Assembly: GCF_029948125.1 (NCBI RefSeq) | Contig: NZ_JASAMB010000002.1 | Coordinates: forward strand, 1 to 64,000 | Direction of reading: 5' to 3' | Source: Catellatospora sp. KI3 | GTDB lineage: Bacteria; Actinomycetota; Actinomycetes; Mycobacteriales; Micromonosporaceae | DNA: 64,000 bases | In this document: in pieces, positions 1 to 64,000 of the stretch | Layout: each line of letters opens with the position of its first letter | Position numbering within the stretch: the stretch's first letter is position 1 | Translations under genes and position numbers: made by a program | The notes under the pieces: generated by a model | What the model was told of the DNA's origin: nothing | The model's database searches: none | What the model saw: only the letters and a program-made list of their open reading frames with translations

Positions 1-1
1 G

Positions 2-124
2 TACGAAGCCATGATCGGCACCGTACGCCAGGTCGGCTACAAGTTCGTCGTCCCGTCGTCGCGCCAGTCCCTGGCCGACCGCGAGAACGCCCTCGCCGAC
101 CAGCTCCTCGCCGACCTCTACTGA
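2..124 (+). CDS. C-terminal end of an OmpR/PhoB-type response regulator (probable GlnR), truncated by the window edge
   Basis: An open frame runs from the first bases to a TGA and gives 40 residues. It contains GTVRQVGYKFV, the typical last strand and wing of an OmpR/PhoB winged-helix DNA-binding domain, followed by a short charged tail. The receiver domain and most of the effector domain lie outside the window. In mycobacteria the nitrogen regulator GlnR (Rv0818) sits just upstream of mshD and the pst genes, which is the arrangement here, so GlnR is the likeliest identity. That assignment rests on gene order, not on the 40 residues seen. Confidence 0.65.
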   Translation, partial: YEAMIGTVRQVGYKFVVPSSRQSLADRENALADQLLADLY

Positions 125-181
125 GCTGCTGGCGCCCGGCTCTGCTGCTGGCGCCCGCCTCCGCTGCTGGCGCCCGCCTCC
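125..181. repeat. Three tandem copies of a 19-bp unit
   Basis: Units starting at 125, 144 and 163 share GCTGCTGGCGCCCG and differ slightly at their ends. They begin one base after the stop codon of the truncated regulator. No function is evident. Confidence 0.7.
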
Positions 182-190
182 GCGGGCGCG

Positions 191-283
191 GCGATCGGCC
201 TCTCAGCCGACCGCATCGGCGCGGCGCTGCATCGCCTTCGGCGATGTCACGCGCCTTTACCGATGCGGTCGGCGGCCGATCGC
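191..283. terminator. Large nested inverted repeat downstream of the truncated regulator
   Basis: Outer arms GCGATCGGCC (191-200) and GGCCGATCGC (274-283) enclose inner arms around GACCGCATCGG (209-219) and CCGATGCGGTC (260-270), with a further small hairpin CATCGCC-TTC-GGCGATG at 230-246. This could act as a factor-independent terminator or a cruciform. There is no T-run, as is usual for actinobacterial terminators. Confidence 0.55.
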
Positions 284-290
284 TTGTCGC

Positions 291-397
291 GGGTCGGTGT
301 CCCAAGGACATGGCGGTGGGCGGCGATCGGTTTAGTGCGGGTCGGTATCCCAAGGACATGGCGGTGGGCGGCGATCGGTTTGGTGCGGGTCGGTGTC
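291..397. repeat. 48-bp tandem repeat, about 2.2 copies, in front of mshD
   Basis: Unit starts at 291, 339 and 387 share GGGTCGGT. The two full units differ at only two positions I can see. They end about 35 bp upstream of the mshD start, so they overlap the probable promoter region. The 125-432 gap holds only this, the 19-bp repeat and the nested hairpin. Confidence 0.75.
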
Positions 398-432
398 GAA
401 GGGCTTTAACAGTGCACGGCTAGGCTTCGGGC

Positions 433-1386
433 ATGTCCAGCGAGTCGTGCCAGGTAGAGCGGCGGGTCAGGCTCAGCGCCGACGAGGTGGGGACGGTGCT
501 GGAGCTTGCCAGCGCGGCCGGGGACACCGATGGCGCTTTTCCGTTGTCCGAGCACACTGTGCTGCACCTGCGGCACGGGGGTGACGTTCCTTCGGTGCAT
601 CTGATCGCCCGGGAGCGGGGTGGGCGGCTCGCGGGGTATGCCCATGTCGATACCACTGACGTGGTCGACGGGCCGTCTGCGGAGCTGGTGGTGCATCCGA
701 TGGGGCGGCGGCACGGGCTGGGGCGTGCGCTGGTGCTGGCGGCGCTCGCGGCCGCCGGCGAAGCGGATCCGGCGGGGCGGCTGCGGCTGTGGGCGCACGG
801 CGACCATCCGTCGGCCAGCGCGCTGGCGCTGTCGCTGAACTTCCGGCGGGCCCGGGTGCTGTGGCAGCTGCGCCGCTCGCTGTACGCCGAGATGCCGGCG
901 CCGGTGCTGCCCGACGGGGTGGTGCTGCGACCGTTCCGGCCGGGCGCCGACGAGGAGCAGTGGCTCGCGCTGAACGCCCGCGCCTTCGCCGACCATCCCG
1001 AGCAGGGGCGGTGGACCCCGGCGGACCTGCGGGTGCGGATGGCCGAGCCGTGGTTCGACCCGGCCGGGTTCCTGCTGGCCGAACGGGAGGGCAGGCTGGT
1101 CGGGTTCCACTGGACCAAGGTGCACGGGGAGCTGCGGGGCGAGGGCGGCGAGCACCCGCACCACCACGACCCGATCGGCGAGGTGTACGTGCTGGGCGTG
1201 GACCCGGCCGAGCACGGCAGCGGGCTGGGCCGCGCGCTGACCTCCGCCGGGCTGCGGCACCTGCGCTCGCACGGCCTGGACCAGGTCATGCTGTATGTGG
1301 ACGAGTCCAACCACGCCGCGGTCGCCCTGTACACCCGGCTCGGCTTCGCCCGGTGGTCGACAGACGTTCTGTTCCAACGGATCTGA
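433..1386 (+). CDS. mshD: Mycothiol acetyltransferase MshD
   Basis: A 317-residue protein with two GNAT acetyltransferase halves, the standard length and build of MshD. The enzyme transfers acetyl from acetyl-CoA to Cys-GlcN-Ins, the last step of mycothiol synthesis in the cytoplasm. The C-terminal domain carries the acetyl-CoA loop region GSGLGRAL and ends with the family-typical YVDESNHAAVALYTRLGF segment. The N-terminal half, with HPMGRRHGLGRALV, is the degenerate second GNAT fold. The ATG at 433 gives a full-length product. Its place between a GlnR-type gene and pst genes matches mycobacteria. mshA, the first committed gene of the same pathway, lies 25 kb away in this window. Confidence 0.93.
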   Translation: MSSESCQVERRVRLSADEVGTVLELASAAGDTDGAFPLSEHTVLHLRHGGDVPSVHLIARERGGRLAGYAHVDTTDVVDGPSAELVVHPMGRRHGLGRALVLAALAAAGEADPAGRLRLWAHGDHPSASALALSLNFRRARVLWQLRRSLYAEMPAPVLPDGVVLRPFRPGADEEQWLALNARAFADHPEQGRWTPADLRVRMAEPWFDPAGFLLAEREGRLVGFHWTKVHGELRGEGGEHPHHHDPIGEVYVLGVDPAEHGSGLGRALTSAGLRHLRSHGLDQVMLYVDESNHAAVALYTRLGFARWSTDVLFQRI

Positions 1387-1425
1387 GGGTTCCGCACCGG
1401 GGCGCCACGGTCCACCATCTAGGAC

Positions 1426-1905
1426 GTGGCAGATACCGAACCCCGGGACCCGTGGGCCGTGCCCGCCGACTTCACCGCCTGGGTGGAGCGCCGGTTGCGG
1501 CCCCTGGAGCGCGGCGCCCGCCTGCTGGAGGGCGAGGAGCAGGCCGGCCAGAGCATGGCGCGCGAGCTGCTGACCGTGGTCGCCGCGCGGTGGCCGCGGC
1601 TGCGCCGGACCGACACCCGCCGGGGCGAGCCCGCCGGCACCGCCGCGGACCGCTACCTGCGGCAGCTGTTCGACCGGGAGGCCGCCGACGCGGGAGTGCG
1701 CGACATCCGGCTGGACCTCGACCGGGCGCTGCCGGTGCCGGAGCTGCCGCAGCCGTCGTACGCGAAGACGCTGACCGTGGGCGACGAGGCCGCGCTGCTG
1801 TGGGAGCGGGCCAAGTCGACCTCGCGGCGGCGCCTGCTGATCGGCGCCGGGCTGGTCGGATTCGCCCTGGTCGCCGCCCTCTGCCGGATGTTCTACGGCG
1901 GTTAG
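1426..1905 (+). CDS. Small protein with one C-terminal membrane anchor, function unknown
   Basis: A 159-residue protein from GTG at 1426. Most of it is hydrophilic and Arg/Glu-rich. It ends in one hydrophobic segment, RLLIGAGLVGFALVAALC, preceded by several arginines, so it is probably a tail-anchored or single-pass membrane protein with the bulk in the cytoplasm. It starts 39 bp after mshD and is likely co-transcribed with it. I recognise no family. Codon usage with strong G/C third positions supports real coding. Confidence 0.65.
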   Translation: MADTEPRDPWAVPADFTAWVERRLRPLERGARLLEGEEQAGQSMARELLTVVAARWPRLRRTDTRRGEPAGTAADRYLRQLFDREAADAGVRDIRLDLDRALPVPELPQPSYAKTLTVGDEAALLWERAKSTSRRRLLIGAGLVGFALVAALCRMFYGG

Positions 1906-2005
1906 GCGTCACTTGGTGAAAACGGAGGAGAAGAGTTGTGAGTATGTGACGGACAAGTACTGTCTGACCTTTTGATGACGTTGGGAATTTACCAACGGCG
2001 GCGCT

Positions 2006-2017
2006 ACCCTGCAGGGT
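2006..2017. promoter_or_regulatory. Perfect 12-bp palindrome abutting the start codon of the ImmA-type gene
   Basis: ACCCTGCAGGGT ends at the base before the ATG at 2018. Two further small dyads lie upstream: CGTTGG/CCAACG (1979-1984 and 1992-1997) and GACA/TGTC (1952-1955 and 1961-1964). Such sites are plausible operators for the HTH domain encoded directly downstream, giving autoregulation as in toxin-antitoxin loci. This is inference from position and symmetry only. Confidence 0.4.
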
Positions 2018-3103
2018 ATGGCAGACAGCATCGGGGAGCGAGTTCGAGCGCTGCTACCGACTGACCGGACGCATCGGGAAGTCGCCGCGAGCGTCGAGAT
2101 GACGCCAGACGCCTTCTCGCGTTCTCTCAGTGGCCAGCGCGGATTTTCTGCGATCGAAGTAGCTCGCATCGCGATATATCTTGGTGTCGACGTCCACTAC
2201 TTGATCACGGGAGAGGGCGACCCACTGCGCCTGCGCATGGTTGCCCGGCATGACTTCGACCTGGCGACAGGTCGACACCAGGTGAGTGGGGCCAGCGGTG
2301 ATCAAGACGTTCTCGACGATGTGGCGCTTGCCTATCGCCAGGTTTCGAACGCGGCTCTGTCGTCTTCACGCATCCCCTCAAGAGTCACCGACGTGTCCGA
2401 TGCCCTCGGCGAGGGGTTCGTCAGGCCGTTCATCAGTCGCTTGGAGGAGAGGCTCGGTGTCGACGTCGTCCGGCTACCCGGATTGTCGACGTCGTACAGT
2501 TTCACGCTCTCTGGAAGGGGAGTGATCCTGGTACCCGCAGACGGGAACTGGTTTCGCCAGAACTGGTCCTTGGCTCACGAACTGGGGCACCTGTCGCAGG
2601 GGCACACTGACCCGGAGACCTCCGGCAGTGAGCGGGATCGCCATGAAGAAGCCGCGAACGCCTTCGCGGCCGAACTGCTGCTGCCTGAGGCGCAGATGCG
2701 GGCGCGGGGTTGGGCCGAGAGCACGGTCGAGGCGCTGGCCGACGCGATCTGGGAGCGGGGCATCTCCACTAGTGCGCTGGCGAACCGGCTGCGAAGCCTG
2801 CACATCCCAGTGCCGCGCGTCGTCGAAGAATGGAGGAACCAGCCGACGCAGCGGTTGATCCGGCAGCACTGGGATCATGATCAGTTCAGCGATCCGGTTA
2901 CAAGGCGGATGGAGGATGCGGCGACGCGGCGGTTTCCGCTGGCGTTGCAGCAGGCCCACGTAACGCTGATCGCCAGGGGCGTGCTGCCGAAGGCGACACT
3001 GGCCTGGATGCTCGGGGTACCGGAGAGCACGTTGGAGATCGATGAACCGGCGCCATCGGCACCCATGTCAGCGGATGCGCTCACCAGCGCACTGGGCCTG
3101 TAG
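2018..3103 (+). CDS. HTH (XRE) plus ImmA/IrrE-type zinc metallopeptidase
   Basis: A 361-residue protein. Residues about 5-70 form a Cro/C1-like helix-turn-helix. Residues about 130-240 form an ImmA/IrrE peptidase domain with the zinc motif HELGH at 187-191 and the downstream EEAANAFAAELLLP segment carrying the third ligand around residue 210-211. Proteins of this build usually cleave or inactivate a repressor or antitoxin in response to a signal. The next gene, a PIN-domain protein, follows after only 7 bp, so the pair behaves like a toxin-antitoxin or stress-response module. The region is noticeably less GC-rich than its neighbours, which fits acquisition by transfer. Confidence 0.85.
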   Translation: MADSIGERVRALLPTDRTHREVAASVEMTPDAFSRSLSGQRGFSAIEVARIAIYLGVDVHYLITGEGDPLRLRMVARHDFDLATGRHQVSGASGDQDVLDDVALAYRQVSNAALSSSRIPSRVTDVSDALGEGFVRPFISRLEERLGVDVVRLPGLSTSYSFTLSGRGVILVPADGNWFRQNWSLAHELGHLSQGHTDPETSGSERDRHEEAANAFAAELLLPEAQMRARGWAESTVEALADAIWERGISTSALANRLRSLHIPVPRVVEEWRNQPTQRLIRQHWDHDQFSDPVTRRMEDAATRRFPLALQQAHVTLIARGVLPKATLAWMLGVPESTLEIDEPAPSAPMSADALTSALGL

Positions 3104-3110
3104 GAGTCCG

Positions 3111-3659
3111 GTGTCTTCGCTGCTGGTGCTACCCGACAATACGGTTCTGATCAACTTCGCGCTTCTCAACCGCATGGACCTGCTGGCAAAACTCGTCAAG
3201 GACAACGGCGCGTGGTGTGCGACGGTGGCCTCGGAGTGCGATCAGTCGGCGAAAGTTCCTGGCCTGGAGTCGTTGGCGGATGCCCATGGCATTTTCGGTG
3301 ATCCGCTGAGGCCGCAGAGCCCTACCGAGCACGTCATGACTCGGGCCTTCCGGACCCGGCTGGCCCGACCCGGCGACGGACCGTTCCGCCACCTCGGCGA
3401 GTCCGAGACCTTGGCGATCATGGCAAGCCGGTCTTTGCGCGGCATCTTCGTCAGTGATGACAGGGCGGTCTCGGTGATCGCTCGTGAGCAGGGGATCAGG
3501 ATCGTCACCACCTTCGAACTGCTCCGAGCGGCCTGCCGCTCGGGGATGGTGGATGCGGACACCGCCTGGTCGTATCTGCAGAGACTGCGGCAAGAAGGCC
3601 GTGGCTGGCCACCCGGCGTCTATGAGCGGTCATCGTTCGAGAAGTGGCTGGCCGCCTAG
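3111..3659 (+). CDS. PIN-domain protein, partner of the ImmA-type peptidase
   Basis: The GTG at 3111 is preceded by GGAG and gives 182 residues that open with LLVLPDNTVLINFALLNRMD, the first strand and acidic residue of a PIN-like nuclease fold. A later GESETLAIMASR and a VSDDRAV segment supply further acidic residues expected in a PIN active site. PIN proteins are Mg-dependent ribonucleases, often toxins. An upstream in-frame ATG at 3042 would overlap the previous gene by over 60 bp and add residues that do not look coding, so I prefer 3111. Whether this is a toxin, or a substrate of the upstream protease, cannot be told from sequence. Confidence 0.75.
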   Translation: MSSLLVLPDNTVLINFALLNRMDLLAKLVKDNGAWCATVASECDQSAKVPGLESLADAHGIFGDPLRPQSPTEHVMTRAFRTRLARPGDGPFRHLGESETLAIMASRSLRGIFVSDDRAVSVIAREQGIRIVTTFELLRAACRSGMVDADTAWSYLQRLRQEGRGWPPGVYERSSFEKWLAA

Positions 3660-3745
3660 AGAGGGCGTTGGGCCGGTACGAAACGGACCCGTTCACTTCC
3701 TGGCTACGCCGTGCTGAGTCGCGCGACATCGGCGTTGTTTTGCCT

Positions 3746-3789
3746 GTTCACCCTATGTTCACCTGGGGCCGACCGCCCGTCCACCTGGG
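3746..3789 (+). promoter_or_regulatory. PHO box upstream of pstS (four 11-bp direct repeat units)
   Basis: GTTCACCCTAT at 3746 and GTTCACCTGGG at 3757 are followed by a degenerate unit at 3768 and GTCCACCTGGG at 3779. All are spaced exactly 11 bp, the PhoP-binding direct-repeat layout described in Streptomyces. The box ends about 60 bp before pstS, so PhoP/RegX3, encoded at 49.8 kb, should activate the operon under phosphate starvation. Confidence 0.85.
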
Positions 3790-3851
3790 GCGTGCATCGT
3801 CGGGGTCGGGCCGGCGACGGCCTGCATCCCGACTAGGAAGGCACCCCTGAA

Positions 3852-4928
3852 GTGAACCGTATCGTGCTCTCCCGGCGCGTTCTTGCTGGCGTCGCGGTCG
3901 CTGCGCTCGCTCTTGCCGGTTGCTCGTCGAAGGACGACCCCGCCACCGATCCGTCCGCAAGCGCCAACGCGGGTGGAGTAGCCGCCCTCACCGGTGAGCT
4001 GAAGGGTTCGGGCGCCAGCTTCCCGAACACCTACTACCAGGAAGTCATCACCCAGCTCAAGGACGAGGCCAAGGGCCTCACGGTCACCTATAACTCGATC
4101 GGCTCGGGTGCCGGCAAGAAGGAGTTCGGGCAGGGCCTGACCGACTTCGCGGGCACCGACAGCTCGGTCAAGGACACCGACGGCGTGGCCGCCGGCTCGT
4201 TCCTGTACGTCCCGACCGTCGCGGCGCCGATCACGGTGTCGTACAACGTCAAGGGCCTCGACAAGCTCCAGCTGTCGGCCGACACCCTGGCCAAGATCTT
4301 CCAGCGTGAGATCAAGGTCTGGAACGCGCCGGAGATCGCCACGGACAACCCGGGCGTGACCCTGCCGGCCACCGCGATCACCGTCGCGCACCGCGGCGAC
4401 GCCTCGGGCACCACCAGCAACTTCACCAAGTACCTGGCCGCCGCGGCGCCCACCACCTGGAAGCTCGGCTCGGGCGACACCGTCGCGTGGGCCGCCGACA
4501 CCCAGGCCGGGCAGAAGAACACCGGTGTGGCGCAGCTGATCAAGGCCGCCGACGGCGGCATCGGCTACGTCGACCTCGCCGACGCGACCGACTCGGGCCT
4601 GAAGTTCGCCTCGATCAAGAACAAGGACGGCCAGTTCGTGGCCCCGACCCTGGAGGGCGCCACCGCCGCGCTCGCCGGTGCCGAGATCAAGGACGACCTG
4701 TCGTACAACCCGCTGAACGCCGCCGGTGCCGCCGCGTACCCGATCACGGCGCCGACCTACATCCTGGTCAAGCCGAAGTACGACGACCCGAAGAAGGCCG
4801 CGCTGGTCAAGGCGTTCGTGAAGTACGTCCTGACCGACGGCAAGGCCCTGGCCGCCGAGCTGCACTACGCGGTGCTGCCCGCCGAGCTGCAGGCCAAGGC
4901 GCTCGCCCAGCTGGACAAGATCAGCTGA
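3852..4928 (+). CDS. pstS: Phosphate ABC transporter substrate-binding lipoprotein PstS
   Basis: A 358-residue protein starting at GTG 3852. It has a short lipoprotein signal (about residues 1-23) with lipobox LALAGC; the cysteine would be lipidated and anchor the protein outside the membrane. The mature part shows the PstS hallmarks GSGASFPN, SIGSGAGKKEF and RGDASGTTSNF, which line the phosphate pocket. It delivers phosphate to PstC/PstA. It is first in the pstSCAB operon behind a PHO box. A strong hairpin between it and pstC probably leaves it more abundant than the membrane parts. Confidence 0.95.
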   Translation: MNRIVLSRRVLAGVAVAALALAGCSSKDDPATDPSASANAGGVAALTGELKGSGASFPNTYYQEVITQLKDEAKGLTVTYNSIGSGAGKKEFGQGLTDFAGTDSSVKDTDGVAAGSFLYVPTVAAPITVSYNVKGLDKLQLSADTLAKIFQREIKVWNAPEIATDNPGVTLPATAITVAHRGDASGTTSNFTKYLAAAAPTTWKLGSGDTVAWAADTQAGQKNTGVAQLIKAADGGIGYVDLADATDSGLKFASIKNKDGQFVAPTLEGATAALAGAEIKDDLSYNPLNAAGAAAYPITAPTYILVKPKYDDPKKAALVKAFVKYVLTDGKALAAELHYAVLPAELQAKALAQLDKIS

Positions 4929-4948
4929 AGCTGATCCGAGCTTGACCT

Positions 4949-4984
4949 GATGGGAGCGGGCTCCACCCGGAGCCCGCTCCCATC
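4949..4984 (+). terminator. Hairpin in the pstS-pstC gap (attenuator or mRNA stabiliser)
   Basis: A perfect 16-bp stem, GATGGGAGCGGGCTCC (4949-4964) with 4969-4984, encloses the 4-base loop ACCC. It lies 21 bp after the pstS stop and upstream of the pstC ribosome-binding site. It may terminate part of the transcripts or protect the pstS mRNA 3' end. Confidence 0.75.
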
Positions 4985-5010
4985 GGCCACGGCCACCCCT
5001 CGGAGAAGAG

Positions 5011-5997
5011 ATGACTGTCGTAGACAAAACCGCCACCCTGACCCGGAAGGATCCCGGCCGCCACGCCGACCGGCTCTTCTGGGCTTTGTGCGTTTCCGCG
5101 GGGCTCGCCGTCCTGGTGATCCTCGGGCTGATCCTGGCGAGCATGCTGCAGCAGGCGCTGCCGGCGCTGACCAAGGAGTTCTTCACCAGCTCGACCTGGG
5201 TCCCGAACGACCCGGACGAGGCCGGTCCACTGCACCCCCAGTACGGCTCCCTGACGTTCCTCTACGGCACCGTCATCGTCTCGGTGATCGCGCTCCTGGT
5301 GGCCGTGCCGGTGTCGATCGGCATCGCGCTGTTCCTGACCGAGCTGGCCCCGCGCCGGGTCCGCGGCTCCGTCGTCCTGCTGATCGACCTGCTCGCGGCG
5401 GTGCCCTCGGTGGTGTTCGGCCTGTGGGGCATCCTCGTCGCCGCGCCCGCGCTGGTCCCGGTGTACGAGTGGCTGCACGACACGCTCGGCGGCATCCCCG
5501 TGGTCGGCTCCCTCTTCGGCGAGACGGTCACCAGCGGCCGCAACTTCATGACGGCGGGCCTGATCGTCGCCATCATGATCATTCCGATCATCACCTCGAT
5601 CAGCCGCGAGGTGTTCGCGACCGTCCCGAACTCGGACAAGCAGGCCGCGTACGCCCTCGGCGCCACCCGCTGGGAGATGATCAAGGGTGCGGTGCTGCCG
5701 CACAGCTTCGGCGGTGTCGTCGGCGCGGTGATCCTCGGCCTCGGCCGGGCCATGGGCGAGACCATCGCGGTCGCCCTGGTCATCGGAAGCGCCGTGCAGA
5801 TCACGCCCAACCTCTTCCAGAGCGGTTACGCGCTGCCGGCCGTGATCGTCAACCTCTTCGGTGAGGCCTCCGGCGACCTGCGCGCGTCACTGATCGGCAT
5901 GGGCGTGGTCCTGTTCCTCCTCACCGTCGCCGTGAACCTGCTCGCCCGGGTCGTCGTCCGGCGCGCCGAGATCCGGATGAAGGGAGCCGGGGCATGA
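5011..5997 (+). CDS. pstC: Phosphate ABC transporter permease PstC
   Basis: A 328-residue integral membrane protein with about six helices and a short basic cytoplasmic N-terminus. The conserved permease loop that contacts the ATPase is visible as AAYALGATRWEMIKGAVLP, and AMGETIAVALVIG is typical of PstC. GGAGAAGAG precedes the ATG at 5011 at good spacing. It forms the channel with PstA and is energised by PstB. Its stop codon overlaps the pstA start by 4 bp. Confidence 0.95.
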   Translation: MTVVDKTATLTRKDPGRHADRLFWALCVSAGLAVLVILGLILASMLQQALPALTKEFFTSSTWVPNDPDEAGPLHPQYGSLTFLYGTVIVSVIALLVAVPVSIGIALFLTELAPRRVRGSVVLLIDLLAAVPSVVFGLWGILVAAPALVPVYEWLHDTLGGIPVVGSLFGETVTSGRNFMTAGLIVAIMIIPIITSISREVFATVPNSDKQAAYALGATRWEMIKGAVLPHSFGGVVGAVILGLGRAMGETIAVALVIGSAVQITPNLFQSGYALPAVIVNLFGEASGDLRASLIGMGVVLFLLTVAVNLLARVVVRRAEIRMKGAGA

Positions 5998-6908
5998 GCG
6001 TCTCCACCGCCAGCCGCCCCACGGCGGCCGCGTCGGCCCCACTCGACCTGCGTCGCTCCTCGCTGCCGCTGCGCCGGCGGCTGGTCGACAACTTCAGCAA
6101 GGTCCTGATGATGCTGGCCCTGCTGATCGCGGTCATCCCGCTGGGGCTGGTCGTGTACTACGTCATCCGCAAGGGCGGCGGCGTCCTCGACGGGGACTTC
6201 CTGACCTCCGACATCCCGCGCTCGGCGCGGCGCCTGGGCGGCGGCATGGCCCCCGCCATCGTCGGCACCCTGCTGACCACCGGCACCGCGGCGGCGATGG
6301 CCATCCCGCTCGGCGTACTCGGTGCGATCTACCTGAACGAGTACGGCAAGCAGCGGCCGCTGGCGCGGCTCGTGCGCACCATGGCCGACGTCATGACCGG
6401 TGTGCCCTCGATCGTCATGGGCCTGTTCATCCTGGTGATCTGGGTGCTCAACGTGAAGGAGAAGTCCGCCTTCGCCGGAGCGCTGGCCCTGGCCTGCCTG
6501 ATGCTCCCCGTGATCATCCGCAGCACCGAGGAGATGCTGCGTCTGGTCCCGGACGAACTGCGCCAGGCCAGCGCCGCGCTGGGGGCCCGGCGCTGGAAGA
6601 CCACCGTCTCGGTGGTGCTGCCCGCCGCGATCTCGGGCATCGTCAGCGGCGTCATGCTCGCCATCGCTCGCGCGGCCGGTGAGACCGCGCCGCTCATCGT
6701 GGTCATGGGCATCACCTTCGAGGTGAACTGGAGCCTCTCCGGCCAGAACACGGCGCTGCCCGCGCAGATCTTCAACAACGCGACCGAGCCCTACCCGGGC
6801 GCGGAGCTGCGTGCATGGGGCGCCGCGCTCACGCTGATGGTGATCGTGCTGCTGTTCACGGTCGTCGCCCGCCTGATCTCCAGCCGCTTCGCGATCAAGG
6901 AACGTTGA
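5994..6908 (+). CDS. pstA: Phosphate ABC transporter permease PstA
   Basis: A 304-residue inner-membrane permease with about six helices. It carries the EAA-like loop [19 protein letters not shown] and the [13 protein letters not shown] segment characteristic of PstA. It begins at the ATG of an ATGA overlap with pstC, so the two are translationally coupled and should be made in equal amounts. The operon continues 7 bp later with pstB. Confidence 0.95.
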
Positions 6909-6915
6909 GGTACCC

Positions 6916-7764
6916 ATGATGACCAGCACCGACTTCACCCTGTCGACCCTTCTCCCGGGAGCCGCGCCAGCCATGCCGACCGCGTCCGCCAAGCCGGTGA
7001 TGCAACTGGAGGACGTCAGCGTCTTCTACGGCAACTACGAAGCCGTACGCAACACGACCATGGCCGTGCGCGAGCACCAGATCACCGCGCTCATCGGCCC
7101 CTCCGGCTGCGGCAAGAGCACCGTGCTGCGCTCGCTGAACCGGATGAACGACCTGGTGCCGGGCGCCCGGGTGGCTGGCAAGGTCACCTTCCACGGGCAG
7201 GACCTCTACGCCGCCGACGTCGACCCGATCCAGGTGCGCCGCCGGATCGGCATGGTGTTCCAGAAGCCGAACCCGTTCCCGAAGTCGATCTACGACAACG
7301 TGGCGTACGGCATGAAGATCAACGGGATCAAGGACAACCTCGACGACCGGGTCGAGCAGGCCTTGCGCGGCGCGGCCCTGTGGGACGAGGTCAAGGACAA
7401 GCTGAAGGCGAGCGGCCTGGCCCTGTCCGGCGGTCAGCAGCAGCGGCTCTGCATCGCCCGCGCCATCGCGGTACGACCCGAGGTGATCCTGATGGACGAG
7501 CCGTGCTCCGCGCTCGACCCGATCGCCACCGGCAAGATCGAGGACCTGATGCACGACCTCGCCGGGACGTACACCATCGTGATCGTCACCCACAACATGC
7601 AGCAGGCCGCCCGCGTCAGCCACCACACCGCGTTCTTCACCGCGGAGCTGGACGAGGCCGGGGTGCGCCACGGCCGCCTGGTCGAGTTCAACGAGACCGG
7701 CCGGATCTTCACCAACCCGGGCGACAAGCGCACCGAGGACTACATCACCGGCCGCTTCGGCTGA
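6916..7764 (+). CDS. pstB: Phosphate ABC transporter ATP-binding protein PstB
   Basis: A 282-residue ATPase. Walker [10 protein letters not shown] lies near residue 63, the signature [14 protein letters not shown] near 174 and Walker [14 protein letters not shown] near 192, followed by the switch histidine in [12 protein letters not shown]. The first 30 or so residues are an extension relative to shorter PstB proteins; a second ATG lies directly after the first (6919) and another in-frame ATG follows near 6973. It drives phosphate import through PstCA. It is the last gene of the operon and is followed by a strong terminator. Confidence 0.95.
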
Positions 7765-7781
7765 TCCGCGAACCCCCGCTC

Positions 7782-7819
7782 GAGAAGCCCGCGTCGGCAC
7801 CCGCCGACGCGGGCTTCTC
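7782..7819. terminator. Terminator of the pst operon
   Basis: A perfect 17-bp stem (7782-7798 with 7803-7819; arm GAGAAGCCCGCGTCGGC) with a 4-base loop, 17 bp after the pstB stop. It may work in both directions, as the next gene converges. Confidence 0.85.
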
Positions 7820-7838
7820 CGTCCCCGCGATCGTTCAA

Positions 7839-7893
7839 GTTGCCCGGCAAGCGGGGCAATGACCTCGCAAGATACGCCTGATTGCCCGGCAAC
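7839..7893. repeat. 55-bp element with two quasi-palindromic ends (GTTGCCCGGCAA ... TTGCCCGGCAAC)
   Basis: The 12-base ends at 7839-7850 and 7882-7893 are each nearly self-complementary and flank about 30 bp. The layout resembles the GCAGTTTCC repeat family described elsewhere in this window, but with a different core. It lies between the convergent pstB and NUDIX genes. Confidence 0.5.
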
Positions 7894-7909
7894 TCCAACA
7901 GGGTCTCGG

Positions 7910-8521
7910 TCAGAGGGTGGGCATGTAGGGGGTGGAGACGTCGCGGGGGGTGGCCAGCATGGCGGGCACGTCGGGGTGGGCGGTGAGGCTGCGCAGGGTG
8001 ACCAGGGTCGGGGGGATCATGGGGAGCTCGCCGGCGGCGAACTCGGCCAGGGCGTCCTCGGGGGTGACCCAGCGGACGCGGTCGGCCTCGAACTCCGGCA
8101 GCGCGGCCTCCTGGCCGTCGGGCATCGCGGCGAGGAAGAACCAGGTGTCGTAGCGGCGGGGCTCGAACAGCGGGGTGAGCCAGCGGTCCCAGGCGACCAG
8201 GGCGCCGGGCTCCAGCCGTACCCCCGTCTCTTCGAAGATCTCGCGGACCGCCGCCTCGGCGGGGGTCTCGCCCGGCTCCAGCGCACCGCCCGGGAAGGTC
8301 CACAGGCCGCCGAAGGCGAGGCTGCGCAGCCGCTGCATCAGGAACACGGTCCGGTCGGGGCGGATCAGCACCACCGTCGCGGCGTCGCGCGGGGCGGCGG
8401 GCTCGCGGCCGGAGGCGGCGAACTCCTGCGACAGGGTCACGAAGCGTTCCCGGTGCTCGGGCGGCAGCAGCGAGAACGGGTCCTCGGGCAGGGCCGGGCC
8501 GGCCGGCGCGTCACTCGACAT
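7910..8521 (-). CDS. NUDIX hydrolase
   Basis: A 203-residue protein with a canonical Nudix box at residues 78-101 (GGALEPGETP ... REIFEETGV), including the REIFEE metal-binding helix. Such enzymes hydrolyse nucleoside diphosphates linked to another moiety; the substrate cannot be read from sequence. The N-terminal 45 residues are a variable extension that may help select substrate. Its start overlaps the end of the thiolase gene by 11 bp, so the two form an operon on the minus strand. A link to CoA or acyl-CoA metabolism (some Nudix enzymes are CoA pyrophosphatases) is possible but only suggested by this neighbour. Confidence 0.85.
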   Translation of the reverse strand: MSSDAPAGPALPEDPFSLLPPEHRERFVTLSQEFAASGREPAAPRDAATVVLIRPDRTVFLMQRLRSLAFGGLWTFPGGALEPGETPAEAAVREIFEETGVRLEPGALVAWDRWLTPLFEPRRYDTWFFLAAMPDGQEAALPEFEADRVRWVTPEDALAEFAAGELPMIPPTLVTLRSLTAHPDVPAMLATPRDVSTPYMPTL

Positions 8522-9686
8522 GGACCAGCACCGCCTGTCCCTGGCCGACGCCGATGCAGGCCGCCGCGATGCCGTAGCCGCCGCCGCGGCGGCGCAGGCT
8601 GTGGCACAGGTCGAACAGCACGCGCGGGGCGGAGGCGCCCAGCGGGTGGCCGTACGCGATGGCGCCGCCGTCCACGTTCACCAGGTCGCGGTCCAGCTCC
8701 GGGAGGTCGTGCAGGCAGCTGAGCACCATCGCGGCGAACGCCTCGTTCAGCTCCCACAGCGCGATGTCGCCGACCGACAGGTTCGTCCTGGCCAGCAGCG
8801 CGCGGATCGCGGGCACCGGGCCGACGGAGAAGCGCTCGGGCGAGACGCCGACCACGGCGCTGGCCACGATGCGACCGAGCGGCTCGACACCCAGGCGCCG
8901 GGCCGCGGCCTCGGAGCCGACTAGGGCGGCGCTCGCGCCGTCGTTGACCGGCGAGGAGTTGCCCGCCGTCACCGCGCCGTCGCGGCTGAACGCGGGCTTG
9001 AGCTTGGCCAGCGCCGCCAGCGAGGTGTCCGGGCGGACCGACTCGTCCCGGGTCACCCCGGCGACCTCGACGATCCGGTCGTCGAACCGGCCCGCGTCCC
9101 AGGCCGCCGCGGCGCGCTGGTGCGAACGCAGCGCCCAGGCGTCCTGCTCCTCGCGGCCGATGCCCAGGTCCTTGGCGACCTGCTCGGCGGCGACGCCCAG
9201 CGGCACGGTCCAGGCGTCGGAGAACTTCGGGTTGACCATGCGCCAGCCGAGCTGCGTGTTCCACAGCTTCGCCTCGGCGGGGAAGGGCACGTCGGGCTTG
9301 GGCATGACGAACGGGGCCCGGCTCATGCTCTCCACGCCACCGGCCATGATCAGGTCGGCGTCGCCGGAGCGTACGGCCCGGGACGCCTGCACGATGGCCT
9401 CGGCCCCGGCGGCGCACAGGCGGTTGACCGTCGCGCCCGGCACCGTCACCGGCAGGCCGGCCAGCAGCGCCGCCATGCGGGCCACGTTGCGGTTGTCCTC
9501 GCCCGCGCCGTTGGCGTCGCCGAGGATCACGTCCTCCACCAGCGCCGGGTCCAGCTCGGGGTGGCGTTTGAGCAGCGCGATCAGGGGCGCGGCGGCCAGG
9601 TCGTCGGCGCGTACGCCGGACAGGCCGCCCTTGTGCCGGCCGAACGGGGTCCGGACCGCGTCGAGAAGGTACGCGTGCGAGGTCAT
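8511..9686 (-). CDS. Acetyl-CoA C-acyltransferase (thiolase)
   Basis: A 391-residue degradative-type thiolase. The acyl-accepting cysteine is in VNRLCAAGAEAI (Cys91). The GHPLGASAPR segment holds the second-site histidine, and CIGVGQGQAVLV near the C-terminus holds the second catalytic cysteine. It cleaves 3-ketoacyl-CoA with CoA, or condenses two acetyl-CoA, in fatty-acid or aromatic-acid breakdown. The length and all catalytic residues are intact. It begins 20 bp downstream (minus-strand sense) of a symmetrical site that may bind a TetR-type repressor. Confidence 0.92.
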   Translation of the reverse strand: MTSHAYLLDAVRTPFGRHKGGLSGVRADDLAAAPLIALLKRHPELDPALVEDVILGDANGAGEDNRNVARMAALLAGLPVTVPGATVNRLCAAGAEAIVQASRAVRSGDADLIMAGGVESMSRAPFVMPKPDVPFPAEAKLWNTQLGWRMVNPKFSDAWTVPLGVAAEQVAKDLGIGREEQDAWALRSHQRAAAAWDAGRFDDRIVEVAGVTRDESVRPDTSLAALAKLKPAFSRDGAVTAGNSSPVNDGASAALVGSEAAARRLGVEPLGRIVASAVVGVSPERFSVGPVPAIRALLARTNLSVGDIALWELNEAFAAMVLSCLHDLPELDRDLVNVDGGAIAYGHPLGASAPRVLFDLCHSLRRRGGGYGIAAACIGVGQGQAVLVHVE

Positions 9687-9705
9687 GCCCCGAACCCTAC
9701 GTCAC

Positions 9706-9721
9706 CTGATCGATCGTTCAG
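9706..9721. promoter_or_regulatory. Near-palindromic operator candidate before the thiolase gene
   Basis: CTGATCGATCGTTCAG is a 16-bp palindrome with one mismatched pair, 20 bp upstream of the thiolase start. Its form resembles TetR-family operators that control acyl-CoA genes. No TetR gene is adjacent, so the regulator would act in trans. Confidence 0.4.
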
Positions 9722-9756
9722 TAGCCCGGACCGGCTGGGTGTGGGCGGCCCACTTA

Positions 9757-9825
9757 GCATCGACGCTGGCCTATCTGGAGGAGCCGATCGCGGAATCCGT
9801 CCTCTGGATAGGCCAGCGTCAATGC
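9757..9825. repeat. Inverted repeat family A, copy 1
   Basis: Arms of about 26 bp (left core GACGCTGGCCTATC at 9762) pair with 9800-9825, with four mismatched positions. The loop contains GGAATCCG on the plus strand. The left flank has CTTAGCAT, as in copy 5. It lies between the thiolase start and the end of the aminotransferase gene, both on the minus strand. Confidence 0.9.
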
Positions 9826-9873
9826 CAAGTGCGGAGCGAGCAGAGCGGGGCCGGGCCGGGCGGGGCCGGGCCG

Positions 9874-10746
9874 CTACGCCGAGAAGCCGAGGTGCTCGCG
9901 CAGCTTGCCGGTCAGCGCCGACGGCGGCAGCGTGGCGCCGTCGACGGTGCGGATCTCCGCGATGCCGCGCACGCTCGACAGCAGCCAGGCCCCGTCGGTC
10001 CCGCGCAGCTCGGCCGGGGTGACCATCCGCTGCCCGGCGGACAGCCCCAGCTGACCCGCGGTAGCCAGCAGGTGCGCGGCGGTGGTCCCGGGCAGGATGC
10101 CGGTCTCGGCCACCGGCACCGTGTACAGCGTGTCGCCTTCCAGCCAGACCAGCGTGGACGTCGGCGCCTCCAGCGCGAAGCCGTCCTCCGACACCCACAG
10201 CACGTCGTCGACGCCGTGCGCGGCGGCCCAGCGCAGCGAGGCCATGTTCACCGCGTACGACAGCGACTTGACGCCGCCCAGCAGCCACGGCGCCGGCGTG
10301 CGCGCCGCGGCGGGGAAGCCCAGGGTCAGGGCCGCGACCGCCACCCCGTCCCGGCGGGCGGCCAGCGACGACGGCCCGACCGGGTTGACCGTGGCGAAGC
10401 AGGTCACCGGGCCGCCGGTGGCGGCGGCCGATTCGGCGCCGCGCGTGCACACCAGCCGCACCGCGCCCTCGGTCCCGGCGGGCCACTGCTCGCAGGCCAG
10501 CGCGGCCAGCTCGCGCAGCACCCGCGCCTCGGGCAGGGCCAGGTCCATCCGCGCGGCCGAGCGGGCCATCCGGGCCAGGTGCTCGTCGAGCAGCCACGGG
10601 TGGGGGAGGCCGTCGGCGCCGTCGCGTACGTGCATCGTCTCGAAGATGCCGTCACCGCGCAGCACCCCGAGATCATCGGCGCGTAGGACGGGGGTGTCGG
10701 CCGGCACCACGCCCCGGCCCAGCACTACCAACACAGGCTCTGCCAC
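9874..10746 (-). CDS. Class IV aminotransferase, aminodeoxychorismate lyase-like (PabC)
   Basis: A 290-residue fold-type IV PLP enzyme. The lysine that binds PLP is in GGVKSLSYAVNM (about residue 160), and the phosphate-binding turn appears as GILPGTTAAHLL. RGDGIFETM near the N-terminus is typical of this family. PabC releases p-aminobenzoate and pyruvate in folate synthesis; a related branched-chain or D-amino-acid aminotransferase is the alternative. I chose the GTG at 10746 because the protein then starts at the first conserved strand; a GTG at 10767 would add seven residues. It is divergent from the Fur-type gene with only about 40 bp between them. M. tuberculosis has a similar gene (Rv0812) in the mshD-pst neighbourhood. 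Confidence 0.85.
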   Translation of the reverse strand: MAEPVLVVLGRGVVPADTPVLRADDLGVLRGDGIFETMHVRDGADGLPHPWLLDEHLARMARSAARMDLALPEARVLRELAALACEQWPAGTEGAVRLVCTRGAESAAATGGPVTCFATVNPVGPSSLAARRDGVAVAALTLGFPAAARTPAPWLLGGVKSLSYAVNMASLRWAAAHGVDDVLWVSEDGFALEAPTSTLVWLEGDTLYTVPVAETGILPGTTAAHLLATAGQLGLSAGQRMVTPAELRGTDGAWLLSSVRGIAEIRTVDGATLPPSALTGKLREHLGFSA

Positions 10747-10787
10747 AGGCCGGAATGCTACGCCCACCCGCGAACTATGATCGGACG

Positions 10788-11210
10788 ATGCCGGATCGTG
10801 GCTCCGCCGAACTCGCGAACCTCCTACGCGATCGCGGCCTGCGCCTCACCCCTCAGCGCCAGCTCGTCCTCGACGCGGTGCGCCAGCTCGAACACTCGAC
10901 GCCCGAGCAGGTGCACGCCGCGGTGAGCCAGGTCAACCCGGGGGTCAACATCACCACCGTGTACCGCACGCTGGAGCTGCTGGAGGAGCTGGGGCTGGTC
11001 ACCCACGTGCACCTGTCGCACGGCGCCCCGACGTACCACGACGCGGCGGCCAGCAGGCATGTGCACCTGGTGTGCCGCAACTGCGAGACGGTGACCGAGC
11101 TGGAGCAGTCGGAGCTGGCCCCGCTGGCCGAGCGGCTGCTGACCGAGCGCGGCTTCCGGATGGACCTGGGACACGTGGCCCTGTTCGGGCTGTGCGGAGG
11201 ATGTGTGTGA
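10788..11210 (+). CDS. Fur-family metal-dependent repressor, Nur/Zur-like
   Basis: A 140-residue Fur-type regulator. The winged helix (residues about 10-80) contains RLTPQRQLVLDAV and INITTVYRTLELLEELGLV. The dimerisation domain shows the HVHLVCRNC metal motif and ends with LFGLCGGC, so two CxxC pairs can hold structural zinc. The pattern of HGAPTYH and the C-terminal Cys pair is closest, from memory, to nickel-responsive Nur of Streptomyces, which also lies beside a YgfZ-type gene; Zur or Fur cannot be excluded. The ATG at 10788 fits the family length. Its TGA overlaps the ATG of the next gene by one base. Confidence 0.85.
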   Translation: MPDRGSAELANLLRDRGLRLTPQRQLVLDAVRQLEHSTPEQVHAAVSQVNPGVNITTVYRTLELLEELGLVTHVHLSHGAPTYHDAAASRHVHLVCRNCETVTELEQSELAPLAERLLTERGFRMDLGHVALFGLCGGCV

Positions 11211-12277
11211 TGGGCACCCCGACCACCGTCGGCCAGCTCGACCCGGCCTCGCCGGACGCGCCCGTCGCGGCGCACCTGGGCGACCCGCTGCGCGAGCAGC
11301 GCACCCTGCTCACCGGTGCCGCGGTGGTGGACCGCTCGCACCGCGGCGTGCTGGCGCTGACCGGCCCGGAGCGGCTGAGCTTCCTGCACAACCTGACCAC
11401 GCAGCACCTGACCTCGCTGGCCGACGGGCAGGGCACCCGCACCCTGGTGCTGTCGCCGCACGGGCACATCGAGCACGAGCTGTGGCTGTCCGAACTCGAC
11501 GGCACGCTCTGGGCCGACGTCGAGCCGGGCACCGCCGACGACCTGGTCGGCTTCCTCACCAGGATGCGCTTCTTCACCCAGGTGGAGATCAAACCCGCCG
11601 ACCTCGCGCTGTACAGCGTGGTCGGGCCGGGCGCGCTCGCCGCGGTGGTCCGCCTGGGCGTGGCGGTCCCGGCCGAGCCCGACGTGCTCCCGGTGCCCGA
11701 GGCCAAGTTCCACACCGGCTCCGTGCCACCCCGCCCCACCAGTGTGTACGGCCTGCGCCCCCTCCCCGGCGGCGGCTTCCTGCGCCGCCGCAGCCTCGGC
11801 GACACTCCCGTCGTCGACCTGCTGCTGCCGCGCGCCACCGCCGAGCAGACCCTGGCGGAGCTGGACCTGCCCCGGGCCGGGCTGTGGGCGTACGAGGCGG
11901 TGCGGGCAGCCGCGAAGCAGGCCCGGGTCGGCGTCGACACCGACCACCGGACGCTGCCGTCCGAGGTCGACCTGACCGCCGTCGCGGTGCACCTGGAGAA
12001 GGGCTGCTACCGGGGCCAGGAGACGGTGGCCAGGGTGCACCACCTGGGGCGGCCGCCCCGCGCGCTGCGGCTGCTGCACCTGGACGGGATCGGCACCGAC
12101 GAGCTGCCGGCGAAGGGGACCGAGGTGACCGCCGACGGGCGTACCGTCGGATTCGTCGGCACCGCGGCCCGGCACGCCGAACTCGGCCCGATCGCGCTCG
12201 CGGTCATGAAGCGCAATATCTCCGGCGAGACCCCCCTGTCCGCCGGAGAATCTACGGCGGCTATTGACCCTGACTGA
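11210..12277 (+). CDS. ygfZ: Folate-binding protein YgfZ (GcvT-like, Fe-S cluster repair)
   Basis: A 355-residue GcvT-fold protein. It carries the diagnostic cysteine motif KGCYRGQETVARVHHLG near residues 263-280. YgfZ-type proteins use tetrahydrofolate to help assemble or repair certain Fe-S enzymes. GGAGG at 11197 lies 8 bp before the ATG at 11210, which decides the start; that ATG shares a base with the stop of the Fur-type gene, so translation is coupled. The pairing with a metal repressor suggests a shared metal-stress response. Confidence 0.9.
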   Translation: MGTPTTVGQLDPASPDAPVAAHLGDPLREQRTLLTGAAVVDRSHRGVLALTGPERLSFLHNLTTQHLTSLADGQGTRTLVLSPHGHIEHELWLSELDGTLWADVEPGTADDLVGFLTRMRFFTQVEIKPADLALYSVVGPGALAAVVRLGVAVPAEPDVLPVPEAKFHTGSVPPRPTSVYGLRPLPGGGFLRRRSLGDTPVVDLLLPRATAEQTLAELDLPRAGLWAYEAVRAAAKQARVGVDTDHRTLPSEVDLTAVAVHLEKGCYRGQETVARVHHLGRPPRALRLLHLDGIGTDELPAKGTEVTADGRTVGFVGTAARHAELGPIALAVMKRNISGETPLSAGESTAAIDPD

Positions 12278-12300
12278 AGGTCTTGTGGAAAGATGCGCCC

Positions 12301-13137
12301 ATGAGCAACGGCACCCTGATCACCGTCGCGCCCACGGGCGCGGAGTCCGCCAAGGCTGACGTCCCCGCGCTGCCGGTGACCCTGGACGAGCTGGTCGCCA
12401 CCGCCAAGGAGTGCGAGGCGGTCGGCGCGAGCGTGGTGCACGTGCACATCCGTGACGAGAACGCCCGGCCCAGCCTCGACCCGGGCCGCCTGCGCGACAC
12501 CGTCGCCGCGATCCGGGCGGGCACCGACCTGATCGTCCAGCTGTCCAGCGGCGGCTCGGTGCACGACCCCGAGTCGGCCCGGCTGGCCGTGCTCGACGCC
12601 GCCCCCGACATGGCCAGCTGCACCATGGGCACGGTCAACTTCGGTGAGGACGTCTTCCTCAACCGCTGGGAGTTCATCGTCGACCTGCACACCCGCATGC
12701 AGGAACGCGGCATCGTCCCCGAGTACGAGATCTTCGACCTGGGCCACCTGTGGTCGCTGGCCCGCCTGCTCGACAAGTACGGCCTGCCCGCCGGCGGCCA
12801 CGTGCACGTCGACTTCGTGATGGGCGTCCCCGGCGGGATGCCCGGCACCGCCGCCGCCCTGATCGCCTGCCAGCAGGCCCTGCGCGACCTGCCCGAGGGC
12901 ACCACGTTCTCGGCCACCGGCATCGGCCGGGCCACGCTGCCGGTGCTTCTCACCTCGCTCGGCGCGGGCGGCCACCTGCGGGTCGGCATGGAGGACACCG
13001 TCACGTACGCCAAGGGCCAGCCGGTGGAGTCCAACGCCCAGCTCGTCGCCCGCGCCTCGGCGTTCGCCCGGCTCGCCCAGCGGCCGCCGCTGACCCCGGG
13101 TGAGGCACGCAACCTCCTGGGCATCCGCGTGAGCTGA
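12301..13137 (+). CDS. Beta-keto acid cleavage enzyme (BKACE, DUF849 family)
   Basis: A 278-residue TIM-barrel protein. VVHVHIRDE supplies the two zinc-binding histidines, and GMEDTVTYAKG near the C-terminus gives the family acidic residue. BKACE enzymes split a beta-keto acid using acetyl-CoA to give acetoacetate and a CoA ester; 3-keto-5-aminohexanoate is the founding substrate, but the family is broad and the substrate here is unknown. I prefer the ATG at 12301; an in-frame GTG at 12283 adds six unlikely residues. It follows ygfZ by 23 bp and is probably co-transcribed. Confidence 0.88.
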   Translation: MSNGTLITVAPTGAESAKADVPALPVTLDELVATAKECEAVGASVVHVHIRDENARPSLDPGRLRDTVAAIRAGTDLIVQLSSGGSVHDPESARLAVLDAAPDMASCTMGTVNFGEDVFLNRWEFIVDLHTRMQERGIVPEYEIFDLGHLWSLARLLDKYGLPAGGHVHVDFVMGVPGGMPGTAAALIACQQALRDLPEGTTFSATGIGRATLPVLLTSLGAGGHLRVGMEDTVTYAKGQPVESNAQLVARASAFARLAQRPPLTPGEARNLLGIRVS

Positions 13138-13165
13138 AATGTGAAAGCCCGGTAGCGTTCCTTAC

Positions 13166-14113
13166 ATGGGCAAGCTTTATGAGGGCGGCGTGGCCCTCGT
13201 CGAGGTCGAACGCAGCGGATTCGTCGAGGGGAGCCACCGCGGCTCCGTGATCGTGCTGGACGCGTCCGGCACACCTGTGGCCACAGCGGGCGACGTGACG
13301 GGGCCGGTCTTCGCGCGCTCGTCGAACAAGCCCATGCAGGCCATCGGCATGCTGCGCGCCGGCCTGCGCCTGGCCGACCCGGCCGACCTGGCCCTGGTCT
13401 GCTCCAGCCACTACGGCGAGGACTTCCACCTCGCCCGGGTGCGGGCCCTGCTGCGCAGCGGCGGGCTCACCGAGGCGGCCCTGCGCTGCCCGCCCGACCT
13501 CCCGCTGGACGACGCCGCCAAGATCGCCGTGGGCGGCGTCCGGCAGCGGATCTTCATGAACTGCTCCGGCAAGCACTCCGGCATGCTGCTCACCTGCGTC
13601 GCCGCGGGCTGGAACACCGAGGACTACTTCCAGGCCGACCACCCGCTGCAGCAGCGCCTGTCCGCCACGATCGAGGAGTTCGCGGGCGAGTCCGCCGCCG
13701 CGACCGGTGTCGACGGCTGCGGTGCACCCGTGCTCGCCACCTCGCTCACCGGCCTGGCCACCGCGTTCCGGCGCATCGCCGAGGGCGAGCCCGGCTCGCT
13801 GGAGCGGACCGTCGCCGACGCCATGCGCGCCTACCCCGAGCTGGTCAGCGGCACCGACCGCGAGGACGCGCAGCTCATGCGCGCCGTACCGGGCCTGGTG
13901 TGCAAGGTCGGCGCCGAGGGAGTGTGGGCCGCGGCGATCCCCGGGGTCGGCGCGGTCGCCCTGAAGATCGACGACGGTGCGGCCCGCGCCCGGGGCCCCG
14001 TCATGCTCTCGGCCCTGCGCCGCCTCGGCCTCACCCCCGACCTGCCCAACCTCGCCGAGCCCGGCCTCCTCGGCGGCGGCCGCCGCGTGGGCGCCCTCCA
14101 CGGGCTCTGGTGA
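13166..14113 (+). CDS. Asparaginase (Rhizobium/AnsA-II type)
   Basis: A 315-residue protein of the asparaginase_II family (PF06089 type), unrelated in fold to E. coli asparaginases. Motifs seen are RSSNKPMQAIGML, SSHYGEDFH, and NCSGKHSGMLLTC, the Ser-Lys catalytic region with its conserved cysteine. It would hydrolyse L-asparagine to aspartate and ammonia. The start ATG at 13166 lies 28 bp after the BKACE gene, on the same strand. The function is known for the family; activity of this copy is inferred. Confidence 0.87.
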   Translation: MGKLYEGGVALVEVERSGFVEGSHRGSVIVLDASGTPVATAGDVTGPVFARSSNKPMQAIGMLRAGLRLADPADLALVCSSHYGEDFHLARVRALLRSGGLTEAALRCPPDLPLDDAAKIAVGGVRQRIFMNCSGKHSGMLLTCVAAGWNTEDYFQADHPLQQRLSATIEEFAGESAAATGVDGCGAPVLATSLTGLATAFRRIAEGEPGSLERTVADAMRAYPELVSGTDREDAQLMRAVPGLVCKVGAEGVWAAAIPGVGAVALKIDDGAARARGPVMLSALRRLGLTPDLPNLAEPGLLGGGRRVGALHGLW

Positions 14114-14201
14114 CCCCTGCCCCACCCGGGCCTCTGAAGACCACGGCATCCGCGCGGCCGCACGAGTGGCGTGCGGCGTGAGCGCGGGCGCCGCCTTTTC
14201 C

Positions 14202-14256
14202 ATAGACGCTGGCCTATCACGTGGACTCCGTTCCTACGTGATAGGCCAGCGTCTAT
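14202..14256. repeat. Inverted repeat family A, copy 2
   Basis: A perfect 21-bp stem (14202-14222 with 14236-14256) around a 13-base loop containing GGACTCCG. The outer bases read ATAGACGC/GCGTCTAT instead of ATTGACGC/GCGTCAAT, a compensatory change in both arms. It is located between the asparaginase and XRE genes. Confidence 0.92.
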
Positions 14257-14285
14257 AGCGCGTCAGGGCGCGCCTGGAGGGCGGC

Positions 14286-14350
14286 GTGCAGCTTCAGGGA
14301 AGTTGCACGAATGCGCGCCGAGATTCCAGCACTTTCCGTGAAACTGCAGG
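14286..14350. repeat. Family B repeat (GCAGTTTCC type), copy 1
   Basis: Two quasi-palindromic ends (GTGCAGCTTCAGGGAAGTTG and the part ending GAAACTGCAGG) flank about 25 bp containing CGAGATTCC. It is degenerate compared with the copy at 23830. The 14114-14444 gap otherwise holds copy 2 of family A and the promoter of the XRE gene. Confidence 0.65.
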
Positions 14351-14395
14351 AACGCGGCACGCCGCAGCGCGGTGTGGTGGAGGTCGCTAGCGAGA

Positions 14396-14412
14396 GCAAG
14401 CATTATGCTTGC
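14396..14412. promoter_or_regulatory. 17-bp palindrome, probable autoregulatory operator of the XRE gene
   Basis: GCAAGCATTATGCTTGC is a perfect odd-centred palindrome 33 bp before the GTG start. It is nested between GCTAGC (14386) and GTTAGC (14417). The AT-rich centre and position suit an operator/promoter controlling the XRE-hbhA operon. Confidence 0.6.
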
Positions 14413-14444
14413 AACTGTTAGCACCGCTGGGTAGCTTGGGGTGC

Positions 14445-14906
14445 GTGCAGAGTCCCGACATCGGCGCCTTCATCAAGGACTTGCGGGAGAACGCCCGCAT
14501 CTCCCTGCGCCAGCTCGCCGAGCAGGCGAACATCAGCAACCCGTACCTGAGCCAGATCGAACGCGGCCTGCGCAAGCCGTCCGCCGAGGTCCTGGCCCAG
14601 CTCGCGGCGGCGCTGCGGGTCTCCACCCCGGTCATGTACCTCAAGGCCGGGCTGCTCGGCTCCGACCACGAAGGCCACAGCGTGCCGACCGCGATCGCGG
14701 CCGACCCGCTGCTGACCGTCGCGCAGAAGCAGTCGCTGACGCAGATCTACGAGACGTTCGTACGCGAGAACGCCCGCACCGACGATCCCGCGCCCGACCC
14801 CGCGCCACCCGCCGACTCCGCACCGAAGCAGGAGTCGGCCGCACCGGTGGCGAAGAAGGCGGCCGCGAAGAAGTCCGGGCGTAAGAAGGCACAGGAGGAG
14901 CAGTGA
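14445..14906 (+). CDS. XRE-family transcriptional regulator (Rv0474-like)
   Basis: A 153-residue protein from GTG 14445. Residues 1-65 form a strong Cro/C1-type HTH (LRENARISLRQLAEQANIS then NPYLSQIERGLRKPSAEVLA). The rest is a helical region and a Pro/Ala-rich, Lys-rich tail (KKAAAKKSGRKKA) that could also touch DNA. In mycobacteria the same gene precedes hbhA and a small membrane protein, as here. It probably controls its own operon through the palindrome at 14396. AGGAGG near its end serves the next gene. Confidence 0.85.
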   Translation: MQSPDIGAFIKDLRENARISLRQLAEQANISNPYLSQIERGLRKPSAEVLAQLAAALRVSTPVMYLKAGLLGSDHEGHSVPTAIAADPLLTVAQKQSLTQIYETFVRENARTDDPAPDPAPPADSAPKQESAAPVAKKAAAKKSGRKKAQEEQ

Positions 14907-14908
14907 CC

Positions 14909-15388
14909 ATGACCCAGACGACGAGCAAGACCGACGAGCGCACCTACCCGAGCGCGTTCTACGCCGCCGCCGGTGTCGGCGACCTCGCCTACCAGCAGCT
15001 GCGCAAGCTGCCGGAGGTGGCCGACCGGCTGCGCGACAAGGCCGCCGAGTTCGCCGACCGTGCCGCCAGCACCTCCGCCCCGCAGTGGAAGGCCAAGGCC
15101 AACGAGTACGGCGCGCTGGCCACCAGCAAGGCCGCCGAGCTGACCGGCAAGGTCGACCCGGCGGTGATCCGCGACAGCATCGTCTCGGGCACCCAGCAGG
15201 CCGCCGAGAAGGCCACCAAGTTCTACGACACCCTGGTCGCCCGGGGCGAGCAGGCGTTCGCCCAGCAGCCGGCCGCGCCGAAGGCCGAGAGCCGCACGGC
15301 CGAGTCGGACGCGGCCGAGACCGGAGCCGAGGACGTACCCCCGGCGGCCAAGCCCGCCGCCAAGCGCACCGCGCCCAAGGCCAAGTGA
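14909..15388 (+). CDS. HbhA-like (heparin-binding haemagglutinin family) protein
   Basis: A 159-residue protein, mostly a long amphipathic helix (about residues 15-115, coiled-coil-like with regular Ala/Lys/Glu) followed by a disordered tail ending in Lys/Ala/Pro repeats (AAKPAAKRTAPKAK). This is the architecture of mycobacterial HbhA, whose Lys-rich tail binds polyanions. In a soil actinomycete the likely role is in membrane, septum or lipid-body association rather than host adhesion; that is inference. The ATG at 14909 has AGGAGGAG 8 bp upstream; a GTG at 14903 overlapping the previous stop is possible. Confidence 0.8.
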   Translation: MTQTTSKTDERTYPSAFYAAAGVGDLAYQQLRKLPEVADRLRDKAAEFADRAASTSAPQWKAKANEYGALATSKAAELTGKVDPAVIRDSIVSGTQQAAEKATKFYDTLVARGEQAFAQQPAAPKAESRTAESDAAETGAEDVPPAAKPAAKRTAPKAK

Positions 15389-15395
15389 CGCGAGA

Positions 15396-15427
15396 ACATG
15401 GCGCCCGCGGACCCGCGGGCGCCATGT
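15396..15427. terminator. Terminator after the HbhA-like gene
   Basis: A 15-bp inverted repeat, ACATGGCGCCCGCGG (15396-15410) and its complement (15413-15427), 7 bp after the stop codon. The following gene starts 42 bp later, so it may have its own promoter or be partly read through. Confidence 0.8.
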
Positions 15428-15469
15428 CTGCGGTGGGCTGCGCGGCCCGCGCGTTCTAAGCTGTGACCC

Positions 15470-15784
15470 ATGGTCGCTGCCCTGCCCTTCGCCTTCCTGG
15501 TGGAATCCGTCATCGACAAGGTGCTCGTCCTCGTGGTCGCCGCCCTGCTGCTCTGGGCGTTCGTCGACTGCGCGATGCGGCGTGCCGACGCGTTCGTCGC
15601 CGTGGGCACCCTCCAGAAGACGGTGTGGCTGCTGATCGTCGGCGTAGCCGCCCTGATCATGGTGTTCAAGTTCCTGCGCTCCTGGGACTTCGACTTCCTG
15701 GCCTGGCTCAGCAGCTTCGTGGCCGCCTTCTACCTGCTCGAGGTCCGGCGCGGCCTGCGCGAAGCCGCCGACGGACCCTGGTGA
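15470..15784 (+). CDS. DUF2516-type small membrane protein (Rv0476-like)
   Basis: A 104-residue protein with three predicted membrane segments: residues about 5-28, 45-66 and 72-90. It carries the conserved feature of an aromatic, charged C-terminus (FYLLEVRRGLREAADGPW). In M. tuberculosis the homologous gene follows hbhA. The function is unknown; it may act with the HbhA-like protein at the membrane. Confidence 0.8.
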   Translation: MVAALPFAFLVESVIDKVLVLVVAALLLWAFVDCAMRRADAFVAVGTLQKTVWLLIVGVAALIMVFKFLRSWDFDFLAWLSSFVAAFYLLEVRRGLREAADGPW

Positions 15785-15790
15785 CGATCA

Positions 15791-16684
15791 GTGATAAACG
15801 ACCTGCGCTGGCCGCCTCCGCCGGACGGATTCCCACGCCGTCTGGGCAAGCCGCGCAACTCCGCCCCGAACACCGGGCGTCCGGCCCCGCCCGCGCTGCC
15901 GACGGAGATCGTCGACACCCCGCACGGCGTGCAGCTGGAGCGGCTGATCACCGGGGTCGGCGCGCCGGTGACGGTGTTCGCGCACGGCCTGGGCCACGGC
16001 ATCGCCGAGACCCGTCCGCTGGGCAGCGCCGTCGGCGGCAAGCGGGTCTTCTTCCAGTTCCGGGGCCACGGTGAGTCCAGCTCCCCGCGCGGCGCCTGGG
16101 ACTACGGCGACCTGGCCCGCGATCTGCGCGCGGTCGCCGACATGACCGGCGCCACCCGGGCGCTGGGGGTCAGCCTCGGCGCGGGCGCGCTGTGCCGCCT
16201 GCTGGCCGAGACCCCCGACCGGTTCGAGAAGGTCGTCTTCTTCCTGCCCGCGGTGCTCGACCGCCCCCGGCCCGACGCCGCCCGCAAGCGGCTGGTCAAC
16301 CTGCTGGAGGCGATCAACAGCGGCGACCTGCCGACAGTCGCCAACGCCGTGGTCGAGGAGATCCCGCCCTCGGCCCGCAACGGCGCCTCCGGCTGGGCAT
16401 ACGTGCGCCAGCGGCTCAGCACCCTGATGAACACCGGGCTGAGCAGCGGCCTGCTCACCCTGCCCGACCAGGTGGCGGTGCCCGACGTCAACCTGCTGCG
16501 CGACGTCAGCGCCCAGGCGCTGGTCATCGGCTGCATCGGCGACGACCTGCACCCGTCCTCGATCGCCGAGGAGCTGGCCGCCGTGCTGCCCGACGTGTCG
16601 CTGCACATCTACAACCGCCCGGCCGTGCTCTGGCATGAGCGCGCTGACCTGCGCGAACGAATCTCCTCCTTCCTCAACGGTTGA
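15791..16684 (+). CDS. Alpha/beta hydrolase
   Basis: A 297-residue alpha/beta-hydrolase fold. The nucleophile elbow is GVSLGAG (serine near residue 128), the oxyanion strand is TVFAHGLGHG, and the terminal RPAVLWHERADLRERISSFL segment has the catalytic histidine. FRGHGESS is typical of small esterases and lyases of this fold. The first 40 residues are proline-rich and probably flexible. Substrate unknown. It begins 6 bp after the DUF2516 gene with GTG 15791, so it is in the same transcript. Confidence 0.82.
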   Translation: MINDLRWPPPPDGFPRRLGKPRNSAPNTGRPAPPALPTEIVDTPHGVQLERLITGVGAPVTVFAHGLGHGIAETRPLGSAVGGKRVFFQFRGHGESSSPRGAWDYGDLARDLRAVADMTGATRALGVSLGAGALCRLLAETPDRFEKVVFFLPAVLDRPRPDAARKRLVNLLEAINSGDLPTVANAVVEEIPPSARNGASGWAYVRQRLSTLMNTGLSSGLLTLPDQVAVPDVNLLRDVSAQALVIGCIGDDLHPSSIAEELAAVLPDVSLHIYNRPAVLWHERADLRERISSFLNG

Positions 16685-16707
16685 CGCTGCCAGTAGGCTC
16701 GCCAGGC

Positions 16708-17469
16708 GTGGCAGGTCAGACCCTCTCGAACTTCTTCACCGGCATCCGCCTCTACGGACGCGGCCTGGCCCGGTACGCCCGCAGCCCCCGGCTGGTCCTG
16801 CTCGGACTCATCCCCGCGTTCCTGAGCCTGCTGCTGTTCACCGGTCTGTTCGCGCTGCTGTTCTACTTCATGGGCGACATCACCGACTCCGTCACCTGGT
16901 TCGCCCGGGACTGGGCCGAGGGCGCCCGCGACACCGTCCGGCTGTTCGCCGGGGTCGCCGTCGTCGGGGCCTCGGGCCTGCTGGCGGTGCTGTCGTACAC
17001 CGCGGTGACGCTGCTGATCGGGGACCCGTTCTACGAGAAGATCGCCGAGTCGATCGAGGAGAGCCTCGGCGGCGTGCCCAACGCCGTCGACCTGCCCTGG
17101 TACCTGGAGCTGCGGCGCAGCATCTTCGACGCGCTGCGGCTGCTGCTGGTGTCGGTGCTGATCGCGATCCCGCTGTTCGCGGGCGGGTTCATCCCGGTCG
17201 TGGGGCAGACCGTGGTGCCGGTGCTCGGGGCGTTCGTCGGCGGCTGGTTCCTGGCGCTGGAGCTGGTCGGGGTGGCGTACAACCGGCGCGGGCTGCGCCT
17301 GCCGGACCGGCGCCGCGCGCTGCGCCAGGACCGGGCCGCCGCGCTGGGCTTCGGGGTGGCGGTGTTCTGCACGTTCCTGATCCCGCTCGGGGCGGTGCTG
17401 CTGATGCCCGCCGCGGTCGCCGGCGGCACCCTGCTGGCCCGCCGCTCCTTCAACCTCCCCACCCAGTAG
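16708..17469 (+). CDS. EI24-domain (CysZ-like) membrane protein
   Basis: A 253-residue membrane protein with about five or six hydrophobic segments, matching the EI24/CysZ family in pattern: VLLGLIPAFLSLLLFTGLF near the N-terminus, DPFYEKIAESIEE, and the VGVAYNRRGLRLPDRRRAL loop. In E. coli CysZ supports sulfate uptake; the actinobacterial members have no firm role. I chose GTG 16708; an earlier TTG at 16681 would overlap the previous stop and add nine residues. Confidence 0.8.
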   Translation: MAGQTLSNFFTGIRLYGRGLARYARSPRLVLLGLIPAFLSLLLFTGLFALLFYFMGDITDSVTWFARDWAEGARDTVRLFAGVAVVGASGLLAVLSYTAVTLLIGDPFYEKIAESIEESLGGVPNAVDLPWYLELRRSIFDALRLLLVSVLIAIPLFAGGFIPVVGQTVVPVLGAFVGGWFLALELVGVAYNRRGLRLPDRRRALRQDRAAALGFGVAVFCTFLIPLGAVLLMPAAVAGGTLLARRSFNLPTQ

Positions 17470-17480
17470 CCCGAGCCGAG

Positions 17481-17558
17481 GAAGGGGCCTCTTCGCCGGT
17501 ACGCGAAGCGTGACGAGCAGCAGCTCGGCTCGCTCCGAGGTGAAAGGGCCCTTCTTGA
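17481..17558. repeat. Family C repeat (GGAAGGG...CCCTTC), intergenic copy
   Basis: Left end GAAGGGGCCTCTTC and right end GAGGTGAAAGGGCCCTTCTT flank a GC-rich centre. The second copy lies inside the LuxR gene at 35471. Similar elements are, from memory, widespread in Micromonospora and Salinispora intergenic regions. Confidence 0.6.
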
Positions 17559-17655
17559 CGCCGGGACGCCGGGCCGCCGGGCGGCGGGAGGTCGGGCAGG
17601 TTCGGCCGGGTGCCCGCTGGTGGGGCGGCGGGCGGAGGCGCTAGCGTCTGCGGCC

Positions 17656-20295
17656 ATGCGCCGTACCACGATCGCTGTCGTCGCGCTGCTGTTCGCCGTG
17701 ACAGTGCAGCTGCTGCGAGCCAGCGGCCCGCTGCTCGACCAGGTCGCCGGCCCGGTCGGCATCGTGAACGCCGCCCTGATCGCACTGGGCGTCTTCGCCG
17801 TACCCGGAATGGTCCTGCACCTGCTCGGCCGCCTGTACCGGCGGGAACCCGCCGCCCCTGCGCTGTTCCGGCGGGCCGGCGCCCGCCTGCGCCGCGGCTC
17901 CCGCTCCACCACCGCTGACGGCACGCCGGACGGCGCCCACCCGGACGGCGCCCACCCGGACGGCACCGACCAGGACGGCTCGGGTCCGAACGGCTCAGGT
18001 CTGGACGGCACCGGTCCGAACGGCGCCGGTCTGGACGGCGCGCAGTCGGAAGCCGTGCGGTCCGGTTCGGCCGGGAGTGCGGAAGTCGGCAGCTCAGCCG
18101 ACCTGGACGGGAGGCTCCCGCACCAGCGGCGTGAGCAGGGTCCCGTGATCGAGGCCGCGCAGGCCGAAGACCGGACGGCAGCGCAGCACGACGACATGCC
18201 CCCCGAGACTCAGCAGTTCGAGACCCACACAGTCTTCAGCGCGGCCCGGAGCCTCCCGGCGCGCATCGACGCCCGCATCCCCGATGCCGCCCCAGTCCGA
18301 CCGGCCGAACCCGCCGACTCGGCCGCGCCGACCGAACCCGCCGAGCGCGTCGAGTCGACCGAACCCGCCGAGCCGACTGAAACTGCCGAGCGCGCCGAGC
18401 AGGCCGGATCCGCCGAGCGCGCCGGGTCGGCTGGACGCGCCGGGTCGGCTGAGCAGCCTGGTGGAGACGGGGTCGAGCCGACCGCGGCCACCGGTGCGGC
18501 GGGGCCCGGCGAGGAAGGGCAGGCGCCGGACGGTGCGGTGGGCGAGCTGGTCGACGACGGCGACGGGCAGCAGACGGGCCAGTTCGCGGGCGGGTACGCG
18601 CTGGCCGCGTGTACCTCCCTCTTCACGCTGCTCTGGGCGCTGGCGCTGTGGGCCGACCGGCCCGGCCTGCTGCTCGTCGCGGCCGCCGCCGTGTGCGGCA
18701 TGACCTCCCTGGGCCTGGCGGCCCGCTGCTTCGGCGACCCGGTGGGCGTCACCATCGGGCTGCTCGCCGGTGGCGGCCTCGACCTGATGGTGCGCTCCGC
18801 CACCGTCAGCTGGGACCCGCTCTGGAGCCCCGACGGCGCCGGCTGGCTGCCGATCACCGCGCTGGGCGTGCTGACCGTGGGGCTGGCGGTCGTGGTCGTG
18901 CTGTCCTTCGTGGTACGCGACCAGCTCGCGCCCATGGACGGCACCGGCCGCACCTGGGTCCTCGGCGGCTACCTGGCGGTCTGGACCACCACCGTCGGCA
19001 ACCCGGCGTTCATGGCGTCGCAGTCGGGCGTGGCGCTGCAGCTGTGCCTCGCCATCTCGATGTTCGTCCTGCTCAACGCGGTCGAGCTGGTACGCCGCCT
19101 GACTCTCGCGGGGGGCACCGACGCCATCCCCGAACCCGATCACTGGATCGCCGGGTCGGCCGCGCTCGCCGGGCTGGCCGGCGGTCTCGCGCTGGCGTGG
19201 TGGACCACCGGATGGCTGTCGCTGGTCGGCGTGGTGCTGGCGCAGCTGTCGGCCACGGTCACCGCCGCGCGCGGGCTGGCATCGCCGTCAACCCGCTTGA
19301 CCTGGGCGTACGGCCTGATCTGGGTGCTGCCCGTGCTGCTGTTCCAGGTGCACTACGACATGCCGCTGCCGTTCGACAACCGGTGGCTGCTGATCGGGCT
19401 GGCCGTGCTGACCGGCCTCGGCGGAATGGGGCGGCGACCGGGCCACCCCGGCGGCCCGTGGCGCTTCGACGTACGCGGCATGGTCGCGCCGCCGTCGCTG
19501 ATCGGGCTGTCGATGGCGCTGGCGATGGCCGTGCCGGCGCTGATGCACATCACGCAGCCGCCGCCGCCCCAGCAGCCCCGCCCCGCGCTCGGCCTGCGCG
19601 TCATGAGCTGGAACATCAAGTACGGCCGTGACGACGCCTCCGGCGCCGCCGACCCCGGGCAGCTCGCCGCCGCGATCCGCGCCTCCTACCCGGACGTGGT
19701 GCTGCTGCAGGAGGTGAGCCGGGGCTGGGCCATCGGCGGCGGGGTGGACGTGGCCGAGTACCTGTCGCGCGAGCTCAACATGCGCTATTACTGGTCCCCG
19801 GCGGCCGACGGGCAGTTCGGCAACCTGCTGCTGACGCGGCTGCCGGTGCGCGACGTCCGCTACGCCCGCCTGCCGTACGGCCAGGGGCCGATGTGGCGCT
19901 CGGTGCTCAAGGCGACGGTGACCCTGGACAGCGGGCTGAGCCTGGACGTGTTCACCGCGCACCTGACGCACCGCAAGCCGAACACGCCGACCCGGCTGGC
20001 CCAGATCGACGCGATCCTCCGCCGGGTCGACCCGACCCGGCCCACCGTCGTCGCGGGGGACTTCAACTTCTGGCCGAGCTGGAGCGAGCGGGAGCGGTTC
20101 GTCGGGTCGGGGTGGGTGTCGGCGCAGGACGCCACGGGGCACAGCGACGAGTGGACCTCGCCTACGGACGTACCGACTAACCGGGTCGACTGGATGTTCG
20201 GCTCACCGCAGGTCGCGTTCCTGGACTTCGCCGTCCTCAACCAGGTGCGCGCCTCCGACCACTTCCCGATCCTGGCTGTCATCCGCCTCCGCTGA
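17656..20295 (+). CDS. Large membrane protein fused to an endonuclease/exonuclease/phosphatase (EEP) domain
   Basis: An 879-residue protein. Two N-terminal membrane helices (residues about 3-50) lead into a 230-residue disordered stretch rich in Asp-Gly-Pro and Ala-Glu-Pro-Ser repeats. About ten further membrane helices follow (about 315-640), and an EEP domain closes the protein (about 645-879). The EEP motifs are all present: MSWNIKYG, VVLLQEV, GDFNFWP, NRVDWMF and SDHFPI. The catalytic Asn, Glu, Asp and His are intact, so it should be a Mg-dependent phosphodiesterase or phosphatase. Orientation suggests the EEP domain may act outside the membrane on a lipid or surface phosphodiester. The start is ATG 17656. 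Confidence 0.8.
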   Translation: MRRTTIAVVALLFAVTVQLLRASGPLLDQVAGPVGIVNAALIALGVFAVPGMVLHLLGRLYRREPAAPALFRRAGARLRRGSRSTTADGTPDGAHPDGAHPDGTDQDGSGPNGSGLDGTGPNGAGLDGAQSEAVRSGSAGSAEVGSSADLDGRLPHQRREQGPVIEAAQAEDRTAAQHDDMPPETQQFETHTVFSAARSLPARIDARIPDAAPVRPAEPADSAAPTEPAERVESTEPAEPTETAERAEQAGSAERAGSAGRAGSAEQPGGDGVEPTAATGAAGPGEEGQAPDGAVGELVDDGDGQQTGQFAGGYALAACTSLFTLLWALALWADRPGLLLVAAAAVCGMTSLGLAARCFGDPVGVTIGLLAGGGLDLMVRSATVSWDPLWSPDGAGWLPITALGVLTVGLAVVVVLSFVVRDQLAPMDGTGRTWVLGGYLAVWTTTVGNPAFMASQSGVALQLCLAISMFVLLNAVELVRRLTLAGGTDAIPEPDHWIAGSAALAGLAGGLALAWWTTGWLSLVGVVLAQLSATVTAARGLASPSTRLTWAYGLIWVLPVLLFQVHYDMPLPFDNRWLLIGLAVLTGLGGMGRRPGHPGGPWRFDVRGMVAPPSLIGLSMALAMAVPALMHITQPPPPQQPRPALGLRVMSWNIKYGRDDASGAADPGQLAAAIRASYPDVVLLQEVSRGWAIGGGVDVAEYLSRELNMRYYWSPAADGQFGNLLLTRLPVRDVRYARLPYGQGPMWRSVLKATVTLDSGLSLDVFTAHLTHRKPNTPTRLAQIDAILRRVDPTRPTVVAGDFNFWPSWSERERFVGSGWVSAQDATGHSDEWTSPTDVPTNRVDWMFGSPQVAFLDFAVLNQVRASDHFPILAVIRLR

Positions 20296-20316
20296 CCGCC
20301 ACCCCCGACCCGAGAT

Positions 20317-20349
20317 CGAGGCCGCAGTTTCCCGGAAACTGCGGCCTCG
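20317..20349. terminator. 33-bp perfect palindrome after the EEP fusion gene (family B core)
   Basis: Sixteen-base arms (20317-20332 and 20334-20349; arm end GCAGTTTCC) around one central C, 21 bp after the stop. It shares the GCAGTTTCC/GGAAACTGC core of the family B repeats and probably serves as terminator. The rest of the 20296-20529 gap has a purine-rich GGAGGCGGA run and nothing else I can name. Confidence 0.75.
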
Positions 20350-20529
20350 TGGCGTCCGGGTTGGGTGGCTGAGTGATCCGATCCGGGGTGAAGATCGGTA
20401 TCGGCGGTCACTTTCCGCGCCCGGAGCCCAGATTCCGACCGCAGACTCCGATCACCGGCACCGAAGGCGGCCCGGCGCTGTGCGCGGAGGCGGAGGCGGA
20501 GGAGCGGAGGCGGAGGCGCGGAGACAGGG

Positions 20530-21528
20530 TCAGGCGGTGCCGCGGATGACGAGTTCGGTGGGGAGGATGACGCTGTCGGCGATGGTCTCGCCCGCGGCGA
20601 GGCGCAGCAGCTGACGGGCCATCTCCCGGCCCTGGCCGACGATCGGCTGGCGGACCGTGGTCAGCGGCGGCTCGGTGTACCGCGCCAGCGCGATGTCGTC
20701 GAACCCGATCACGGCCACGTCGTCGGGCACCCGCCGCCCCGCAGCCTGCAGCGCCTGCAGCGCCCCGTGCGCCATCAGGTCCGAGGCGACGAAGACCGCG
20801 TCGAGGTCCGGGTCGTCCTCCAGCAGCTGCCGCATCGCGACCGTGCCCGAGTCGCGGGTGAAGTCGCCGACCGCCACGATCGAGCGCCGGTCCGATCCGC
20901 GCAGCTCCTCGCGGTACCCGGTGAGCCGGTCGATGCCGGCGACCATGTCCTGCGGCCCGGCGATGGTGGCGATCCGGTTGCGGCCGGTCTCCAGCAGGTG
21001 CCGGACCGCCAGCCGGGCCCCGTTGACGTTGTCGACCTCGACGTACGGCACCCGCACCTGGCTCAGCGGGCGGCCGCCGCACAGCACCGGGATGCCCATC
21101 CGGGCCAGCTGGCCCGGCAGCGGGTCGGCGCCGTGCATCGACGCGATGAGCACGCCGTCGATGTGGCGGGCCATGGCGTAGCGCTCGATCCGGTCGTGGC
21201 TGGCGGCCGACCCGGCCACCATCAGTACCAGCTGCTTGTCGGCGGCGTCGAGCTCCTGGCTGACGCCGCGGATGATGCCGGGGAAGAACTGGTCGTCGGA
21301 GAAGACCCGGGACGGGCTCTCCGGCAGGACCAGCGCGTACGAGTCGGTGCGCTGGGTGACCAGGCTGCGGGCGGCCTGGTTCGGCACGTAGCCGAGTTCG
21401 TCGACGGCGCGCTGGACGGCGGCGCGGATCGACTCGGCGACGGTCGGCGAACCGTTCACCACGCGCGACACCGTCGCGCGGGACACCCCGGCCCGCTGGG
21501 CCACCTGTTCGAGGGTCGGTCTGGCCAT
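20530..21528 (-). CDS. LacI-family transcriptional repressor
   Basis: A 332-residue LacI/PurR-type repressor. The N-terminal HTH is TLEQVAQRAGVSRATVSRVVNG, followed by the hinge region and a periplasmic-binding-protein-like sensor domain (residues about 62-330) with DGVLIASMHG and GFDDIALARYTEPPLTTVRQP. The effector is probably a sugar, but no sugar genes adjoin it. It follows the maleylpyruvate-isomerase-like gene by 12 bp on the minus strand, so the two share a transcript. Confidence 0.92.
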   Translation of the reverse strand: MARPTLEQVAQRAGVSRATVSRVVNGSPTVAESIRAAVQRAVDELGYVPNQAARSLVTQRTDSYALVLPESPSRVFSDDQFFPGIIRGVSQELDAADKQLVLMVAGSAASHDRIERYAMARHIDGVLIASMHGADPLPGQLARMGIPVLCGGRPLSQVRVPYVEVDNVNGARLAVRHLLETGRNRIATIAGPQDMVAGIDRLTGYREELRGSDRRSIVAVGDFTRDSGTVAMRQLLEDDPDLDAVFVASDLMAHGALQALQAAGRRVPDDVAVIGFDDIALARYTEPPLTTVRQPIVGQGREMARQLLRLAAGETIADSVILPTELVIRGTA

Positions 21529-21540
21529 GGCCGCCGCCGC

Positions 21541-22302
21541 TCAGCCGACTCGGAGCGCGGCCAGCAGCGACTCGTCGCCGCTGACGTCGAGGCTGTCGAA
21601 GCCGAGCCGCCCCCACAGCGCCAGCTGCAGGTCGCTGGCCGGGCCCGCGGCGACCACCCGGGTGTCGGGGCCCTCGGCGTCGAGCAGCGTGTCGGTGTCG
21701 AGCAGGGCGATGCCCTCGCCGCGCAGCCGGATGAACCACTCCTGGCGGTGCTCGTCGGTGGCGACGAGCTGGACCACGCCGTACCGGTCGGTGGGGCCGG
21801 TGCGGCGACCGGCCGGGAGGAGGCTGTCCAGCACCTCGGTGACGCCGTCGGCGGCCAGGCGGTCCTCGATCGGCTCGGCCAGGCCCTGCGCCATCTGGAT
21901 GTCCCAGCGGTGCACGGCGGTCTCCTGCGCCATCCGGCGGTGCCAGAAGCCCGCGACCTTGGGCTGCGGCGCCCAGTTGTACGCCGGCATCTGCGGGTCG
22001 ATCGCCTCCAGCAGCTCCAGCAGCGCCTTCAGCTCGTCGTCGAACCACGCCAGGGTGGCGTCGGCGCCCGGGAAGTCGTAGCGGCGCGAGCCCTTGTCGG
22101 GGGCGGTGGTGACGCCCCGCCCGGCGAAGCCGCGCACCCAGCGGTAGACGCCGCCCAGGTGGTGCACCAGGTCCAGCACGGTCCAGTCGGGGCAGGTGGG
22201 GACGATCGCGGTGAGGTCGGCCTCGGCCGCCACCGTACGGAATGCCGCCGCGTCCGTGCGCAGCGAGTCGAGCCAGAACTCCTTGGTGCCGTGCGCCCTC
22301 AT
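21541..22302 (-). CDS. Mycothiol-dependent maleylpyruvate isomerase-like protein (DinB-like fold)
   Basis: A 253-residue protein. The N-terminal four-helix metal-binding domain shows PDWTVLDLVHHLGGVYRW and MAQETAVHRWDIQMA, which together supply the His-Glu-His metal site seen in mycothiol-dependent maleylpyruvate isomerase. A C-terminal SCP2-like half follows. Most such proteins in actinobacteria are uncharacterised mycothiol S-transferase-like enzymes. I take the ATG at 22302; upstream sequence in the same frame runs antisense through murB and is not coding. Presence with mshA and mshD in one window is suggestive only. Confidence 0.8.
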   Translation of the reverse strand: MRAHGTKEFWLDSLRTDAAAFRTVAAEADLTAIVPTCPDWTVLDLVHHLGGVYRWVRGFAGRGVTTAPDKGSRRYDFPGADATLAWFDDELKALLELLEAIDPQMPAYNWAPQPKVAGFWHRRMAQETAVHRWDIQMAQGLAEPIEDRLAADGVTEVLDSLLPAGRRTGPTDRYGVVQLVATDEHRQEWFIRLRGEGIALLDTDTLLDAEGPDTRVVAAGPASDLQLALWGRLGFDSLDVSGDESLLAALRVG

Positions 22303-22428
22303 GCCGCCGTCCTCATCCTGTCCGCTACCGCCGGGTCGAAGCGCACCGCACCAGGTCGCCGCAGACGTCGTGGGTGACGTTGGGCGCTCCCGCGACCTCG
22401 GCGTCCGTGGCCGCACTAGTGTGGTGAC

Positions 22429-23484
22429 GTGTCTGACAATAGTCTCGCCCGCCACGCGCTCGCCGACCTGACCACCCTGGGGCTGGGCGGTCCGGCCGGA
22501 AGGCTGGTCACGGCCGGCAGTTCGGACGAGATCGTGGCGGCCGTACGCGAGGCGGGCCGCACCGGTGAGCCGGTGCTGCTGCTGGCCGGGGGCAGCAACG
22601 TGGTCGTCGGCGACGCCGGCTTCCCCGGGACGGTGGTGCTGATCCGCTCGTCCGGAGTGACCGTGACCGGCCGCGACGGCGACAACGTGTCGGTACGCAT
22701 GGCCGCCGGGCACCCGTGGGACGACGCGGTCGCCCAGGCGGTCGCCGCGGGCTGGTCCGGCATCGAGGGGATGTCCGGCGTGCCGGGCGCCGCGGGCTCG
22801 ACGCCGATCCAGAACGTCGGGGCGTACGGGCAGGATGTGTCGCAGACGATCGAGTCCGTCACCGTGTACGACCGTACTGAGGGCGAGATCCGGCAGTTCA
22901 CGCCGGAGGAGTGCCGGTTCGAGTTCCGCAACAGCGTGTTCAAGTACACCGACCGCTGGGTGGTGCTGGACGTGGTGTTCCGGCTGCGCCAGGACGGCCT
23001 GTCCGGGCCGGTGGCGTACGCGGAGCTGGCCCGGGTGCTCGGGGTGGAGCTGGGCGAGCGGGCGCCGCTGGACAAGGTGCGCGAGGCGGTGCTGCAGCTG
23101 CGCCGCAGCAAGGGCATGGTGCTGGACCCGGCCGACCCCGATACGCGCTCGGTGGGGTCGTTCTTCGTCAACCCGATCCTGAGCGCGCACGCGTACGCCG
23201 CGCTGCGCGAACGCGCCGGTGACCTGGAGCCGCCGAACTGGCCCGGGGCCGACGGGGTGGTGAAGTTGAGCGCCGCGTGGCTGATCGAGCAGGCCGGGTT
23301 CGGCAAGGGGTACCGGCGCGGGCCGGTGGCGATCTCGTCGAAGCACGCGCTGGCGCTGACCCACCCGGGCGGTGGCCTGACCTCGGATCTGCTCGCGCTG
23401 GCGGCGGAGATCCGGGACGGGGTGCACGAGCGGTTCGGCGTGACGCTGCGGCCGGAGCCGGTGCTGGTGGGCTGCGAGTTCTGA
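22429..23484 (+). CDS. murB: UDP-N-acetylenolpyruvoylglucosamine reductase MurB
   Basis: A 351-residue FAD enzyme of peptidoglycan precursor synthesis. It reduces UDP-GlcNAc-enolpyruvate to UDP-MurNAc in the cytoplasm. Motifs are LAGGSNVVVGDAG (FAD binding), GVPGAAGSTPIQNVGAYGQD, YRRGPVAISSKHALALT and the C-terminal RPEPVLVG with the catalytic Glu. The start is GTG 22429. Its place upstream of the SDR and mshA genes matches M. tuberculosis Rv0482-Rv0486. Confidence 0.95.
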   Translation: MSDNSLARHALADLTTLGLGGPAGRLVTAGSSDEIVAAVREAGRTGEPVLLLAGGSNVVVGDAGFPGTVVLIRSSGVTVTGRDGDNVSVRMAAGHPWDDAVAQAVAAGWSGIEGMSGVPGAAGSTPIQNVGAYGQDVSQTIESVTVYDRTEGEIRQFTPEECRFEFRNSVFKYTDRWVVLDVVFRLRQDGLSGPVAYAELARVLGVELGERAPLDKVREAVLQLRRSKGMVLDPADPDTRSVGSFFVNPILSAHAYAALRERAGDLEPPNWPGADGVVKLSAAWLIEQAGFGKGYRRGPVAISSKHALALTHPGGGLTSDLLALAAEIRDGVHERFGVTLRPEPVLVGCEF

Positions 23485-23520
23485 TGATCCCTATCGGGCG
23501 TGATGATCGTTACGTCCGAT

Positions 23521-23694
23521 ATGAGCCACATTGCGGAGCTCCCCGGGCTGGTGGACTACTACCAGCAGCTTGACGTCCCCATGAGTACGTCCATGTTCCT
23601 CGGCGCGGGCCTGATCCTGCTCGGGCTGGCCCTGCTCGTCGCCGCGATCGTGATGGGCTGGGGCGAACGCCGCCGCGAACCGTCCAATGACTGA
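23521..23694 (+). CDS. Tiny single-pass membrane protein (57 aa)
   Basis: From ATG 23521 the frame gives 57 residues with one hydrophobic helix, SMFLGAGLILLGLALLVAAI, then a charged end GERRREPSND. No ribosome-binding site is obvious; an ATG at 23581 would give only the helix and tail. The frame ends inside the start of a second tiny membrane ORF, a coupled arrangement that supports reality. No family recognised. Confidence 0.45.
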   Translation: MSHIAELPGLVDYYQQLDVPMSTSMFLGAGLILLGLALLVAAIVMGWGERRREPSND

Positions 23695-23815
23695 CCCGCT
23701 GGCGGTCGCGGTCGCGCCCGGCACGGACCTGGTGCCGCCCGCGAAGGCGCTCCTGCTGTTCGTGGTCTGCGCCGCCCTCGGCTGGTACCTCGCCGGCCGC
23801 CACCATTCCGACTGA
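23687..23815 (+). CDS. Tiny membrane protein (42 aa), overlapping the previous one
   Basis: The ATG at 23687 lies 8 bp inside the preceding frame and opens a 42-residue ORF. It has one hydrophobic helix, ALLLFVVCAALGWYLAG, and the tail RHHSD. It ends just before a large inverted repeat. The pair may form a small membrane complex; there is no homology evidence. Confidence 0.4.
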   Translation: MTDPLAVAVAPGTDLVPPAKALLLFVVCAALGWYLAGRHHSD

Positions 23816-23829
23816 CCCGCGCCCCGGTC

Positions 23830-23918
23830 GTGAGCGGGAGGGCGCAGTTTCGGGGAAACTGCGCGAATCTTGGTCCGCTTTCGTGCAGTTTCCCCGAAAC
23901 TGCGCTTCGCCCGCTCAC
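23830..23918. repeat. Family B repeat, best copy, inside an 89-bp inverted repeat
   Basis: Outer arms GTGAGCGGG (23830-23838) and CCCGCTCAC (23910-23918) enclose GCAGTTTCGGGGAAACTGC and GCAGTTTCCCCGAAACTGC, each itself palindromic. The right end overlaps the stop codon of the minus-strand methyltransferase gene. It probably acts as a two-way terminator. Confidence 0.8.
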
Positions 23919-24694
23919 TCCGCGCGGCCGGGCCAGGGGACGGTGAGTTCGCCGAGGCGCCAGCGGTGGTGGGTGTCGAGGATCGGCCAGCCGGTGTCGC
24001 GGAGTCGGGAGACCGTGTCGAGCCAGCGTTGGCGGGGGCCGAAGACGGCCAGTGGGGCGGCGTGGCGCCAGGCGTCGTCCAGGGCTCGGAGCAGGTCGTA
24101 CACGGGTTCGCCGGGGACGTTGCGGTGGATCAGCGCCTTGGGCAGGCGCTCGGCGAACGTGGCCGGCGACTCCAGCGTGGACAGCTTGGCGGCGAGCGTG
24201 AGGGTGGTCGGGGTGGCCGAGCCGGCGGGCAGGGCGACCCAGGCGCCGAGGCGGCCGAGTTCGTCGCAGGTGCCCTCGATGAGCCAGCCGCCGGGGGCGA
24301 GGGCGGCGGTGACGGTGGTCCAGGCCGCGGGGACGGCGCTCTCGTCGTACTGGCGCAGGACGTTGAAGGCCCGGACCACGACGGGCCGCAGGCCGGCCAG
24401 CTCGAAGCCGCCCCGGGCGAAGGTCAGGCCCGGCGGGTCGGCCGCGGGCTGCGCCGCGGCGACCCGGGCGGGGTCGATCTCCAAGCCGACGATCCGGACA
24501 TCCGGGCGTACGCGCGAGAGCCGCGCCCGCAGCTCCACCGCCGTGATCGGCGTCGCCCCGTAGCCCAGGTCCACCACCAGCGGCTCCGCCGCGTCGGCCA
24601 GCGCCCGCCCGCACCACCACGCGATCCACCGGTCAACCCGCCGCAACCGGTTCGGATTGGTCGTGCCCCGCGTGATCTCCCCTTGCGCCTTCAC
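23915..24694 (-). CDS. SAM-dependent methyltransferase-like protein
   Basis: A 259-residue class I methyltransferase fold. Motif I is LVVDLGYGATPITAVELRA and the acidic end of strand 2 is VGLEIDP; then come FNVLRQYDE and LAPGGWLIEGTCDE. The unusual GYGATP in place of GxGxG is consistent within this actinobacterial subgroup as far as I recall. The C-terminal third is specific and may define the substrate, which is unknown. The start GTG 24694 is chosen because the frame upstream has no coding character. The gene ends inside an inverted repeat. Confidence 0.78.
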   Translation of the reverse strand: MKAQGEITRGTTNPNRLRRVDRWIAWWCGRALADAAEPLVVDLGYGATPITAVELRARLSRVRPDVRIVGLEIDPARVAAAQPAADPPGLTFARGGFELAGLRPVVVRAFNVLRQYDESAVPAAWTTVTAALAPGGWLIEGTCDELGRLGAWVALPAGSATPTTLTLAAKLSTLESPATFAERLPKALIHRNVPGEPVYDLLRALDDAWRHAAPLAVFGPRQRWLDTVSRLRDTGWPILDTHHRWRLGELTVPWPGRAE

Positions 24695-24786
24695 CGGCCC
24701 CGCCCCGCCTCGGTGATCACGGTGCCGGGGTGGGGACACACCGTCGAACACGTCCTTAAGTTCATGATCAACGCGAAAAAGGCGGG

Positions 24787-25527
24787 TCAGACCCGGTGGA
24801 CCTTGTGTTGGGCGGCTTGGGCGAGGGGGCGGACGACCATGCGGTCGATGTTGATGTGGTGGGGGAGGGTGGCGGTCCAGGTGATGCAGGTGGCGATGTC
24901 GTCGGCGGTGAGGGGGTGTTCGACGCCCTGGTAGACGGCGGCGGCGCGGGTGGTGTCGCCGGAGAAGCGGTTGAGGGCGAACTCGTCGGTCTTGACCATG
25001 CCGGGGTCGATCTCGACGACGCGGACCGGCTCGCCGCACAGCTCCAGGCGGAGGGTCTCGACCAGGGCGGTCTGGGCGTGCTTGGCGGCCGCGTAGCCGC
25101 CGCCGCCCTCGTACACGATGAGGCCCGCGGTGGAGCTGACGGTGACGATGGTGCCCGCGCCGGAGGCGACCAGGGCGGGCAGCAGGGCCTTGGTGAGGCG
25201 CAGGGTGCCGAGCACGTTCACGTCGTACATCGCCTGCCAGTCGGCGACCTCGGCGGTCGCGACCGGGTCGGCGCCGATCGCCCCGCCCGCGTTGTTGACC
25301 AGCAGGTCCACCCGGTCGAGCGTCGCCGCGAACGCCGCCACCGCGGCGTCGTCGGTGACGTCGCAGGTCACCGGCGTACCGTTGATCTCCTTGGCCAGCG
25401 CCTCGACCCGCTCGGTGCGCCGGGCCAGCGCGTACACGTGGTGGCCGGCCTGGGCCAGGCTGCGGGCGGTGGCCGCCCCGATGCCGCTGGAGGCGCCGGA
25501 CACGACCGCGATCTTCTGGTACGACAT
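24787..25527 (-). CDS. Short-chain dehydrogenase/reductase (Rv0484c-like)
   Basis: A 246-residue classical SDR. The NAD(P) motif GASSGIG lies near residue 11, NNAG near 88, the catalytic serine in VSSTAG and the pair YAAAK. The arginines after strand 2 ([11 protein letters not shown]) favour NADP. Substrate unknown. M. tuberculosis has a homologous SDR, Rv0484c, also between murB and mshA and also on the opposite strand, so this is a conserved position. It is divergent from mshA with about 100 bp between them. Confidence 0.9.
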
Positions 25528-25626
25528 GAGCAGATCCTAAGCCGCGGCCGAACCGCCGCGACCGGCTGCGATCCACGTCACGCCGCGAACGGGAAGAGTC
25601 GGGCGCTCCCAGCTGTTGATCGCCTC

Positions 25627-26904
25627 GTGAGCTCTCGATCCCTCCCTCGGCGTATGGCGATGCTCTCGGTCCACACCTCGCCCCTGCACCAACCGGGCAC
25701 CGGTGACGCGGGCGGCATGAACGTGTACATCGTCGAGGTGTCCAAACGCCTGGCCAGGCTCGGCGTCGAGATCGAGGTCTTCACCCGGACCACCGGGCGG
25801 GACCTGCCGCCGTGCGCCGAGCTGGCCCCCGGGGTGACCGTGCGCCATCTCAGCGCCGGCCCGTTCGAGGGCCTGGCCAAGGAGGACCTGCCCGCCCAGC
25901 TGTGCGCGTTCACGCACGGGGTGCTGGGCGTCGAGGCGGCCCGCCCGCCGGGCTGGTACGACCTGATCGCCTCGCACTACTGGCTGTCGGGCCAGGTCGG
26001 CTGGCTGGCCCGGGACCGCTGGGGCGTGCCGCTGGTGCACACCGCGCACACCCTCGCCAAGGTCAAGAACCTGCAGCTGGCGGCCGGGGACCGGGCCGAG
26101 CCGATGGGCCGGGTCGTCGGGGAGGAGCAGGTCGTCGAGCAGGCCGACCGGCTGATCGCCAACACTCCGACCGAGGCCCGCGAACTCATCGACCTGTACG
26201 GCGCCCCGCTGGAGCGCGTCGCCATCGTCGCCCCCGGCGTCGACCTGCAGCGCTTCCGCCCCGGCGCCCGCGCCGCCGCCCGCGCCCGCCTCGGCCTGCC
26301 CGAGCGCGGCCGGATCGTGGCCTTCGTCGGCCGCATCCAGCCGCTCAAGGCCCCCGACGTGCTGATCCGCGCGCTGGCCGAGGCCGACGCCACCGACGTG
26401 ACCGCGCTGATCGTCGGCGGGCCCAGCGGCTCCGGCCTCGACCGGCCGACGGCGCTGATCGAACTCGCCGACACCCTCGGCGTACGCGATCGGGTCCGCT
26501 TCCTGCCGCCGCAGGCCGGGGACCGCCTCGCCGACGTGTACCGGGCCGCCGACGTGGTCGCCGTGCCCTCGCACAACGAGTCGTTCGGCCTCGTCGCCCT
26601 CGAAGCGCAGGCCTGCGGCACGCCCGTGGTCGCCGCCGCGGTCGGCGGCCTGGTCACCGCGGTCCGCGACGGCATCAGCGGCGTGCTCGTCGACGGCCAC
26701 GACCCCGCCCGGTGGGGCCGGGTGCTGGACAAGCTGCTCGCCGAGCCCAAGCGGCTGGCCGAGCTGTCGGCCGGGGCGCTGCGGCACGCGCACGACTTCT
26801 CCTGGGACCGCACGGCCGAGCGGCTGCTCGGCGTCTATGGTGAGGCGATGATGGAGCACCGGGCCCGCCGCGAGCTGGAGCTCGCCGGCTGCGCGCGCTG
26901 GTAG
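25627..26904 (+). CDS. mshA: D-inositol-3-phosphate glycosyltransferase MshA
   Basis: A 425-residue GT4 family enzyme, first step of mycothiol synthesis: it joins UDP-GlcNAc to inositol-3-phosphate. MshA-specific segments are [29 protein letters not shown], and the retaining-GT4 motif [20 protein letters not shown] with the two glutamates. Fold halves join near residue 215 ([14 protein letters not shown]). The start is GTG 25627; ATG 25654 is possible and would lose nine residues. The upstream part of this frame runs antisense through the SDR and is not used. Confidence 0.95.
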
Positions 26905-26908
26905 TCGC

Positions 26909-27427
26909 GTGCCGACCGTCGCCGAGGCGCGCGCGCTGATCGAGCGGGCCTGCGCCGAACTGCCGCTGGACCACACCGGGCCCACGTCGTACGTGGTGAC
27001 CCTGCCGGGCACGCACAAGCTGAAGACCAACGTGAACCTGATCGTCGGCGAGCAGGCGCTGCGGATCGAGGCGTTCGTGGTGCGCCAGCCGGACGAGAAC
27101 CGCGAGGCGGTCTGGGCCTGGCTGCTGCGCCGCAACGCCAAGCTCTACGGGGTCGCGTTCACCATCGACGCGGTCGGCGACGTGTACCTGACCGGGCGCC
27201 TGCCCCTGGCCGCGCTGACCGAGGAAGAGCTCGACCGGCTGCTCGGCGCGGTGCTGTCCGCCGCCGACGACTCCTTCGACACCCTGCTGGAGCTGGGCTT
27301 CTCCACCGCCATCAAGCGCGAGTGGCAGTGGCGCGTCAGCCGCGGCGAGCCCACCGACAACCTCCGCGCCTTCCAGCACCTGTTCACCAGCGGCGAGACG
27401 ACCCCGCCCGAGCCCGCCGCGAGTTGA
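26909..27427 (+). CDS. YbjN-domain protein (Rv0487-like)
   Basis: A 172-residue protein of the YbjN/T3SS-chaperone-like fold. It shows PGTHKLKTNVNLIVGEQALRIEAFVVRQPDENRE and a long C-terminal helix. YbjN in enterobacteria affects multicopy temperature sensitivity; no biochemical role is established. It starts 5 bp after mshA (GTG 26909), and the same pair occurs in mycobacteria (Rv0486-Rv0487), so a conserved partnership with mycothiol synthesis or redox stress is possible. Confidence 0.87.
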   Translation: MPTVAEARALIERACAELPLDHTGPTSYVVTLPGTHKLKTNVNLIVGEQALRIEAFVVRQPDENREAVWAWLLRRNAKLYGVAFTIDAVGDVYLTGRLPLAALTEEELDRLLGAVLSAADDSFDTLLELGFSTAIKREWQWRVSRGEPTDNLRAFQHLFTSGETTPPEPAAS

Positions 27428-27731
27428 CTCCGCCGGAACGCGCCAGGCCGCCCGACACGGGATCGGGCTGCGTTCGCCCGGCGAGTGACCATAAGTAGCG
27501 ATCTTGCGCGGGTTCCTCGCTGCATGATCACCGCCGGTGGTCGAAAACTCGGTTTCGGCCTTCCCTGTCGCCCGGAAACTGACCGCAGGACGCGATCTTG
27601 GAGGGCTCACCCGGCGATGATCGCTACCAGTGGTCAAAACAGCCGCGTTTAGTGGGCGTTCTGACCACTGACGCCGATCACGCAGCGGCCGCGAGCTGCG
27701 CCGACCATGCGGCGGTCGCGACTGGCCGCGA
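27428..27731. other. 304-bp gap with degenerate direct repeats (family D) and a duplicated macro-gene end
   Basis: GCGATCTTG sites at 27497 and 27591, two related blocks with ATGATC-GTGGTC-AAAC (near 27524 and 27615), and a block at about 27678-27700 that nearly duplicates the 3' end of the macro-domain gene (GATCACGC-GCGGCCGCGA). The segment ctgaccgcaggacgcgatct at 27579 recurs with few changes inside the third MFS gene at 40735. No gene seen. Confidence 0.5.
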
Positions 27732-28244
27732 TCACGCGGCGGCCGCGACCTGCTCGGCGAGGTGGTACGTCGCGGCGTCGTACAGCACCAGGTATGCCTG
27801 CTCGACGCCCGTCGACGCGGTGCGCAGCACCGACAGCGCCTGCCGGACCGCGTCGTCGACCGGCCAGCGGTAGATGCCCGATGAGATCAGCGGGAACGCG
27901 ACCGTGCGCGCGCCCAGTTCACCGGCGATTCGCAGGGAGTTGCGGTAGCAGTCGCGCAGCAGCTCAGCGCGGTTCTCGGTGGGGCTGTAGACCGGCCCGA
28001 CCGTGTGCACCACCCAGCGCGCGGGCAGCCGTCCGGCGGTGGTGGCGACGGCCTGACCGGTGCCCAGCCCGCGGCCGTACTTCGCGGCGCGCAGGGCGCG
28101 GCACTCGGCCAGGATCTCGGGACCGCCCTTGCGGTGGATGGCGCCGTCTACCCCGCCGCCGCCAAGCAGCGACGAGTTGGCGGCGTTGACGATGGCGTCC
28201 ACCTGCTGGGCGGTGATGTCGCCCTGGACGAGAGTGATGATCAT
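27732..28244 (-). CDS. Macro-domain protein, O-acetyl-ADP-ribose deacetylase-like
   Basis: A 170-residue stand-alone macro domain. Motifs are DAIVNAANSSLLGGGGVDGAIH, ARWVVHTVGPV and PLISSGIYRWP, which match MacroD/YmdB-type enzymes that remove acetyl from O-acetyl-ADP-ribose or ADP-ribose from proteins. The catalytic Asn and the glycine loop are present. It lies just downstream of the pseudokinase gene on the same strand (73-bp gap) and may be part of that island, which would add ADP-ribose sensing to a kinase system; that link is only positional. Confidence 0.9.
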   Translation of the reverse strand: MIITLVQGDITAQQVDAIVNAANSSLLGGGGVDGAIHRKGGPEILAECRALRAAKYGRGLGTGQAVATTAGRLPARWVVHTVGPVYSPTENRAELLRDCYRNSLRIAGELGARTVAFPLISSGIYRWPVDDAVRQALSVLRTASTGVEQAYLVLYDAATYHLAEQVAAAA

Positions 28245-28317
28245 GATCGGCTTTCCGGATCAGGAAGTGCGGCTACACCGCACATCGTGACCCGGACAAC
28301 CGACCAGGCGCAGCCGC

Positions 28318-29841
28318 TTAACGCTTGCAGCTGTAGGTGAACTCGGTCGCGCCCTCGACCACCTGCGCGCCGAGCACCCGCAGCGTGGCGCTGGCCTTCT
28401 TGGTCCCGACACCCTTGAATTCCCAGTACAGGTGGACGTCGATCTTGTTCTGACCGGAGCGGAACGTCTGCTCCAGCACGCCCGAGCTCTGCCCGTCCAT
28501 CCGCACCCACTCGTACGTGACCTTGCCCGCGCTGCCGTCGGTGTGGATGGTGCCGACCAGGTCCACCTTCACGTCGCACTTGTCGTCGATCGGCTGCGCC
28601 AGCTTCACCGTGACGCTGGAGACCGCCAGCGGTTCGGCATGCTGCGACTGCCACCACTGCCAGCCGATGACCCCGAACGCCACCAGCAGCGCGACCAGGG
28701 CCAGCGCGCTCAGGAACGCGACGATCCGGTTCATCACCGACCGCCTGCGCCGGGGCGGGATGTTGGCGGCCGCGAGCTGCCAGGCCGGTGGCGCGGGCGG
28801 CACGCCCTGCCCGAAGCGCAGGTTGACGTCCGGCTGCGCCGACGCCGCCGGGCCGCCCGGCTCCTGGCTGGCAACGCGGCGCTGCTCCTCGGCGGCGCGA
28901 TTGCCCAGGCGGGTCGCCCCGTCTGGCGGCACCGGCGCGGCTGCGGGCGGCGCGGACTGCTGCGGGGGTACGACCGCAGCCTGCGGCGGCACCCCGGCGG
29001 GCGCCTGCCGGGGCGGTACCGGAGCCGAGTGCGAACCGCCGATGAGCTGCACCGTCGCCTCGCTGCCGGGCGCCACCGGCGGCAGCGCCACCGGCGGGGC
29101 CTTCGTCACCACCGCGCCGGCCGCCGCGGCGGTCGCGTTCGCGGCCAGCGCCTTGATCGGCTCGCGGTCGCCGAACCCGGCCACCTTCGCCCCGCCCGTG
29201 GTCAGCACGGCCAGCCCGGCGGTAAGCCCGGCGCTGCCGCCGGTCGCCTCGGCCCGCTGCGCCGCCTGGCGCAGCAGCTGCGCCACGGCCGGGTCGGCGT
29301 TGCGCCCGGCCAGGTCGTTGAGCAGGCGGGCCCAGGCGGTCGCGTCGTGGCCCGGACCGGGGGTGTCCCCGGCGAGCGCGGGCGCGTAGCCGACCTCGGC
29401 GAGCAGGGCCGCCCCGGCGCCGCTGAGCACGATCGTGTTCGGCTGCAGGTCGCCGTGGGCGAGCTCGGCCTGGTGCAGTTTCAGCAGCGTCTGCGCGGTG
29501 TCCGTGGCGATGAGCAGCGCGGTGGCGGGCGGCATCGCGACGTTCGCGCCGAACACCTGCGCCAGCGTCGGCGTCGGCGACGCCGACGTGACCAGCCAGG
29601 TGTACCGGCCGTCGACGACCTGCTCGATCACGTTGAGCAGGCCGGGCAGGCGCAGCGCCGCCACCGCCTGCACCACCTGGCCCACCCGCTGGGCGGTCGC
29701 CTGATCGGCCAGGGCGCGCTCCTCTAGCCGCACCCCGCCGCGCACCTTGCCGTCCGCAGTGGACAGCAGGTGCCAGGTGCCGAGCCGTCCGGCCCGCCCC
29801 TGCCCCCGCACGGTGTACTTACCGCCGATCATGTCCGCCAC
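28318..29841 (-). CDS. Membrane-anchored pseudokinase with extracellular domain
   Basis: A 507-residue protein from GTG 29841 (ATG 29832 also possible). The N-terminal 240 residues have the outline of a Ser/Thr kinase: HGDLQPNTIVL at 129-139 aligns with the catalytic loop. However, the glycine loop and VAIK lysine are absent and the DFG is replaced (LLAEVGYAP), so it should not phosphorylate. A Pro/Ala-rich linker follows, then one membrane helix (about 374-395) and a roughly 110-residue extracellular beta-rich domain with cysteines (KCDVKV ... YSCKR). It starts 14 bp after the active kinase gene and probably regulates or is bound by it. Confidence 0.82.
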   Translation of the reverse strand: MADMIGGKYTVRGQGRAGRLGTWHLLSTADGKVRGGVRLEERALADQATAQRVGQVVQAVAALRLPGLLNVIEQVVDGRYTWLVTSASPTPTLAQVFGANVAMPPATALLIATDTAQTLLKLHQAELAHGDLQPNTIVLSGAGAALLAEVGYAPALAGDTPGPGHDATAWARLLNDLAGRNADPAVAQLLRQAAQRAEATGGSAGLTAGLAVLTTGGAKVAGFGDREPIKALAANATAAAAGAVVTKAPPVALPPVAPGSEATVQLIGGSHSAPVPPRQAPAGVPPQAAVVPPQQSAPPAAAPVPPDGATRLGNRAAEEQRRVASQEPGGPAASAQPDVNLRFGQGVPPAPPAWQLAAANIPPRRRRSVMNRIVAFLSALALVALLVAFGVIGWQWWQSQHAEPLAVSSVTVKLAQPIDDKCDVKVDLVGTIHTDGSAGKVTYEWVRMDGQSSGVLEQTFRSGQNKIDVHLYWEFKGVGTKKASATLRVLGAQVVEGATEFTYSCKR

Positions 29842-29855
29842 CGCGGAGCCGCCTT

Positions 29856-31454
29856 TCAGCCGATGATGCAGCCCTGATTCGGGATGATGGGAGCAGGGTA
29901 AAGCTTGGTGGGAATTACCGGTCCGCCGTACTGGCTGCGGATGGACATCTCCAGGTATGTGTTGCACGGCAGGGTCATGCCGGACAGGTTCACGACGTGG
30001 TTGAAGGTCGTGCTCGTCTCCTCGGATACCACCGGCACGATGACCAGCTTCGGCGTGTACTGGGTCAGCTCCGTGCCGTCGGAGTTGGTCACGGCGAAGC
30101 GGAGCGTCAGCGTGTACTTACCGGGGTTCGCCAGTTTCACCAGGACGGCGGCGCGGACCTCCGTGCCGATCGCATCCTGGAAACACTGCTCCTTGTACCA
30201 CCAGCACAGGCTGGGCCGGGCCAGGCTGTCCACTGGCGCGATCGGGATGGTCGGCGACGGCGAGGGGGACGGCTTGGGGCTGGGCTTCTTGCTCGGGCTC
30301 GGCGACGGCTCCGGCGACTCCGACGGGGAGGGCGACGGCTCCGCCGAGGGTGACGGGGACGGAGACGGCTCGCTCGACGGAGTCGGGGACGGCAGCGGCG
30401 AAGGGCTGGGCGAGGAGACCGCCGGGGCGGGCGGCTTCGGGTCGCCCATGAGCGCGACGCCGGCCGCGCCGCCCGCGCCGAGCACCAGCACGGTCACGCA
30501 CGCGGTGAGCACCCAGAAGGCGCGTTTGGACATACCGAGGATGGTGGTGGCGACGGCGCTGGCGTCGGCCTGCATGCCCGCGAGGGGGAACAGCAGCGCC
30601 AGCAGCAGCGCGCGCCGGGCCAGCTTGCCGCGGCCGTCCTCCTCCCAGTCCGGGCCGTACCCGGCACCGGCCACCGCCTCCAGCTCGTGCAGGAACGTGT
30701 CCGCGTCGCGGGGGCGCTGGCGGGGATCCTTGGCCAGGCCCCGGCGCACCAGCCCGCGTACCGCCTCGGGGACGTCGTCGGTGGGCACCGGCGCCTGCTC
30801 GTGCTGGCGGCGCAGTCCGGCCAGGTCACCGGGTGCCCGAAACGGCGGCCGGCCGACCAGGCACTCGAAGAACGTGGCGGTGGCGGCGTAGATGTCGGTG
30901 GAGGGGCTCGCGGCGGCACCGGCCCACTGCTCCGGCGCCATGTACGACGGCGTGCCCGCCAGCGGCCCCTGCCGCCCGCTGCGCGCCGCGATGCCGAAGT
31001 CGGCCAGCTTGCTCTGGCCGTTGCCGTCGACCAGCACGTTCTCGGGCTTGTAGTCGCGGTGCACCACGCCGCGGGCGTGCGCGGCGGCCAGGCCCAGCAG
31101 CGAGCCCTTGAGCACCACCAGCGCGGCCTGCGGCTCGGTCGGCCCCTGCTCGCGCAGGATGGCGCGCAGCGCCACCCCTTCGACCAGCTCCATCACGATC
31201 GCGGCGCCGCCGGGCGACTCGACGTACTCGTACAGCCGGGCGACCTCCGGGGAGTCCACCTCGGACATGATCCGGGCCTCGGCCCGGAACGCGCGGATGA
31301 ACTCCTCGTCGCCGCGCAGGTGCTCGGCCAGGTACTTGATGGCGACCTTCACCCCGGTCGCGTCGTGCTGCGCGAGCACGACCAGTCCCGAGGCCCCCCG
31401 GCCCAGCTCGCGCACCTCGGTGTACCCGGGCACGGTCCACATCGGCATGTTCAT
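29856..31454 (-). CDS. Receptor-type serine/threonine protein kinase
   Basis: A 532-residue transmembrane kinase. All catalytic elements are intact: glycine loop GRGASG (18-23... V), Lys40 in VAIK, HRDYKPEN with Asp134 and Asn139, DFG at 152-154, and GTPSYMAPEQW. After the kinase domain (to about 262) come a short linker, one membrane helix (about 312-336), a Ser-Pro repeat stalk (about 341-405) and a roughly 125-residue extracellular domain with several cysteines. The stalk is typical of wall-spanning actinobacterial proteins. It follows the FHA/protease gene by 37 bp; the FHA domain there is the obvious phosphothreonine reader. Confidence 0.93.
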   Translation of the reverse strand: MNMPMWTVPGYTEVRELGRGASGLVVLAQHDATGVKVAIKYLAEHLRGDEEFIRAFRAEARIMSEVDSPEVARLYEYVESPGGAAIVMELVEGVALRAILREQGPTEPQAALVVLKGSLLGLAAAHARGVVHRDYKPENVLVDGNGQSKLADFGIAARSGRQGPLAGTPSYMAPEQWAGAAASPSTDIYAATATFFECLVGRPPFRAPGDLAGLRRQHEQAPVPTDDVPEAVRGLVRRGLAKDPRQRPRDADTFLHELEAVAGAGYGPDWEEDGRGKLARRALLLALLFPLAGMQADASAVATTILGMSKRAFWVLTACVTVLVLGAGGAAGVALMGDPKPPAPAVSSPSPSPLPSPTPSSEPSPSPSPSAEPSPSPSESPEPSPSPSKKPSPKPSPSPSPTIPIAPVDSLARPSLCWWYKEQCFQDAIGTEVRAAVLVKLANPGKYTLTLRFAVTNSDGTELTQYTPKLVIVPVVSEETSTTFNHVVNLSGMTLPCNTYLEMSIRSQYGGPVIPTKLYPAPIIPNQGCIIG

Positions 31455-31491
31455 GCCGTCCCCCTCATACCTTCCGGAAAGCCTTGCCCGC

Positions 31492-33243
31492 TCATGCCGA
31501 CGCCTCCGCTGGCGTCGCGCCGCGGCGGGACTTGATGAAGCCGACCAGCTTGCGCAGCAGCCGGTACCAGACCGGGAACATGATCAGGCCGATGAGCAGC
31601 ACGATGACCACGACGTCGATGCCGGGCGGCAGGTACTCCTCGACCAGGCCGCCGAGGCGGTCTCGCCAGGCCAGGAAGCCCAGCAGCACGAACAGGCCGG
31701 TCCCGGCGACGGCGGCGAAGCCGTACGCGGCCATGCCGACCTGGCGCAGACCCGGCCTGCGCCCGGCCTTCAGGTCGGCCCAGATGCCCCTGGTGAAGTA
31801 GGCCGCCGCCTCCTCGCGCAGCCGCGGCAGGCGCAGCCCGTCCGCGAGCGCCTGGTACCCGTCCAGCGGCATCAGCGGATTGAGGTTGTACAGCGTGTTC
31901 AGGTAGAGGCCGAAGGCCAGCTGGTAGGCGACCCCGGCCACGTGCGGCTCGGGCAGCCAGGCGGCGGTCATCGCGCACATGCCGGCGATCGCCGCGGTCG
32001 ACAGCGGCCCGGACAGGGTCACCACGATGCGCGACCAGCGGCTGCCGAACCACATGTCCGAGGTGTCCACGAACGCGAACGGCATGCCCATCATCAGCAT
32101 GAACCCGCCCCGGGTCACGGTGCGGCCGTACGACTTCACCGCCAGCGCGTGCGCGGACTCGTGCACCACCAGCGCCAGCAGGTAGCCCAGGCCGACCGCG
32201 ATCGCGCCGCCGACACCGGCACCCTGGAGGTCGAACAGGTTCTGGTCGGCGCTCGCCACCACGGTGGCGTACAGCCCGACCGCGATCACCGCCCAGAGCA
32301 GGGCCACGCCGGTACGGGTGAAGAAGCGCCAGCCGAAGGCCCGGTACAGCCGCCCGAAGAAGCCGTCCAGCCCCCTGATGGAGACCTCCATCCGCAGCAG
32401 CGCGTTCAGCACCGCGCGCCCGATCCGCTTCAGCAGCCGGGGCTTCTCGGGTTCCTGCTGCCCGTGCACCCCGCGCACCAGCTCCAGCGCGGCGAACGTG
32501 CGCAGGGTCCGCTCGATGCGGGGCAGGGCCAGCTCACCGAACTCCTGCGCGTACGCGAACAGCAGGTCGCGCACGGTGTTCTCGCCGTCGAGCTGGTGCC
32601 ACAGGAACACGTCGCGCTCGTCGAGCTGCAGGTACTGCCCGGTGCGGGTGTTGCGCAGCACCCACTGCTGGTCCCCGCGCACGTCCGGCACCTGCTTGAG
32701 GGCCCAGCCGCTGCGCCGCTTCGGCCGCGCCGACAGCGGCCCGCCCGCGGTGGGTGCGAGCTCGGGCAGCATCGGCTGGCCGGACTGCGGCGGGAGCAGC
32801 ATGCTGTGCTCGACCCCGGCCACCATGGTCTTGGAGCCGATCGCGGCGCTGCGCGGCTGGGCGAAGCGCACCGGCACGTCGCCGACGTACAGCTCGATCT
32901 CGTCGGTGAGCAGCATCGCGTTGCCGTGCATGGTGTGCCCGGCGACGGTGGTGCCGTTGAAGGAGTTCAGGTCCTCGATCTCGAAGCCGTGCGGGGTGCG
33001 GGTGACGCGGGCGTGCGCGCGCGAGACGCTGCCGTCGTCGAGCACCACGTCGTTGTCGGCGCCGCGGCCGATCGTGGTCACCGGCTTGACCAGCTCCACC
33101 GTGCGGGTCTGCCCGTCCGGGGTGCGCCAGCGCAGCTCAGGCGCGGCGAAAGCCTCCACTTTGGCGCCCTTGCGCAGCGTGCCGCAGTGCAGGCAGTAGG
33201 GGTAGTCCCGGCGCAGGTGCACGTGGCAGGCGTGGCACAACAT
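31492..33243 (-). CDS. Zinc ribbon-FHA-PqqD-M50 intramembrane zinc protease
   Basis: A 583-residue protein from ATG 33243. Order: zinc ribbon with Cys3, Cys6, Cys17 and Cys20; FHA domain (about 35-130; TIGRGADNDVVLDD, SVSRAHARV, DLNSFNGTTV); PqqD-like recognition domain (about 190-258; YLQLDERDVFLWHQLDG); and an M50-type membrane peptidase with HESAH at 361-365 and NPLMPLDGY with Asp461, over about six helices. M50-PqqD proteins are annotated as peptide zinc metalloproteases in RiPP-like loci, where PqqD-type domains bind leader peptides. An FHA domain on such a protease couples it to kinase signalling. Upstream of it in the operon is a leader-like protein, the candidate substrate. Confidence 0.88.
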   Translation of the reverse strand: MLCHACHVHLRRDYPYCLHCGTLRKGAKVEAFAAPELRWRTPDGQTRTVELVKPVTTIGRGADNDVVLDDGSVSRAHARVTRTPHGFEIEDLNSFNGTTVAGHTMHGNAMLLTDEIELYVGDVPVRFAQPRSAAIGSKTMVAGVEHSMLLPPQSGQPMLPELAPTAGGPLSARPKRRSGWALKQVPDVRGDQQWVLRNTRTGQYLQLDERDVFLWHQLDGENTVRDLLFAYAQEFGELALPRIERTLRTFAALELVRGVHGQQEPEKPRLLKRIGRAVLNALLRMEVSIRGLDGFFGRLYRAFGWRFFTRTGVALLWAVIAVGLYATVVASADQNLFDLQGAGVGGAIAVGLGYLLALVVHESAHALAVKSYGRTVTRGGFMLMMGMPFAFVDTSDMWFGSRWSRIVVTLSGPLSTAAIAGMCAMTAAWLPEPHVAGVAYQLAFGLYLNTLYNLNPLMPLDGYQALADGLRLPRLREEAAAYFTRGIWADLKAGRRPGLRQVGMAAYGFAAVAGTGLFVLLGFLAWRDRLGGLVEEYLPPGIDVVVIVLLIGLIMFPVWYRLLRKLVGFIKSRRGATPAEASA

Positions 33244-33485
33244 CTTTCGGCCTCTCGGGGGCGACGAAGGTCGGCCCGCGCCCGGCAGTTCCGTGGAGGG
33301 GTGCTGCGCCGGACGGGCCACCCTCGTGGGGGCGTGCCAGATCATAAGCGGCCGAACGGGTGTACGGGGTCGGCTGACTGCTTTACGACCCTTCACCGAT
33401 CAGCTGGTCCGGGCTGCTGAACTGCTGCCGGGCGACGGGGAGGCGACGGGGGACACACTCCCCGCCGCCCGGCAGGGTCTTCGGG

Positions 33486-34271
33486 TCAGGCCGCGGCCGT
33501 ACCCTCGTCATCGGACTTCTTGCCGGCCCGGCCCGCGACCGCACCGGCGATGCCGCCGGCGACCACGCCCGCGGCCAGCCCGGCGCCGCCGATCAGCAGG
33601 CCGGTGGTGCCGATGCCGCCGTCGGCCTGCTCGGCCGCGACCGGCTGCACCGCGGCCGGGTCCGCGCCGGTCGCCTCGCCGGTCTGCAGCGGACCGACCT
33701 CGACGGCCGACTCCGGCTCCGGGTCGGGCAGCGGCGGCGGCGGGGGCGCGTCGGTGCTGTGCGAGGAGCCGTGCGAACCGTGGTCCGACCCGTGGTCGGA
33801 GCCGTGGCTCGACCCGTGGTCGCCGGAGTCGCCGTCGTCGTGCGTCAGCGGCGGTGGCAGCGGCTCGGGGTCGCCGCCGTCGGTCGGCGGGTCGAGCGGG
33901 TGGATGTCGATCGGGTGCAGGTCGATCGGGCCGATCGGGAACAGCGGGTGGATCGGCGGGTCCGGGTGTACCGGGTCGACGATGACGCCCGGGGGCAGGT
34001 GGATCACGTCGAGCCCCGGGTCCGGCGGTTCGAAGTGCGGGGTCTCCAGCAGGCCGGCCAGGCCGCCGGTGCCGATGCCCGACTTGGACAGGCGGGCGCC
34101 GAGCGCGGTGGGCCCGGCCCCGGCGGACGCGTCGGCCAGGCCGCGCAGCTGCTCGGTCTCGTCGGGCGTGAGGCCGTACTGTGCGGCGACGGCCTCCGGG
34201 TTGGCGCGGGCGTGCCGAGCGAACTCGGGGTCCACCGCCATCCGTGCGATCAGATCGCGGAACTGGGACAT
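33486..34271 (-). CDS. Leader-like N-terminus plus Pro/His/Asp-rich protein with hydrophobic C-terminal segment
   Basis: A 261-residue protein of unrecognised family. Residues 1-45 (FRDLIARMAVDPEFARHA, NPEAVAAQYGLTPDETEQL) look like the small helical domain found in Nif11/Os1348-type RiPP leader peptides. Then come a Gly/Ala linker, a stretch dense in Pro, His, Asp and Ile (PIGPIDLHPIDIHPLDPP), a His-Ser-Gly-Asp repeat tract (GSDHGSDHGSHGSSHS), and a glycine-rich hydrophobic C-terminus (GLLIGGAGLAAGVVAGGIAG). It is first gene of the minus-strand operon and divergent from the LuxR gene. It could be the substrate of the FHA-PqqD-M50 protease, be secreted, or bind metal. None of this is proven. 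Confidence 0.7.
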   Translation of the reverse strand: MSQFRDLIARMAVDPEFARHARANPEAVAAQYGLTPDETEQLRGLADASAGAGPTALGARLSKSGIGTGGLAGLLETPHFEPPDPGLDVIHLPPGVIVDPVHPDPPIHPLFPIGPIDLHPIDIHPLDPPTDGGDPEPLPPPLTHDDGDSGDHGSSHGSDHGSDHGSHGSSHSTDAPPPPPLPDPEPESAVEVGPLQTGEATGADPAAVQPVAAEQADGGIGTTGLLIGGAGLAAGVVAGGIAGAVAGRAGKKSDDEGTAAA

Positions 34272-34444
34272 TGCTGACTCCTCGGCGGGTTCCGGACCCG
34301 GCGCACCGCGTGGGCGGCGGTCGTGTCCCGGGCGGGGGGTGGTGCGCTCAACGCTAGGTCCGGTAGGGGACTGCGCACATCGCGGCGAGTACGTAACTTT
34401 GCCGGGAGGGGCGCTGCGTACCGACCCGGAGAGGGGAGACGGCC
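34272..34444. promoter_or_regulatory. Divergent promoter region of the LuxR gene and the kinase/protease operon
   Basis: 173 bp between two divergent starts, with an AT-richer patch at about 34386-34402 (AGTACGTAACTTTG). No clear operator palindrome was found. Confidence 0.5.
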
Positions 34445-36139
34445 GTGGACCACGAGCAGGCCGCGCGGCTGCTGGCCGAGCGCGTCGGGCGGCCCGTGCC
34501 GCCGCGCCTGGTCGAGCAGCTGCTGCGGCGTACCGACGCCGACCCGGCGCTGCTGTCGGCCGTGGCCGACCAGGTCGACCCGGACGGCGACGTGCTGCAC
34601 CGCATCCCGCTGCGCTGGCCGCCCGAGCAGGTCGCGGCGGTACGGGCGGCGCTGGCGGCGCTCGGCCCGCACGGCCGCGCCGTGGCGGGCGCGGGCGCGG
34701 TCATCGGGCGCGAGTTCGACCTGGCCATCCTGGAGGGCGCCTGCCCCGACACCGACGTGCCGACCGGGCTGGAGGAGGCCGAGGAGGCCGGGCTGGTGCG
34801 GCCGCTGGCCGGGCAGGTCTTCGGCTTCGTCCGGGCCCTGGACCGCGAGGTCTGCTACGAGGCGCTGGGCACCCGGCAGCGGGCCGCGCTGCACGAGCGG
34901 GTCGCCGCGGCGCTGGTCCGGCTGGGGGCGCTGGGCGGCACGCGCGCGGCGACCGTACCGGAGCTGGCCCTGCACACCGCCGAGGCCGCCGCCCTGGGCG
35001 GCCCCGAGCGACTCGACGCCGCGGTGGCCGCCTCGGCCGCCGCCGGTGCGGCCGCCGCCGACGAGGGCGCGCACGACCTGGCCGCCGGCTACCTGGCCCA
35101 GGCCGCCCTGTTCGCCGGGCGGGCCGGCTGGGCGCCGGGGCAGTCCGGGCGGCTGCTGGCCGCCGGGGGCACGGCCCGGCTGCGCGCGGCGACCACGGCG
35201 GGCGCCCGCGAGGCGGGCCGCGCCTCGCTGCTCGGCGCGCTCCGCCTCGGCCTGCGCGCCGGTGACCCCGGCCTGGTCGGCGCGGCCGCCCTCGGCCTCG
35301 GCCCCCGCCCCAGCCTGGGTGCGCTGGCGGGCGACCGCGCCGCCCCCGCCGACCCGGCCCGCCTGGACGCCCTGCGCCAGGCCGCGAGCCTGCTCCCGCT
35401 CGCGGGCGCCCTTGCGCCCGAACTGCGCTCGACCGCCGCCCGCGTCGCCGCCCGCCTCGCCCTCGAGGAAAGGAAGGGACCCCTCTTATCGCTTTCCGAG
35501 GTGGAAGGGTCCCTTCCCAACGCGGGTGCGGTCGCGCTGGAGGTGGCGCGGGCGAGCGGGGACCCGCGCGCGGTGGCCGAGGCGCTGCTCGCCGCCGATC
35601 AAGACCTCGACCAGGTGGTACGGGAGGCGGCCGCGCTGCACGACCCCGAGCTGCTGTCCCGAGCGTACGACCGCGCCGCCGCGGCCGCCGTCGCCGCCGG
35701 GGAGCGCACCCGCGCCGCGCAGCTGCTCACCGAACTCGCCGCCCTGGGCCGGACGATCTCGCGTGACGTCCGCCCGCCCGCCTTCGTCCGCTGGTACGCC
35801 CTGCGCGCCACGGCCGAGCTGGCGGTGCTGCGCGGCACCCTCGACCAGGCGGCAGCCGCGGCCGCGCTGAGCGCCGGCGTGGCGGTCGACCCTGGCGCGG
35901 CCGAGGCCGCCGACGCGGCACTGCGCGAGTACGGCGGGCGCCGGGGCGGGCCGGACGGGCTGACCGCGCGGGAGCGGGAGGTGCTGGCCTGGGCACTGCG
36001 CGGGACGCCCGCCCGGGAGATCGCCGAGGCGCTGTACCTGGGCGAGCGGACGGTCGAGACGCACCTGGCGAGCATCTACCGCAAGCTCGGCGTACGGACC
36101 CGGATCGAGTTGATCAAGAAGTTGGGTGACGGTAGCTAA
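34445..36139 (+). CDS. LuxR-family transcriptional regulator, LAL-like without P-loop
   Basis: A 564-residue protein from GTG 34445 (GGAGAGGGGAG upstream). The C-terminal HTH is LTAREREVLAWALRGTPAREIAEAL with ERTVETHLASIYRKLGV. The N-terminal 150 residues (GPHGRAVAGAGAVIGREFDLA ... LALHTAEAAALGG, about 80-190) resemble the region after the ATPase in large LAL regulators, and the middle is TPR-like alpha-helical. No Walker motif is present, so it is a shortened LAL protein. Residues about 343-359 are encoded by an inserted family C repeat. It is divergent from the kinase/protease operon with 173 bp between starts, and is the likely local regulator. Confidence 0.82.
   Translation: MDHEQAARLLAERVGRPVPPRLVEQLLRRTDADPALLSAVADQVDPDGDVLHRIPLRWPPEQVAAVRAALAALGPHGRAVAGAGAVIGREFDLAILEGACPDTDVPTGLEEAEEAGLVRPLAGQVFGFVRALDREVCYEALGTRQRAALHERVAAALVRLGALGGTRAATVPELALHTAEAAALGGPERLDAAVAASAAAGAAAADEGAHDLAAGYLAQAALFAGRAGWAPGQSGRLLAAGGTARLRAATTAGAREAGRASLLGALRLGLRAGDPGLVGAAALGLGPRPSLGALAGDRAAPADPARLDALRQAASLLPLAGALAPELRSTAARVAARLALEERKGPLLSLSEVEGSLPNAGAVALEVARASGDPRAVAEALLAADQDLDQVVREAAALHDPELLSRAYDRAAAAAVAAGERTRAAQLLTELAALGRTISRDVRPPAFVRWYALRATAELAVLRGTLDQAAAAAALSAGVAVDPGAAEAADAALREYGGRRGGPDGLTAREREVLAWALRGTPAREIAEALYLGERTVETHLASIYRKLGVRTRIELIKKLGDGS
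35471..35520. repeat. Family C repeat inserted in frame inside the LuxR gene
   Basis: AGGAAGGGACCCCTCTTATC at 35471 and GGTGGAAGGGTCCCTTCC at 35500-35517 are the two ends of a known type of Micromonosporaceae intergenic repeat. Here it keeps the frame open and encodes KGPLLSLSEVEGSLPN between two helical segments. Confidence 0.8.
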
Positions 36140-36425
36140 GCGTAGAGAACGCAGTTACAAAATGTTACGAATGAGATTCGCAAATGGGTGGACGCTGCTC
36201 TGAACAGGCGCGTAGCGTCTTGGACAAGCGCAACGCTCGATGAAACACCCGGGGGATGGCCCAGCTGATCGATTTTCGGCTGTGGCGCCGAGCGAAGCGC
36301 CGGGGGATGGGTGGCACCACGCCGTTGGGGGACGGCCGCCACCTGAGACCGGTCGGCCGGCCGGCGACGCTAACGGGGGTGAGCGTCGCATGGGCCGGCC
36401 GCCGGCATGTCCGGGATCGGGCGGT
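36140..36425 (+). ncRNA. Possible structured RNA or riboswitch remnant with no downstream gene
   Basis: The start has AT-rich GTTACAAAATGTTACGAATG. Then come two GGGGGATGG sites (36251 and 36301), a GGGGGACGG site (36329), and a strong hairpin GCGACGCT-AACGGGGGTG-AGCGTCGC at about 36364-36389 within longer GGCCGGCC arms. The CGACGCTAAC segment and the promoter-like start recall c-di-AMP (ydaO) leaders of actinobacterial cell-wall genes, but other parts of that consensus are missing and no plus-strand gene follows. The rest of the 36140-36657 gap holds family B and family A repeats. Confidence 0.25.
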
Positions 36426-36432
36426 CGGGTGC

Positions 36433-36496
36433 GTGCAGTTTCCGGGAAACTGCACGAGAGCGGCCCAAGATTCCTGCCCTTTCCCCGAACCTGCAT
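36433..36496. repeat. Family B repeat, copy 4
   Basis: GTGCAGTTTCCGGGAAACTG at 36433, a middle with CCCAAGATTCC, and the degenerate right end TTTCCCCGAACCTGCA. It lies directly before copy 3 of family A, as family B copy 1 lies directly after family A copy 2. Confidence 0.75.
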
Positions 36497-36520
36497 GATC
36501 ACCGGTGGCGTCGGCGACGT

Positions 36521-36593
36521 TTACATAAACGCTGGCCTATCTCGTCGAATCCGCGTAGATCGAACTCGACTGGATGGGCCAGCGTTTATGTAA
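36521..36593. repeat. Inverted repeat family A, copy 3
   Basis: Arms 36521-36540 (TTACATAAACGCTGGCCTAT) and 36574-36593 pair with one G-T-type mismatch. AAACGC/GCGTTT replaces TGACGC/GCGTCA in both arms, a compensatory change. The loop contains CGAATCCG. It is situated between the convergent LuxR and gpmA genes. Confidence 0.92.
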
Positions 36594-36657
36594 GGCGGGA
36601 GCCGCGCCGCGCGTCGGGCGAGCTGCCCGCGGCACGGGCTCCGGGCGGGAAGCCGGG

Positions 36658-37404
36658 TCAGCGGCCCTGGTTGGCGACCGCGGCGGCGGCCTCGGCGGCG
36701 GCCGCCGGGTCGAGGTAGGTGCCGCCGGGGGTGCTCGGGCGCAGGTTCTCGTCCAGGTCGTAGCGCAGCGGGATGCCGGTCGGGATGTTGAGCGCGGCGA
36801 TCGCCTCGTCGGAGATCCCGTCCAGGTGCTTGACCAGCGCGCGCAGCGAGTTGCCGTGCGCGGTGACCAGGACGGTCTTGCCGTCGCGCAGGTCGGGGAT
36901 GATCGCGTCGTACCAGTACGGCAGCATCCGCGCGACCACGTCCTTGAGGCACTCGGTGCGCGGCTTCAGCTCGTCCGGCAGGCCCGCGTAGCGCGCGTCG
37001 GCGAACTGCGAGAACTCGTCGTCGTCGGCGATCGGCGGCGGCGGGGTGTCGTACGACCGGCGCCAGAGCATGAACTGCTCCTCGCCGTACGCCTCGAGGG
37101 TCTGCTTCTTGTCCTTGCCCTGCAGCGCGCCGTAGTGGCGCTCGTTGAGCCGCCAGCTGCGCGACACGGGGATCCAGTGCCGGTCCGCCGTGTGCAGGGC
37201 GATCTCGGCGGTGCGGATCGCGCGGCGCAGCACGCTGGTGTGCACCACGTCGGGCAGCAGGCCGTGCTCCTTGAGCAGTTCGCCGCCGCGGCGCGCCTCC
37301 GCCTCACCCTGGGCGTTGAGGTCGACGTCGACCCAACCGGTGAAGAGGTTCTTGGCGTTCCATTCGCTGTAGCCATGCCGCAGCAGCACCAGTGTTCCAA
37401 CCAT
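36658..37404 (-). CDS. gpmA: 2,3-bisphosphoglycerate-dependent phosphoglycerate mutase
   Basis: A 248-residue glycolytic enzyme that interconverts 3- and 2-phosphoglycerate. The phosphohistidine motif [12 protein letters not shown] lies at residues 5-16, [17 protein letters not shown] is diagnostic of dPGM, and [11 protein letters not shown] has the second catalytic histidine. ATG 37404 has GGGGAGG about 9 bp upstream; an ATG at 37413 is too close to it. The gene lies between ybjN and senX3/regX3 in M. tuberculosis (gpm1), so here the kinase island has split that conserved order. Confidence 0.95.
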
Positions 37405-37563
37405 GCCTGCCATCCTCCCCGATCCGGGTCGAGCGCGTGTGAGCAGGCCCCACCAGGCGCAGTGGCGACCGTCACGCGAAAAGGCGAGTGACTCGGGTCG
37501 GTGACCGCCTTTAGGTTGTAAGGCGCTGAGGGCCATTTCGAGCATTACAGGGGAGCGGCGGAC

Positions 37564-38817
37564 GTGCGGGGCTGGCTGCAACAGACGGCGGGCGGACTAC
37601 CCAAGACTTTCTGGTACCTGTGGAGCGGCACCCTGATCAACCGGACGGGTGCCTTCGTCATGCTCTACCTAGAGATCCACATGGTGTACGACTACGGCTT
37701 CACCGCCTCCTTCGCCGGCCTGGTGCTCGGCCTGTTCGGCGGCGGCATGGCGCTCGGCTCGCTGGCCGGGGGCGTGCTCGCCGACCGCTGGGGCCGCCGC
37801 TCGACGCTGCTGCTGTCCAACATCGCCCTGGCCGTCACCGCGATCGGCCTGGGCCTGTCCTTCCAGCCCGTGGTCGTGGCCGCCCTGGCCACCGTGTACG
37901 GCTTCTGGAACGGGCTGGGCCGGCCCGCCTTCTCCGCGACGATGGTCGACGTGCTGGGCCCGAGCCTGCGCATGCGCGGCATGAACCTGAACTACTGGGC
38001 CATCAACCTGGGCTTCTCCGCCGCCGCGATGCTCGCCGGGGTGCTCGCGCACGCCCCGCACCTGACCGTCTTCGTGCTCAACGCCGCCAGCCAGCTGGTG
38101 ATGGCCGCCATCGTCTTCCTCCGCGTACCGGAGACCACGCCGGTCACCGCCGTCACGGGGCGGCCCAGGGCGGAGGGCAGCATCGGGCTGGTGCTGCGCG
38201 ACCGGGTGTTCATGACGTTCGTGCTGCTCAACCTCGGTCTGTGGATCATCATCGAGGCCTGCAAGCTGATCCCGATCGCGATGCACCAGCGCGGGATGGA
38301 CGCCACCGACTACGGCACCGTCATCGCCGTCAACGGCATCATGATCGTGGTGGGGCAGCTGTTCGTGCCGCGCCTGCTGGCCGGGCGCAGCCGCAGCCGG
38401 GTGCTCAGCGCCGCCGCGCTGCTGGTCGGCCTGGGCATGGGCGCGGTGGCGGTCGCCGGTACGGTGCCGCTGCTGATGCTGACCGTGGTCGTGTGGACCG
38501 CGGGCGAGATGATCAACGCGCCGGTGAACGGGACGTACATCGCGGACCTGTCCCGGCCGACGATGCGCGGGCGGTACCAGGGCGTGGCCTCGATGGGCTT
38601 CACCGCCGCCAACTTCGTGGCGCCGATCATCGGCGGCGCGCTGCTCGACCATGCCCCGCCCGCGACGCTCTGGCTGGTGCTGGCGGCGCTCGGCGTGGTG
38701 GTCGCGATCGGCCAGGCGGTGAGCGGTCCGGCGCGCGAGCGCCGGGTGCAGGCACTGCAGGCCGCGCAGATCCGACCGGCTGAGGGGGTGCGTGCGGATG
38801 CGGCCCTGGCTGCGTGA
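37564..38817 (+). CDS. MFS transporter 1 of a tandem triplet
   Basis: A 417-residue major facilitator with 12 predicted helices. The A-motif loop between helices 2 and 3 is [16 protein letters not shown]. It opens with [20 protein letters not shown], a pattern shared by all three proteins in this run, so they are paralogues. Drug or metabolite efflux is the general expectation; the substrate is unknown. The GTG start at 37564 has GGGGAGCGG upstream. Its end overlaps the start of the next gene. Confidence 0.9.
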
Positions 38818-40045
38818 GCGAGCGGGGATCCGCGGTTGGCTCAGTGAGACCGCGGGTGGACTGCCTGCGACCTACTGGTACCTGTGGACCGGGACGCTGA
38901 TCAACCGGGCGGGCGGGTTCGTGGTGGTCTACCTGACCATCTACCTGACCACGGTGCAGCACTTCAGCTCGACCGAGGCGGGCCTGGTGCTCGGGCTGTG
39001 GGCGGCGGGAGGCGCGGTCGGCACGATGATCGGCGGTATCGCGGCGGACCGGATCGGGCGGCGCCCGAGCCTGCTCGCGGCGCACCTGGGTGCGTGCGGG
39101 CTGCTGGTGTCGCTGGCGTTCGCCCAGGGGCTGGCGGCCATCGCCGTCCTGACCTTCCTGTTCGGGCTGGTCGCCGAGTCGGCGCGGCCCGCGTTCCAGG
39201 CGATGATGATCGACGTGGTGCCCGAGCGGGACCGGCTGCGGGCGTTCACGCTGACGTACTGGGCGGTCAACGTCGGGTTCGCGGTCGCGGCCACCGTGGC
39301 CGGGTTGGTCGCCAAGGCCGACCCCAAGCTGATCTTCATGGTGGACGCGGCGACCACACTCGTGCCGTTCCTGCTGATCCTGTTCAAGATCCGCGAGCCG
39401 CGACGGATCCGTCCGGCCGCGGTCGCCGACGTGCCGGTCGGGCCCGAGCCCGGCCTGAGCGCGGTCCTGCGCGACCGGGTCTTCATCGGGTTCGTGCTGC
39501 TCAACGTGCTGGTCGCGTTCGTGTTCATGCAGCACCTGTCCACGCTGCCGATCGCGATGACCCGCGACGGCATCCCGCCGCAGCAGTACGGCCTGGTCAT
39601 CGCCCTCAACGGCGTCCTGATCGTGGCCGGGCAGCTGTTCATCCCCAGGCTGATCAAGGAGTACGACCGCTCGAAGGTGCTCGCCGTCGCCTCCCTCATC
39701 ATCGGCCTCGGCTTCGGCCTGACCGCGTTCGCGGACTCGGCCGGGTTCTACGCCGTGACCGTGCTCATCTGGACCGTCGGCGAGATGCTGAACTCCCCGT
39801 CCAACTCGACCCTGATCGCGGCCCTGTCCCCGGCGGCGATGCGCGGGCGGTACCAGGGCATGATGTCGCTGTCCTGGTCGGTGGCGGGTTTCGCCGCCCC
39901 GGTGCTCGGCGGCTGGGTGCAGCAGCACCTCGGCGACGAGGTGCTGTGGCTGGGCTGCGCGCTGGTCGCCGCGGTCGCCGCCGGGGCGCAGCTGTGGGCC
40001 GGGCCGGCCCGGGAACGGCGGGCCGCCGCGCTGCGGGCGATGTGA
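38798..40045 (+). CDS. MFS transporter 2 of a tandem triplet
   Basis: A 415-residue MFS protein with 12 helices and the loop GGIAADRIGRRPSLLA. The N-terminus has GWLSETAGGLPATYWYLWTG, close to its neighbour's. GAGGGGG at 38782 favours ATG 38798 over GTG 38792. The start lies within the last 20 bases of transporter 1, so the two are translationally coupled, which argues for joint use, perhaps as heteromers or with staggered specificity. Confidence 0.9.
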   Translation: MRPWLRERAGIRGWLSETAGGLPATYWYLWTGTLINRAGGFVVVYLTIYLTTVQHFSSTEAGLVLGLWAAGGAVGTMIGGIAADRIGRRPSLLAAHLGACGLLVSLAFAQGLAAIAVLTFLFGLVAESARPAFQAMMIDVVPERDRLRAFTLTYWAVNVGFAVAATVAGLVAKADPKLIFMVDAATTLVPFLLILFKIREPRRIRPAAVADVPVGPEPGLSAVLRDRVFIGFVLLNVLVAFVFMQHLSTLPIAMTRDGIPPQQYGLVIALNGVLIVAGQLFIPRLIKEYDRSKVLAVASLIIGLGFGLTAFADSAGFYAVTVLIWTVGEMLNSPSNSTLIAALSPAAMRGRYQGMMSLSWSVAGFAAPVLGGWVQQHLGDEVLWLGCALVAAVAAGAQLWAGPARERRAAALRAM

Positions 40046-40068
40046 GCCTCTGATCTTGTGAGGGCCTG

Positions 40069-41451
40069 ATGACTTTCCTGCGCCAGACCGTGGGCGGGCT
40101 GCCGCGCATCTTCTGGATGCTGTTCACGGTGATGCTGGTCAACCGGCTCGGCGCGTTCGGCCTGCTGCTGCTGCCGACCTACCTGACCAGCGCCCGGGGC
40201 ACCACCCTGGCCGTCGCGGGCCTGGTCACCGGCGTCTACGGCGCCGGCGGCGCGATCGGCACCCTGCTCGGCGGGGTGCTGGCCGACCGCTGGGGCCGCA
40301 AACCGACGTACCTGGCCGGGCTCAGCACCGCCTCGGTGCTGATGCTGGCGATGGGCCTGGCCCGCCCGGTATGGCTGATCGCGGTGCTCGCGGGCGGCAT
40401 CGGCCTGGCCCACTCGCTACCGGGCCCGGCCACCGTCGCCGCGATCGTGGACGTGCTGCCCGAGGCGGACCGCTCCCGCGCGTTCAACCTGCAGTTCTGG
40501 GCGTTCAACATGGGCGGCGCGGTCGCGGCGTCGCTGGCCGGGCTGATCGCCGAGGCCAGCTTCCTCGCCCTGTTCTTCATCGACGGCGCCATGACCGCCG
40601 CCACCGCCCTCGCCGTCTGGCGCCTGATCCCGGAGACCCTGCGCCGCCCCGCCACCGCGCCGACCTCGGCCGCTGCCGCGCCGGGCGCCGATGATCGCGG
40701 TTTCGTGCCCTCCGACGCGGTGGCGACCGAGCTCCTGACCGCAGACGGCGATCTTCGGGGTGAGGGGGAGCGGGCGGCCGCGCAGGCGGCGACCGTCGTC
40801 GAGCCGGGCCGGCGGGCGGGGCTCGGGACCGTGCTGCGGGACCGGGTGTTCCTGACCTTCGTGGGGCTGACGTTCGTGCTGGCGCTGCTGACGGTGCAGG
40901 GGCAGTCGATCCTGCAGCTGGCGATGGAGGGCGACGGGCTGCGGCCGACGGCGTACGGGGCGGTGGTGTCGCTGGGCGGGGCCATGATCGTGGTCGGGCA
41001 GCTGTTCGTGCCCCGGCTGATCCGGGGCGCCCGGCACGCGACCGTGCTGGCGGGGGCGTTCGCGCTGCTGGCGCTCGGCTACTCGGCGGTGGCGCTGGCC
41101 GGGCCGCTGTGGACGTACCTGGCGGCGGCGTCGGTGTGGACGGTCGGGCAGATGCTGGCCGCCCCGCCCAACGCCTCGATCATCGCCGAGCTGGCCCCGG
41201 CGGGGCTGCGCGGCCGGTACCAGGGCGTGTTCTTCCTGGTCTTCCCGGCGGCGGGTTTCGTCGCGCCGACCGTGGGCGGCTGGAGCCTGCAGCAGCTCGG
41301 CGCGTGGCACTGGGTCGGGTGCGGACTGCTGGGAATGCTTGCGGCGGGCGGACATCTGGTCGCGGCGCGGGCGCGCGAACGGCGTACCGACCAGATCAGA
41401 GTGATCGAATCGGCCGCGACTTCGGCCGTTCCGGAGCCCGCCGCAGCCTGA
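40069..41451 (+). CDS. MFS transporter 3 of a tandem triplet, with a repeat-derived cytoplasmic loop
   Basis: A 460-residue MFS protein, about 45 residues longer than its two paralogues. The helices and the A-motif [17 protein letters not shown] are conserved, and the start FLRQTVGGLPRIFWMLFTV matches the family pattern. The extra length is in the central loop (about residues 205-250), part of which (DDRGFVPSDAVATELLTADG) is encoded by sequence resembling an intergenic repeat near 27.5 kb. The loop is cytoplasmic, so the insertion is tolerable. It is the last gene of the transporter operon and a terminator follows. Confidence 0.88.
   Translation: MTFLRQTVGGLPRIFWMLFTVMLVNRLGAFGLLLLPTYLTSARGTTLAVAGLVTGVYGAGGAIGTLLGGVLADRWGRKPTYLAGLSTASVLMLAMGLARPVWLIAVLAGGIGLAHSLPGPATVAAIVDVLPEADRSRAFNLQFWAFNMGGAVAASLAGLIAEASFLALFFIDGAMTAATALAVWRLIPETLRRPATAPTSAAAAPGADDRGFVPSDAVATELLTADGDLRGEGERAAAQAATVVEPGRRAGLGTVLRDRVFLTFVGLTFVLALLTVQGQSILQLAMEGDGLRPTAYGAVVSLGGAMIVVGQLFVPRLIRGARHATVLAGAFALLALGYSAVALAGPLWTYLAAASVWTVGQMLAAPPNASIIAELAPAGLRGRYQGVFFLVFPAAGFVAPTVGGWSLQQLGAWHWVGCGLLGMLAAGGHLVAARARERRTDQIRVIESAATSAVPEPAAA
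40690..40755. repeat. Family D repeat segment inside the third MFS gene
   Basis: GATGATCGCGGTTT at about 40690 and ctgaccgcagacggcgatct at 40735 correspond to pieces of the 27.4-27.7 kb gap. The 21-base right end matches 27579-27599 at about 18 positions. Confidence 0.45.
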
Positions 41452-41477
41452 CCGTGATCCGGCGCTAATAACACCGC

Positions 41478-41511
41478 AACATGCCCTCCACCGAACGGTG
41501 GAGGGCATGTT
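41478..41511. terminator. Terminator of the MFS operon
   Basis: A perfect 15-bp stem, AACATGCCCTCCACC (41478-41492) with 41497-41511, and a GAAC loop, followed by TCGTCTATTC. It lies 27 bp after the last MFS stop. Confidence 0.88.
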
Positions 41512-41565
41512 CGTCTATTCGGATGAGCTCGCAAAGTAACGGTTTGAAAACCCCCCACGTGACTG

Positions 41566-41597
41566 TTGACACAGCGGCAAATTAAGTAAGAATTCTT
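41566..41597 (+). promoter_or_regulatory. Promoter and operator candidate of the RpiR-type regulator gene
   Basis: A -35-like TTGACA (41566-41571) precedes an AT-rich stretch with a TAAGAA -10-like hexamer at 41587. The latter overlaps the perfect palindrome AAGAATTCTT (41588-41597), a plausible autoregulatory site. The surrounding 90 bp are far more AT-rich than the window. Confidence 0.4.
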
Positions 41598-41640
41598 TCC
41601 ACATACAGTTAACACTCCTTCCTAAAAGAGGTTGACGATC

Positions 41641-42543
41641 GTGGAACGAGGCGGGCACTCGGCGGCAGGCACCGACAGCGTGCTCGCCCGGCTGCGCGCC
41701 AAGCTTCCCGAGTTCAGCGGGGCCCTGCGCCGCGTGGCCGAACAGGTGCTCACCGATCCGGCCGGCGCGTCCCGCGCGACCATCGTCGAGCTGGCGGAGC
41801 GTTCGCATACATCGCCGGCGACGATTACCCGGTTCTGCCGGGCCGTCGGCTTCGAGGGGTACGCCGATCTGCGGCTGGCCATCGCGGGCGAGACCGGCCG
41901 CGCCGCCCGCTCCGCCGGGTGGGCCGTGGACATCGGCCGGGCCATCCAGCCGGGCGACCCGCTGGAGCGGGTGCTCGGCCAGATCATGGCCGCCGACACC
42001 CAGGCCATGCAGGACACCGCCGCCATGACCGACCTGGCCGAGGTCGAGCGGGCCGCCGACGCGATCGCCGCCGCCGAGCGGGTCGACATCTACGGCGCCT
42101 CCGGCTCGGCCCTGGTCGGTGCCGAGATGCAGTTCTCGCTGCACCGCATCGGGATCGCCGCCTGGTCCTGGCCGGACGTGCACAACGGTCTGGCCAGCGC
42201 CGCCCTGCTGCGCAACGGCGACGTGGCGCTGGGCATCTCGCACTCGGGCCAGACCCGCGAGACGATCGAGATGATCGCCGAGGCGGGCAGCCGGGGGGCG
42301 ACCACCGTCGCGCTGACCAGCTTCCCCCGCTCGCCGCTGGCCGACGTCGCCGACATCGTGCTGACCACGGCCACCCAGGCCACCACGTTCCGGCCCGACT
42401 CGCTGTCGGCCCGCCACCCCCAGCTGGTGGTGCTGGACCTGCTGTACATCGCGGTCGCGCAGCGTACGCACGAGCGCGCGCACGCGGCCTTCCAGCGCAC
42501 CGCCCAGGCCGTCGCCGGCCACCGCCTGCGGGAGGTGGTGTGA
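41641..42543 (+). CDS. MurR/RpiR-family regulator (HTH plus SIS sugar-phosphate domain)
   Basis: A 300-residue protein. The N-terminal RpiR HTH (SRATIVELAERSHTSPATIT then RFCRAVGFEGYADLR) spans residues about 10-80. A SIS domain spans about 110-270 with VDIYGASGSALVGAEMQF and GISHSGQTRETIEMI, which binds amino-sugar phosphates. The start is GTG 41641, with AGAGG 9 bp upstream. It directly precedes a sugar ABC importer operon on the same strand and probably controls it in response to an N-acetylglucosamine-derived phosphate. Confidence 0.9.
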   Translation: MERGGHSAAGTDSVLARLRAKLPEFSGALRRVAEQVLTDPAGASRATIVELAERSHTSPATITRFCRAVGFEGYADLRLAIAGETGRAARSAGWAVDIGRAIQPGDPLERVLGQIMAADTQAMQDTAAMTDLAEVERAADAIAAAERVDIYGASGSALVGAEMQFSLHRIGIAAWSWPDVHNGLASAALLRNGDVALGISHSGQTRETIEMIAEAGSRGATTVALTSFPRSPLADVADIVLTTATQATTFRPDSLSARHPQLVVLDLLYIAVAQRTHERAHAAFQRTAQAVAGHRLREVV

Positions 42544-42780
42544 CGTGCTGACCGCACTCGCACCGCGCGCCGCGCGTCCGGCCCCGGCCTTTACAGACTC
42601 CGGCGCGGCAGCGCCGGTAGAGGCGGCGACGTCCTGCTCGGACGTGCCGCTGCGGCACCTGGTCACGCCACGCGGCGTGACGTTTCCCGGCGCCCCCGGG
42701 GAAGCGCAACACCAGAGCGAAGTGCAGCGACGCGCCGGCTGGACCCGACGCGCCGCCATATCTCGTACGAGGAGATTGTC
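42544..42780 (+). promoter_or_regulatory. Structured 237-bp leader before the sugar-binding protein gene
   Basis: At least four successive hairpins can be drawn: CCGGCGC/GCGCCGG (42600-42617), ACGTCC/GGACGT (42629-42645), GTGCCGC/GCGGCAC (42644-42658) and GTCACGCC/GGCGTGAC (42662-42681). GAGGAGATTGTC then leads to the ATG. The first three or so may form alternative structures. An attenuator or a binding site cluster are both possible. Confidence 0.5.
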
Positions 42781-44214
42781 ATGACCGTAACCCCCGACAG
42801 CCCGTCGGAGCTGAACCGCCGCACCGTGCTGCGCCGGGCTGCCGCCGCTGGTCTGCTCGCCGCCCCCGCCGCCGGCATCCTGGCCGCCTGCGCCAGCACC
42901 GACACCACCGGTGACACCGGTGACAAGGGCGCCACCAGCGAGTCCAACCCGTTCGGCGTCGACCCGGCCAAGCCCGTCGAGGCGGTCGTCTTCGACGGCG
43001 GCTTCGGCCAGGAGTACGCCAAGTACTACGCGGCGTCCTACGAGAAGAAGTACTCCGGCTCGAAGGTCGGCATCGTGTGGTCGAAGGAGGTCCAGACGGA
43101 CCTTCAGCCGCGCTTCGCCGGCAACAACCCGCCGGACGTCATCAACAACTCGTCGCCGAAGACCCTCGGCATCGACGTGCTGGTCGCCAACAGCCAGGTC
43201 GAGGACCTGACCCAGCTGTTCGAGGCCGGCAGCGTCGACGACGCGAAGGTCAAGGTCAAGGACACCCTGCTCGCGGGCGTCATCGACGAGGGCCTGTACA
43301 ACGACAAGCCCTACACCCTGAACGCCGCGTTCACCGTGTACGGCTTCTTCCACGACGCGACCCTGTTCGCGGCCAAGGGCTGGACCGTCCCGAAGACGTG
43401 GGAGGAGTTCCTCACCCTGGCCGAGGCCGCCAAGAAGGAGGGCATCGCCGCGTTCACGCACCAGGGCAAGTACCCCTGGTACATGAACAACGTGATCATC
43501 GACTGGGTGTGGAAGGTGGGCGGCAAGTCGGCCGTCGTCGCCATCGACAACCTCGAGGCCAACGCGTGGAAGGCCCCCGCCGTCGTCACCGTGATCGACA
43601 AGATCAAGGAGATGCTGGACAAGGGCTACGTGCAGCCGGGTGCGGCCCAGCTGGACCACACCACCACCCAGCAGGCCGTCATCGACGGCAAGGCGCTGTT
43701 CATCCCGTGCGGCACCTGGCTCGAGGGTGAGATGGCCAAGACCCTCAAGCCGGACACCAAGCTCGAGGTGTCCGCGCAGTGGAGCCTGACCGCGTCCGAC
43801 GCGAGCCCGTACGGCACCGTGCGTGCCGCCGCGGGTGAGGGCTGGATCGTGCCGTCCGGCGGCAAGAACAAGGCCGGTGGCCTGGAGTTCCTGCGCGTGA
43901 TGCTGTCGAAGGACAACGCGCGCAAGTTCGCCGAGCTGACCAAGTCGCTGCCGGTCGTCAAGGGCGCCGCGGACGGCCTCACCGGCTCGTCGCAGTTCAC
44001 CTCGGCGAACAAGGTGCTGGCCGAGGCCGGCGCGAACATCGTCAGCACGAAGTTCGGCGGCTGGTACCCCGACCTGTACAAGGCCTTCGAGGGCGCGATC
44101 AGCAACCTCATGTCGGGCAAGGGCGGCTCCGCCGAGTTCACCGACGCGATGCAGAAGGCGGCCGACAAGATCGCGGCCGACCCGAACGTCAAGAAGCAGA
44201 AGCGCACCGCCTGA
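42781..44214 (+). CDS. Carbohydrate ABC transporter substrate-binding lipoprotein (NgcE-like)
   Basis: A 477-residue extracellular solute-binding protein. The signal has a twin-arginine motif (NRRTVLRRAAAAG) and a lipobox ending ILAAC, so it is exported folded by Tat and lipidated. The mature domain is of the family-1 type with KYSGSKVGIVWSKEVQ, NNPPDVINNSSPKTLG and WIVPSGGKNKAGGLEFLR. Its form is close to NgcE, the N-acetylglucosamine/chitobiose-binding protein of Streptomyces, as I recall it. The RpiR/SIS regulator upstream supports an amino-sugar substrate. A hairpin follows, as after pstS. Confidence 0.85.
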   Translation: MTVTPDSPSELNRRTVLRRAAAAGLLAAPAAGILAACASTDTTGDTGDKGATSESNPFGVDPAKPVEAVVFDGGFGQEYAKYYAASYEKKYSGSKVGIVWSKEVQTDLQPRFAGNNPPDVINNSSPKTLGIDVLVANSQVEDLTQLFEAGSVDDAKVKVKDTLLAGVIDEGLYNDKPYTLNAAFTVYGFFHDATLFAAKGWTVPKTWEEFLTLAEAAKKEGIAAFTHQGKYPWYMNNVIIDWVWKVGGKSAVVAIDNLEANAWKAPAVVTVIDKIKEMLDKGYVQPGAAQLDHTTTQQAVIDGKALFIPCGTWLEGEMAKTLKPDTKLEVSAQWSLTASDASPYGTVRAAAGEGWIVPSGGKNKAGGLEFLRVMLSKDNARKFAELTKSLPVVKGAADGLTGSSQFTSANKVLAEAGANIVSTKFGGWYPDLYKAFEGAISNLMSGKGGSAEFTDAMQKAADKIAADPNVKKQKRTA

Positions 44215-44223
44215 TGTTTTGCG

Positions 44224-44250
44224 GGGCGGAGCCGGTCACCGGCTCCGCCC
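44224..44250 (+). terminator. Hairpin between the binding-protein gene and its permease genes
   Basis: A 13-bp stem, GGGCGGAGCCGGT (44224-44236) with 44238-44250 around one base, so the working loop is larger. It lies 9 bp after the stop of the binding-protein gene. Likely an attenuator giving more binding protein than permease. Confidence 0.7.
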
Positions 44251-44287
44251 TACTTCTCCGCTATCGCTCGACCGAAGGACTGCGATC

Positions 44288-45280
44288 ATGAGGCACCGCA
44301 GGCTCCCGTTCATCGCGGGCTTCCTAGTTGCCCCGGTAGTGCTCTACCTGGTCTATGTGATCTGGCCGTACCTCCAGACGTTCGGCTACTCGTTCACCGA
44401 CTGGAACGGCTTCTCGCCGGACATCCCGTACGCGGGGTTCGGCAACTACACGGACCTGTTCAAGGACGAGGTCTTCCTGCGGGCACTGTTCCACAACGTC
44501 GTGATCCTGACGGTGTACCCGATCATCACGATCGGCATCGCGCTGTTCTTCGCCTTCATGCTGAACGTCGGCGGCAGCGGCAAGACGGCGGGCGTCACGG
44601 GTGTCCGGGGCTCGGCCTTCTACAAGATCGTGTTCTTCTTCCCGCAGGTCCTCTCGATCGCCATCGTCGCGATCATCTGGAGCCGCGTCTTCGAGAGCAG
44701 CGCCGACACCGGTCTGCTCAACTCGCTGCTGCTCAAGCTCGGCCTGATCGACCACGACCACCCGAAGCTGTTCCTGGGCGAGACCGACTCGTGGCCCTTC
44801 AAGGGCCTCTCCATCGGCGACGACATCACCCTCGACTCGCCGGTCGTGCTCTGGTGCCTCATCGCGGTCGCGGTGTGGGGCGGCGTCGGCTTCTACCTGG
44901 TGCTCTTCTCCGCCGGTATGCAGTCGATCCCGCGCGACATCTACGAGGCCGCGCTGCTGGACGGCTCCAGCCGGGTGCAGTCGTTCTTCCAGGTCACGCT
45001 GCCGCTGCTGCGCGAGCAGATCTCCGTCGCCTGGGTCTACCTCGGCATCGCCGCGCTCGACTTCTTCCTCCTGGCGTTCGCCCTGCCCAGTGTGGGCGTG
45101 CAGGCGAACCACGCCAGCGAGGTCATGAGCACCTGGATGTACTACACGGCGTTCAGCGCCGGCCGGATGGACAAGTTCGGCTACGCCTGCGCCATGGGTA
45201 TCGCGCTCGCCCTGTTCACGCTGCTGTTCACCATGATCCAGCTGCGGGTCACCCGCAGCCGCGACAAGATCGAGTTCTGA
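44288..45280 (+). CDS. Sugar ABC transporter permease 1 (NgcF-like)
   Basis: A 330-residue inner-membrane permease of the MalF type with six or so helices. The ATPase-contact EAA loop is YEAALLDGSSRVQSFFQVTL. The short N-terminus (RHRRLPFIAGFLVAPVVLYL) is followed at once by the first helix. ATG 44288 is used; an upstream in-frame ATG would place about 23 unlikely residues from the hairpin. It pairs with the next gene to form the channel. No ATPase gene is present, so a shared MsiK-type ATPase encoded elsewhere must power it, as is common in actinobacteria. Confidence 0.9.
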   Translation: MRHRRLPFIAGFLVAPVVLYLVYVIWPYLQTFGYSFTDWNGFSPDIPYAGFGNYTDLFKDEVFLRALFHNVVILTVYPIITIGIALFFAFMLNVGGSGKTAGVTGVRGSAFYKIVFFFPQVLSIAIVAIIWSRVFESSADTGLLNSLLLKLGLIDHDHPKLFLGETDSWPFKGLSIGDDITLDSPVVLWCLIAVAVWGGVGFYLVLFSAGMQSIPRDIYEAALLDGSSRVQSFFQVTLPLLREQISVAWVYLGIAALDFFLLAFALPSVGVQANHASEVMSTWMYYTAFSAGRMDKFGYACAMGIALALFTLLFTMIQLRVTRSRDKIEF

Positions 45281-45290
45281 GGGGGCTGTG

Positions 45291-46253
45291 ATGACGACCA
45301 CGACTACCACCCGGCACACCGCACCCGCGCCGACACCGGCGGCCGCCGCCCCCAAGCAGGCCGACACCGGCGGCAAGGTCCTCGGCGTCTTCTCGCACGG
45401 ATTCATGATCGTGTGGGCGCTCATGGTGACGGTCCCGCTCGGCTGGGCGGTCATCCAGTCGTTCAAGAGCGACCGGGAGATCCTCACCAAGCCGCTGTCG
45501 CTGCCCGCCGACTGGAGCATCGACGCCTTCGGCCGCGCCTGGACCAAGGGCCACATCGGCGAGTACTTCCTCAACACGATCATCGTGATGACGTTCAGCC
45601 TCACGCTGACCATGCTGCTCGGCTCGATGGTCGCGTACGTGCTGGCCCGGTACTCCTTCTGGGGCAACCGGATCATCTACTACCTGTTCGTCGTCGGCCT
45701 CACCATGCCGATCTTCCTCGGCCTGGTGCCGCTGTACCGCACCGTGCAGAACGTCGCCGCGATCCTGCAGAACGTCACCGGACTGGCGTTCGTCGACTGG
45801 ATCGGGCTGAACACCTTCGGCGGCCTGGTGCTGGTGTACGTCGCCTACTCGCTGCCGTTCACGGTGTTCTTCATGCACGCGTTCTTCCGTACGCTGCCGA
45901 CGGCGATCGCCGAGGCGGGCATGGTGGACGGGGCCAGCCACACCAAGCTGTTCTTCAGGATCATGCTGCCGATGGCGAAGCCGGGTCTGATCAGCGTGGG
46001 CCTGTTCAACGTCATCGGGCAGTGGAACCAGTTCCTGCTGCCGAAGCTGCTGATGTTCCCGCAGAGCGGGTTCGACAAGGAGCGCTTCGTCATCACGCAG
46101 GGGCTGCTGAACCTGGCCAACAACTCGAAGTACGAGACCGACTGGGCACGGCTGTTCGCGGGCATGACGCTGGCGATGCTGCCGATCCTGATCGTGTACC
46201 TCGCCTTCAACCGCCAGATCCAAGCGGGCCTGACCAGCGCCACCATCAAGTAA
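45291..46253 (+). CDS. Sugar ABC transporter permease 2 (NgcG-like)
   Basis: A 320-residue MalG-type permease. A Thr/Ala/Pro-rich cytoplasmic N-terminus (about 35 residues) precedes six helices, and the EAA loop is AEAGMVDGASHTKLFFRIML. The start ATG 45291 follows GAGGGGGCT; a GTG at 45288 is adjacent. It is the last gene of the importer operon. No ATP-binding gene or glycoside hydrolase follows, so breakdown of the substrate is encoded elsewhere. Confidence 0.9.
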   Translation: MTTTTTTRHTAPAPTPAAAAPKQADTGGKVLGVFSHGFMIVWALMVTVPLGWAVIQSFKSDREILTKPLSLPADWSIDAFGRAWTKGHIGEYFLNTIIVMTFSLTLTMLLGSMVAYVLARYSFWGNRIIYYLFVVGLTMPIFLGLVPLYRTVQNVAAILQNVTGLAFVDWIGLNTFGGLVLVYVAYSLPFTVFFMHAFFRTLPTAIAEAGMVDGASHTKLFFRIMLPMAKPGLISVGLFNVIGQWNQFLLPKLLMFPQSGFDKERFVITQGLLNLANNSKYETDWARLFAGMTLAMLPILIVYLAFNRQIQAGLTSATIK

Positions 46254-46312
46254 CCCCGGCCCTGGCCGGTGACCCGGCAGCCCCGCGTGCCGCGTCCCAC
46301 ACCCCGCCTTAT

Positions 46313-46377
46313 ATTGACGCTGGCCTATCTAGAGGACGATTCTTCGAAATCCGTCCACTGGATAGGCCAGCGTCAAT
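46313..46377. repeat. Inverted repeat family A, copy 4
   Basis: A 17-bp perfect outer stem (46313-46329 with 46361-46377; ATTGACGCTGGCCTATC). The loop contains GAAATCCG. Lies between the permease gene and the AbiEi/DUF559 gene. Confidence 0.92.
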
Positions 46378-46475
46378 GCTAGGTGGATGCCCCGCCTGTG
46401 GATGACTCCGCGTGTCGTCCACAGGCGGGGCGTCGTCGTTGGTGCCGGCCGGGGCCCCGGCTCCACGCTCCGCGG

Positions 46476-47390
46476 GTGAATCCACGACTGCGGAAGCTGA
46501 TGGAGTATGGCGAAGGCGTCTGCCACCGGCTCGACGCCACGCAGGAAGTGCCGCCCCACGTGGTCGAGTACGCCGTGGCGGCCGGGCAGCTGGCGCGCCC
46601 TCTGCCGCGTACGCTGATCGATCCTGGTCTGCTCGGCGAGCACGAAGCGCTCGTGCGGGCGGCGCTCGCGTACTCCCGCGGCCCCGTCGCCGCCAGTCAC
46701 CTGTCAGCGCTGCGGATCTGGGGACTGCCCGTCCCGCCCTCTCTGACGTGGGTGCACCTCATGACTGACGACCGGCGCCATCTGCGCGGCGTACCCGGTG
46801 TCCGGGTGCACCGGCGCGAGGATTTCGCCATCGAGCCGCCGGAGGTGCTGATGCGGCGGCACATCCCGGTGACGAGGGTGGAGTCGGCGATCATCGACAG
46901 CTGGCCGCTGCTCGACGGGGACGCCAAGCGCGCACCTGCGATCGTGGCCGTGGCGACACGGCTGACGACGGTCGGTCGGATTCGCGAGGTGTTCGACCGC
47001 TTCCCGAGGATCGCGGGGCGGCGCCACCTGGCACGGCTGATCGCCCTGCTGGACGCGGGATGCCGCAGCATGCTCGAGCTGTGGGGGCATGATCATGTGT
47101 TCTCAGGTCCGGAGTTCGCCGGACTGCGGTGGCAGGTGCCGGTCCGGATCGGCAAGCGCTGGGTGTACCTGGACGCGCTGGACGAGTCGTCCGGCGTGAA
47201 CATCGAGCTGGACGGGGCCGCGACGCACGCGAGTGCGCCGGATCGGGAACGGGATCTGCGGCGGGATGCCGCGCTGACGGCTCTCGGGTTCACGGTGGTG
47301 CGTTTCACGTCGGCTCGTCTGCGGCGGGAGCCCGCCAGGGTGCGCGCGGAGGTCCGGTCGATCATGGAGGCGCATCGGCGCAGACGGTGA
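46476..47390 (+). CDS. AbiEi-type N-terminus fused to a DUF559/Vsr-like nuclease domain
   Basis: A 304-residue protein from GTG 46476. The N-terminal third resembles the winged-helix and following domain of AbiEi-type antitoxin proteins (PPHVVEYAVAAGQLARPLPR, AASHLSALRIWGLPVP). The C-terminal 100 residues are a DUF559-like restriction-endonuclease fold (VNIELDGAATHASAPDRERD then LRRDAALTALGFTVVRFTSA), with the acidic and charged residues such domains use. No AbiEii-like toxin gene is next to it, so it is solitary, as is common in actinobacteria. It is bracketed by family A repeats at 46313 and 47486. Confidence 0.75.
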   Translation: MNPRLRKLMEYGEGVCHRLDATQEVPPHVVEYAVAAGQLARPLPRTLIDPGLLGEHEALVRAALAYSRGPVAASHLSALRIWGLPVPPSLTWVHLMTDDRRHLRGVPGVRVHRREDFAIEPPEVLMRRHIPVTRVESAIIDSWPLLDGDAKRAPAIVAVATRLTTVGRIREVFDRFPRIAGRRHLARLIALLDAGCRSMLELWGHDHVFSGPEFAGLRWQVPVRIGKRWVYLDALDESSGVNIELDGAATHASAPDRERDLRRDAALTALGFTVVRFTSARLRREPARVRAEVRSIMEAHRRRR

Positions 47391-47485
47391 CGTGCTGCCG
47401 GAGGACGCCAGTGCGTCGGCCTGGGCGATGAACGTGTCCGCGCGGGGGTGCTCGCTTCTGAGCTGCGGCTGGGCCGGTACTTAGC

Positions 47486-47550
47486 ATTGACACTGGCCTA
47501 TCTGGAAGACGGATTTCGTCGAATCGTGTTCCAGATAGGCCAGTGTCAAT
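47486..47550. repeat. Inverted repeat family A, copy 5
   Basis: Arms ATTGACACTGGCCTATCTGG (47486) and the complement ending 47550 pair over more than 20 bp. GACACTGG/CCAGTGTC replaces GACGCTGG/CCAGCGTC in both arms, a clear compensatory G-C to A-T change. The loop contains CGAATCGT. Between the DUF559 gene and phoU, which converge. Confidence 0.93.
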
Positions 47551-47607
47551 AGAAGGCGGGGTGGGGCGGGTGTGCGGGCGGGCGGATGGGTGAAAGTGGG
47601 CGGTCGG

Positions 47608-48246
47608 TCAGGATTCGCCGGTTACGAGGTAGATGACGTGGCGGCCGGCGTTGACGGCGTGGTCGGCGTACCGCTCGTAGAAGCGGGCCAGCAGGGCCGC
47701 GTCGACCGCGGCTTCGACGCCGTGCGACCAGTCCGAGCCGAGGAGGGTGGCGAACAGCGCCTTCTCCAGCTCGTCCATGGCGTCGTCGTCGCGCTCCAGC
47801 TCGGCGGCGCGCTCGATGTCGCGTGAGGCGAGCACCAGTGTGATCTTGCCCGCAATGCGGTCGGCGATGTTGGCCATCTGGCCGAAGGTGGGGGCCAGCT
47901 CGGCCGGTACGCAGACCGCCGGGTAGCGCCGCAGGGCCGCCTTGGCGACGTGCTCGGCGAGGTCGCCCATGCGCTCGAGGTCGGTGCCGATGTGCAGGGA
48001 GGTGATGACCATGCGCAGGTCGGAGGCGACCGGGGCCTGCTGCGCGAGCAGGCGCAGCACCTTCTCCTCGACCTGCTTGAACAGGGCGTTGATCTCCTCG
48101 TCGCGGCGGACGACCCGCTCCGCACCTTCCTTGTCGGCGCTGAGCAGGGCGGTGGTGGCGGCGCTCATGGCGGTGCGGACCGCTTCGGCCATCGACACCA
48201 GCAGGCGGCCGACCTCGAGCAGGTCTGCCCGGAACTCCTCGCGCAT
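47608..48246 (-). CDS. phoU: Phosphate signalling regulator PhoU
   Basis: A 212-residue all-helical protein of the PhoU family: two three-helix repeats, each with an acidic metal-binding motif (EDxxR/K-type). Recognisable segments are RRDEEINALFKQVEEKVLRL, DLERMGDLAEHVAK and ERYADHAVNAGRHVIYLVTG. PhoU damps PhoR signalling when phosphate is plentiful and links to the Pst transporter. It is divergent from phoR, an arrangement known from Streptomyces, and the shared 200-bp gap carries three PHO-like sites. Confidence 0.94.
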   Translation of the reverse strand: MREEFRADLLEVGRLLVSMAEAVRTAMSAATTALLSADKEGAERVVRRDEEINALFKQVEEKVLRLLAQQAPVASDLRMVITSLHIGTDLERMGDLAEHVAKAALRRYPAVCVPAELAPTFGQMANIADRIAGKITLVLASRDIERAAELERDDDAMDELEKALFATLLGSDWSHGVEAAVDAALLARFYERYADHAVNAGRHVIYLVTGES

Positions 48247-48323
48247 GCGTCACTTCCTGAGGTGGGGGCGGGACGGCTGTCCCGGTGTGGTGCGCCCAAG
48301 GTAGGTCGCCTACGCGTCCTGAA

Positions 48324-48362
48324 GGTGAACAATGGTGAACGAGGACGGGCGCACTGGTGAAC
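48324..48362 (-). promoter_or_regulatory. Three GTTCACC-type PHO half sites between phoU and phoR
   Basis: GGTGAAC on the plus strand occurs at 48324, 48334 and 48356; on the minus strand they read GTTCACC. Spacings are 10 and 22 bp, so the second pair fits the 11-bp PhoP period and the first does not exactly. This suggests autoregulation of the phoR-phoP pair or of phoU by PhoP/RegX3. Confidence 0.7.
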
Positions 48363-48448
48363 ACTGTGCAACCAATGCCGGTTAAGAACCGTTTAGCCCA
48401 TCTTTGTACCAGAACGTGAGTCGGAAGTTCTGACCTACGATCGGCATC

Positions 48449-49789
48449 GTGAAGGCACTGGCTGCGGCTTCGAGCGACGGTTCGATCGGTATCGCGATCG
48501 CCGTCGGCGTCGTGCTGGGCCTGCTGGCCGGACTGGCCTGGGCGCAGTACCGCGCGAACAGGCGCCGGGCTTCGGCGGTCAACACGCTCGGCCCGAGCGG
48601 CCTGGGCGCGCCGCGGCCGAACGACCCGCTGGCCGGGCTGGGCCGCAAGAGCCTGGACTCGCTGCGGGTCGGGGTGGTGCTGCTTGACGCCGGGGACCAG
48701 GTCGTGCTGGCCAACCGTGGTGCCCGCGCCATGGGGCTGCTGCGCGCCAGCGCCATCCCGGGGGCCATCACCGCCCACCCGATCCTGCGTACGCTCGCCG
48801 CGCAGGTGCGCCACACCGGCGTGCCGCGGGAGGTCGAGCTGGACCTGCCGCGCGGCCGCGAGCTGGCCGAGTCGCAGTCGCTGGGCGTGCACCTGCGCGC
48901 CGTGGCGGTGGGCGGCGGGCTGGTCTGCGTCGAGGCGGCCGACGTCACCGACGCGCACCGGGTCGAGCGGGTGCGCCGCGACTTCGTCGCCAACGTCAGC
49001 CACGAGCTGAAGACCCCGATCGGGGCGCTGCAGCTGCTGGCCGAGGCGCTGCTGGACGCGACCGAGCCGCGTACCGAGGATGAGGGCGACGATCCGGTGG
49101 CCGCCGCCGCGCAGGCCGCCGAGGACGTTGCGGCCAGCCGCCGGTTCGCCGAGCGGATCCAGCGGGAGAGCACCCGGCTGGGCCGCCTGGTCTCGGAGCT
49201 GCTGGAACTGTCGCGCCTGCAGGGTGCCGAGCGGCTGCCCGACCCGGAGCCGGTCGCCGTCGACGCGGTGATCGCCGAGGCGCTGGACCGGGCCCGTACC
49301 ACCGCGCTGTCGAAGAAGATCGAGCTGGTCGTGGTGGGTACGCGCGGGCTGACCATCTTCGGCAGCGACTCGCAGTTCGCCACCGCGCTGGGCAACCTGG
49401 TCGAGAACGCCGTGGCCTACTCCCACGAGGGCGCGGCGGTGATCGTCAGCGCCCTGGCCGAGGGCGACCGGGTCGACATCAGCGTCTCCGACCAGGGCAT
49501 CGGCATCGGGCCGGAGGACCTGGACCGGGTCTTCGAGCGCTTCTACCGGGCCGACCAGGCCCGCTCGCGCGCCACCGGCGGCACCGGCCTGGGCCTGGCC
49601 ATCGTCAAGCACATCGCGACCAACCACGGCGGGCGCGTCGACGTGCGCAGCCGCCTGGGCGGCGGCTCCACGTTCACGCTGCGCCTGCCTGCCCGCCCGC
49701 CGGAGGCGGTGCTCCCGCAGCCCGCCGACGCCGACCTGACTGCCGCCGTACCCCCTGCAAACCCTGTGCATCCGGCCCCGGCCGGCTGA
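48449..49789 (+). CDS. senX3: Sensor histidine kinase PhoR/SenX3
   Basis: A 446-residue kinase. One membrane helix near the N-terminus (residues about 12-33), a PAS-like region, the phosphorylated histidine in NVSHELKTPIGALQLL, and a full ATP-binding domain (NLVENAVAYS, ISVSDQGIGIGPEDL, GTGLGLAIVKHIATNHGG). There is no large external sensor loop, as in SenX3, so phosphate state is sensed through the Pst-PhoU complex. It is followed after 24 bp by the regulator gene, and the pair corresponds to SenX3-RegX3 in mycobacteria and PhoR-PhoP in Streptomyces. Confidence 0.94.
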   Translation: MKALAAASSDGSIGIAIAVGVVLGLLAGLAWAQYRANRRRASAVNTLGPSGLGAPRPNDPLAGLGRKSLDSLRVGVVLLDAGDQVVLANRGARAMGLLRASAIPGAITAHPILRTLAAQVRHTGVPREVELDLPRGRELAESQSLGVHLRAVAVGGGLVCVEAADVTDAHRVERVRRDFVANVSHELKTPIGALQLLAEALLDATEPRTEDEGDDPVAAAAQAAEDVAASRRFAERIQRESTRLGRLVSELLELSRLQGAERLPDPEPVAVDAVIAEALDRARTTALSKKIELVVVGTRGLTIFGSDSQFATALGNLVENAVAYSHEGAAVIVSALAEGDRVDISVSDQGIGIGPEDLDRVFERFYRADQARSRATGGTGLGLAIVKHIATNHGGRVDVRSRLGGGSTFTLRLPARPPEAVLPQPADADLTAAVPPANPVHPAPAG

Positions 49790-49813
49790 CCAACCTTCGG
49801 AAAGGTGGGCCAG

Positions 49814-50497
49814 ATGTCCCGCGTACTGGTCGTGGAGGACGAGGAGTCGTTCTCCGACGCGCTGTCGTACATGCTGCGCAAGGAGGGATTCGAGGTCTCC
49901 GTCGCCGCCACCGGCACCGCCGCGCTCACCGAGTTCGACCGGACCGGCGCCGACATCGTGCTGCTGGACCTGATGCTGCCGGAGATGTCGGGCACCGAGG
50001 TGTGCCGCCAGCTGCGGCAGCGCTCGCACGTGCCGATCATCATGGTCACCGCGCGCGACAGCGAGATCGACAAGGTGGTCGGTCTGGAGATCGGGGCCGA
50101 CGACTACGTGACCAAGCCGTACTCGCCGCGCGAGCTCGTCGCCCGCATCCGGGCCGTGCTGCGCCGCCAGGCCGGGGACGTGGTCGAGGTGGCCGGGGGC
50201 ACGCTGGCGGCCGGACCGGTGCGGATGGACGTCGAGCGGCACGTGGTGACCGTCGAGGGTACGCCGGTGCAGCTGCCGCTCAAGGAGTTCGAGCTGCTGG
50301 AGCTGCTGCTGCGCAACGCGGGGCGGGTGCTGACCCGCGGGCAGCTCATCGACCGGGTGTGGGGCGCCGACTACGTCGGCGACACGAAGACGCTGGACGT
50401 GCACGTCAAGCGGCTGCGCTCGAAGATCGAGCCGGAGCCGTCGACCCCGCGCTACCTGGTCACCGTCCGGGGCCTGGGCTACAAGTTCGAGCCGTGA
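49814..50497 (+). CDS. regX3: Response regulator PhoP/RegX3
   Basis: A 227-residue OmpR-type regulator. The receiver has the acidic pocket EDEES, phospho-Asp in IVLLDLMLPE, Thr in VTAR and Lys in YVTKPYSPREL. The winged-helix half ends with RLRSKIEPEPSTPRYLVTVR. It binds PHO boxes such as that before pstS. The ATG at 49814 has GGAAAGG about 8 bp upstream; a GTG at 49805 would add three residues. Confidence 0.94.
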   Translation: MSRVLVVEDEESFSDALSYMLRKEGFEVSVAATGTAALTEFDRTGADIVLLDLMLPEMSGTEVCRQLRQRSHVPIIMVTARDSEIDKVVGLEIGADDYVTKPYSPRELVARIRAVLRRQAGDVVEVAGGTLAAGPVRMDVERHVVTVEGTPVQLPLKEFELLELLLRNAGRVLTRGQLIDRVWGADYVGDTKTLDVHVKRLRSKIEPEPSTPRYLVTVRGLGYKFEP

Positions 50498-50532
50498 GCT
50501 GGTGAGGGCGGTGCTGTGCCGCCGCACCTGGC

Positions 50533-50597
50533 ATCGACGCTGGCCTATCTAGAAGACGGATCTCGTGAAATCGTCTTCTAGATAGGCCAGCGTCAAT
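50533..50597. repeat. Inverted repeat family A, copy 6
   Basis: A 26-bp stem with one mismatch (50533-50558 with 50572-50597; core GACGCTGGCCTATCTAGAAG), the longest in the window. The loop contains GAAATCGT. It ends with AATAGAAGGCGGGG, shared with copy 5. It sits between the convergent regX3 and doc genes. Confidence 0.93.
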
Positions 50598-50629
50598 AGA
50601 AGGCGGGGCGCCGAAGGCGCAGGGGTGGG

Positions 50630-51013
50630 TCAGTAGAGGTCGCGGAGGGCGTCGGCGATCTGGTCGATTTCGCGTAGCTCGCCGGTGGAGACCGCGATGA
50701 CCAGGTCGTACGCCGTGTTCTGGTCCAGTGCGGCTAGACGGCGGCGGGTCACCGCGCCGTTGACGGTCAGGAACGCCGTCGCCGCGATCCAGCCGATGCG
50801 CTTGTTGCCGTCCACGAACGGGTGGTTGCGCACCAGCGACTGCAGCAGCGCCGCCGCCTTGGTCCACAGGTCCGGGTACGCGTCGGCGCCGAACACCGTG
50901 CTGCGGGGCCGGGCCACCGCCGACTCGACCAGGCCGGGGTCGCGCACGGCGACGCCGAGCCGGGCCGCGATCGCCATGACGTCGGCGTACGACGGGACGT
51001 ACACCTCGCTCAC
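50630..51013 (-). CDS. doc: Doc/Fic-family toxin
   Basis: A 127-residue Fic-fold protein. The active-site loop HPFVDGNKRIGW (His64 to Arg72) matches the Doc group, which phosphorylates EF-Tu and stops translation. The GTG at 51013 overlaps the TGA of a 55-residue gene by 4 bp (GTGA), the usual antitoxin-toxin coupling. The upstream gene is not a clear Phd homologue. The toxin is intact, so an active antitoxin must exist. The gene ends just before copy 6 of repeat family A. Confidence 0.9.
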   Translation of the reverse strand: MSEVYVPSYADVMAIAARLGVAVRDPGLVESAVARPRSTVFGADAYPDLWTKAAALLQSLVRNHPFVDGNKRIGWIAATAFLTVNGAVTRRRLAALDQNTAYDLVIAVSTGELREIDQIADALRDLY

Positions 51014-51177
51014 TGGGCGAGCCGCGCGAGCAGGTCCCCGTGCAGCGCGACGATGTCGTCGACCGCCGCCGCGAACGCCTCGGGCGAGGCGTCCAGGGAC
51101 GTCTCGGTGACGTCGTCGAGCGCCGCGAGGCGCTCCTCGTCGAGGGGGGCGGGGCGGTGGCGGGTCTCGTCGTTCAT
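51010..51177 (-). CDS. Small antitoxin candidate (55 aa) for the Doc toxin
   Basis: A 55-residue, highly acidic protein (net strongly negative; many Asp and Glu, segments [15 protein letters not shown] and [20 protein letters not shown]). It is predicted to be helical. It overlaps the Rv0495c-like gene by 4 bp (ATGA) at its start and doc by 4 bp at its end. Size, charge and coupling fit an antitoxin that covers the Fic active site, but it has no recognisable DNA-binding domain. Confidence 0.75.
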
Positions 51178-51986
51178 GCTTCGAGGCTAGCGCCGGGGGC
51201 AACCCCATTGCCCCGCGCGCGGGCGGCGACGGTGGCCGGGTGCTCGGCGACCAGGCCGTGCTTCTCGCGCTGAGCGCACAGCTCGGCGAGGCGGGCGTAC
51301 GCCTGCTCGCCGATGAGCTCGGTCAGCTCGGGGGCGTAGCTGAGGTACATCGCCTCGGTGCCGGTGTGCGCGTCCGGGGAGGAGGTGCACCACCAGTGCA
51401 GTTCGTGGCCGCCCGCGCCCCAGCCGCGCCGGTCGAACTCGCCGACCGAGGAGACCAGGATCTTGGTGTCGTCGGGGCGCTTGGTCCACTGCTGGTCGCG
51501 CCGGATGGGCAGCTGCCAGCACACGTCGGGCTTGTAGCGCAGCGGGTGCACCCCGTCGCGCAGTGCCTGGGCGTGCAGCGCGCAGCCGCCGCCGCCCGGG
51601 AAGTCGTCGTCGTTGAGGAAGACGCACGGGCCGTGCTCGCCCTGGGTGGCGGTACGCCGGGCGGGCTTCTCGTCGTGCAGTTCGTCGAGCTCGGTCCACT
51701 TCTCGAACCCGCGTACGTGGTGCTGCCAGGTGCTGCGGTCCAGCCGCTTCACCGCCGCCTTGACCCGCTTGACGTCGTCGTTGTCGGTGAAGAAGGCGCC
51801 GTGCGAGCAGCAGCCCTCCCGCTCGCGGCCGACGATGATGCCCCGGCACGCGCTGCCGAACACGCAGGTCCAGCGGGACAGCAGCCAGGTCAGGTCGGCC
51901 CGGATCACGTGCTTGGGGTCGGCCGGATCGGCGAACTCGAGCCATTCGCGCGGGAAGTCCAGCGGGGTCTCGCCCTCGTGCTCCAT
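51174..51986 (-). CDS. Cys-rich conserved protein (Rv0495c-like)
   Basis: A 270-residue protein conserved in actinobacteria; I know no function. It has a cluster of cysteines ([14 protein letters not shown] then [13 protein letters not shown]) and later [16 protein letters not shown] and CWQLP, which could form a zinc or Fe-S site of the CxxCxxCC kind. In M. tuberculosis the homologue also lies just before ppx and next to senX3-regX3. The ATG at 51986 gives the conserved length. Its 3' end is fused by an ATGA overlap to a toxin-antitoxin pair, which has evidently been added behind it. Confidence 0.82.
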
Positions 51987-52112
51987 CCGTCCAGGGTACG
52001 GCGGCGCTCGCGGGCGCTGTCCCCGCCGCGCCCGCTTCCGTCCGCCGGTGGTTGCCGTAAAGGAGCGGGACATCGCGCAGCGATGCAGCGACGCGCTGCT
52101 GCCGTCGGCTTT

Positions 52113-52147
52113 CGGGACGGAAGCCCGCGCCCGCGAAGGCGGGCGCC
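52113..52147. repeat. Family E repeat (GGGACGGAAGCCCGCGCCCGCG type), copy 1
   Basis: Contains the small hairpin GCGCCCGC-GAAG-GCGGGCGC, 17 bp before the ppx start. On the minus strand it reads [12 protein letters not shown] in one frame. The second copy is at 53943. Confidence 0.75.
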
Positions 52148-52163
52148 ATGACACAGTGGGCGC

Positions 52164-53090
52164 ATGCGGCTCGGGGTGTTGGATGTCGGGAGTAACACGG
52201 TCCATCTGCTGGTGGTCGACGCGCACCGGGGGGCGCATCCGTGGCCCGCGCACTCGCAGAAGGAGCGGCTGCGGCTGGCCGAGCAGCTGGGCGAGGCCGG
52301 GGAGCTGACCCGGGGCGGGGCGGACGCCCTGGTGAAGGCGTGCGCGGAGGCGAGTCGGGCGGCGAAGGAGCTGGAGGTCGACGAGCTGATGGCGTTCGCG
52401 ACCTCGGCGGTGCGCGACGCGACGAACTCGGCCGAGGTGCTGCGCCGGGTGCGCGAGGAGACCGGCGTCGAGCTGCGGGTCCTCTCCGGCGAGGACGAGG
52501 CCCGGATGACCTTCTTCGCGGTACGACGCTGGTTCGACTGGTCGGCCGGGCGGCTGCTGGTGCTCGACATCGGCGGCGGCTCCCTGGAGATCGCGGCCGG
52601 GCTCGACGAGGAGCCCGCCCTGGCCGTGTCGCTGCCACTGGGCGCGGGTCGCCTGACCAGGCGGTTCTTCCGCAACGACCCGCCGACGCCGGCGGAGCTG
52701 GCGCAGCTGGAGTCGTACGTGGACGAGCAGTTGCAGCACCGGGAGCTGGCCGCGCTGCGCGGCTGGGGGATGGCCGCGGCGACCTCGAAGACGTTCCGCT
52801 CGCTGGCCCGGCTGGCCGGGGCGGCGCCCAGCGGCGACGGCCTGTGGTCGCCGCGCGCGATGACGCGCCAGGGCCTGCACCAGGTGCGGGGCTTCATCCA
52901 GCGGATGGCGTCGGGGGCGCTGGCCGAACTGGACGGGGTGAGCGCGAGCCGGGCGCATCAGCTGCTCGCCGGTGCCGTGGTGGCGGAGGCCACCATGCGC
53001 CGTCTGGGCATCGACGAGCTGCGGATCTGCCCCTGGGCGCTACGCGAGGGGGTCATCCTCGACCGCTTGGATCAGCTCACCGGCAGGTGA
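52164..53090 (+). CDS. ppx: Exopolyphosphatase/guanosine pentaphosphate phosphatase (Ppx/GppA family)
   Basis: A 308-residue ASKHA-fold phosphatase. It opens with [19 protein letters not shown], the phosphate-1 loop, and has [20 protein letters not shown] and [14 protein letters not shown] for the second loop. The length equals the short actinobacterial form (Rv0496-like) lacking the C-terminal HD domain. It cleaves polyphosphate from the end, and perhaps pppGpp. A place beside senX3/regX3 ties it to phosphate control. The start is ATG 52164. Confidence 0.92.
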
Positions 53091-53110
53091 TCGGGGCTAC
53101 CCTGGACAGC

Positions 53111-53911
53111 GTGTCCATTCCCGTACTGCTGTCCAGTTCGTCCGTTTTTCCCGAGCCGACCGCGGCCGCCTTCGAGCTGGCCGCGTCTTTGGGGTACGAC
53201 GGCGTCGAGGTGATGGTGTGGACCGACGCGGTCAGCCAGGACGCGGGGGCGCTGCGCGGTCTGTCCCGCCACTACGGCGTGCCCGTGCTCTCGGTGCACG
53301 CGCCGTGCCTGCTGGTCACCCAGCGGGTGTGGAGCTCGGACCCGAAGGAGCGGCTGCGGCGCGCGGTGGTGCTCGCCGACACGCTGAGCGCCCCGACGGT
53401 GGTGGTGCACCCGCCGTTCACCTGGCAGCGCGACTACGCCCGGCAGTTCGCCGACACCGTGGGCGACCTGGCGCACCGGCACACCGGCATCCGGGTCGCG
53501 GTGGAGAACATGTACCCGGTGCGCATGGGCCGCCGCCAGTTCGTGCCGTACGCCCCGGGCTGGGACCCGACCGAGACCGGCTACGACTCGTACACGCTGG
53601 ATCTGTCGCACTGCGCGGCCTCGCGCTCCAACGCCATGATCATGGCCGACGAGATGGGGGCCGGGCTGGCCCACGTCCACCTCGGCGACGGCACCGGTGA
53701 GGGCCGCGACGAGCACCTGGTGCCCGGCCGGGGCGGGCAGCCGTGCGGGGCGCTGCTGCGCTCGCTGGCCGGACGCGGCTTCACCGGTTCGGTGGCGCTG
53801 GAGGTGGCGACCCGCAAGGCCGGCAGCCGCGCCGAGCGCGAAGCCGACCTGGCGGAGTCACTGGAGTTCGCCCGCAAGCACCTCAGCCCGGCCGTCACCA
53901 CCCCCGCGTGA
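53111..53911 (+). CDS. Sugar phosphate isomerase/epimerase-like TIM-barrel protein (Rv0498-like)
   Basis: A 266-residue xylose-isomerase-like barrel (AP endonuclease family 2 group). It shows VFPEPTAAAFELAASLGYDG, VSVHAP-type VLSVHAPCLLV, VAVENMYPVRMGRR, LDLSHCAAS, VHLGDGTGEGRDEHLVPGRG and SVALEVATRKAG, the last ones holding the metal-binding His, Glu and Asp. The substrate is unknown. GTG 53111 starts 20 bp after ppx. Neighbourhood and order match M. tuberculosis. Confidence 0.86.
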   Translation: MSIPVLLSSSSVFPEPTAAAFELAASLGYDGVEVMVWTDAVSQDAGALRGLSRHYGVPVLSVHAPCLLVTQRVWSSDPKERLRRAVVLADTLSAPTVVVHPPFTWQRDYARQFADTVGDLAHRHTGIRVAVENMYPVRMGRRQFVPYAPGWDPTETGYDSYTLDLSHCAASRSNAMIMADEMGAGLAHVHLGDGTGEGRDEHLVPGRGGQPCGALLRSLAGRGFTGSVALEVATRKAGSRAEREADLAESLEFARKHLSPAVTTPA

Positions 53912-53939
53912 CCACCCAGGCGGTGACCGCCGACAGGCT

Positions 53940-54557
53940 TCAGGGACGGGAGCCCGCGCCCGCGAAGGCGGGCGCCGGAGACTCAGCCCGCTCGGCGGGC
54001 TGGGGGAGGCGGGCGACGGGGGCCGCCGGGGCGGCGGCGCTGGCGGCCTTCTTGCGGGCGCGGTGCGCCGCCACATGCGAGCGGGTGGCGCAGCGCTCGG
54101 AGCAGAAGCGGCGGCAGTTGTTGGACGAGGTGTCCAGGTAGACGTTGCCGCAGCGGTCGTCGGCGCAGACGCCGAAGCGGGCGCTGCCGTACTCGCACAG
54201 CCACACCGACAGGCCCCAGACGGCGCCGGCCAGGTATTCGGCGCTGACCGCCGAGCCGCGGCTGGTCACGTGGATGTGCCAGTTGCCGGACTCGTGGCCG
54301 GAGATGCGCGGGTGCACCGGGTGCGCCTCGAGCATCGAGTTCAGCTCGTTGACGGCCTCGCGCTCGCGGCCCGCGGCGCCGTGCTCGAACACCTCGCGCA
54401 GCCGCCGCTGCGCCTTGCGGAAGACCTGCAGGTCACGGTCGGTGGCGTCTTCGCACATCCAGTCCGGGCCGGGCAGCATGGCGCGGAGCTGGATGAGGTC
54501 GTCCAGCGGCGCGTTGATGAGATCAACAGCCGTTCGGGCGTACGCATCGAAGTTCAC
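53940..54557 (-). CDS. CGNR zinc-finger transcriptional regulator (ABATE domain)
   Basis: A 205-residue protein. The N-terminal ABATE-type region (NFDAYARTAVDLINAPL) is followed by a C-terminal CGNR zinc finger: CADDRCGNVYLD, then CRRFCSERCATR with the basic helix SHVAAHRARKKAA. Such proteins bind DNA as metabolite-responsive regulators. It starts at GTG 54557. The last 13 residues ([13 protein letters not shown]) are encoded by a family E repeat copy, which has replaced or extended the natural C-terminus. It is divergent from proline dehydrogenase. Confidence 0.85.
   Translation of the reverse strand: MNFDAYARTAVDLINAPLDDLIQLRAMLPGPDWMCEDATDRDLQVFRKAQRRLREVFEHGAAGREREAVNELNSMLEAHPVHPRISGHESGNWHIHVTSRGSAVSAEYLAGAVWGLSVWLCEYGSARFGVCADDRCGNVYLDTSSNNCRRFCSERCATRSHVAAHRARKKAASAAAPAAPVARLPQPAERAESPAPAFAGAGSRP
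53943..53976. repeat. Family E repeat, copy 2, forming the 3' end of the CGNR gene
   Basis: GGGACGGGAGCCCGCGCCCG followed by CGAAGGCGGGCGCC, nearly identical to 52113-52147. It lies inside the CDS end and supplies its stop-proximal codons. Confidence 0.8.
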
Positions 54558-54899
54558 CCGACAAAGGTAGAGCACCCGCGCCGATTGTGCAGTGTCAACA
54601 TAAGCCGGGGTCCGACGGGGGTGACGGAGCGTGATCATGCTGGTGCGCTCGGGCGATGGCGGCGCCACGGACGGTGGTCGGACCGGCCGTCGGCGGGCCG
54701 TCGCGGAACGGCGGCGAGGCATGCGCTCCGAGTCGGGCACAGTCCTTTCGCAACGGCCACGGTCCGTGACGCGCGGGCGCGGGGCAGTGACGATCGGCAC
54801 AGCCACCGCGCCGAACCGCAAGACATAGAAGGGTGTTCTTGTATACAGAGTCAGGTGGTCGGCGCGGAGCGGTGGCCGCAGGGGAGTTACGCTGCCCTC
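54558..54899. other. 342-bp divergent intergenic region (CGNR / proline dehydrogenase)
   Basis: Contains AT-richer promoter-like stretches next to both genes: CAGTGTCAACATAAG near 54591 and GTTCTTGTATACAGAGTCAGG near 54834. In the middle is only GC-rich, Arg-coding sequence without a supportable gene. CCGACAAAGGTAG precedes the CGNR start on its own strand. Confidence 0.5.
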
Positions 54900-55853
54900 A
54901 TGCTTCGCTCCGTGATCCTTGCCGCCGCTCGCTCCCACAAGGTGGAGCGGCTCGTGGAGACCGCTCCGGTCAGCCGTGATGTGGTCAAGCGCTTCGTCGC
55001 CGGCACCGGCACCCCAGAGGCCCTCGACACCACGGCGGAACTCGCCGACCAGGGGCTGTGCGTCACGCTCGACAACCTCGGCGAGGACACGCTGACCCCG
55101 GAGCAGGCCGAGGCCACCAAGCAGGCGTACCTGGAGCTGCTGAAGGCGCTGGGCGGGGCGGGCCTGACCACCGACCGGGCGCCGACCGGGGCGCAGACGA
55201 TCGCCACGGCCGAGGTGAGCCTGAAGCTGTCCGCGCTGGGGCAGGCCTTCGACGAGCAGCTGGCCGAGCGCAACGCGCGCGAGATCTGCGAGGCCGCGGC
55301 GGCGGTGGGTACGACGGTCACCCTCGACATGGAGGACCACACCACCACCGACTCGACTTTGGACATCCTGTCCCGGCTGCGCCGCGACTACCCGGCCACC
55401 GGGGCGGTGCTGCAGGCGTACCTGCGGCGCACCGAGGGCGACTGCCGGGAGCTGGCCACCGCCGGGTCGCGGGTGCGCCTGTGCAAGGGGGCGTACAAGG
55501 AGCCCGAGCACGTGGCGTACCAGGCGACGCTGGAGGTCGACAAGTCGTACGTGCGGTGCATGAACATCCTGATGGCGGGCGAGGGCTACCCGATGCTGGC
55601 CACGCACGACCCGCGGCTGATCGCGATCGGGCAGGACCGGGCGCGCTGGTTCGACCGCGCCCCGAGCCAGTTCGAGTTCCAGATGCTGTACGGCATCCGC
55701 CCCGACGAGCAGCAGCGCCTGGCCCGCCTCGGGCACACCGTCCGCGTCTACGTTCCCTACGGCACGCAGTGGTACGGCTACCTCATGCGACGGCTCGCCG
55801 AGCGCCCCGCCAACCTGGGCTTCTTCGCCCGCGCCCTGGTGTCGAAGAAGTAA
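54900..55853 (+). CDS. Proline dehydrogenase (monofunctional)
   Basis: A 317-residue PRODH barrel: TVTLDMEDHTTTDSTL, VLQAYLRRTEGDCREL, VRLCKGAYKEPEHVAYQ and VRVYVPYGTQWYGYLMRRLAE, which hold the FAD- and proline-contacting residues. It oxidises proline to pyrroline-5-carboxylate at the membrane. The ATG at 54900 has AGGGGAGTTACGCTGCCCTC upstream. In M. tuberculosis this position is held by proC, a biosynthetic proline gene, so the locus has kept a link with proline but in the opposite direction. Confidence 0.93.
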   Translation: MLRSVILAAARSHKVERLVETAPVSRDVVKRFVAGTGTPEALDTTAELADQGLCVTLDNLGEDTLTPEQAEATKQAYLELLKALGGAGLTTDRAPTGAQTIATAEVSLKLSALGQAFDEQLAERNAREICEAAAAVGTTVTLDMEDHTTTDSTLDILSRLRRDYPATGAVLQAYLRRTEGDCRELATAGSRVRLCKGAYKEPEHVAYQATLEVDKSYVRCMNILMAGEGYPMLATHDPRLIAIGQDRARWFDRAPSQFEFQMLYGIRPDEQQRLARLGHTVRVYVPYGTQWYGYLMRRLAERPANLGFFARALVSKK

Positions 55854-55903
55854 CTGATCGGCTGATCATCGCTGCTTGACCGCGCACGGTAGCGTCCACG
55901 GGC

Positions 55904-57724
55904 GTGCAGCCCGAGGACGCGACTTCTTCGTATCAACCGCCCGTCCCCGACGAATCGGAAACGCGGCACCTGCCCCTGGACGGGGAGGAGCCCACTCCCA
56001 ACGCCGTGATCGCCGCCGCCCAGGCGCCGGTCGTGCCCGTCCAGTACGTCCCGCAGGACCCGGCCGTGCCGCCGGCGCCGCAGCAGGCCGAACCGGCGGC
56101 GCCCGCGTACGGCCAGCCGGTGTACCCGCAGCAGCCCTACGGGCAGCCGACGTACCCGCAGCCGGGCTACGGGCAGCCGGTGTATCCGCAGCAGCCGTAC
56201 GGGCAGCCCGGTTACGGCCAGCCGGCCGCGCCGGAGTATCCGACCCAGCAGATCCCGACCCAGCAGGTTCCGGGCCAGCAGCTTCCGAGCCAGCCGCTGT
56301 CGGGACCGGGCGCCGCGGGGGCGCCCGGTCAGCCGGTGACGCAGCCCTGGCCGTACCCCCAGCAGGCGCCGCAGCCGATCGCGTGGCCGCCGCAGTCCTT
56401 CCCGGGCGCGGCCCCCGGCCAGTGGCACGCGCCGGTGCCGCCGCCGCGCAAGAAGCGCGGCAAGCTGATCGCGATCGTCGCGGTGGTGCTGGCGCTGGTC
56501 TGCCTCGGCGCGGGCACGCTGGTCGTCATCGGCGTGCCGTGGCTGGTCAAGCAGGCCGGGGGCGAGCCGAGCGCGAGTCCGAGCGGGGTGCGCAGCCCGA
56601 AGCCGGGCGATCCGTCGAGCGTGGCCCGGGCCTGGGCGACCGACAAGATCCGCAAGGCGCTGGGCAAGCAGGACGCCGCCCTGCTCAAGGGCGACGAGGC
56701 GGGCTACCTGAGCGTCATCGACCCGGCCGCGACCGACGCCTACGAGAACCTGCGGCGGCAGTACCGCTCGCTGCAGGCGATGCAGGTCTCCGGCATGATC
56801 GACGAAGCGGGCACGGTGTACCCGGCGGGGTCGACCGACGGCGAGTGGCGGGCCGAGGTCACCACCCAGACCTGCTTCGGGACCGGGCACTGCGCGGAGG
56901 CCAAGGCAAAGTCGGAGACCCGCTGGCGGATCGAGAACGACCAGGCCGTGATCGTGGGCTGGGAGCCGCGCGCCAGCAACCCCTCGCCGTTCCCGTGGCA
57001 GGTCAGCGAGCTGGTGTCCCGCTCCGGTGAGCGCACCGTGGTGGCGACCACCAAGGCGTACGCGTCGAAGCTGCCGGTGCTGCTGCGCGAGGCGGAGAAG
57101 GCGGCGCTGGTCGCCGACCGGTTCACCCAGCCCGACATCAAGCCGGGCCGCTACATCGTCTACTACGCGGGCAAGCGCGAGTGGAAGAGCTGGTTCGACT
57201 GGAACCCGCCGGACTGGGCCGGCGGCGTGGCGATCGACGTGAGCCCGGTCCGCTATGAGCTGGTGCTCAACGCGGACACCCTGCAGCCGAGCTACCTGGA
57301 CAACATCCTGCGCCACGAGCTGACCCACGCCTCGACCCTGCCGGGCGAGTACAGCGACCGCGACGACCTGTGGTGGATGATCGAGGGCATCGCCGAGGTG
57401 GCCGAGATGTCCGGGCTGCCGATCAAGCAGTACGGCGGCCTGTCCGAGGTCAAGCGGTACATCAAGACCTGGGACGGCAACGTCGAGGTGGACCCGCCGG
57501 GCGACAGCACCGCCGAGTGGATCGTCGGCGCCCGCTACGGCATCGGCTTCCTGGCCCTGCGCCACGTCAGCGAGAAGTACGGCGAGAAGAAGCTGGTCGA
57601 GTTCTTCCACACCGTCGTGCACGACGGGGAGTCGTTCGACGCGGCCGCGAAGAGCGTGCTGGGCACGTCCTGGTCGGTGCTGGAGAAGGAGTGCACGGCG
57701 TACATCAAGCGCAATGCACGCTGA
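55904..57724 (+). CDS. Membrane-anchored zinc metalloprotease with Pro/Gln/Tyr-rich cytoplasmic repeats
   Basis: A 606-residue protein from GTG 55904. Residues about 60-180 are low-complexity, with repeats of YGQPVYPQQP and GYGQP. One membrane helix (about 188-212) leads to an extracellular domain with the zinc motif HELTH at 471-475 and a downstream glutamate in WWMIEGIAEVAE (Glu494), the gluzincin arrangement. NTF2-like sequence (about 240-340) precedes it. Substrate unknown. It is followed closely by the HTH gene and bS22, all on one strand. Confidence 0.82.
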   Translation: MQPEDATSSYQPPVPDESETRHLPLDGEEPTPNAVIAAAQAPVVPVQYVPQDPAVPPAPQQAEPAAPAYGQPVYPQQPYGQPTYPQPGYGQPVYPQQPYGQPGYGQPAAPEYPTQQIPTQQVPGQQLPSQPLSGPGAAGAPGQPVTQPWPYPQQAPQPIAWPPQSFPGAAPGQWHAPVPPPRKKRGKLIAIVAVVLALVCLGAGTLVVIGVPWLVKQAGGEPSASPSGVRSPKPGDPSSVARAWATDKIRKALGKQDAALLKGDEAGYLSVIDPAATDAYENLRRQYRSLQAMQVSGMIDEAGTVYPAGSTDGEWRAEVTTQTCFGTGHCAEAKAKSETRWRIENDQAVIVGWEPRASNPSPFPWQVSELVSRSGERTVVATTKAYASKLPVLLREAEKAALVADRFTQPDIKPGRYIVYYAGKREWKSWFDWNPPDWAGGVAIDVSPVRYELVLNADTLQPSYLDNILRHELTHASTLPGEYSDRDDLWWMIEGIAEVAEMSGLPIKQYGGLSEVKRYIKTWDGNVEVDPPGDSTAEWIVGARYGIGFLALRHVSEKYGEKKLVEFFHTVVHDGESFDAAAKSVLGTSWSVLEKECTAYIKRNAR

Positions 57725-57843
57725 TCTTGACGAAAGCCTCGCATCGGTAACAACCGTCCCGGTACCGTACTCAATACACAGGAAGCCACGGCCGCGACAC
57801 ATCCAGCAGCGGCCGCCCTGTGCCAGAGGAGGTGGGGCTGGTC

Positions 57844-58044
57844 ATGATCGGATCAGCGCGACAGGACGCTCGGCTGGCGGAAGTCAGGTTCCTCACCGTC
57901 GCCGAGGTGGCCACGCTCATGCGGGTGTCGAAGATGACCGTCTACCGGCTGGTGCACTCCGGCGAGCTGTCGGCGGTCCGCGTGGGCAGGTCGTTCCGGG
58001 TGCCGGAGCAGGCGGTTCAGGAGTATCTGCGCGCGGCGCTGTGA
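57844..58044 (+). CDS. Excisionase/MerR-type small DNA-binding protein (Rv0500A-like)
   Basis: A 66-residue protein that is almost all helix-turn-helix: [20 protein letters not shown] then [19 protein letters not shown], the winged HTH of the BldC/excisionase family. Conserved as a free-standing gene in actinobacteria next to bS22 (Rv0500A-Rv0500B; bdtA in Streptomyces as I recall). ATG 57844 has AGAGGAGG about 11 bp upstream. Confidence 0.9.
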
Positions 58045-58141
58045 TCGTCCGCGCTCAGGCACAACCCCCTGGACGTGCAACTGCGGCTGCTCGGCTACCC
58101 TGAACGGGTTCCACCACCGTCAACGTCGAGAGGGATGCCGT

Positions 58142-58243
58142 ATGGGCTCCGTGGTCAAGAAGCGCCGCAAGCGCATGGCGAAGAAGAAGCACCGCAAGCT
58201 GCTGCGCAAGACCCGCGTTCAGCGTCGTCGTCTCGGCAAGTAG
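58142..58243 (+). CDS. Small ribosomal protein bS22 (AURKAIP1/COX24 family)
   Basis: A 33-residue, extremely basic protein ([18 protein letters not shown] then [14 protein letters not shown]), the full length of this family. Structures of mycobacterial ribosomes show it in the small subunit near the decoding region. ATG 58142 is preceded by GAGAGGGATG. It is conserved at this locus in actinobacteria. Confidence 0.95.
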
Positions 58244-58309
58244 TGCGTCTGCCCGGGCTGTGACCGATCCGGCTGGGCATCGAACTTCGCCGTCCCGGGG
58301 AGGCGCGTC

Positions 58310-59389
58310 ATGACCGCGGTAGACACCGGCACCGCCGGAGACCGTGTGCGCGCACCCCGGGTCGTCATCGTCACCGGCATCAGCCGGTTCCTCGGGGCGA
58401 CCATCGCCGCGCGGCTGGCCGCCACCCCCGGGGTGGTCCGCGTCATCGGCGTGGACCGCGCCGACCCGCCCGGCGAGCTGCGACCGCTGCTGCGCGGGGT
58501 CCGGGTGCACCGCATCGACCTGGCCGAGGGCGCGGACGAGCTGGTCGAGCTGGGCGCCGAGGCGCTGGTGCACCTGGCCGTGGTCTCCTCGCCCGACGGC
58601 AGGGGCGGCCGGGCGGCCATGAAGGACCAGAACGTCATCGGCACCATGCAGCTGCTAGCCGCGTGCCAGCAGATGCCGTCGCTGCGGCGGCTGGTGCTGC
58701 GCTCCTCGACCGCCGCGTACGGCGCCTCGTTCCGCGATCCGGCGGTGTTCACCGAGGAGACCGAGCCCAGGGCCACCCCGCGCGGCGGCTACGCCCGCGA
58801 CATCCTCGACATCGAGGGCTACGTGCGGGGCTTCCGCCGCCGCAACCCCCGGGTGACCACCACCGTCCTGCGCTTCACCCCGTTCGTCGGGCCGCAGCCG
58901 GACACCGGCCTGCTCCAGCTGCTCGCGCAGCCGGTGGTGCCGACCGTGCTCGGCCGTGATCCGAGGCTGCAGTTCATCCACGTCGACGACGCGCTGGAGC
59001 TGCTCTACCGCTCGGTGGTCGAGGACCACCAGGGCGTGTTCAACGTCGCCGGGCCGGGCACCATCACCCTGTCCCAGGCCATCCGCCGGCTCGGCCGGAT
59101 CGCGCTGCCGGTGCCCGAGGGCATCCTGCAGGCCGCCGCCGTCTACGGCCGGGGCGTCAACGGGCTGCGCAGCCTCGACCAGGTCGACCTGTTCGTGCAC
59201 GGCCGGGTGGTCGACACCGCCCGCCTGACCGAGCGGTACGGCTTCACGCCCCGCGCCACCGCCGAGGCCTTCGACGACTTCGTCCGCGCCCAGCGCGGCG
59301 ACGCCGTGCTCACCCCGGGCCGGCTCGCCGAGACGGAGCGGCGGATGCTGGAGATGATCCGCACCGTGCGCGCCGGGAGGGTGTCGTGA
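58310..59389 (+). CDS. NAD-dependent epimerase/dehydratase (GalE2-like, Rv0501)
   Basis: A 359-residue extended SDR. The Rossmann start is VVIVTGISRFLGATIAARLA, with the glycine pattern altered to GISRFLG. It contains LVLRSSTAAYG and YARDILDIEGYVRGF, a modified YxxxK region: no Tyr-x-x-x-Lys is clearly visible, so catalysis may differ. The neighbour order (HTH, bS22, this, acyltransferase) is conserved in mycobacteria. It overlaps the next gene by 4 bp (GTGA). Confidence 0.85.
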   Translation: MTAVDTGTAGDRVRAPRVVIVTGISRFLGATIAARLAATPGVVRVIGVDRADPPGELRPLLRGVRVHRIDLAEGADELVELGAEALVHLAVVSSPDGRGGRAAMKDQNVIGTMQLLAACQQMPSLRRLVLRSSTAAYGASFRDPAVFTEETEPRATPRGGYARDILDIEGYVRGFRRRNPRVTTTVLRFTPFVGPQPDTGLLQLLAQPVVPTVLGRDPRLQFIHVDDALELLYRSVVEDHQGVFNVAGPGTITLSQAIRRLGRIALPVPEGILQAAAVYGRGVNGLRSLDQVDLFVHGRVVDTARLTERYGFTPRATAEAFDDFVRAQRGDAVLTPGRLAETERRMLEMIRTVRAGRVS

Positions 59390-60246
59390 CCGTGCCTGAG
59401 CTCGCCGACGAGTTCGACAACAAGGTCGCCTCCGGCCTGGCCTTCCTGCGCCGCCGCCTGTCCGGGCAGTACCGGGTGGACGAGTTCGGGTTCGACCCGG
59501 AGCTGACCGAGCAGGTGTTCCAGCCTGTGCTGCGGCTGCTCTACCGCGACTGGTTCCGCACCGAGGTGCTCGACGTCAAGAACCTGCCCGCGCAGGGCGG
59601 CGCGCTCGTCGTCGGCAACCACTCCGGCACCATCGCGCTGGACGCGCTGATGCTGACCATGGCCTGCCACGACGAGCACCCGGCCCGCCGCCACCTGCGG
59701 CTGCTCGGCGCCGACTTCGTGTTCAAGCTGCCGTTCGTGTCGGAGCTGGCCCGCAAGTCCGGCGCCACGCTGGCCTGCAACCCCGACGTGGAGCGGTTGC
59801 TGGAGGCCGACGAGCTGGTCGGCGTCTTCCCGGAGGGGTTCAAGGGCGTCGGCAAGAAGTTCACCGACCGGTACAAGCTGCAGCGCTTCGGCCGGGGCGG
59901 GTTCGTGTCGGCGGCGCTGCGCACCCGCCGGCCGATCGTGCCGGTCGCGATCGTCGGCGCCGAGGAGATCTACCCGCTGCTCGGCGACGTCAAGCCGCTG
60001 GCCCGGCTGATCGGCGCGCCCTACTTCCCGATCACGCCGACGTTCCCGTGGCTGGGGCCGCTGGGGCTGGTGCCGCTGCCGAGCAAGTGGCTGATCCGGT
60101 TCGGCGAGCCGATCGACACCGAGCCGTACGCCGACCGCGCCGACGACCCCGCCGCCGTGTTCAACCTCGCCGACCACGTGCGCGAGACGATCCAGGGCAT
60201 GCTGCACGAGCTGCTGGAGCTGCGGCCCGACGCGTTCGGGCCGTAG
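59386..60246 (+). CDS. Acyltransferase of the PlsC family (Rv0502-like)
   Basis: A 286-residue protein with a glycerolipid acyltransferase fold: GNHSGTIALD with His79 as catalytic base (the acidic partner here is at a wider spacing than the usual HxxxxD), FKLPFVSELARKSGATLACN and FPEGFKGVGKKFTDRYKLQR. The family is annotated as 1-acyl-glycerol-3-phosphate acyltransferase-like, but the substrate is uncertain. Start GTG 59386 is coupled to the epimerase. The pair may modify a membrane lipid. Confidence 0.85.
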   Translation: MTVPELADEFDNKVASGLAFLRRRLSGQYRVDEFGFDPELTEQVFQPVLRLLYRDWFRTEVLDVKNLPAQGGALVVGNHSGTIALDALMLTMACHDEHPARRHLRLLGADFVFKLPFVSELARKSGATLACNPDVERLLEADELVGVFPEGFKGVGKKFTDRYKLQRFGRGGFVSAALRTRRPIVPVAIVGAEEIYPLLGDVKPLARLIGAPYFPITPTFPWLGPLGLVPLPSKWLIRFGEPIDTEPYADRADDPAAVFNLADHVRETIQGMLHELLELRPDAFGP

Positions 60247-60249
60247 CCG

Positions 60250-61410
60250 CTACAGCGCCAGCGCGCGCAGGTCCAGCACGTGCCAGGCGAGGGTCTCGTT
60301 GTCGCCGGTGGACCACCACAGGATGCCGTCGCGCGCCACCACCTGGTTGGCGACCGGGGCGACCCGGGACAGCTTGGCCGTCTTCAGGTCGTACAGCAGC
60401 AGCTCGGTGGCGGAGTAGTCGCTGGCGGCGCGGGAGTAGACCTCGTACCGGTCCAGCATGGCGATGTCGGTGACCGCGGCGGCGACGCTGCCCGCGGCGG
60501 TGCGCACCGCGCCGGTGCCGTCCGGCCGCCGCAGCTCGATCGTGGTGGTCGCGTCGTCGCTGCCGATGGTGCTCGAGCGGCACCAGGCGGGCGAGCAGGA
60601 CAGCATCTCGCCGCTGCGCGCGGCCACCGTGGTCTCGGCCCCGCCGACCAGGTCGCGCAGCCGCACGGGGGTGCCGTCGGCGGTGTCCTCGCTGACCAGC
60701 CAGGGCCAGGCGCTGATCGACCAGGCGCCGGGCACCTCGCGGTGCTGCGGCTTGCCGCCCGCCAGCGGCATGGTGAACACCGCGGACACGTCGGGCTTGC
60801 CGATGTCGGAGATCCAGCTCAGCTGCCCGTCGTGCAGGCTCAGGTCGCCCTGCTTGTCGAACAGGACCACGTTGCCGGTGTCGGCGGTCAGCTCGCGGGC
60901 CGCCCCGGCGGCCACCGCCGCCGCCATCACCCGGGTGTGCGCGGCGCCGTCGGAGTCGGAGGTCAGCTCCAGCCAGGCCAGGGTGGTGCCGTCGGTGGTG
61001 AACCCGGCGAACTCGGGGGCCCGCTCGCGCGGGACCGTCGCCAGCACCCGCTGCTGACCGGCGTTGAGCAGCAGCAACCGGACGGCGGCCTCGTCGGGCG
61101 TGGGCGCGGTGCCCACCGACCGCTGCGCGTCCAGGAAGTACACCGGCGTGTACGGCGCACCGTCGGGCAGCGTGCCCGGCAGCCCCGTCAGCGCCCCGCC
61201 CGCCACCAGCTCGGCGGCGCCGTCCCTGGCCCGGTCCGGATCACCGGAGCCCGGGTCGAGCAGCAGCAGCGCCCCGGCGGCGCCCAGCGCCGCCACCAGC
61301 GCGACGGCCCCGAGGACCGCCCGCCTGGACGGCCCGGACCGGCCCTTCGTCGACTCCCCGTCGGCGGCGCCCGTGCCCGCCTGCCGCAGCCCCCCGCTGT
61401 CGCCGGTCAC
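60250..61410 (-). CDS. Membrane-anchored beta-propeller-like protein
   Basis: A 386-residue protein from GTG 61410. A basic N-terminal tail (about 30 residues) is followed by one membrane helix, AVLGAVALVAALGAAGALLLL, and an extracellular domain of repeated beta-type units (VFTMPLAGGKP, RSGEMLSCSPAWC, ELLLYDLKTAKLSRVAP). This gives the look of a TolB/WD-like propeller. It overlaps the SerB-type gene by 4 bp. No known family is certain. Confidence 0.7.
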   Translation of the reverse strand: MTGDSGGLRQAGTGAADGESTKGRSGPSRRAVLGAVALVAALGAAGALLLLDPGSGDPDRARDGAAELVAGGALTGLPGTLPDGAPYTPVYFLDAQRSVGTAPTPDEAAVRLLLLNAGQQRVLATVPRERAPEFAGFTTDGTTLAWLELTSDSDGAAHTRVMAAAVAAGAARELTADTGNVVLFDKQGDLSLHDGQLSWISDIGKPDVSAVFTMPLAGGKPQHREVPGAWSISAWPWLVSEDTADGTPVRLRDLVGGAETTVAARSGEMLSCSPAWCRSSTIGSDDATTTIELRRPDGTGAVRTAAGSVAAAVTDIAMLDRYEVYSRAASDYSATELLLYDLKTAKLSRVAPVANQVVARDGILWWSTGDNETLAWHVLDLRALAL

Positions 61411-62288
61411 AGTGCCTTCTTCCTCCGCCTGCTCAGAGCCATGCCGCCGACCACGGCGCCGGCCACCATGCCCGCGCCCAGCACCACCGGCACGGCCACC
61501 TTGGCGGCGTTGCGGCCGCTGCGGAAGTCGCGCACCTCCCAGCCCTGGCTGCGGGCCATCCGGCGCAGCGCGCTGTCCGGGTTCACGGCCACCGCCCGGC
61601 CGACCGTGGTCAGCATCGGCACGTCGTTGATCGAGTCGCTGTACGCCGTACAGCGGGAAAGGTCCAGTCCTTCGGCCGCGGCCAGCGCCTCGACCGCGTT
61701 GGCCTTGTTCGGCCCGTGCATCATCTCGCCCACCAGCCGCCCGGTGTAGGCGCCGTCGCGGATCTCGGCGACCGTGCCCAGCGCGCCGGTCAGCCCCAGC
61801 CGGGTCGCGATGACCCGCCCCAGCTCGACCGGGGCGGCGGTGACCAGCCATACCCGCTGACCCGCGGCCAGGTGCGCGTCGGCCAGCGCCCGGGTGCCCG
61901 ACCAGATCCGGTCGGCCATCAGCTCGTCGAAGATCTCCTCGCTGAGCCGCTGCATCTCCTCGACCTGCCAGCCCTTGACGAACGACAGCGCCGCCTCGCG
62001 GGCCCGGTCCATGTCCCCGGCGTGCTCGGCGGCCAGCAGCCGGAAGCGGGCCTGGCTGATGGCGAACCGGGCCAGGTCGATGGTGGTGAAGTAGCGCCGG
62101 GCGGCCAGGCCGCGGGCGAAGTAGTACAGCGAGGCGCCCTGCATCATCGTGTTGTCGACGTCGAAGAACGCGGCGCCGGTGCGGTCGGCGGCGGGCTGCG
62201 CGGTCGGCGCCAGCTCGGCGGCGGCCAGCGGCGGCTGGGCCACCATCACCGCCTCATCGAGCGGGGCTGACCTCTGCCTGCGCGCCAT
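61407..62288 (-). CDS. HAD-IB family phosphatase, SerB1-like (Rv0505c)
   Basis: A 293-residue HAD hydrolase. Motif I is FFDVDNTMMQGASLYYFARG, motif II is LVTAAP, and motif III is SDSINDVPMLTTVG. It has a single C-terminal membrane helix (VVLGAGMVAGAVVGGMAL) with a basic end, so it faces the cytoplasm. Phosphoserine phosphatase is the family name, but the membrane anchor suggests another phospho-substrate, perhaps lipid-linked. Conserved in this neighbourhood in mycobacteria. Confidence 0.87.
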   Translation of the reverse strand: MARRQRSAPLDEAVMVAQPPLAAAELAPTAQPAADRTGAAFFDVDNTMMQGASLYYFARGLAARRYFTTIDLARFAISQARFRLLAAEHAGDMDRAREAALSFVKGWQVEEMQRLSEEIFDELMADRIWSGTRALADAHLAAGQRVWLVTAAPVELGRVIATRLGLTGALGTVAEIRDGAYTGRLVGEMMHGPNKANAVEALAAAEGLDLSRCTAYSDSINDVPMLTTVGRAVAVNPDSALRRMARSQGWEVRDFRSGRNAAKVAVPVVLGAGMVAGAVVGGMALSRRRKKAL

Positions 62289-62340
62289 CGGATCTCCTCT
62301 GCCGTTGCCCGCAACTTCCTGCGAGCCTTCTCACAGCCTA

Positions 62341-62371
62341 GGGGCGCGATGCCCGTTCGGCATCGCGCCCC
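62341..62371. terminator. Terminator after the DUF5667 gene
   Basis: A perfect 13-bp stem, GGGGCGCGATGCC (62341-62353) with 62359-62371 and a 5-base loop, 22 bp beyond the minus-strand stop. Confidence 0.85.
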
Positions 62372-62393
62372 AGTTCCGTGCGGTGACGCCCGA

Positions 62394-63458
62394 TCAGCCG
62401 AGCAGGCCCCCGAGGATGCGGCCCAGCTCGTCGAGCAGGCCCTCCTCCTGCGGTGCCGGCGTCTGCTCCCCGGTCGGGGCCGGGGACGCGCTCGCCGACG
62501 GGGCCGGGGAGGTCGACGGGTTCGGCCCGTTGCCGGCGGGCTTGCCCTTGTTCTCCTCGACCGGCTGCTGCGGCTGCTCCTGCCGGCTCGGCTGCTGCGG
62601 CTGCGTGCTGACGTTGGCGCAGGTGCCGGGCACCGCCCCCAGCTTGTCGCTGCCGACCGAGGCCGCGCCGCAGGCCATCGCCGTACGGGCGTCGGCCGAG
62701 CGCTGCTCGATCTGGTCGAGCAGGCGCAGCGAGTCGGTGACCTTGTCGCGGCCGGCGCCGGTGGCGTCGTCGAGCAGCTGCGCCACGAGCATCCGCTGGT
62801 CGGTGACGAACCGGTCCACCGCGTCCAGCGAGCCGGTGTCCCGGCGCTCGATCGCGGAGGTGAGCAGCATCTTGATGCCCTGCCGGGTGTCGCCGTCCAT
62901 GTCCCGCAGCGCGTCGACGAAGCCGGTGGCCCGGCGTACGGCGTGCGCCTCCTGCAGACGGGTGCGGGCGAACTCGAGGTAGAGGCGGCCGCGGCTGAGG
63001 TCGGAGCCGGCCAGGGCCAGCTGTGCCTTCTCCGTCGAGCGCTTCACCCCGTACAGCGTGTCGCCGGGCATCGCGTCACCGCTCGCCACCGACACGCCGG
63101 ACAGGGCCAGCGTGCCGGCGGCGATACCGACCACGATCGCGCCCCGGGCGCGGGCCCGCCCAGTGGTGCGCGCCGGCCAACCGGCCGTGGAGCGCCGGTC
63201 CTCCGTCTCGGGTCGGGCGGTGACGCCGATGCCCTCCCGCTGCGCGGTGGCGATCAGCTGAGCGCGGAGATCGCGCTTGAACGAGGCGTCGGGCGTGCCG
63301 GGCAGCGTGACTGTCTGCAGCTGCTGACCGACCGCCACCAGCTCGGTGAGCTGGTCGTCGACGCGGGAACGAGTGTGGTGACGGCGACCGCCGTTGGCCT
63401 CGTCGAGTAGCTGGGCGAAGCGCTCGGCGCGCCGGCGATCGAACAGGGAGGTGTTCAC
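62394..63458 (-). CDS. DUF5667 membrane protein, candidate anti-sigma factor (RsbN-like)
   Basis: A 354-residue protein. The N-terminal cytoplasmic part (residues about 1-95; RRRAERFAQLLDEANG, TLPGTPDASFKRDLRAQLI) is helical. One membrane helix follows (ARGAIVVGIAAGTLALSGVS), then an extracellular helical domain (GDTLYGVKRSTEKAQLALAG) and a Pro/Ser-rich tail. Its gene lies directly downstream of an ECF sigma gene, as the BldN anti-sigma RsbN does in Streptomyces, so it is the likely partner. GTG 63458 has a GGGGGG box at suitable spacing; GTG 63467 is the alternative. Confidence 0.78.
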   Translation of the reverse strand: MNTSLFDRRRAERFAQLLDEANGGRRHHTRSRVDDQLTELVAVGQQLQTVTLPGTPDASFKRDLRAQLIATAQREGIGVTARPETEDRRSTAGWPARTTGRARARGAIVVGIAAGTLALSGVSVASGDAMPGDTLYGVKRSTEKAQLALAGSDLSRGRLYLEFARTRLQEAHAVRRATGFVDALRDMDGDTRQGIKMLLTSAIERRDTGSLDAVDRFVTDQRMLVAQLLDDATGAGRDKVTDSLRLLDQIEQRSADARTAMACGAASVGSDKLGAVPGTCANVSTQPQQPSRQEQPQQPVEENKGKPAGNGPNPSTSPAPSASASPAPTGEQTPAPQEEGLLDELGRILGGLLG

Positions 63459-63603
63459 CGCGGGCACCCCCCTTCGCTGGTCGCGGTGACTGAAACGGCG
63501 AGGGCGGTGGAGAATGCCGCTCGCACCCGGTCAAACGCGATCAGGGCACGATCAGTTACGCCCACCGCGGCCGAGCCACCGCAGAGAGTGATGTGAATCA
63601 CGT

Positions 63604-63999
63604 TCACGGCTGGAAACCCTCCGGGAGCAGTCGGGCCAGGGCGCGCACCGCGCGGTACTGCAGCGCCTTGATCGCGCCCTCGTTCTTGCCCATCGCCTGC
63701 GCGGTCTCGGCGACCGAGAAGCCCTGCAGGAACCGCAGCACGATGCACTCCTGCTGCTCGGGGTTGAGCTGCTTGACCGCCGTCAGCAGCGCCACGTTGG
63801 TGATGTGGTCCACCACCGCCGTCTCGGGGCTGCCCTCCGGGCCGCGGTCCTCGCGGTCGGCGTCGAGCACGTCGCCGGTGGTGACCTCCAGCCGGTACCG
63901 GCCGGACTTGAAGTGGTCGGCGACCAGGTTGCGCGCGATGGTCACCAGCCACGCGCCCAGGTCGCGGCCCTGCCAGGTGAAGCTGCTGATGCGCTTGAG
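63604..63999 (-). CDS. ECF sigma factor, BldN-like, truncated by the window edge
   Basis: 132 residues of the C-terminal part are in the window. The frame runs from the edge with LKRISSFTWQGRDLGAWLVT and IARNLVADHFKSGRYRLEV (end of region 2) into region 4: QECIVLRFLQGFSVAETAQA and NEGAIKALQYRAVRALARLL. The WQGRDLGAWLVTIARN pattern and the adjoining DUF5667 gene are those of the BldN group, which controls aerial development in Streptomyces. The start is outside the window. Confidence 0.9.
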   Translation of the reverse strand, partial: LKRISSFTWQGRDLGAWLVTIARNLVADHFKSGRYRLEVTTGDVLDADREDRGPEGSPETAVVDHITNVALLTAVKQLNPEQQECIVLRFLQGFSVAETAQAMGKNEGAIKALQYRAVRALARLLPEGFQP

Positions 64000-64000
64000 C

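Follow-up and report, generated by a model that had tools for sequence, protein, structure and literature searches.

A putative membrane system for the leader-guided, phospho-regulated processing of low-complexity proteins in Catellatospora sp. KI3 and other bacteria

Four genes, here called A to D, occur together at one locus in eight genera, which is more than chance would give. We propose that they encode a membrane system that processes low-complexity proteins, guided by a leader and regulated by phosphorylation, in which protein B would cut protein A under the control of proteins C and D, a reading that we consider evenly balanced between right and wrong. The window, by which we mean the whole stretch of 64,000 nucleotides analysed, comes from Catellatospora sp. 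KI3 (NZ_JASAMB010000002.1), and the genes lie in it in the order A-B-C-D at positions 28318-34271, all on the minus strand, as do all features given below except one regulator gene. Gene A (33486..34271) encodes a leader-bearing protein of 261 aa, the presumed substrate; B (31492..33243, ATG start), a zinc ribbon-FHA-PqqD(RRE)-M50 intramembrane metalloprotease of 583 aa; C (29856..31454), a transmembrane receptor Ser/Thr kinase of 532 aa with a hypervariable ectodomain; and D (28318..29841, GTG start), a pseudokinase-linker-TM-ectodomain protein of 507 aa, for which a longer open reading frame, reaching 29967, would overlap C. A first-pass annotation, made from the letters of this DNA, had described four same-strand genes with gaps of 14, 37 and about 240 bp, and we measured 14 (C-D), 37 (B-C) and 242 bp (A-B). 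Genes were called with a simple codon-usage caller, and A genes and starts were supplemented by frame searches. The components are familiar and their combination seems to be undescribed: in line with the annotation's claim that no such system was known, none of the matches listed from the open-licence literature describes FHA, RRE and S2P as a combination, whether alone or accompanied by a kinase pair.

The domain anatomy of B proved to be as first annotated, with zinc ribbon, FHA, PqqD and M50 parts all present. By Pfam, the FHA domain is clear (E 3.4e-14), while PqqD (E 3.5e-4, 21.3 bits versus a cut-off of 23.4) and M50 (E 0.0031, 17.3 bits versus 27.2) fall below their cut-offs; among 32 B proteins at E <= 0.01, FHA and M50 match 32/32 and PqqD 31/32 (the alignment comprises the window and 31 of 33 loci, L104 having been overlooked and L126 being broken into frames). 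The zinc ribbon, C3-C6-C17-C20 (33184..33237), is invariant in all 32 proteins. So is the signature of a site-2 protease, HExxH with a distal LDG aspartate, which is found as HESAH at residues 361-365 (32149..32163) and PLDG at 459-462 (31858..31869), with H361, E362, H365 and D461 unchanged throughout. The FHA domain (residues 56-114; 32902..33078) has both the fold and the conserved phosphopeptide-binding residues of its family, G59, R60, S74, R75, H77, N96 and G97 being invariant (32/32), and its PDB matches include 3oun, the FHA domain of FhaA with the Rv3910 domain. A candidate self-ligand of this domain is G136-S-K-T139 (32827..32838), which lies in a low-confidence linker and of which G136 and T139 are invariant (32/32).

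The topology of PqqD/RRE domains is three strands and three helices. The stretch of B assigned to this family by sequence match and structure model (about residues 180-258; 32470..32706) is modelled as strands at 180-186, 192-198 and 204-207 and helices at 209-217, 224-235 and 240-252, in a model of moderate quality (mean pLDDT 67), so the PqqD fold first placed at 190-258 was recovered by structure prediction. A PDB profile search with this stretch returned no RRE; designed trefoils and histactophilin matched, apparently spuriously. In the fold search with the whole protein, the PqqD and M50 parts were barely probed because the matches were filled by FHA domains. NF041824, the model of the daptide leader protease, is matched by residues 186-534 (E 4.1e-43, 148 bits versus a cut-off of 300) and by all 32 B proteins, and the epipeptide protease model NF058609 detects M50 domain similarity in 32/32 at E <= 0.01.

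The most constant part of A is its leader (residues 1-75; 34047..34271), which belongs to the NHLP/Os1348 clan. The N-terminus had been likened to RiPP leader domains, and this likeness was borne out: residues 5-61 match NF038399 (Os1348 family NHLP clan) with E 2.2e-8 and 34.1 bits versus a cut-off of 40, the window leader alone reaches E 1.7e-9 and 37.6 bits, still under that curated cut-off, and every one of the 30 leaders in our alignment is matched at E <= 0.01 (best 1.3e-11). In a PDB profile search the leader profile matched Os1348 (6lk7, E 3.6e-4) and SonA-type RiPP precursors (0.007-0.014); the top match, the designed repeat 8vd6 (E 3.8e-5), looks spurious, summing sub-threshold stretches, and was set aside. 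The structure model of the leader has five helices (mean pLDDT 72), and the nearest Foldseek structures are borosin RiPP proteins at non-significant scores (best E 2.0). The leader ends in a conserved R-L-S-K-S-x-L, with I also at the last position (RLSKSGI in the window, residues 60-66; 34074..34094), which fits L(X)4L, and an L(X)4L-like motif is present in 33/36 leaders. Such leaders attach to RRE domains through L(X)4L (PMC12455567). Between the window and four relatives the leader is 77-97% identical versus 18-63% for the middle of A, and in the closest relative the figures are 100% and 80%. A leader threonine in the window, in GPTALGAR, resembles the D motif discussed below and was considered as an FHA ligand; we dropped it because several other Micromonosporaceae have Q, V or M at this position and because it is not retained in most Streptomyces or in Chloroflexi.

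What follows the leader is of a different nature. Across loci A is 175-3120 aa long, a near-constant leader of 75 residues being joined to a hypervariable acidic body of about 100-3045 residues, which in the window is Pro/Asp/His-rich. The 36 bodies (35 without the broken L126) hold no Cys in 18,936 residues, versus 127.3 expected, and 2684 acidic versus 459 basic residues. At E <= 0.01 Pfam assigns no domain to either of the longest A proteins, of 2216 and 3120 aa, and in window A it finds nothing but a sub-threshold leader match; names such as TSP3-like for the bodies are given by eye. A glycine-zipper hydrophobic segment lies near the C-terminus in the window (residues 224-247; 33531..33602), and such a segment is present in 19/36 A proteins, all of them from Micromonosporaceae.

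Could A then be the precursor of an ordinary RiPP-type cluster, from which B releases the C-terminal core as a small bioactive peptide, with the kinase pair regulating expression only? The leader clan and the RRE-S2P fusion are RiPP hallmarks, and five Micromonosporaceae relatives show 52-80% identity over the C-terminal 46 residues of A. However, no RiPP modifying enzyme recurs beside A in gene maps and clusters, the bodies lack Cys, and a precursor of up to 3120 aa would be hard to reconcile with this explanation, as would the absence of the C-terminal segment from the A proteins checked from Streptomyces (9/9), Actinomycetospora and Chloroflexi. We consider such a cluster unlikely. With a long, Cys-free body of low complexity, and with none of the RiPP enzymes conserved alongside the four genes, A is unlikely to be a conventional RiPP precursor. 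The suggestion in the first-pass annotation that the leader-like protein is a substrate is partly supported, by the leader gene beside B and the PqqD fold, and further by the L(X)4L-like motif, the borosin-like leader model and the occurrence of this leader type next to other M50 architectures.

The linkage of the genes was followed into other genomes, as had been suggested for both the four-gene order and the leader/protease pair, and it held. The set recurs in other Micromonosporaceae, in Streptomyces (16 loci), in Actinomycetospora and in a Jatrophihabitans MAG, and a Chloroflexi MAG carries it without a nearby kinase gene. Exceptions to the order are Hamadaea, where D is some kilobases away, the genus of L045, in which C and D are separated by an additional gene, and Actinomycetospora L121, with the order C-D-A-B. 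A lies directly upstream of B in 27/33 B loci, and in the remaining six the contig runs out within 1.4 kb; C is found in 31 and D in 32 of the 33, with no C within 21.7 kb in L127. In genome G073, A and C are neighbours, and some 30 kb separate them from B and a D-like gene; G072 carries D. Among 394 class genomes, that of the window included, the leader model matched six and the B model eight; all six leader-matched genomes are B-matched, with the leader within about 1.5 kb of B (one intervening gene in two), and two of the eight B-matched (G150 and G469) have no leader match. The Fisher p of this co-occurrence is 5.6e-12 without phylogenetic correction, and as a test of specificity it covers similar leaders only, because the model was built from leaders adjoining B. 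Spread on plasmids was rejected, since B had no tblastn match at E <= 1e-30 among 72,556 plasmid records.

The leader clan is wider than the A-D system. Outside the class, 9 of 296 phylum genomes have weak leader matches (E 4e-7 to 4e-5), one of which has a PqqD-M50 match, its M50 stretch near the leader. FHA-free proteins of an M50-cNMP type adjoin the same leader type in 3/7 distant loci retrieved with the protease as query (L049-L051) and in 2/4 loci retrieved through weak leader matches (L090, L093), and in two genomes a protease of this type and an MNIO enzyme accompany a leader peptide of 97 aa; Pfam PqqD matches 0/2 of the M50-cNMP proteins scanned, the PqqD assignment there being a profile alignment. 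When the genes of 27 loci were clustered, B and D were recovered in 27, C in 25 and an SDR gene in 10 (7 groups), and A failed to cluster because its body is too variable. Clusters confined to Micromonosporaceae were MFS, LuxR and mshA, each in 6 loci of 4 groups, and the SDR gene is in this family part of the mshA neighbourhood.

C is the intact receptor kinase that it was first taken for (Pkinase E 1.3e-45, with VAIK, HRD and DFG in 17/17 rows). It scores 183 bits against the PASTA kinase PknB model NF033483, short of the cut-off of 450, and no PASTA match was found in its ectodomain. Next to its membrane helix is TILG (residues 304-307; 30534..30545), a candidate phosphothreonine docking motif; T-x-[LIMV]-G is present in 35/40 C rows and absent from 5/40, counts in which five genomes figure twice (L035/L096, L046/L105, L047/L106, L082/L125 and L083/L104). 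A hydrophobic stretch precedes TILG, and the topology of the motif is uncertain.

In D, a linker and a single membrane helix separate a pseudokinase part from an ectodomain, and the match to Pkinase is weak (E 4.6e-4). In Micromonosporaceae the VAIK lysine is present in 0/15 rows and Glu replaces the DFG Asp in 15/15; in an alignment of 15 diverse D proteins Pfam Pkinase matches four, and two of the remaining 11 are without the pseudokinase part. Hence the description of D as a pseudokinase with an extracellular domain, right for the window, does not extend to L121 and L124, in which that part is missing. The most constant parts of D are not the pseudokinase fold but the ectodomain, RFGxGV (RFGQGV, residues 342-347; 28801..28818), which precedes the membrane helix, and T-x-L-G. 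The last, with L or M at its third position, sits in the linker, which is variable, and reads TRLGNR in the window (310-315; 28897..28914); a second threonine motif, E-x-T-[VIL]-x-L (EATVQL, 261-266; 29044..29061), is conserved in the genus and some relatives. T310 and G313 are each found in 14/15 diverse D proteins, and T-x-[LMVI]-G is found in 15/15 Micromonosporaceae rows and 19/24 named loci, the motifs having been picked post hoc and motif shuffles having covered 13 linkers, all motif-bearing. T-x-L-G is absent from D of Hamadaea (L104, L123) and L127 and was not seen in L107, where the contig ends in D, or the broken L126; the D proteins that have lost the kinase part (L121, L124) carry 2-4 copies. 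T-x-L-G in D and C is a candidate phosphothreonine docking site for the FHA domain of B.

Would the kinase genes be better explained as an envelope-homeostasis scaffold, with C, D and B forming a cell-wall complex like that of MviN and FhaA, A being a structural or decoy partner and B cutting other membrane proteins? The trio of kinase, pseudokinase and FHA domain fits the logic of PknB-MviN-FhaA (PMC12599244), and the ectodomains of the kinase and D suggest sensing of the outside. This explanation nevertheless leaves unaccounted for that A varies least in its leader, that A so regularly adjoins B, and that the same leader type stands beside FHA-free M50 proteins, and we regard it as quite unlikely.

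In regulated intramembrane proteolysis, A would be a membrane-tethered messenger, the cytoplasmic part of which B frees after a kinase signal to change gene expression, perhaps with the LuxR-type regulator whose divergent gene (34445..36139, plus strand) adjoins A in Micromonosporaceae loci. The intact S2P active site of B, the hydrophobic C-terminal segment and the position of the LuxR gene are what such a messenger would lead one to expect; the hypervariable bodies, devoid of Pfam domains in the proteins scanned, are not, 17/36 A proteins have no hydrophobic segment, and the LuxR gene has no cluster member in Streptomyces loci, which makes this account distinctly improbable. The region directly 3' of the A stop codon forms a strong hairpin (33422..33476, -46.7 kcal/mol) with a z of -6.3 that is optimistic, since the shuffling was of single nucleotides and the best-scoring sliding window was taken. 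The hairpin has no T run, and consensus scans of the A-B gap found neither terminator nor promoter; it is possible that it acts as an attenuator or 3' stabiliser, yielding more A than B-D. Of the four A-B gaps checked outside Micromonosporaceae, three of 30-46 nt (L121, L122, L127) have no similar hairpin and that of Streptomyces L107 is only 8 nt.

How would the body reach the surface? A transporter was rejected as a member of the set: in the window the MFS genes are found past gpm, and none accompanies the set outside Micromonosporaceae, where the clustering of 27 loci also revealed no recurrent exporter. This absence would suit B being itself protease and export route, with the pathway serving mainly secretion of A and cleavage a side step, and the epipeptide M50 protease EpeP is, according to a review, believed to perform both cleavage and export (PMC10885120). 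Yet a membrane protease that passes a protein of 3120 residues is hard to picture, and a general exporter may be encoded elsewhere in the genome; we think this explanation highly improbable.

Under the processing system that we propose, A would be made with a folded leader, and the PqqD (RRE) domain of B would bind this leader together with the L(X)4L-like motif that closes it, R-L-S-K-S-x-[LI]. The M50 domain would then cut A at the membrane, probably just past the leader, freeing or exporting the Cys-free acidic body to the cell surface. Kinase C may sense an outside signal through its variable ectodomain and phosphorylate the T-x-L-G threonines in its own juxtamembrane segment and in D, and the FHA domain of B would dock on these phosphothreonines, which would place or switch the protease in the manner of PknB-MviN-FhaA. 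Of this scheme, the linkage of the genes, the domain anatomy, the conservation of motifs and catalytic residues and the composition of the bodies are observed, and leader-RRE binding, cleavage and its site, phosphorylation, FHA docking and the surface location are predictions. A more specific version, a so far undescribed pathway for proteins rather than peptides to which we give somewhat less than an even chance, is that a RiPP-style folded leader serves as a sorting tag that sends giant, Cys-free, fast-diverging surface proteins to an RRE-guided intramembrane protease, switched through its FHA domain by a receptor kinase via a T-x-L-G code on itself and a partner receptor.

If true, RiPP leader recognition and Ser/Thr phospho-signalling, fields without contact in the literature searched, would be joined in an example of a signal-gated RRE protease; leader peptides could act as sorting tags on entire proteins, even ones thousands of residues long; T-x-L-G would be predicted as a short code for FHA docking; and a function would be suggested for otherwise unplaceable low-complexity proteins of Streptomyces and rare actinomycetes. 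Surface coating or adhesion in these actinomycetes would, if the sorting-tag version holds, be signal-controlled and leader-gated.

The plan of A recalls the PE_PGRS proteins of mycobacteria, which join a constant helical N-terminal domain to a hypervariable glycine-rich body and use type VII export; the N-terminal families differ, and we claim no homology. Its leader resembles those of Os1348/NHLP-clan RiPP precursors in the NF038399/6lk7 profile, the L(X)4L-like end and, as modelled, perhaps the helices (PMC7726476, PMC12455567), but is borne by proteins of 175-3120 aa with no recurrent modifying enzyme. B resembles the daptide protease MpaP, in which an RRE also precedes the S2P and which adjoins its leader-bearing substrate (PMC10036551). 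B aligns with nearly the whole NF041824 model, but differs in its extra zinc ribbon and FHA domain, in reaching half of the equivalog cut-off and in its kinase and pseudokinase neighbours. The daptide cluster has a short precursor ending in Thr, whereas A is long, and gene maps and clusters, read without per-enzyme HMMs, show no daptide decarboxylase, aminotransferase or methyltransferase between A and D or recurring nearby. With YydH/LiaK/EpeP (NF058609) B shares M50 similarity and, putatively, the processing of a leader-bearing precursor; it differs in its RRE and FHA domains, and genes for an epimerase or an ABC exporter do not recur next to it. TmcP, the TMcin protease, is an S2P that removes the leader of a precursor with a membrane helix, yielding small antimicrobial products, and some A proteins likewise have a C-terminal hydrophobic segment; in the main text of that preprint the words RRE, FHA and kinase are absent (PMC13252029). 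C, D and B have a parallel in mycobacteria, where phosphorylation of the MviN pseudokinase tail by PknB recruits FhaA (PMC12599244). Both comprise a Ser/Thr kinase, a membrane pseudokinase and an FHA reader, and the phosphorylated tail of MviN would have its counterpart in the predicted threonine sites of D. However, D is without the MurJ-type lipid II flippase part of MviN, the FHA domain of B is, unlike FhaA, fused to a leader protease, and D, unlike MviN, can lose its pseudokinase part and yet keep its threonine motif.

The leader-bearing, presumed substrate gene A (33486-34271), the zinc ribbon-FHA-PqqD-M50 protease gene B (31492-33243), the receptor Ser/Thr kinase gene C (29856-31454) and the pseudokinase gene D (28318-29841) lie on the minus strand with gaps of 242, 37 and 14 bp, as the first-pass annotation had described, and a LuxR-type gene starting at 34445 diverges from A. 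Full-length matches to B occur in 14 of 61 genomes (that of the window and 60 relatives), comprising all 11 Catellatospora genomes and three further genera within Micromonosporaceae. In these the order LuxR, then A-B-C-D, is kept wherever the contig extends far enough; one locus (L045) has an extra gene between C and D, some have two A genes, and at L042 and L043 (the latter judged by eye) the contig terminates within A. In G073 the set is in two places on one contig, LuxR with A-C and, about 30 kb off, a shorter B (507-aa frame) followed 3′ by a D-like gene that was detected by a single match (E 1.2e-15), which covers the pseudokinase part.

The set recurs beyond Catellatospora. A scan of named genomes using the B alignment gave 33 B loci, which include Catellatospora, Hamadaea (where D is a few kilobases off), Catelliglobosispora, Rhizocola, one unplaced Micromonosporaceae MAG, 16 Streptomyces, two Actinomycetospora (one of them, L121, with the order C-D-A-B), one Jatrophihabitans MAG and one Chloroflexi MAG. 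C is present at 31 of the 33 (missing from L122, which begins inside D, and L127) and D at 32 (missing from L103, a 4-kb contig). Nor is the leader-like gene missing at these loci as far as the contigs reach: A is immediately upstream of B at 27 of them and at the other six (L101, L102, L103, L110, L114, L124) the contig stops within 1.4 kb. The A proteins of Actinomycetospora have 2216 aa (L121:3316-9966) and 3120 aa (L122:592-9954), share a similar C-terminal region ending GKVLPWNW/GKILPWNW and gave no match in a Pfam scan. The Chloroflexi locus (L127:13430-21711) has four further A-type genes downstream of D, three with Trp/Tyr-Asp repeats by eye, and two upstream genes resembling, also by eye, an FHA protein and an ATPase.

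A very stable hairpin (33422-33476; -46.7 kcal/mol) follows the A stop in the window. Strong hairpins occupy the A-B gap in the Micromonosporaceae tested, soon after the A stop in most, and recur with sequence changes in both arms; no T run was found. The hairpin may stabilise or attenuate the message, leaving more A than B-D, as expected for a substrate relative to its machinery.

Does the link of the leader (Os1348/NHLP clan, NF038399) with this protease go beyond shared ancestry? The class was covered by 394 genomes, of which six match the leader model and eight the B model (four full length, four via the PqqD-M50 or M50 part); all six fall among the eight, with the leader close to the protease. 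Two genomes (G150, G469) have the protease part and no leader-model match. Two of the six hold a different, RiPP-like cluster (L144:5540-10704 in G231; L145 in G371) with an Os1348-type 97-aa precursor exceeding the NF038399 cut-off, an MNIO enzyme (PF05114, E 2e-54), a RimK-like protein and a 950-aa M50-cNMP-redoxin fusion, the four families having been scanned in G231 only. In a third type, M50-cNMP proteins of about 1000-1160 aa adjoin leader proteins with Asp-rich DxDGDG repeats, at three of seven distant loci fetched by protease (L049-L051 among L048-L054) and two of four fetched by weak leader matches (L090 and L093 among L090-L093). Outside the class, nine genomes of the phylum give weak leader matches and only one (G617, where an M50 stretch lies close to the leader) a PqqD-M50 match, which counts against a tight pairing. 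From this distribution we conclude that the leader, as a domain, is a RiPP-type module of general occurrence, and that pairing it with this protease is peculiar to the families described above.

Other leader-related genes were also seen. The window's genome encodes an orphan leader-only paralog of A (L087:6271-6579; about 100 aa, short charged tail at the end), with counterparts in two other Catellatospora genomes (L088:6624-6938, L089:7341-7655) and a neighbourhood conserved in all three, beside what looks like proS. A 258-aa leader protein of G072 (L084:8435-9211) has a body of CDGHS/CNGH repeats, possibly metal-binding, unlike the cysteine-free bodies adjoining B. At L054:1469-2608 (G003) three near-identical 58-aa peptides have as neighbours a PqqD-M50-like protein of 403 aa, an ABC transporter and a group of genes resembling, by eye, an azole RiPP cluster.

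The assignments of C as an intact kinase and D as a pseudokinase both stood. The catalytic motifs of C are conserved in 17/17 rows, and its ectodomain varies even from species to species. In all 15 Micromonosporaceae rows D lacks the VAIK lysine and has Glu for the DFG Asp. Across 15 more diverse D proteins Pfam Pkinase matches just four, the pseudokinase part (absent from two rows) has no invariant column, most invariant columns fall in the ectodomain, and RFGxGV precedes the membrane helix in 14. The D linker is largely unalignable apart from T-x-[LMVI]-G, in most cases with x-R after it, which is found in 15/15 Micromonosporaceae rows and at 19 of 24 named loci. Of the 15 diverse proteins 14 retain T310 and 14 retain G313, and composition shuffles of 13 linkers regenerated T-x-[LM]-G-x-[RK] in 0-33 of 2000. 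D proteins without the pseudokinase part still have the motif (four copies in L121, two in L124). T-x-[LIMV]-G also adjoins the membrane helix of C in 35 of 40 rows, where a preceding hydrophobic stretch makes its topology unsure. We think the motif is a candidate phosphothreonine ligand of FHA, mainly because C and D, distinct membrane proteins encoded in a single operon beside an FHA protein, have it in common.

The most economical reading would combine leader recognition, site-2 protease cleavage and phospho-dependent docking: the PqqD-type domain of B would recognise the leader of A, its M50 domain would cleave A, and C would phosphorylate T-x-L-G sites on which the FHA domain of B would dock. 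The component parts are of known kinds; as the first-pass annotation had supposed, our searches of open-licence papers, which miss most of the subscription literature, turned up no description of the combination. Templates for the separate steps do exist. For docking it is MviN, whose pseudokinase tail, once phosphorylated by PknB, recruits FhaA (PMC12599244), and for leader recognition and cleavage it is the intramembrane peptidase MpaP, which takes off the daptide leader in an RRE-dependent manner (PMC10036551). EpeP is an example of an M50 protease with a possible second role in exporting its own product (PMC10885120).
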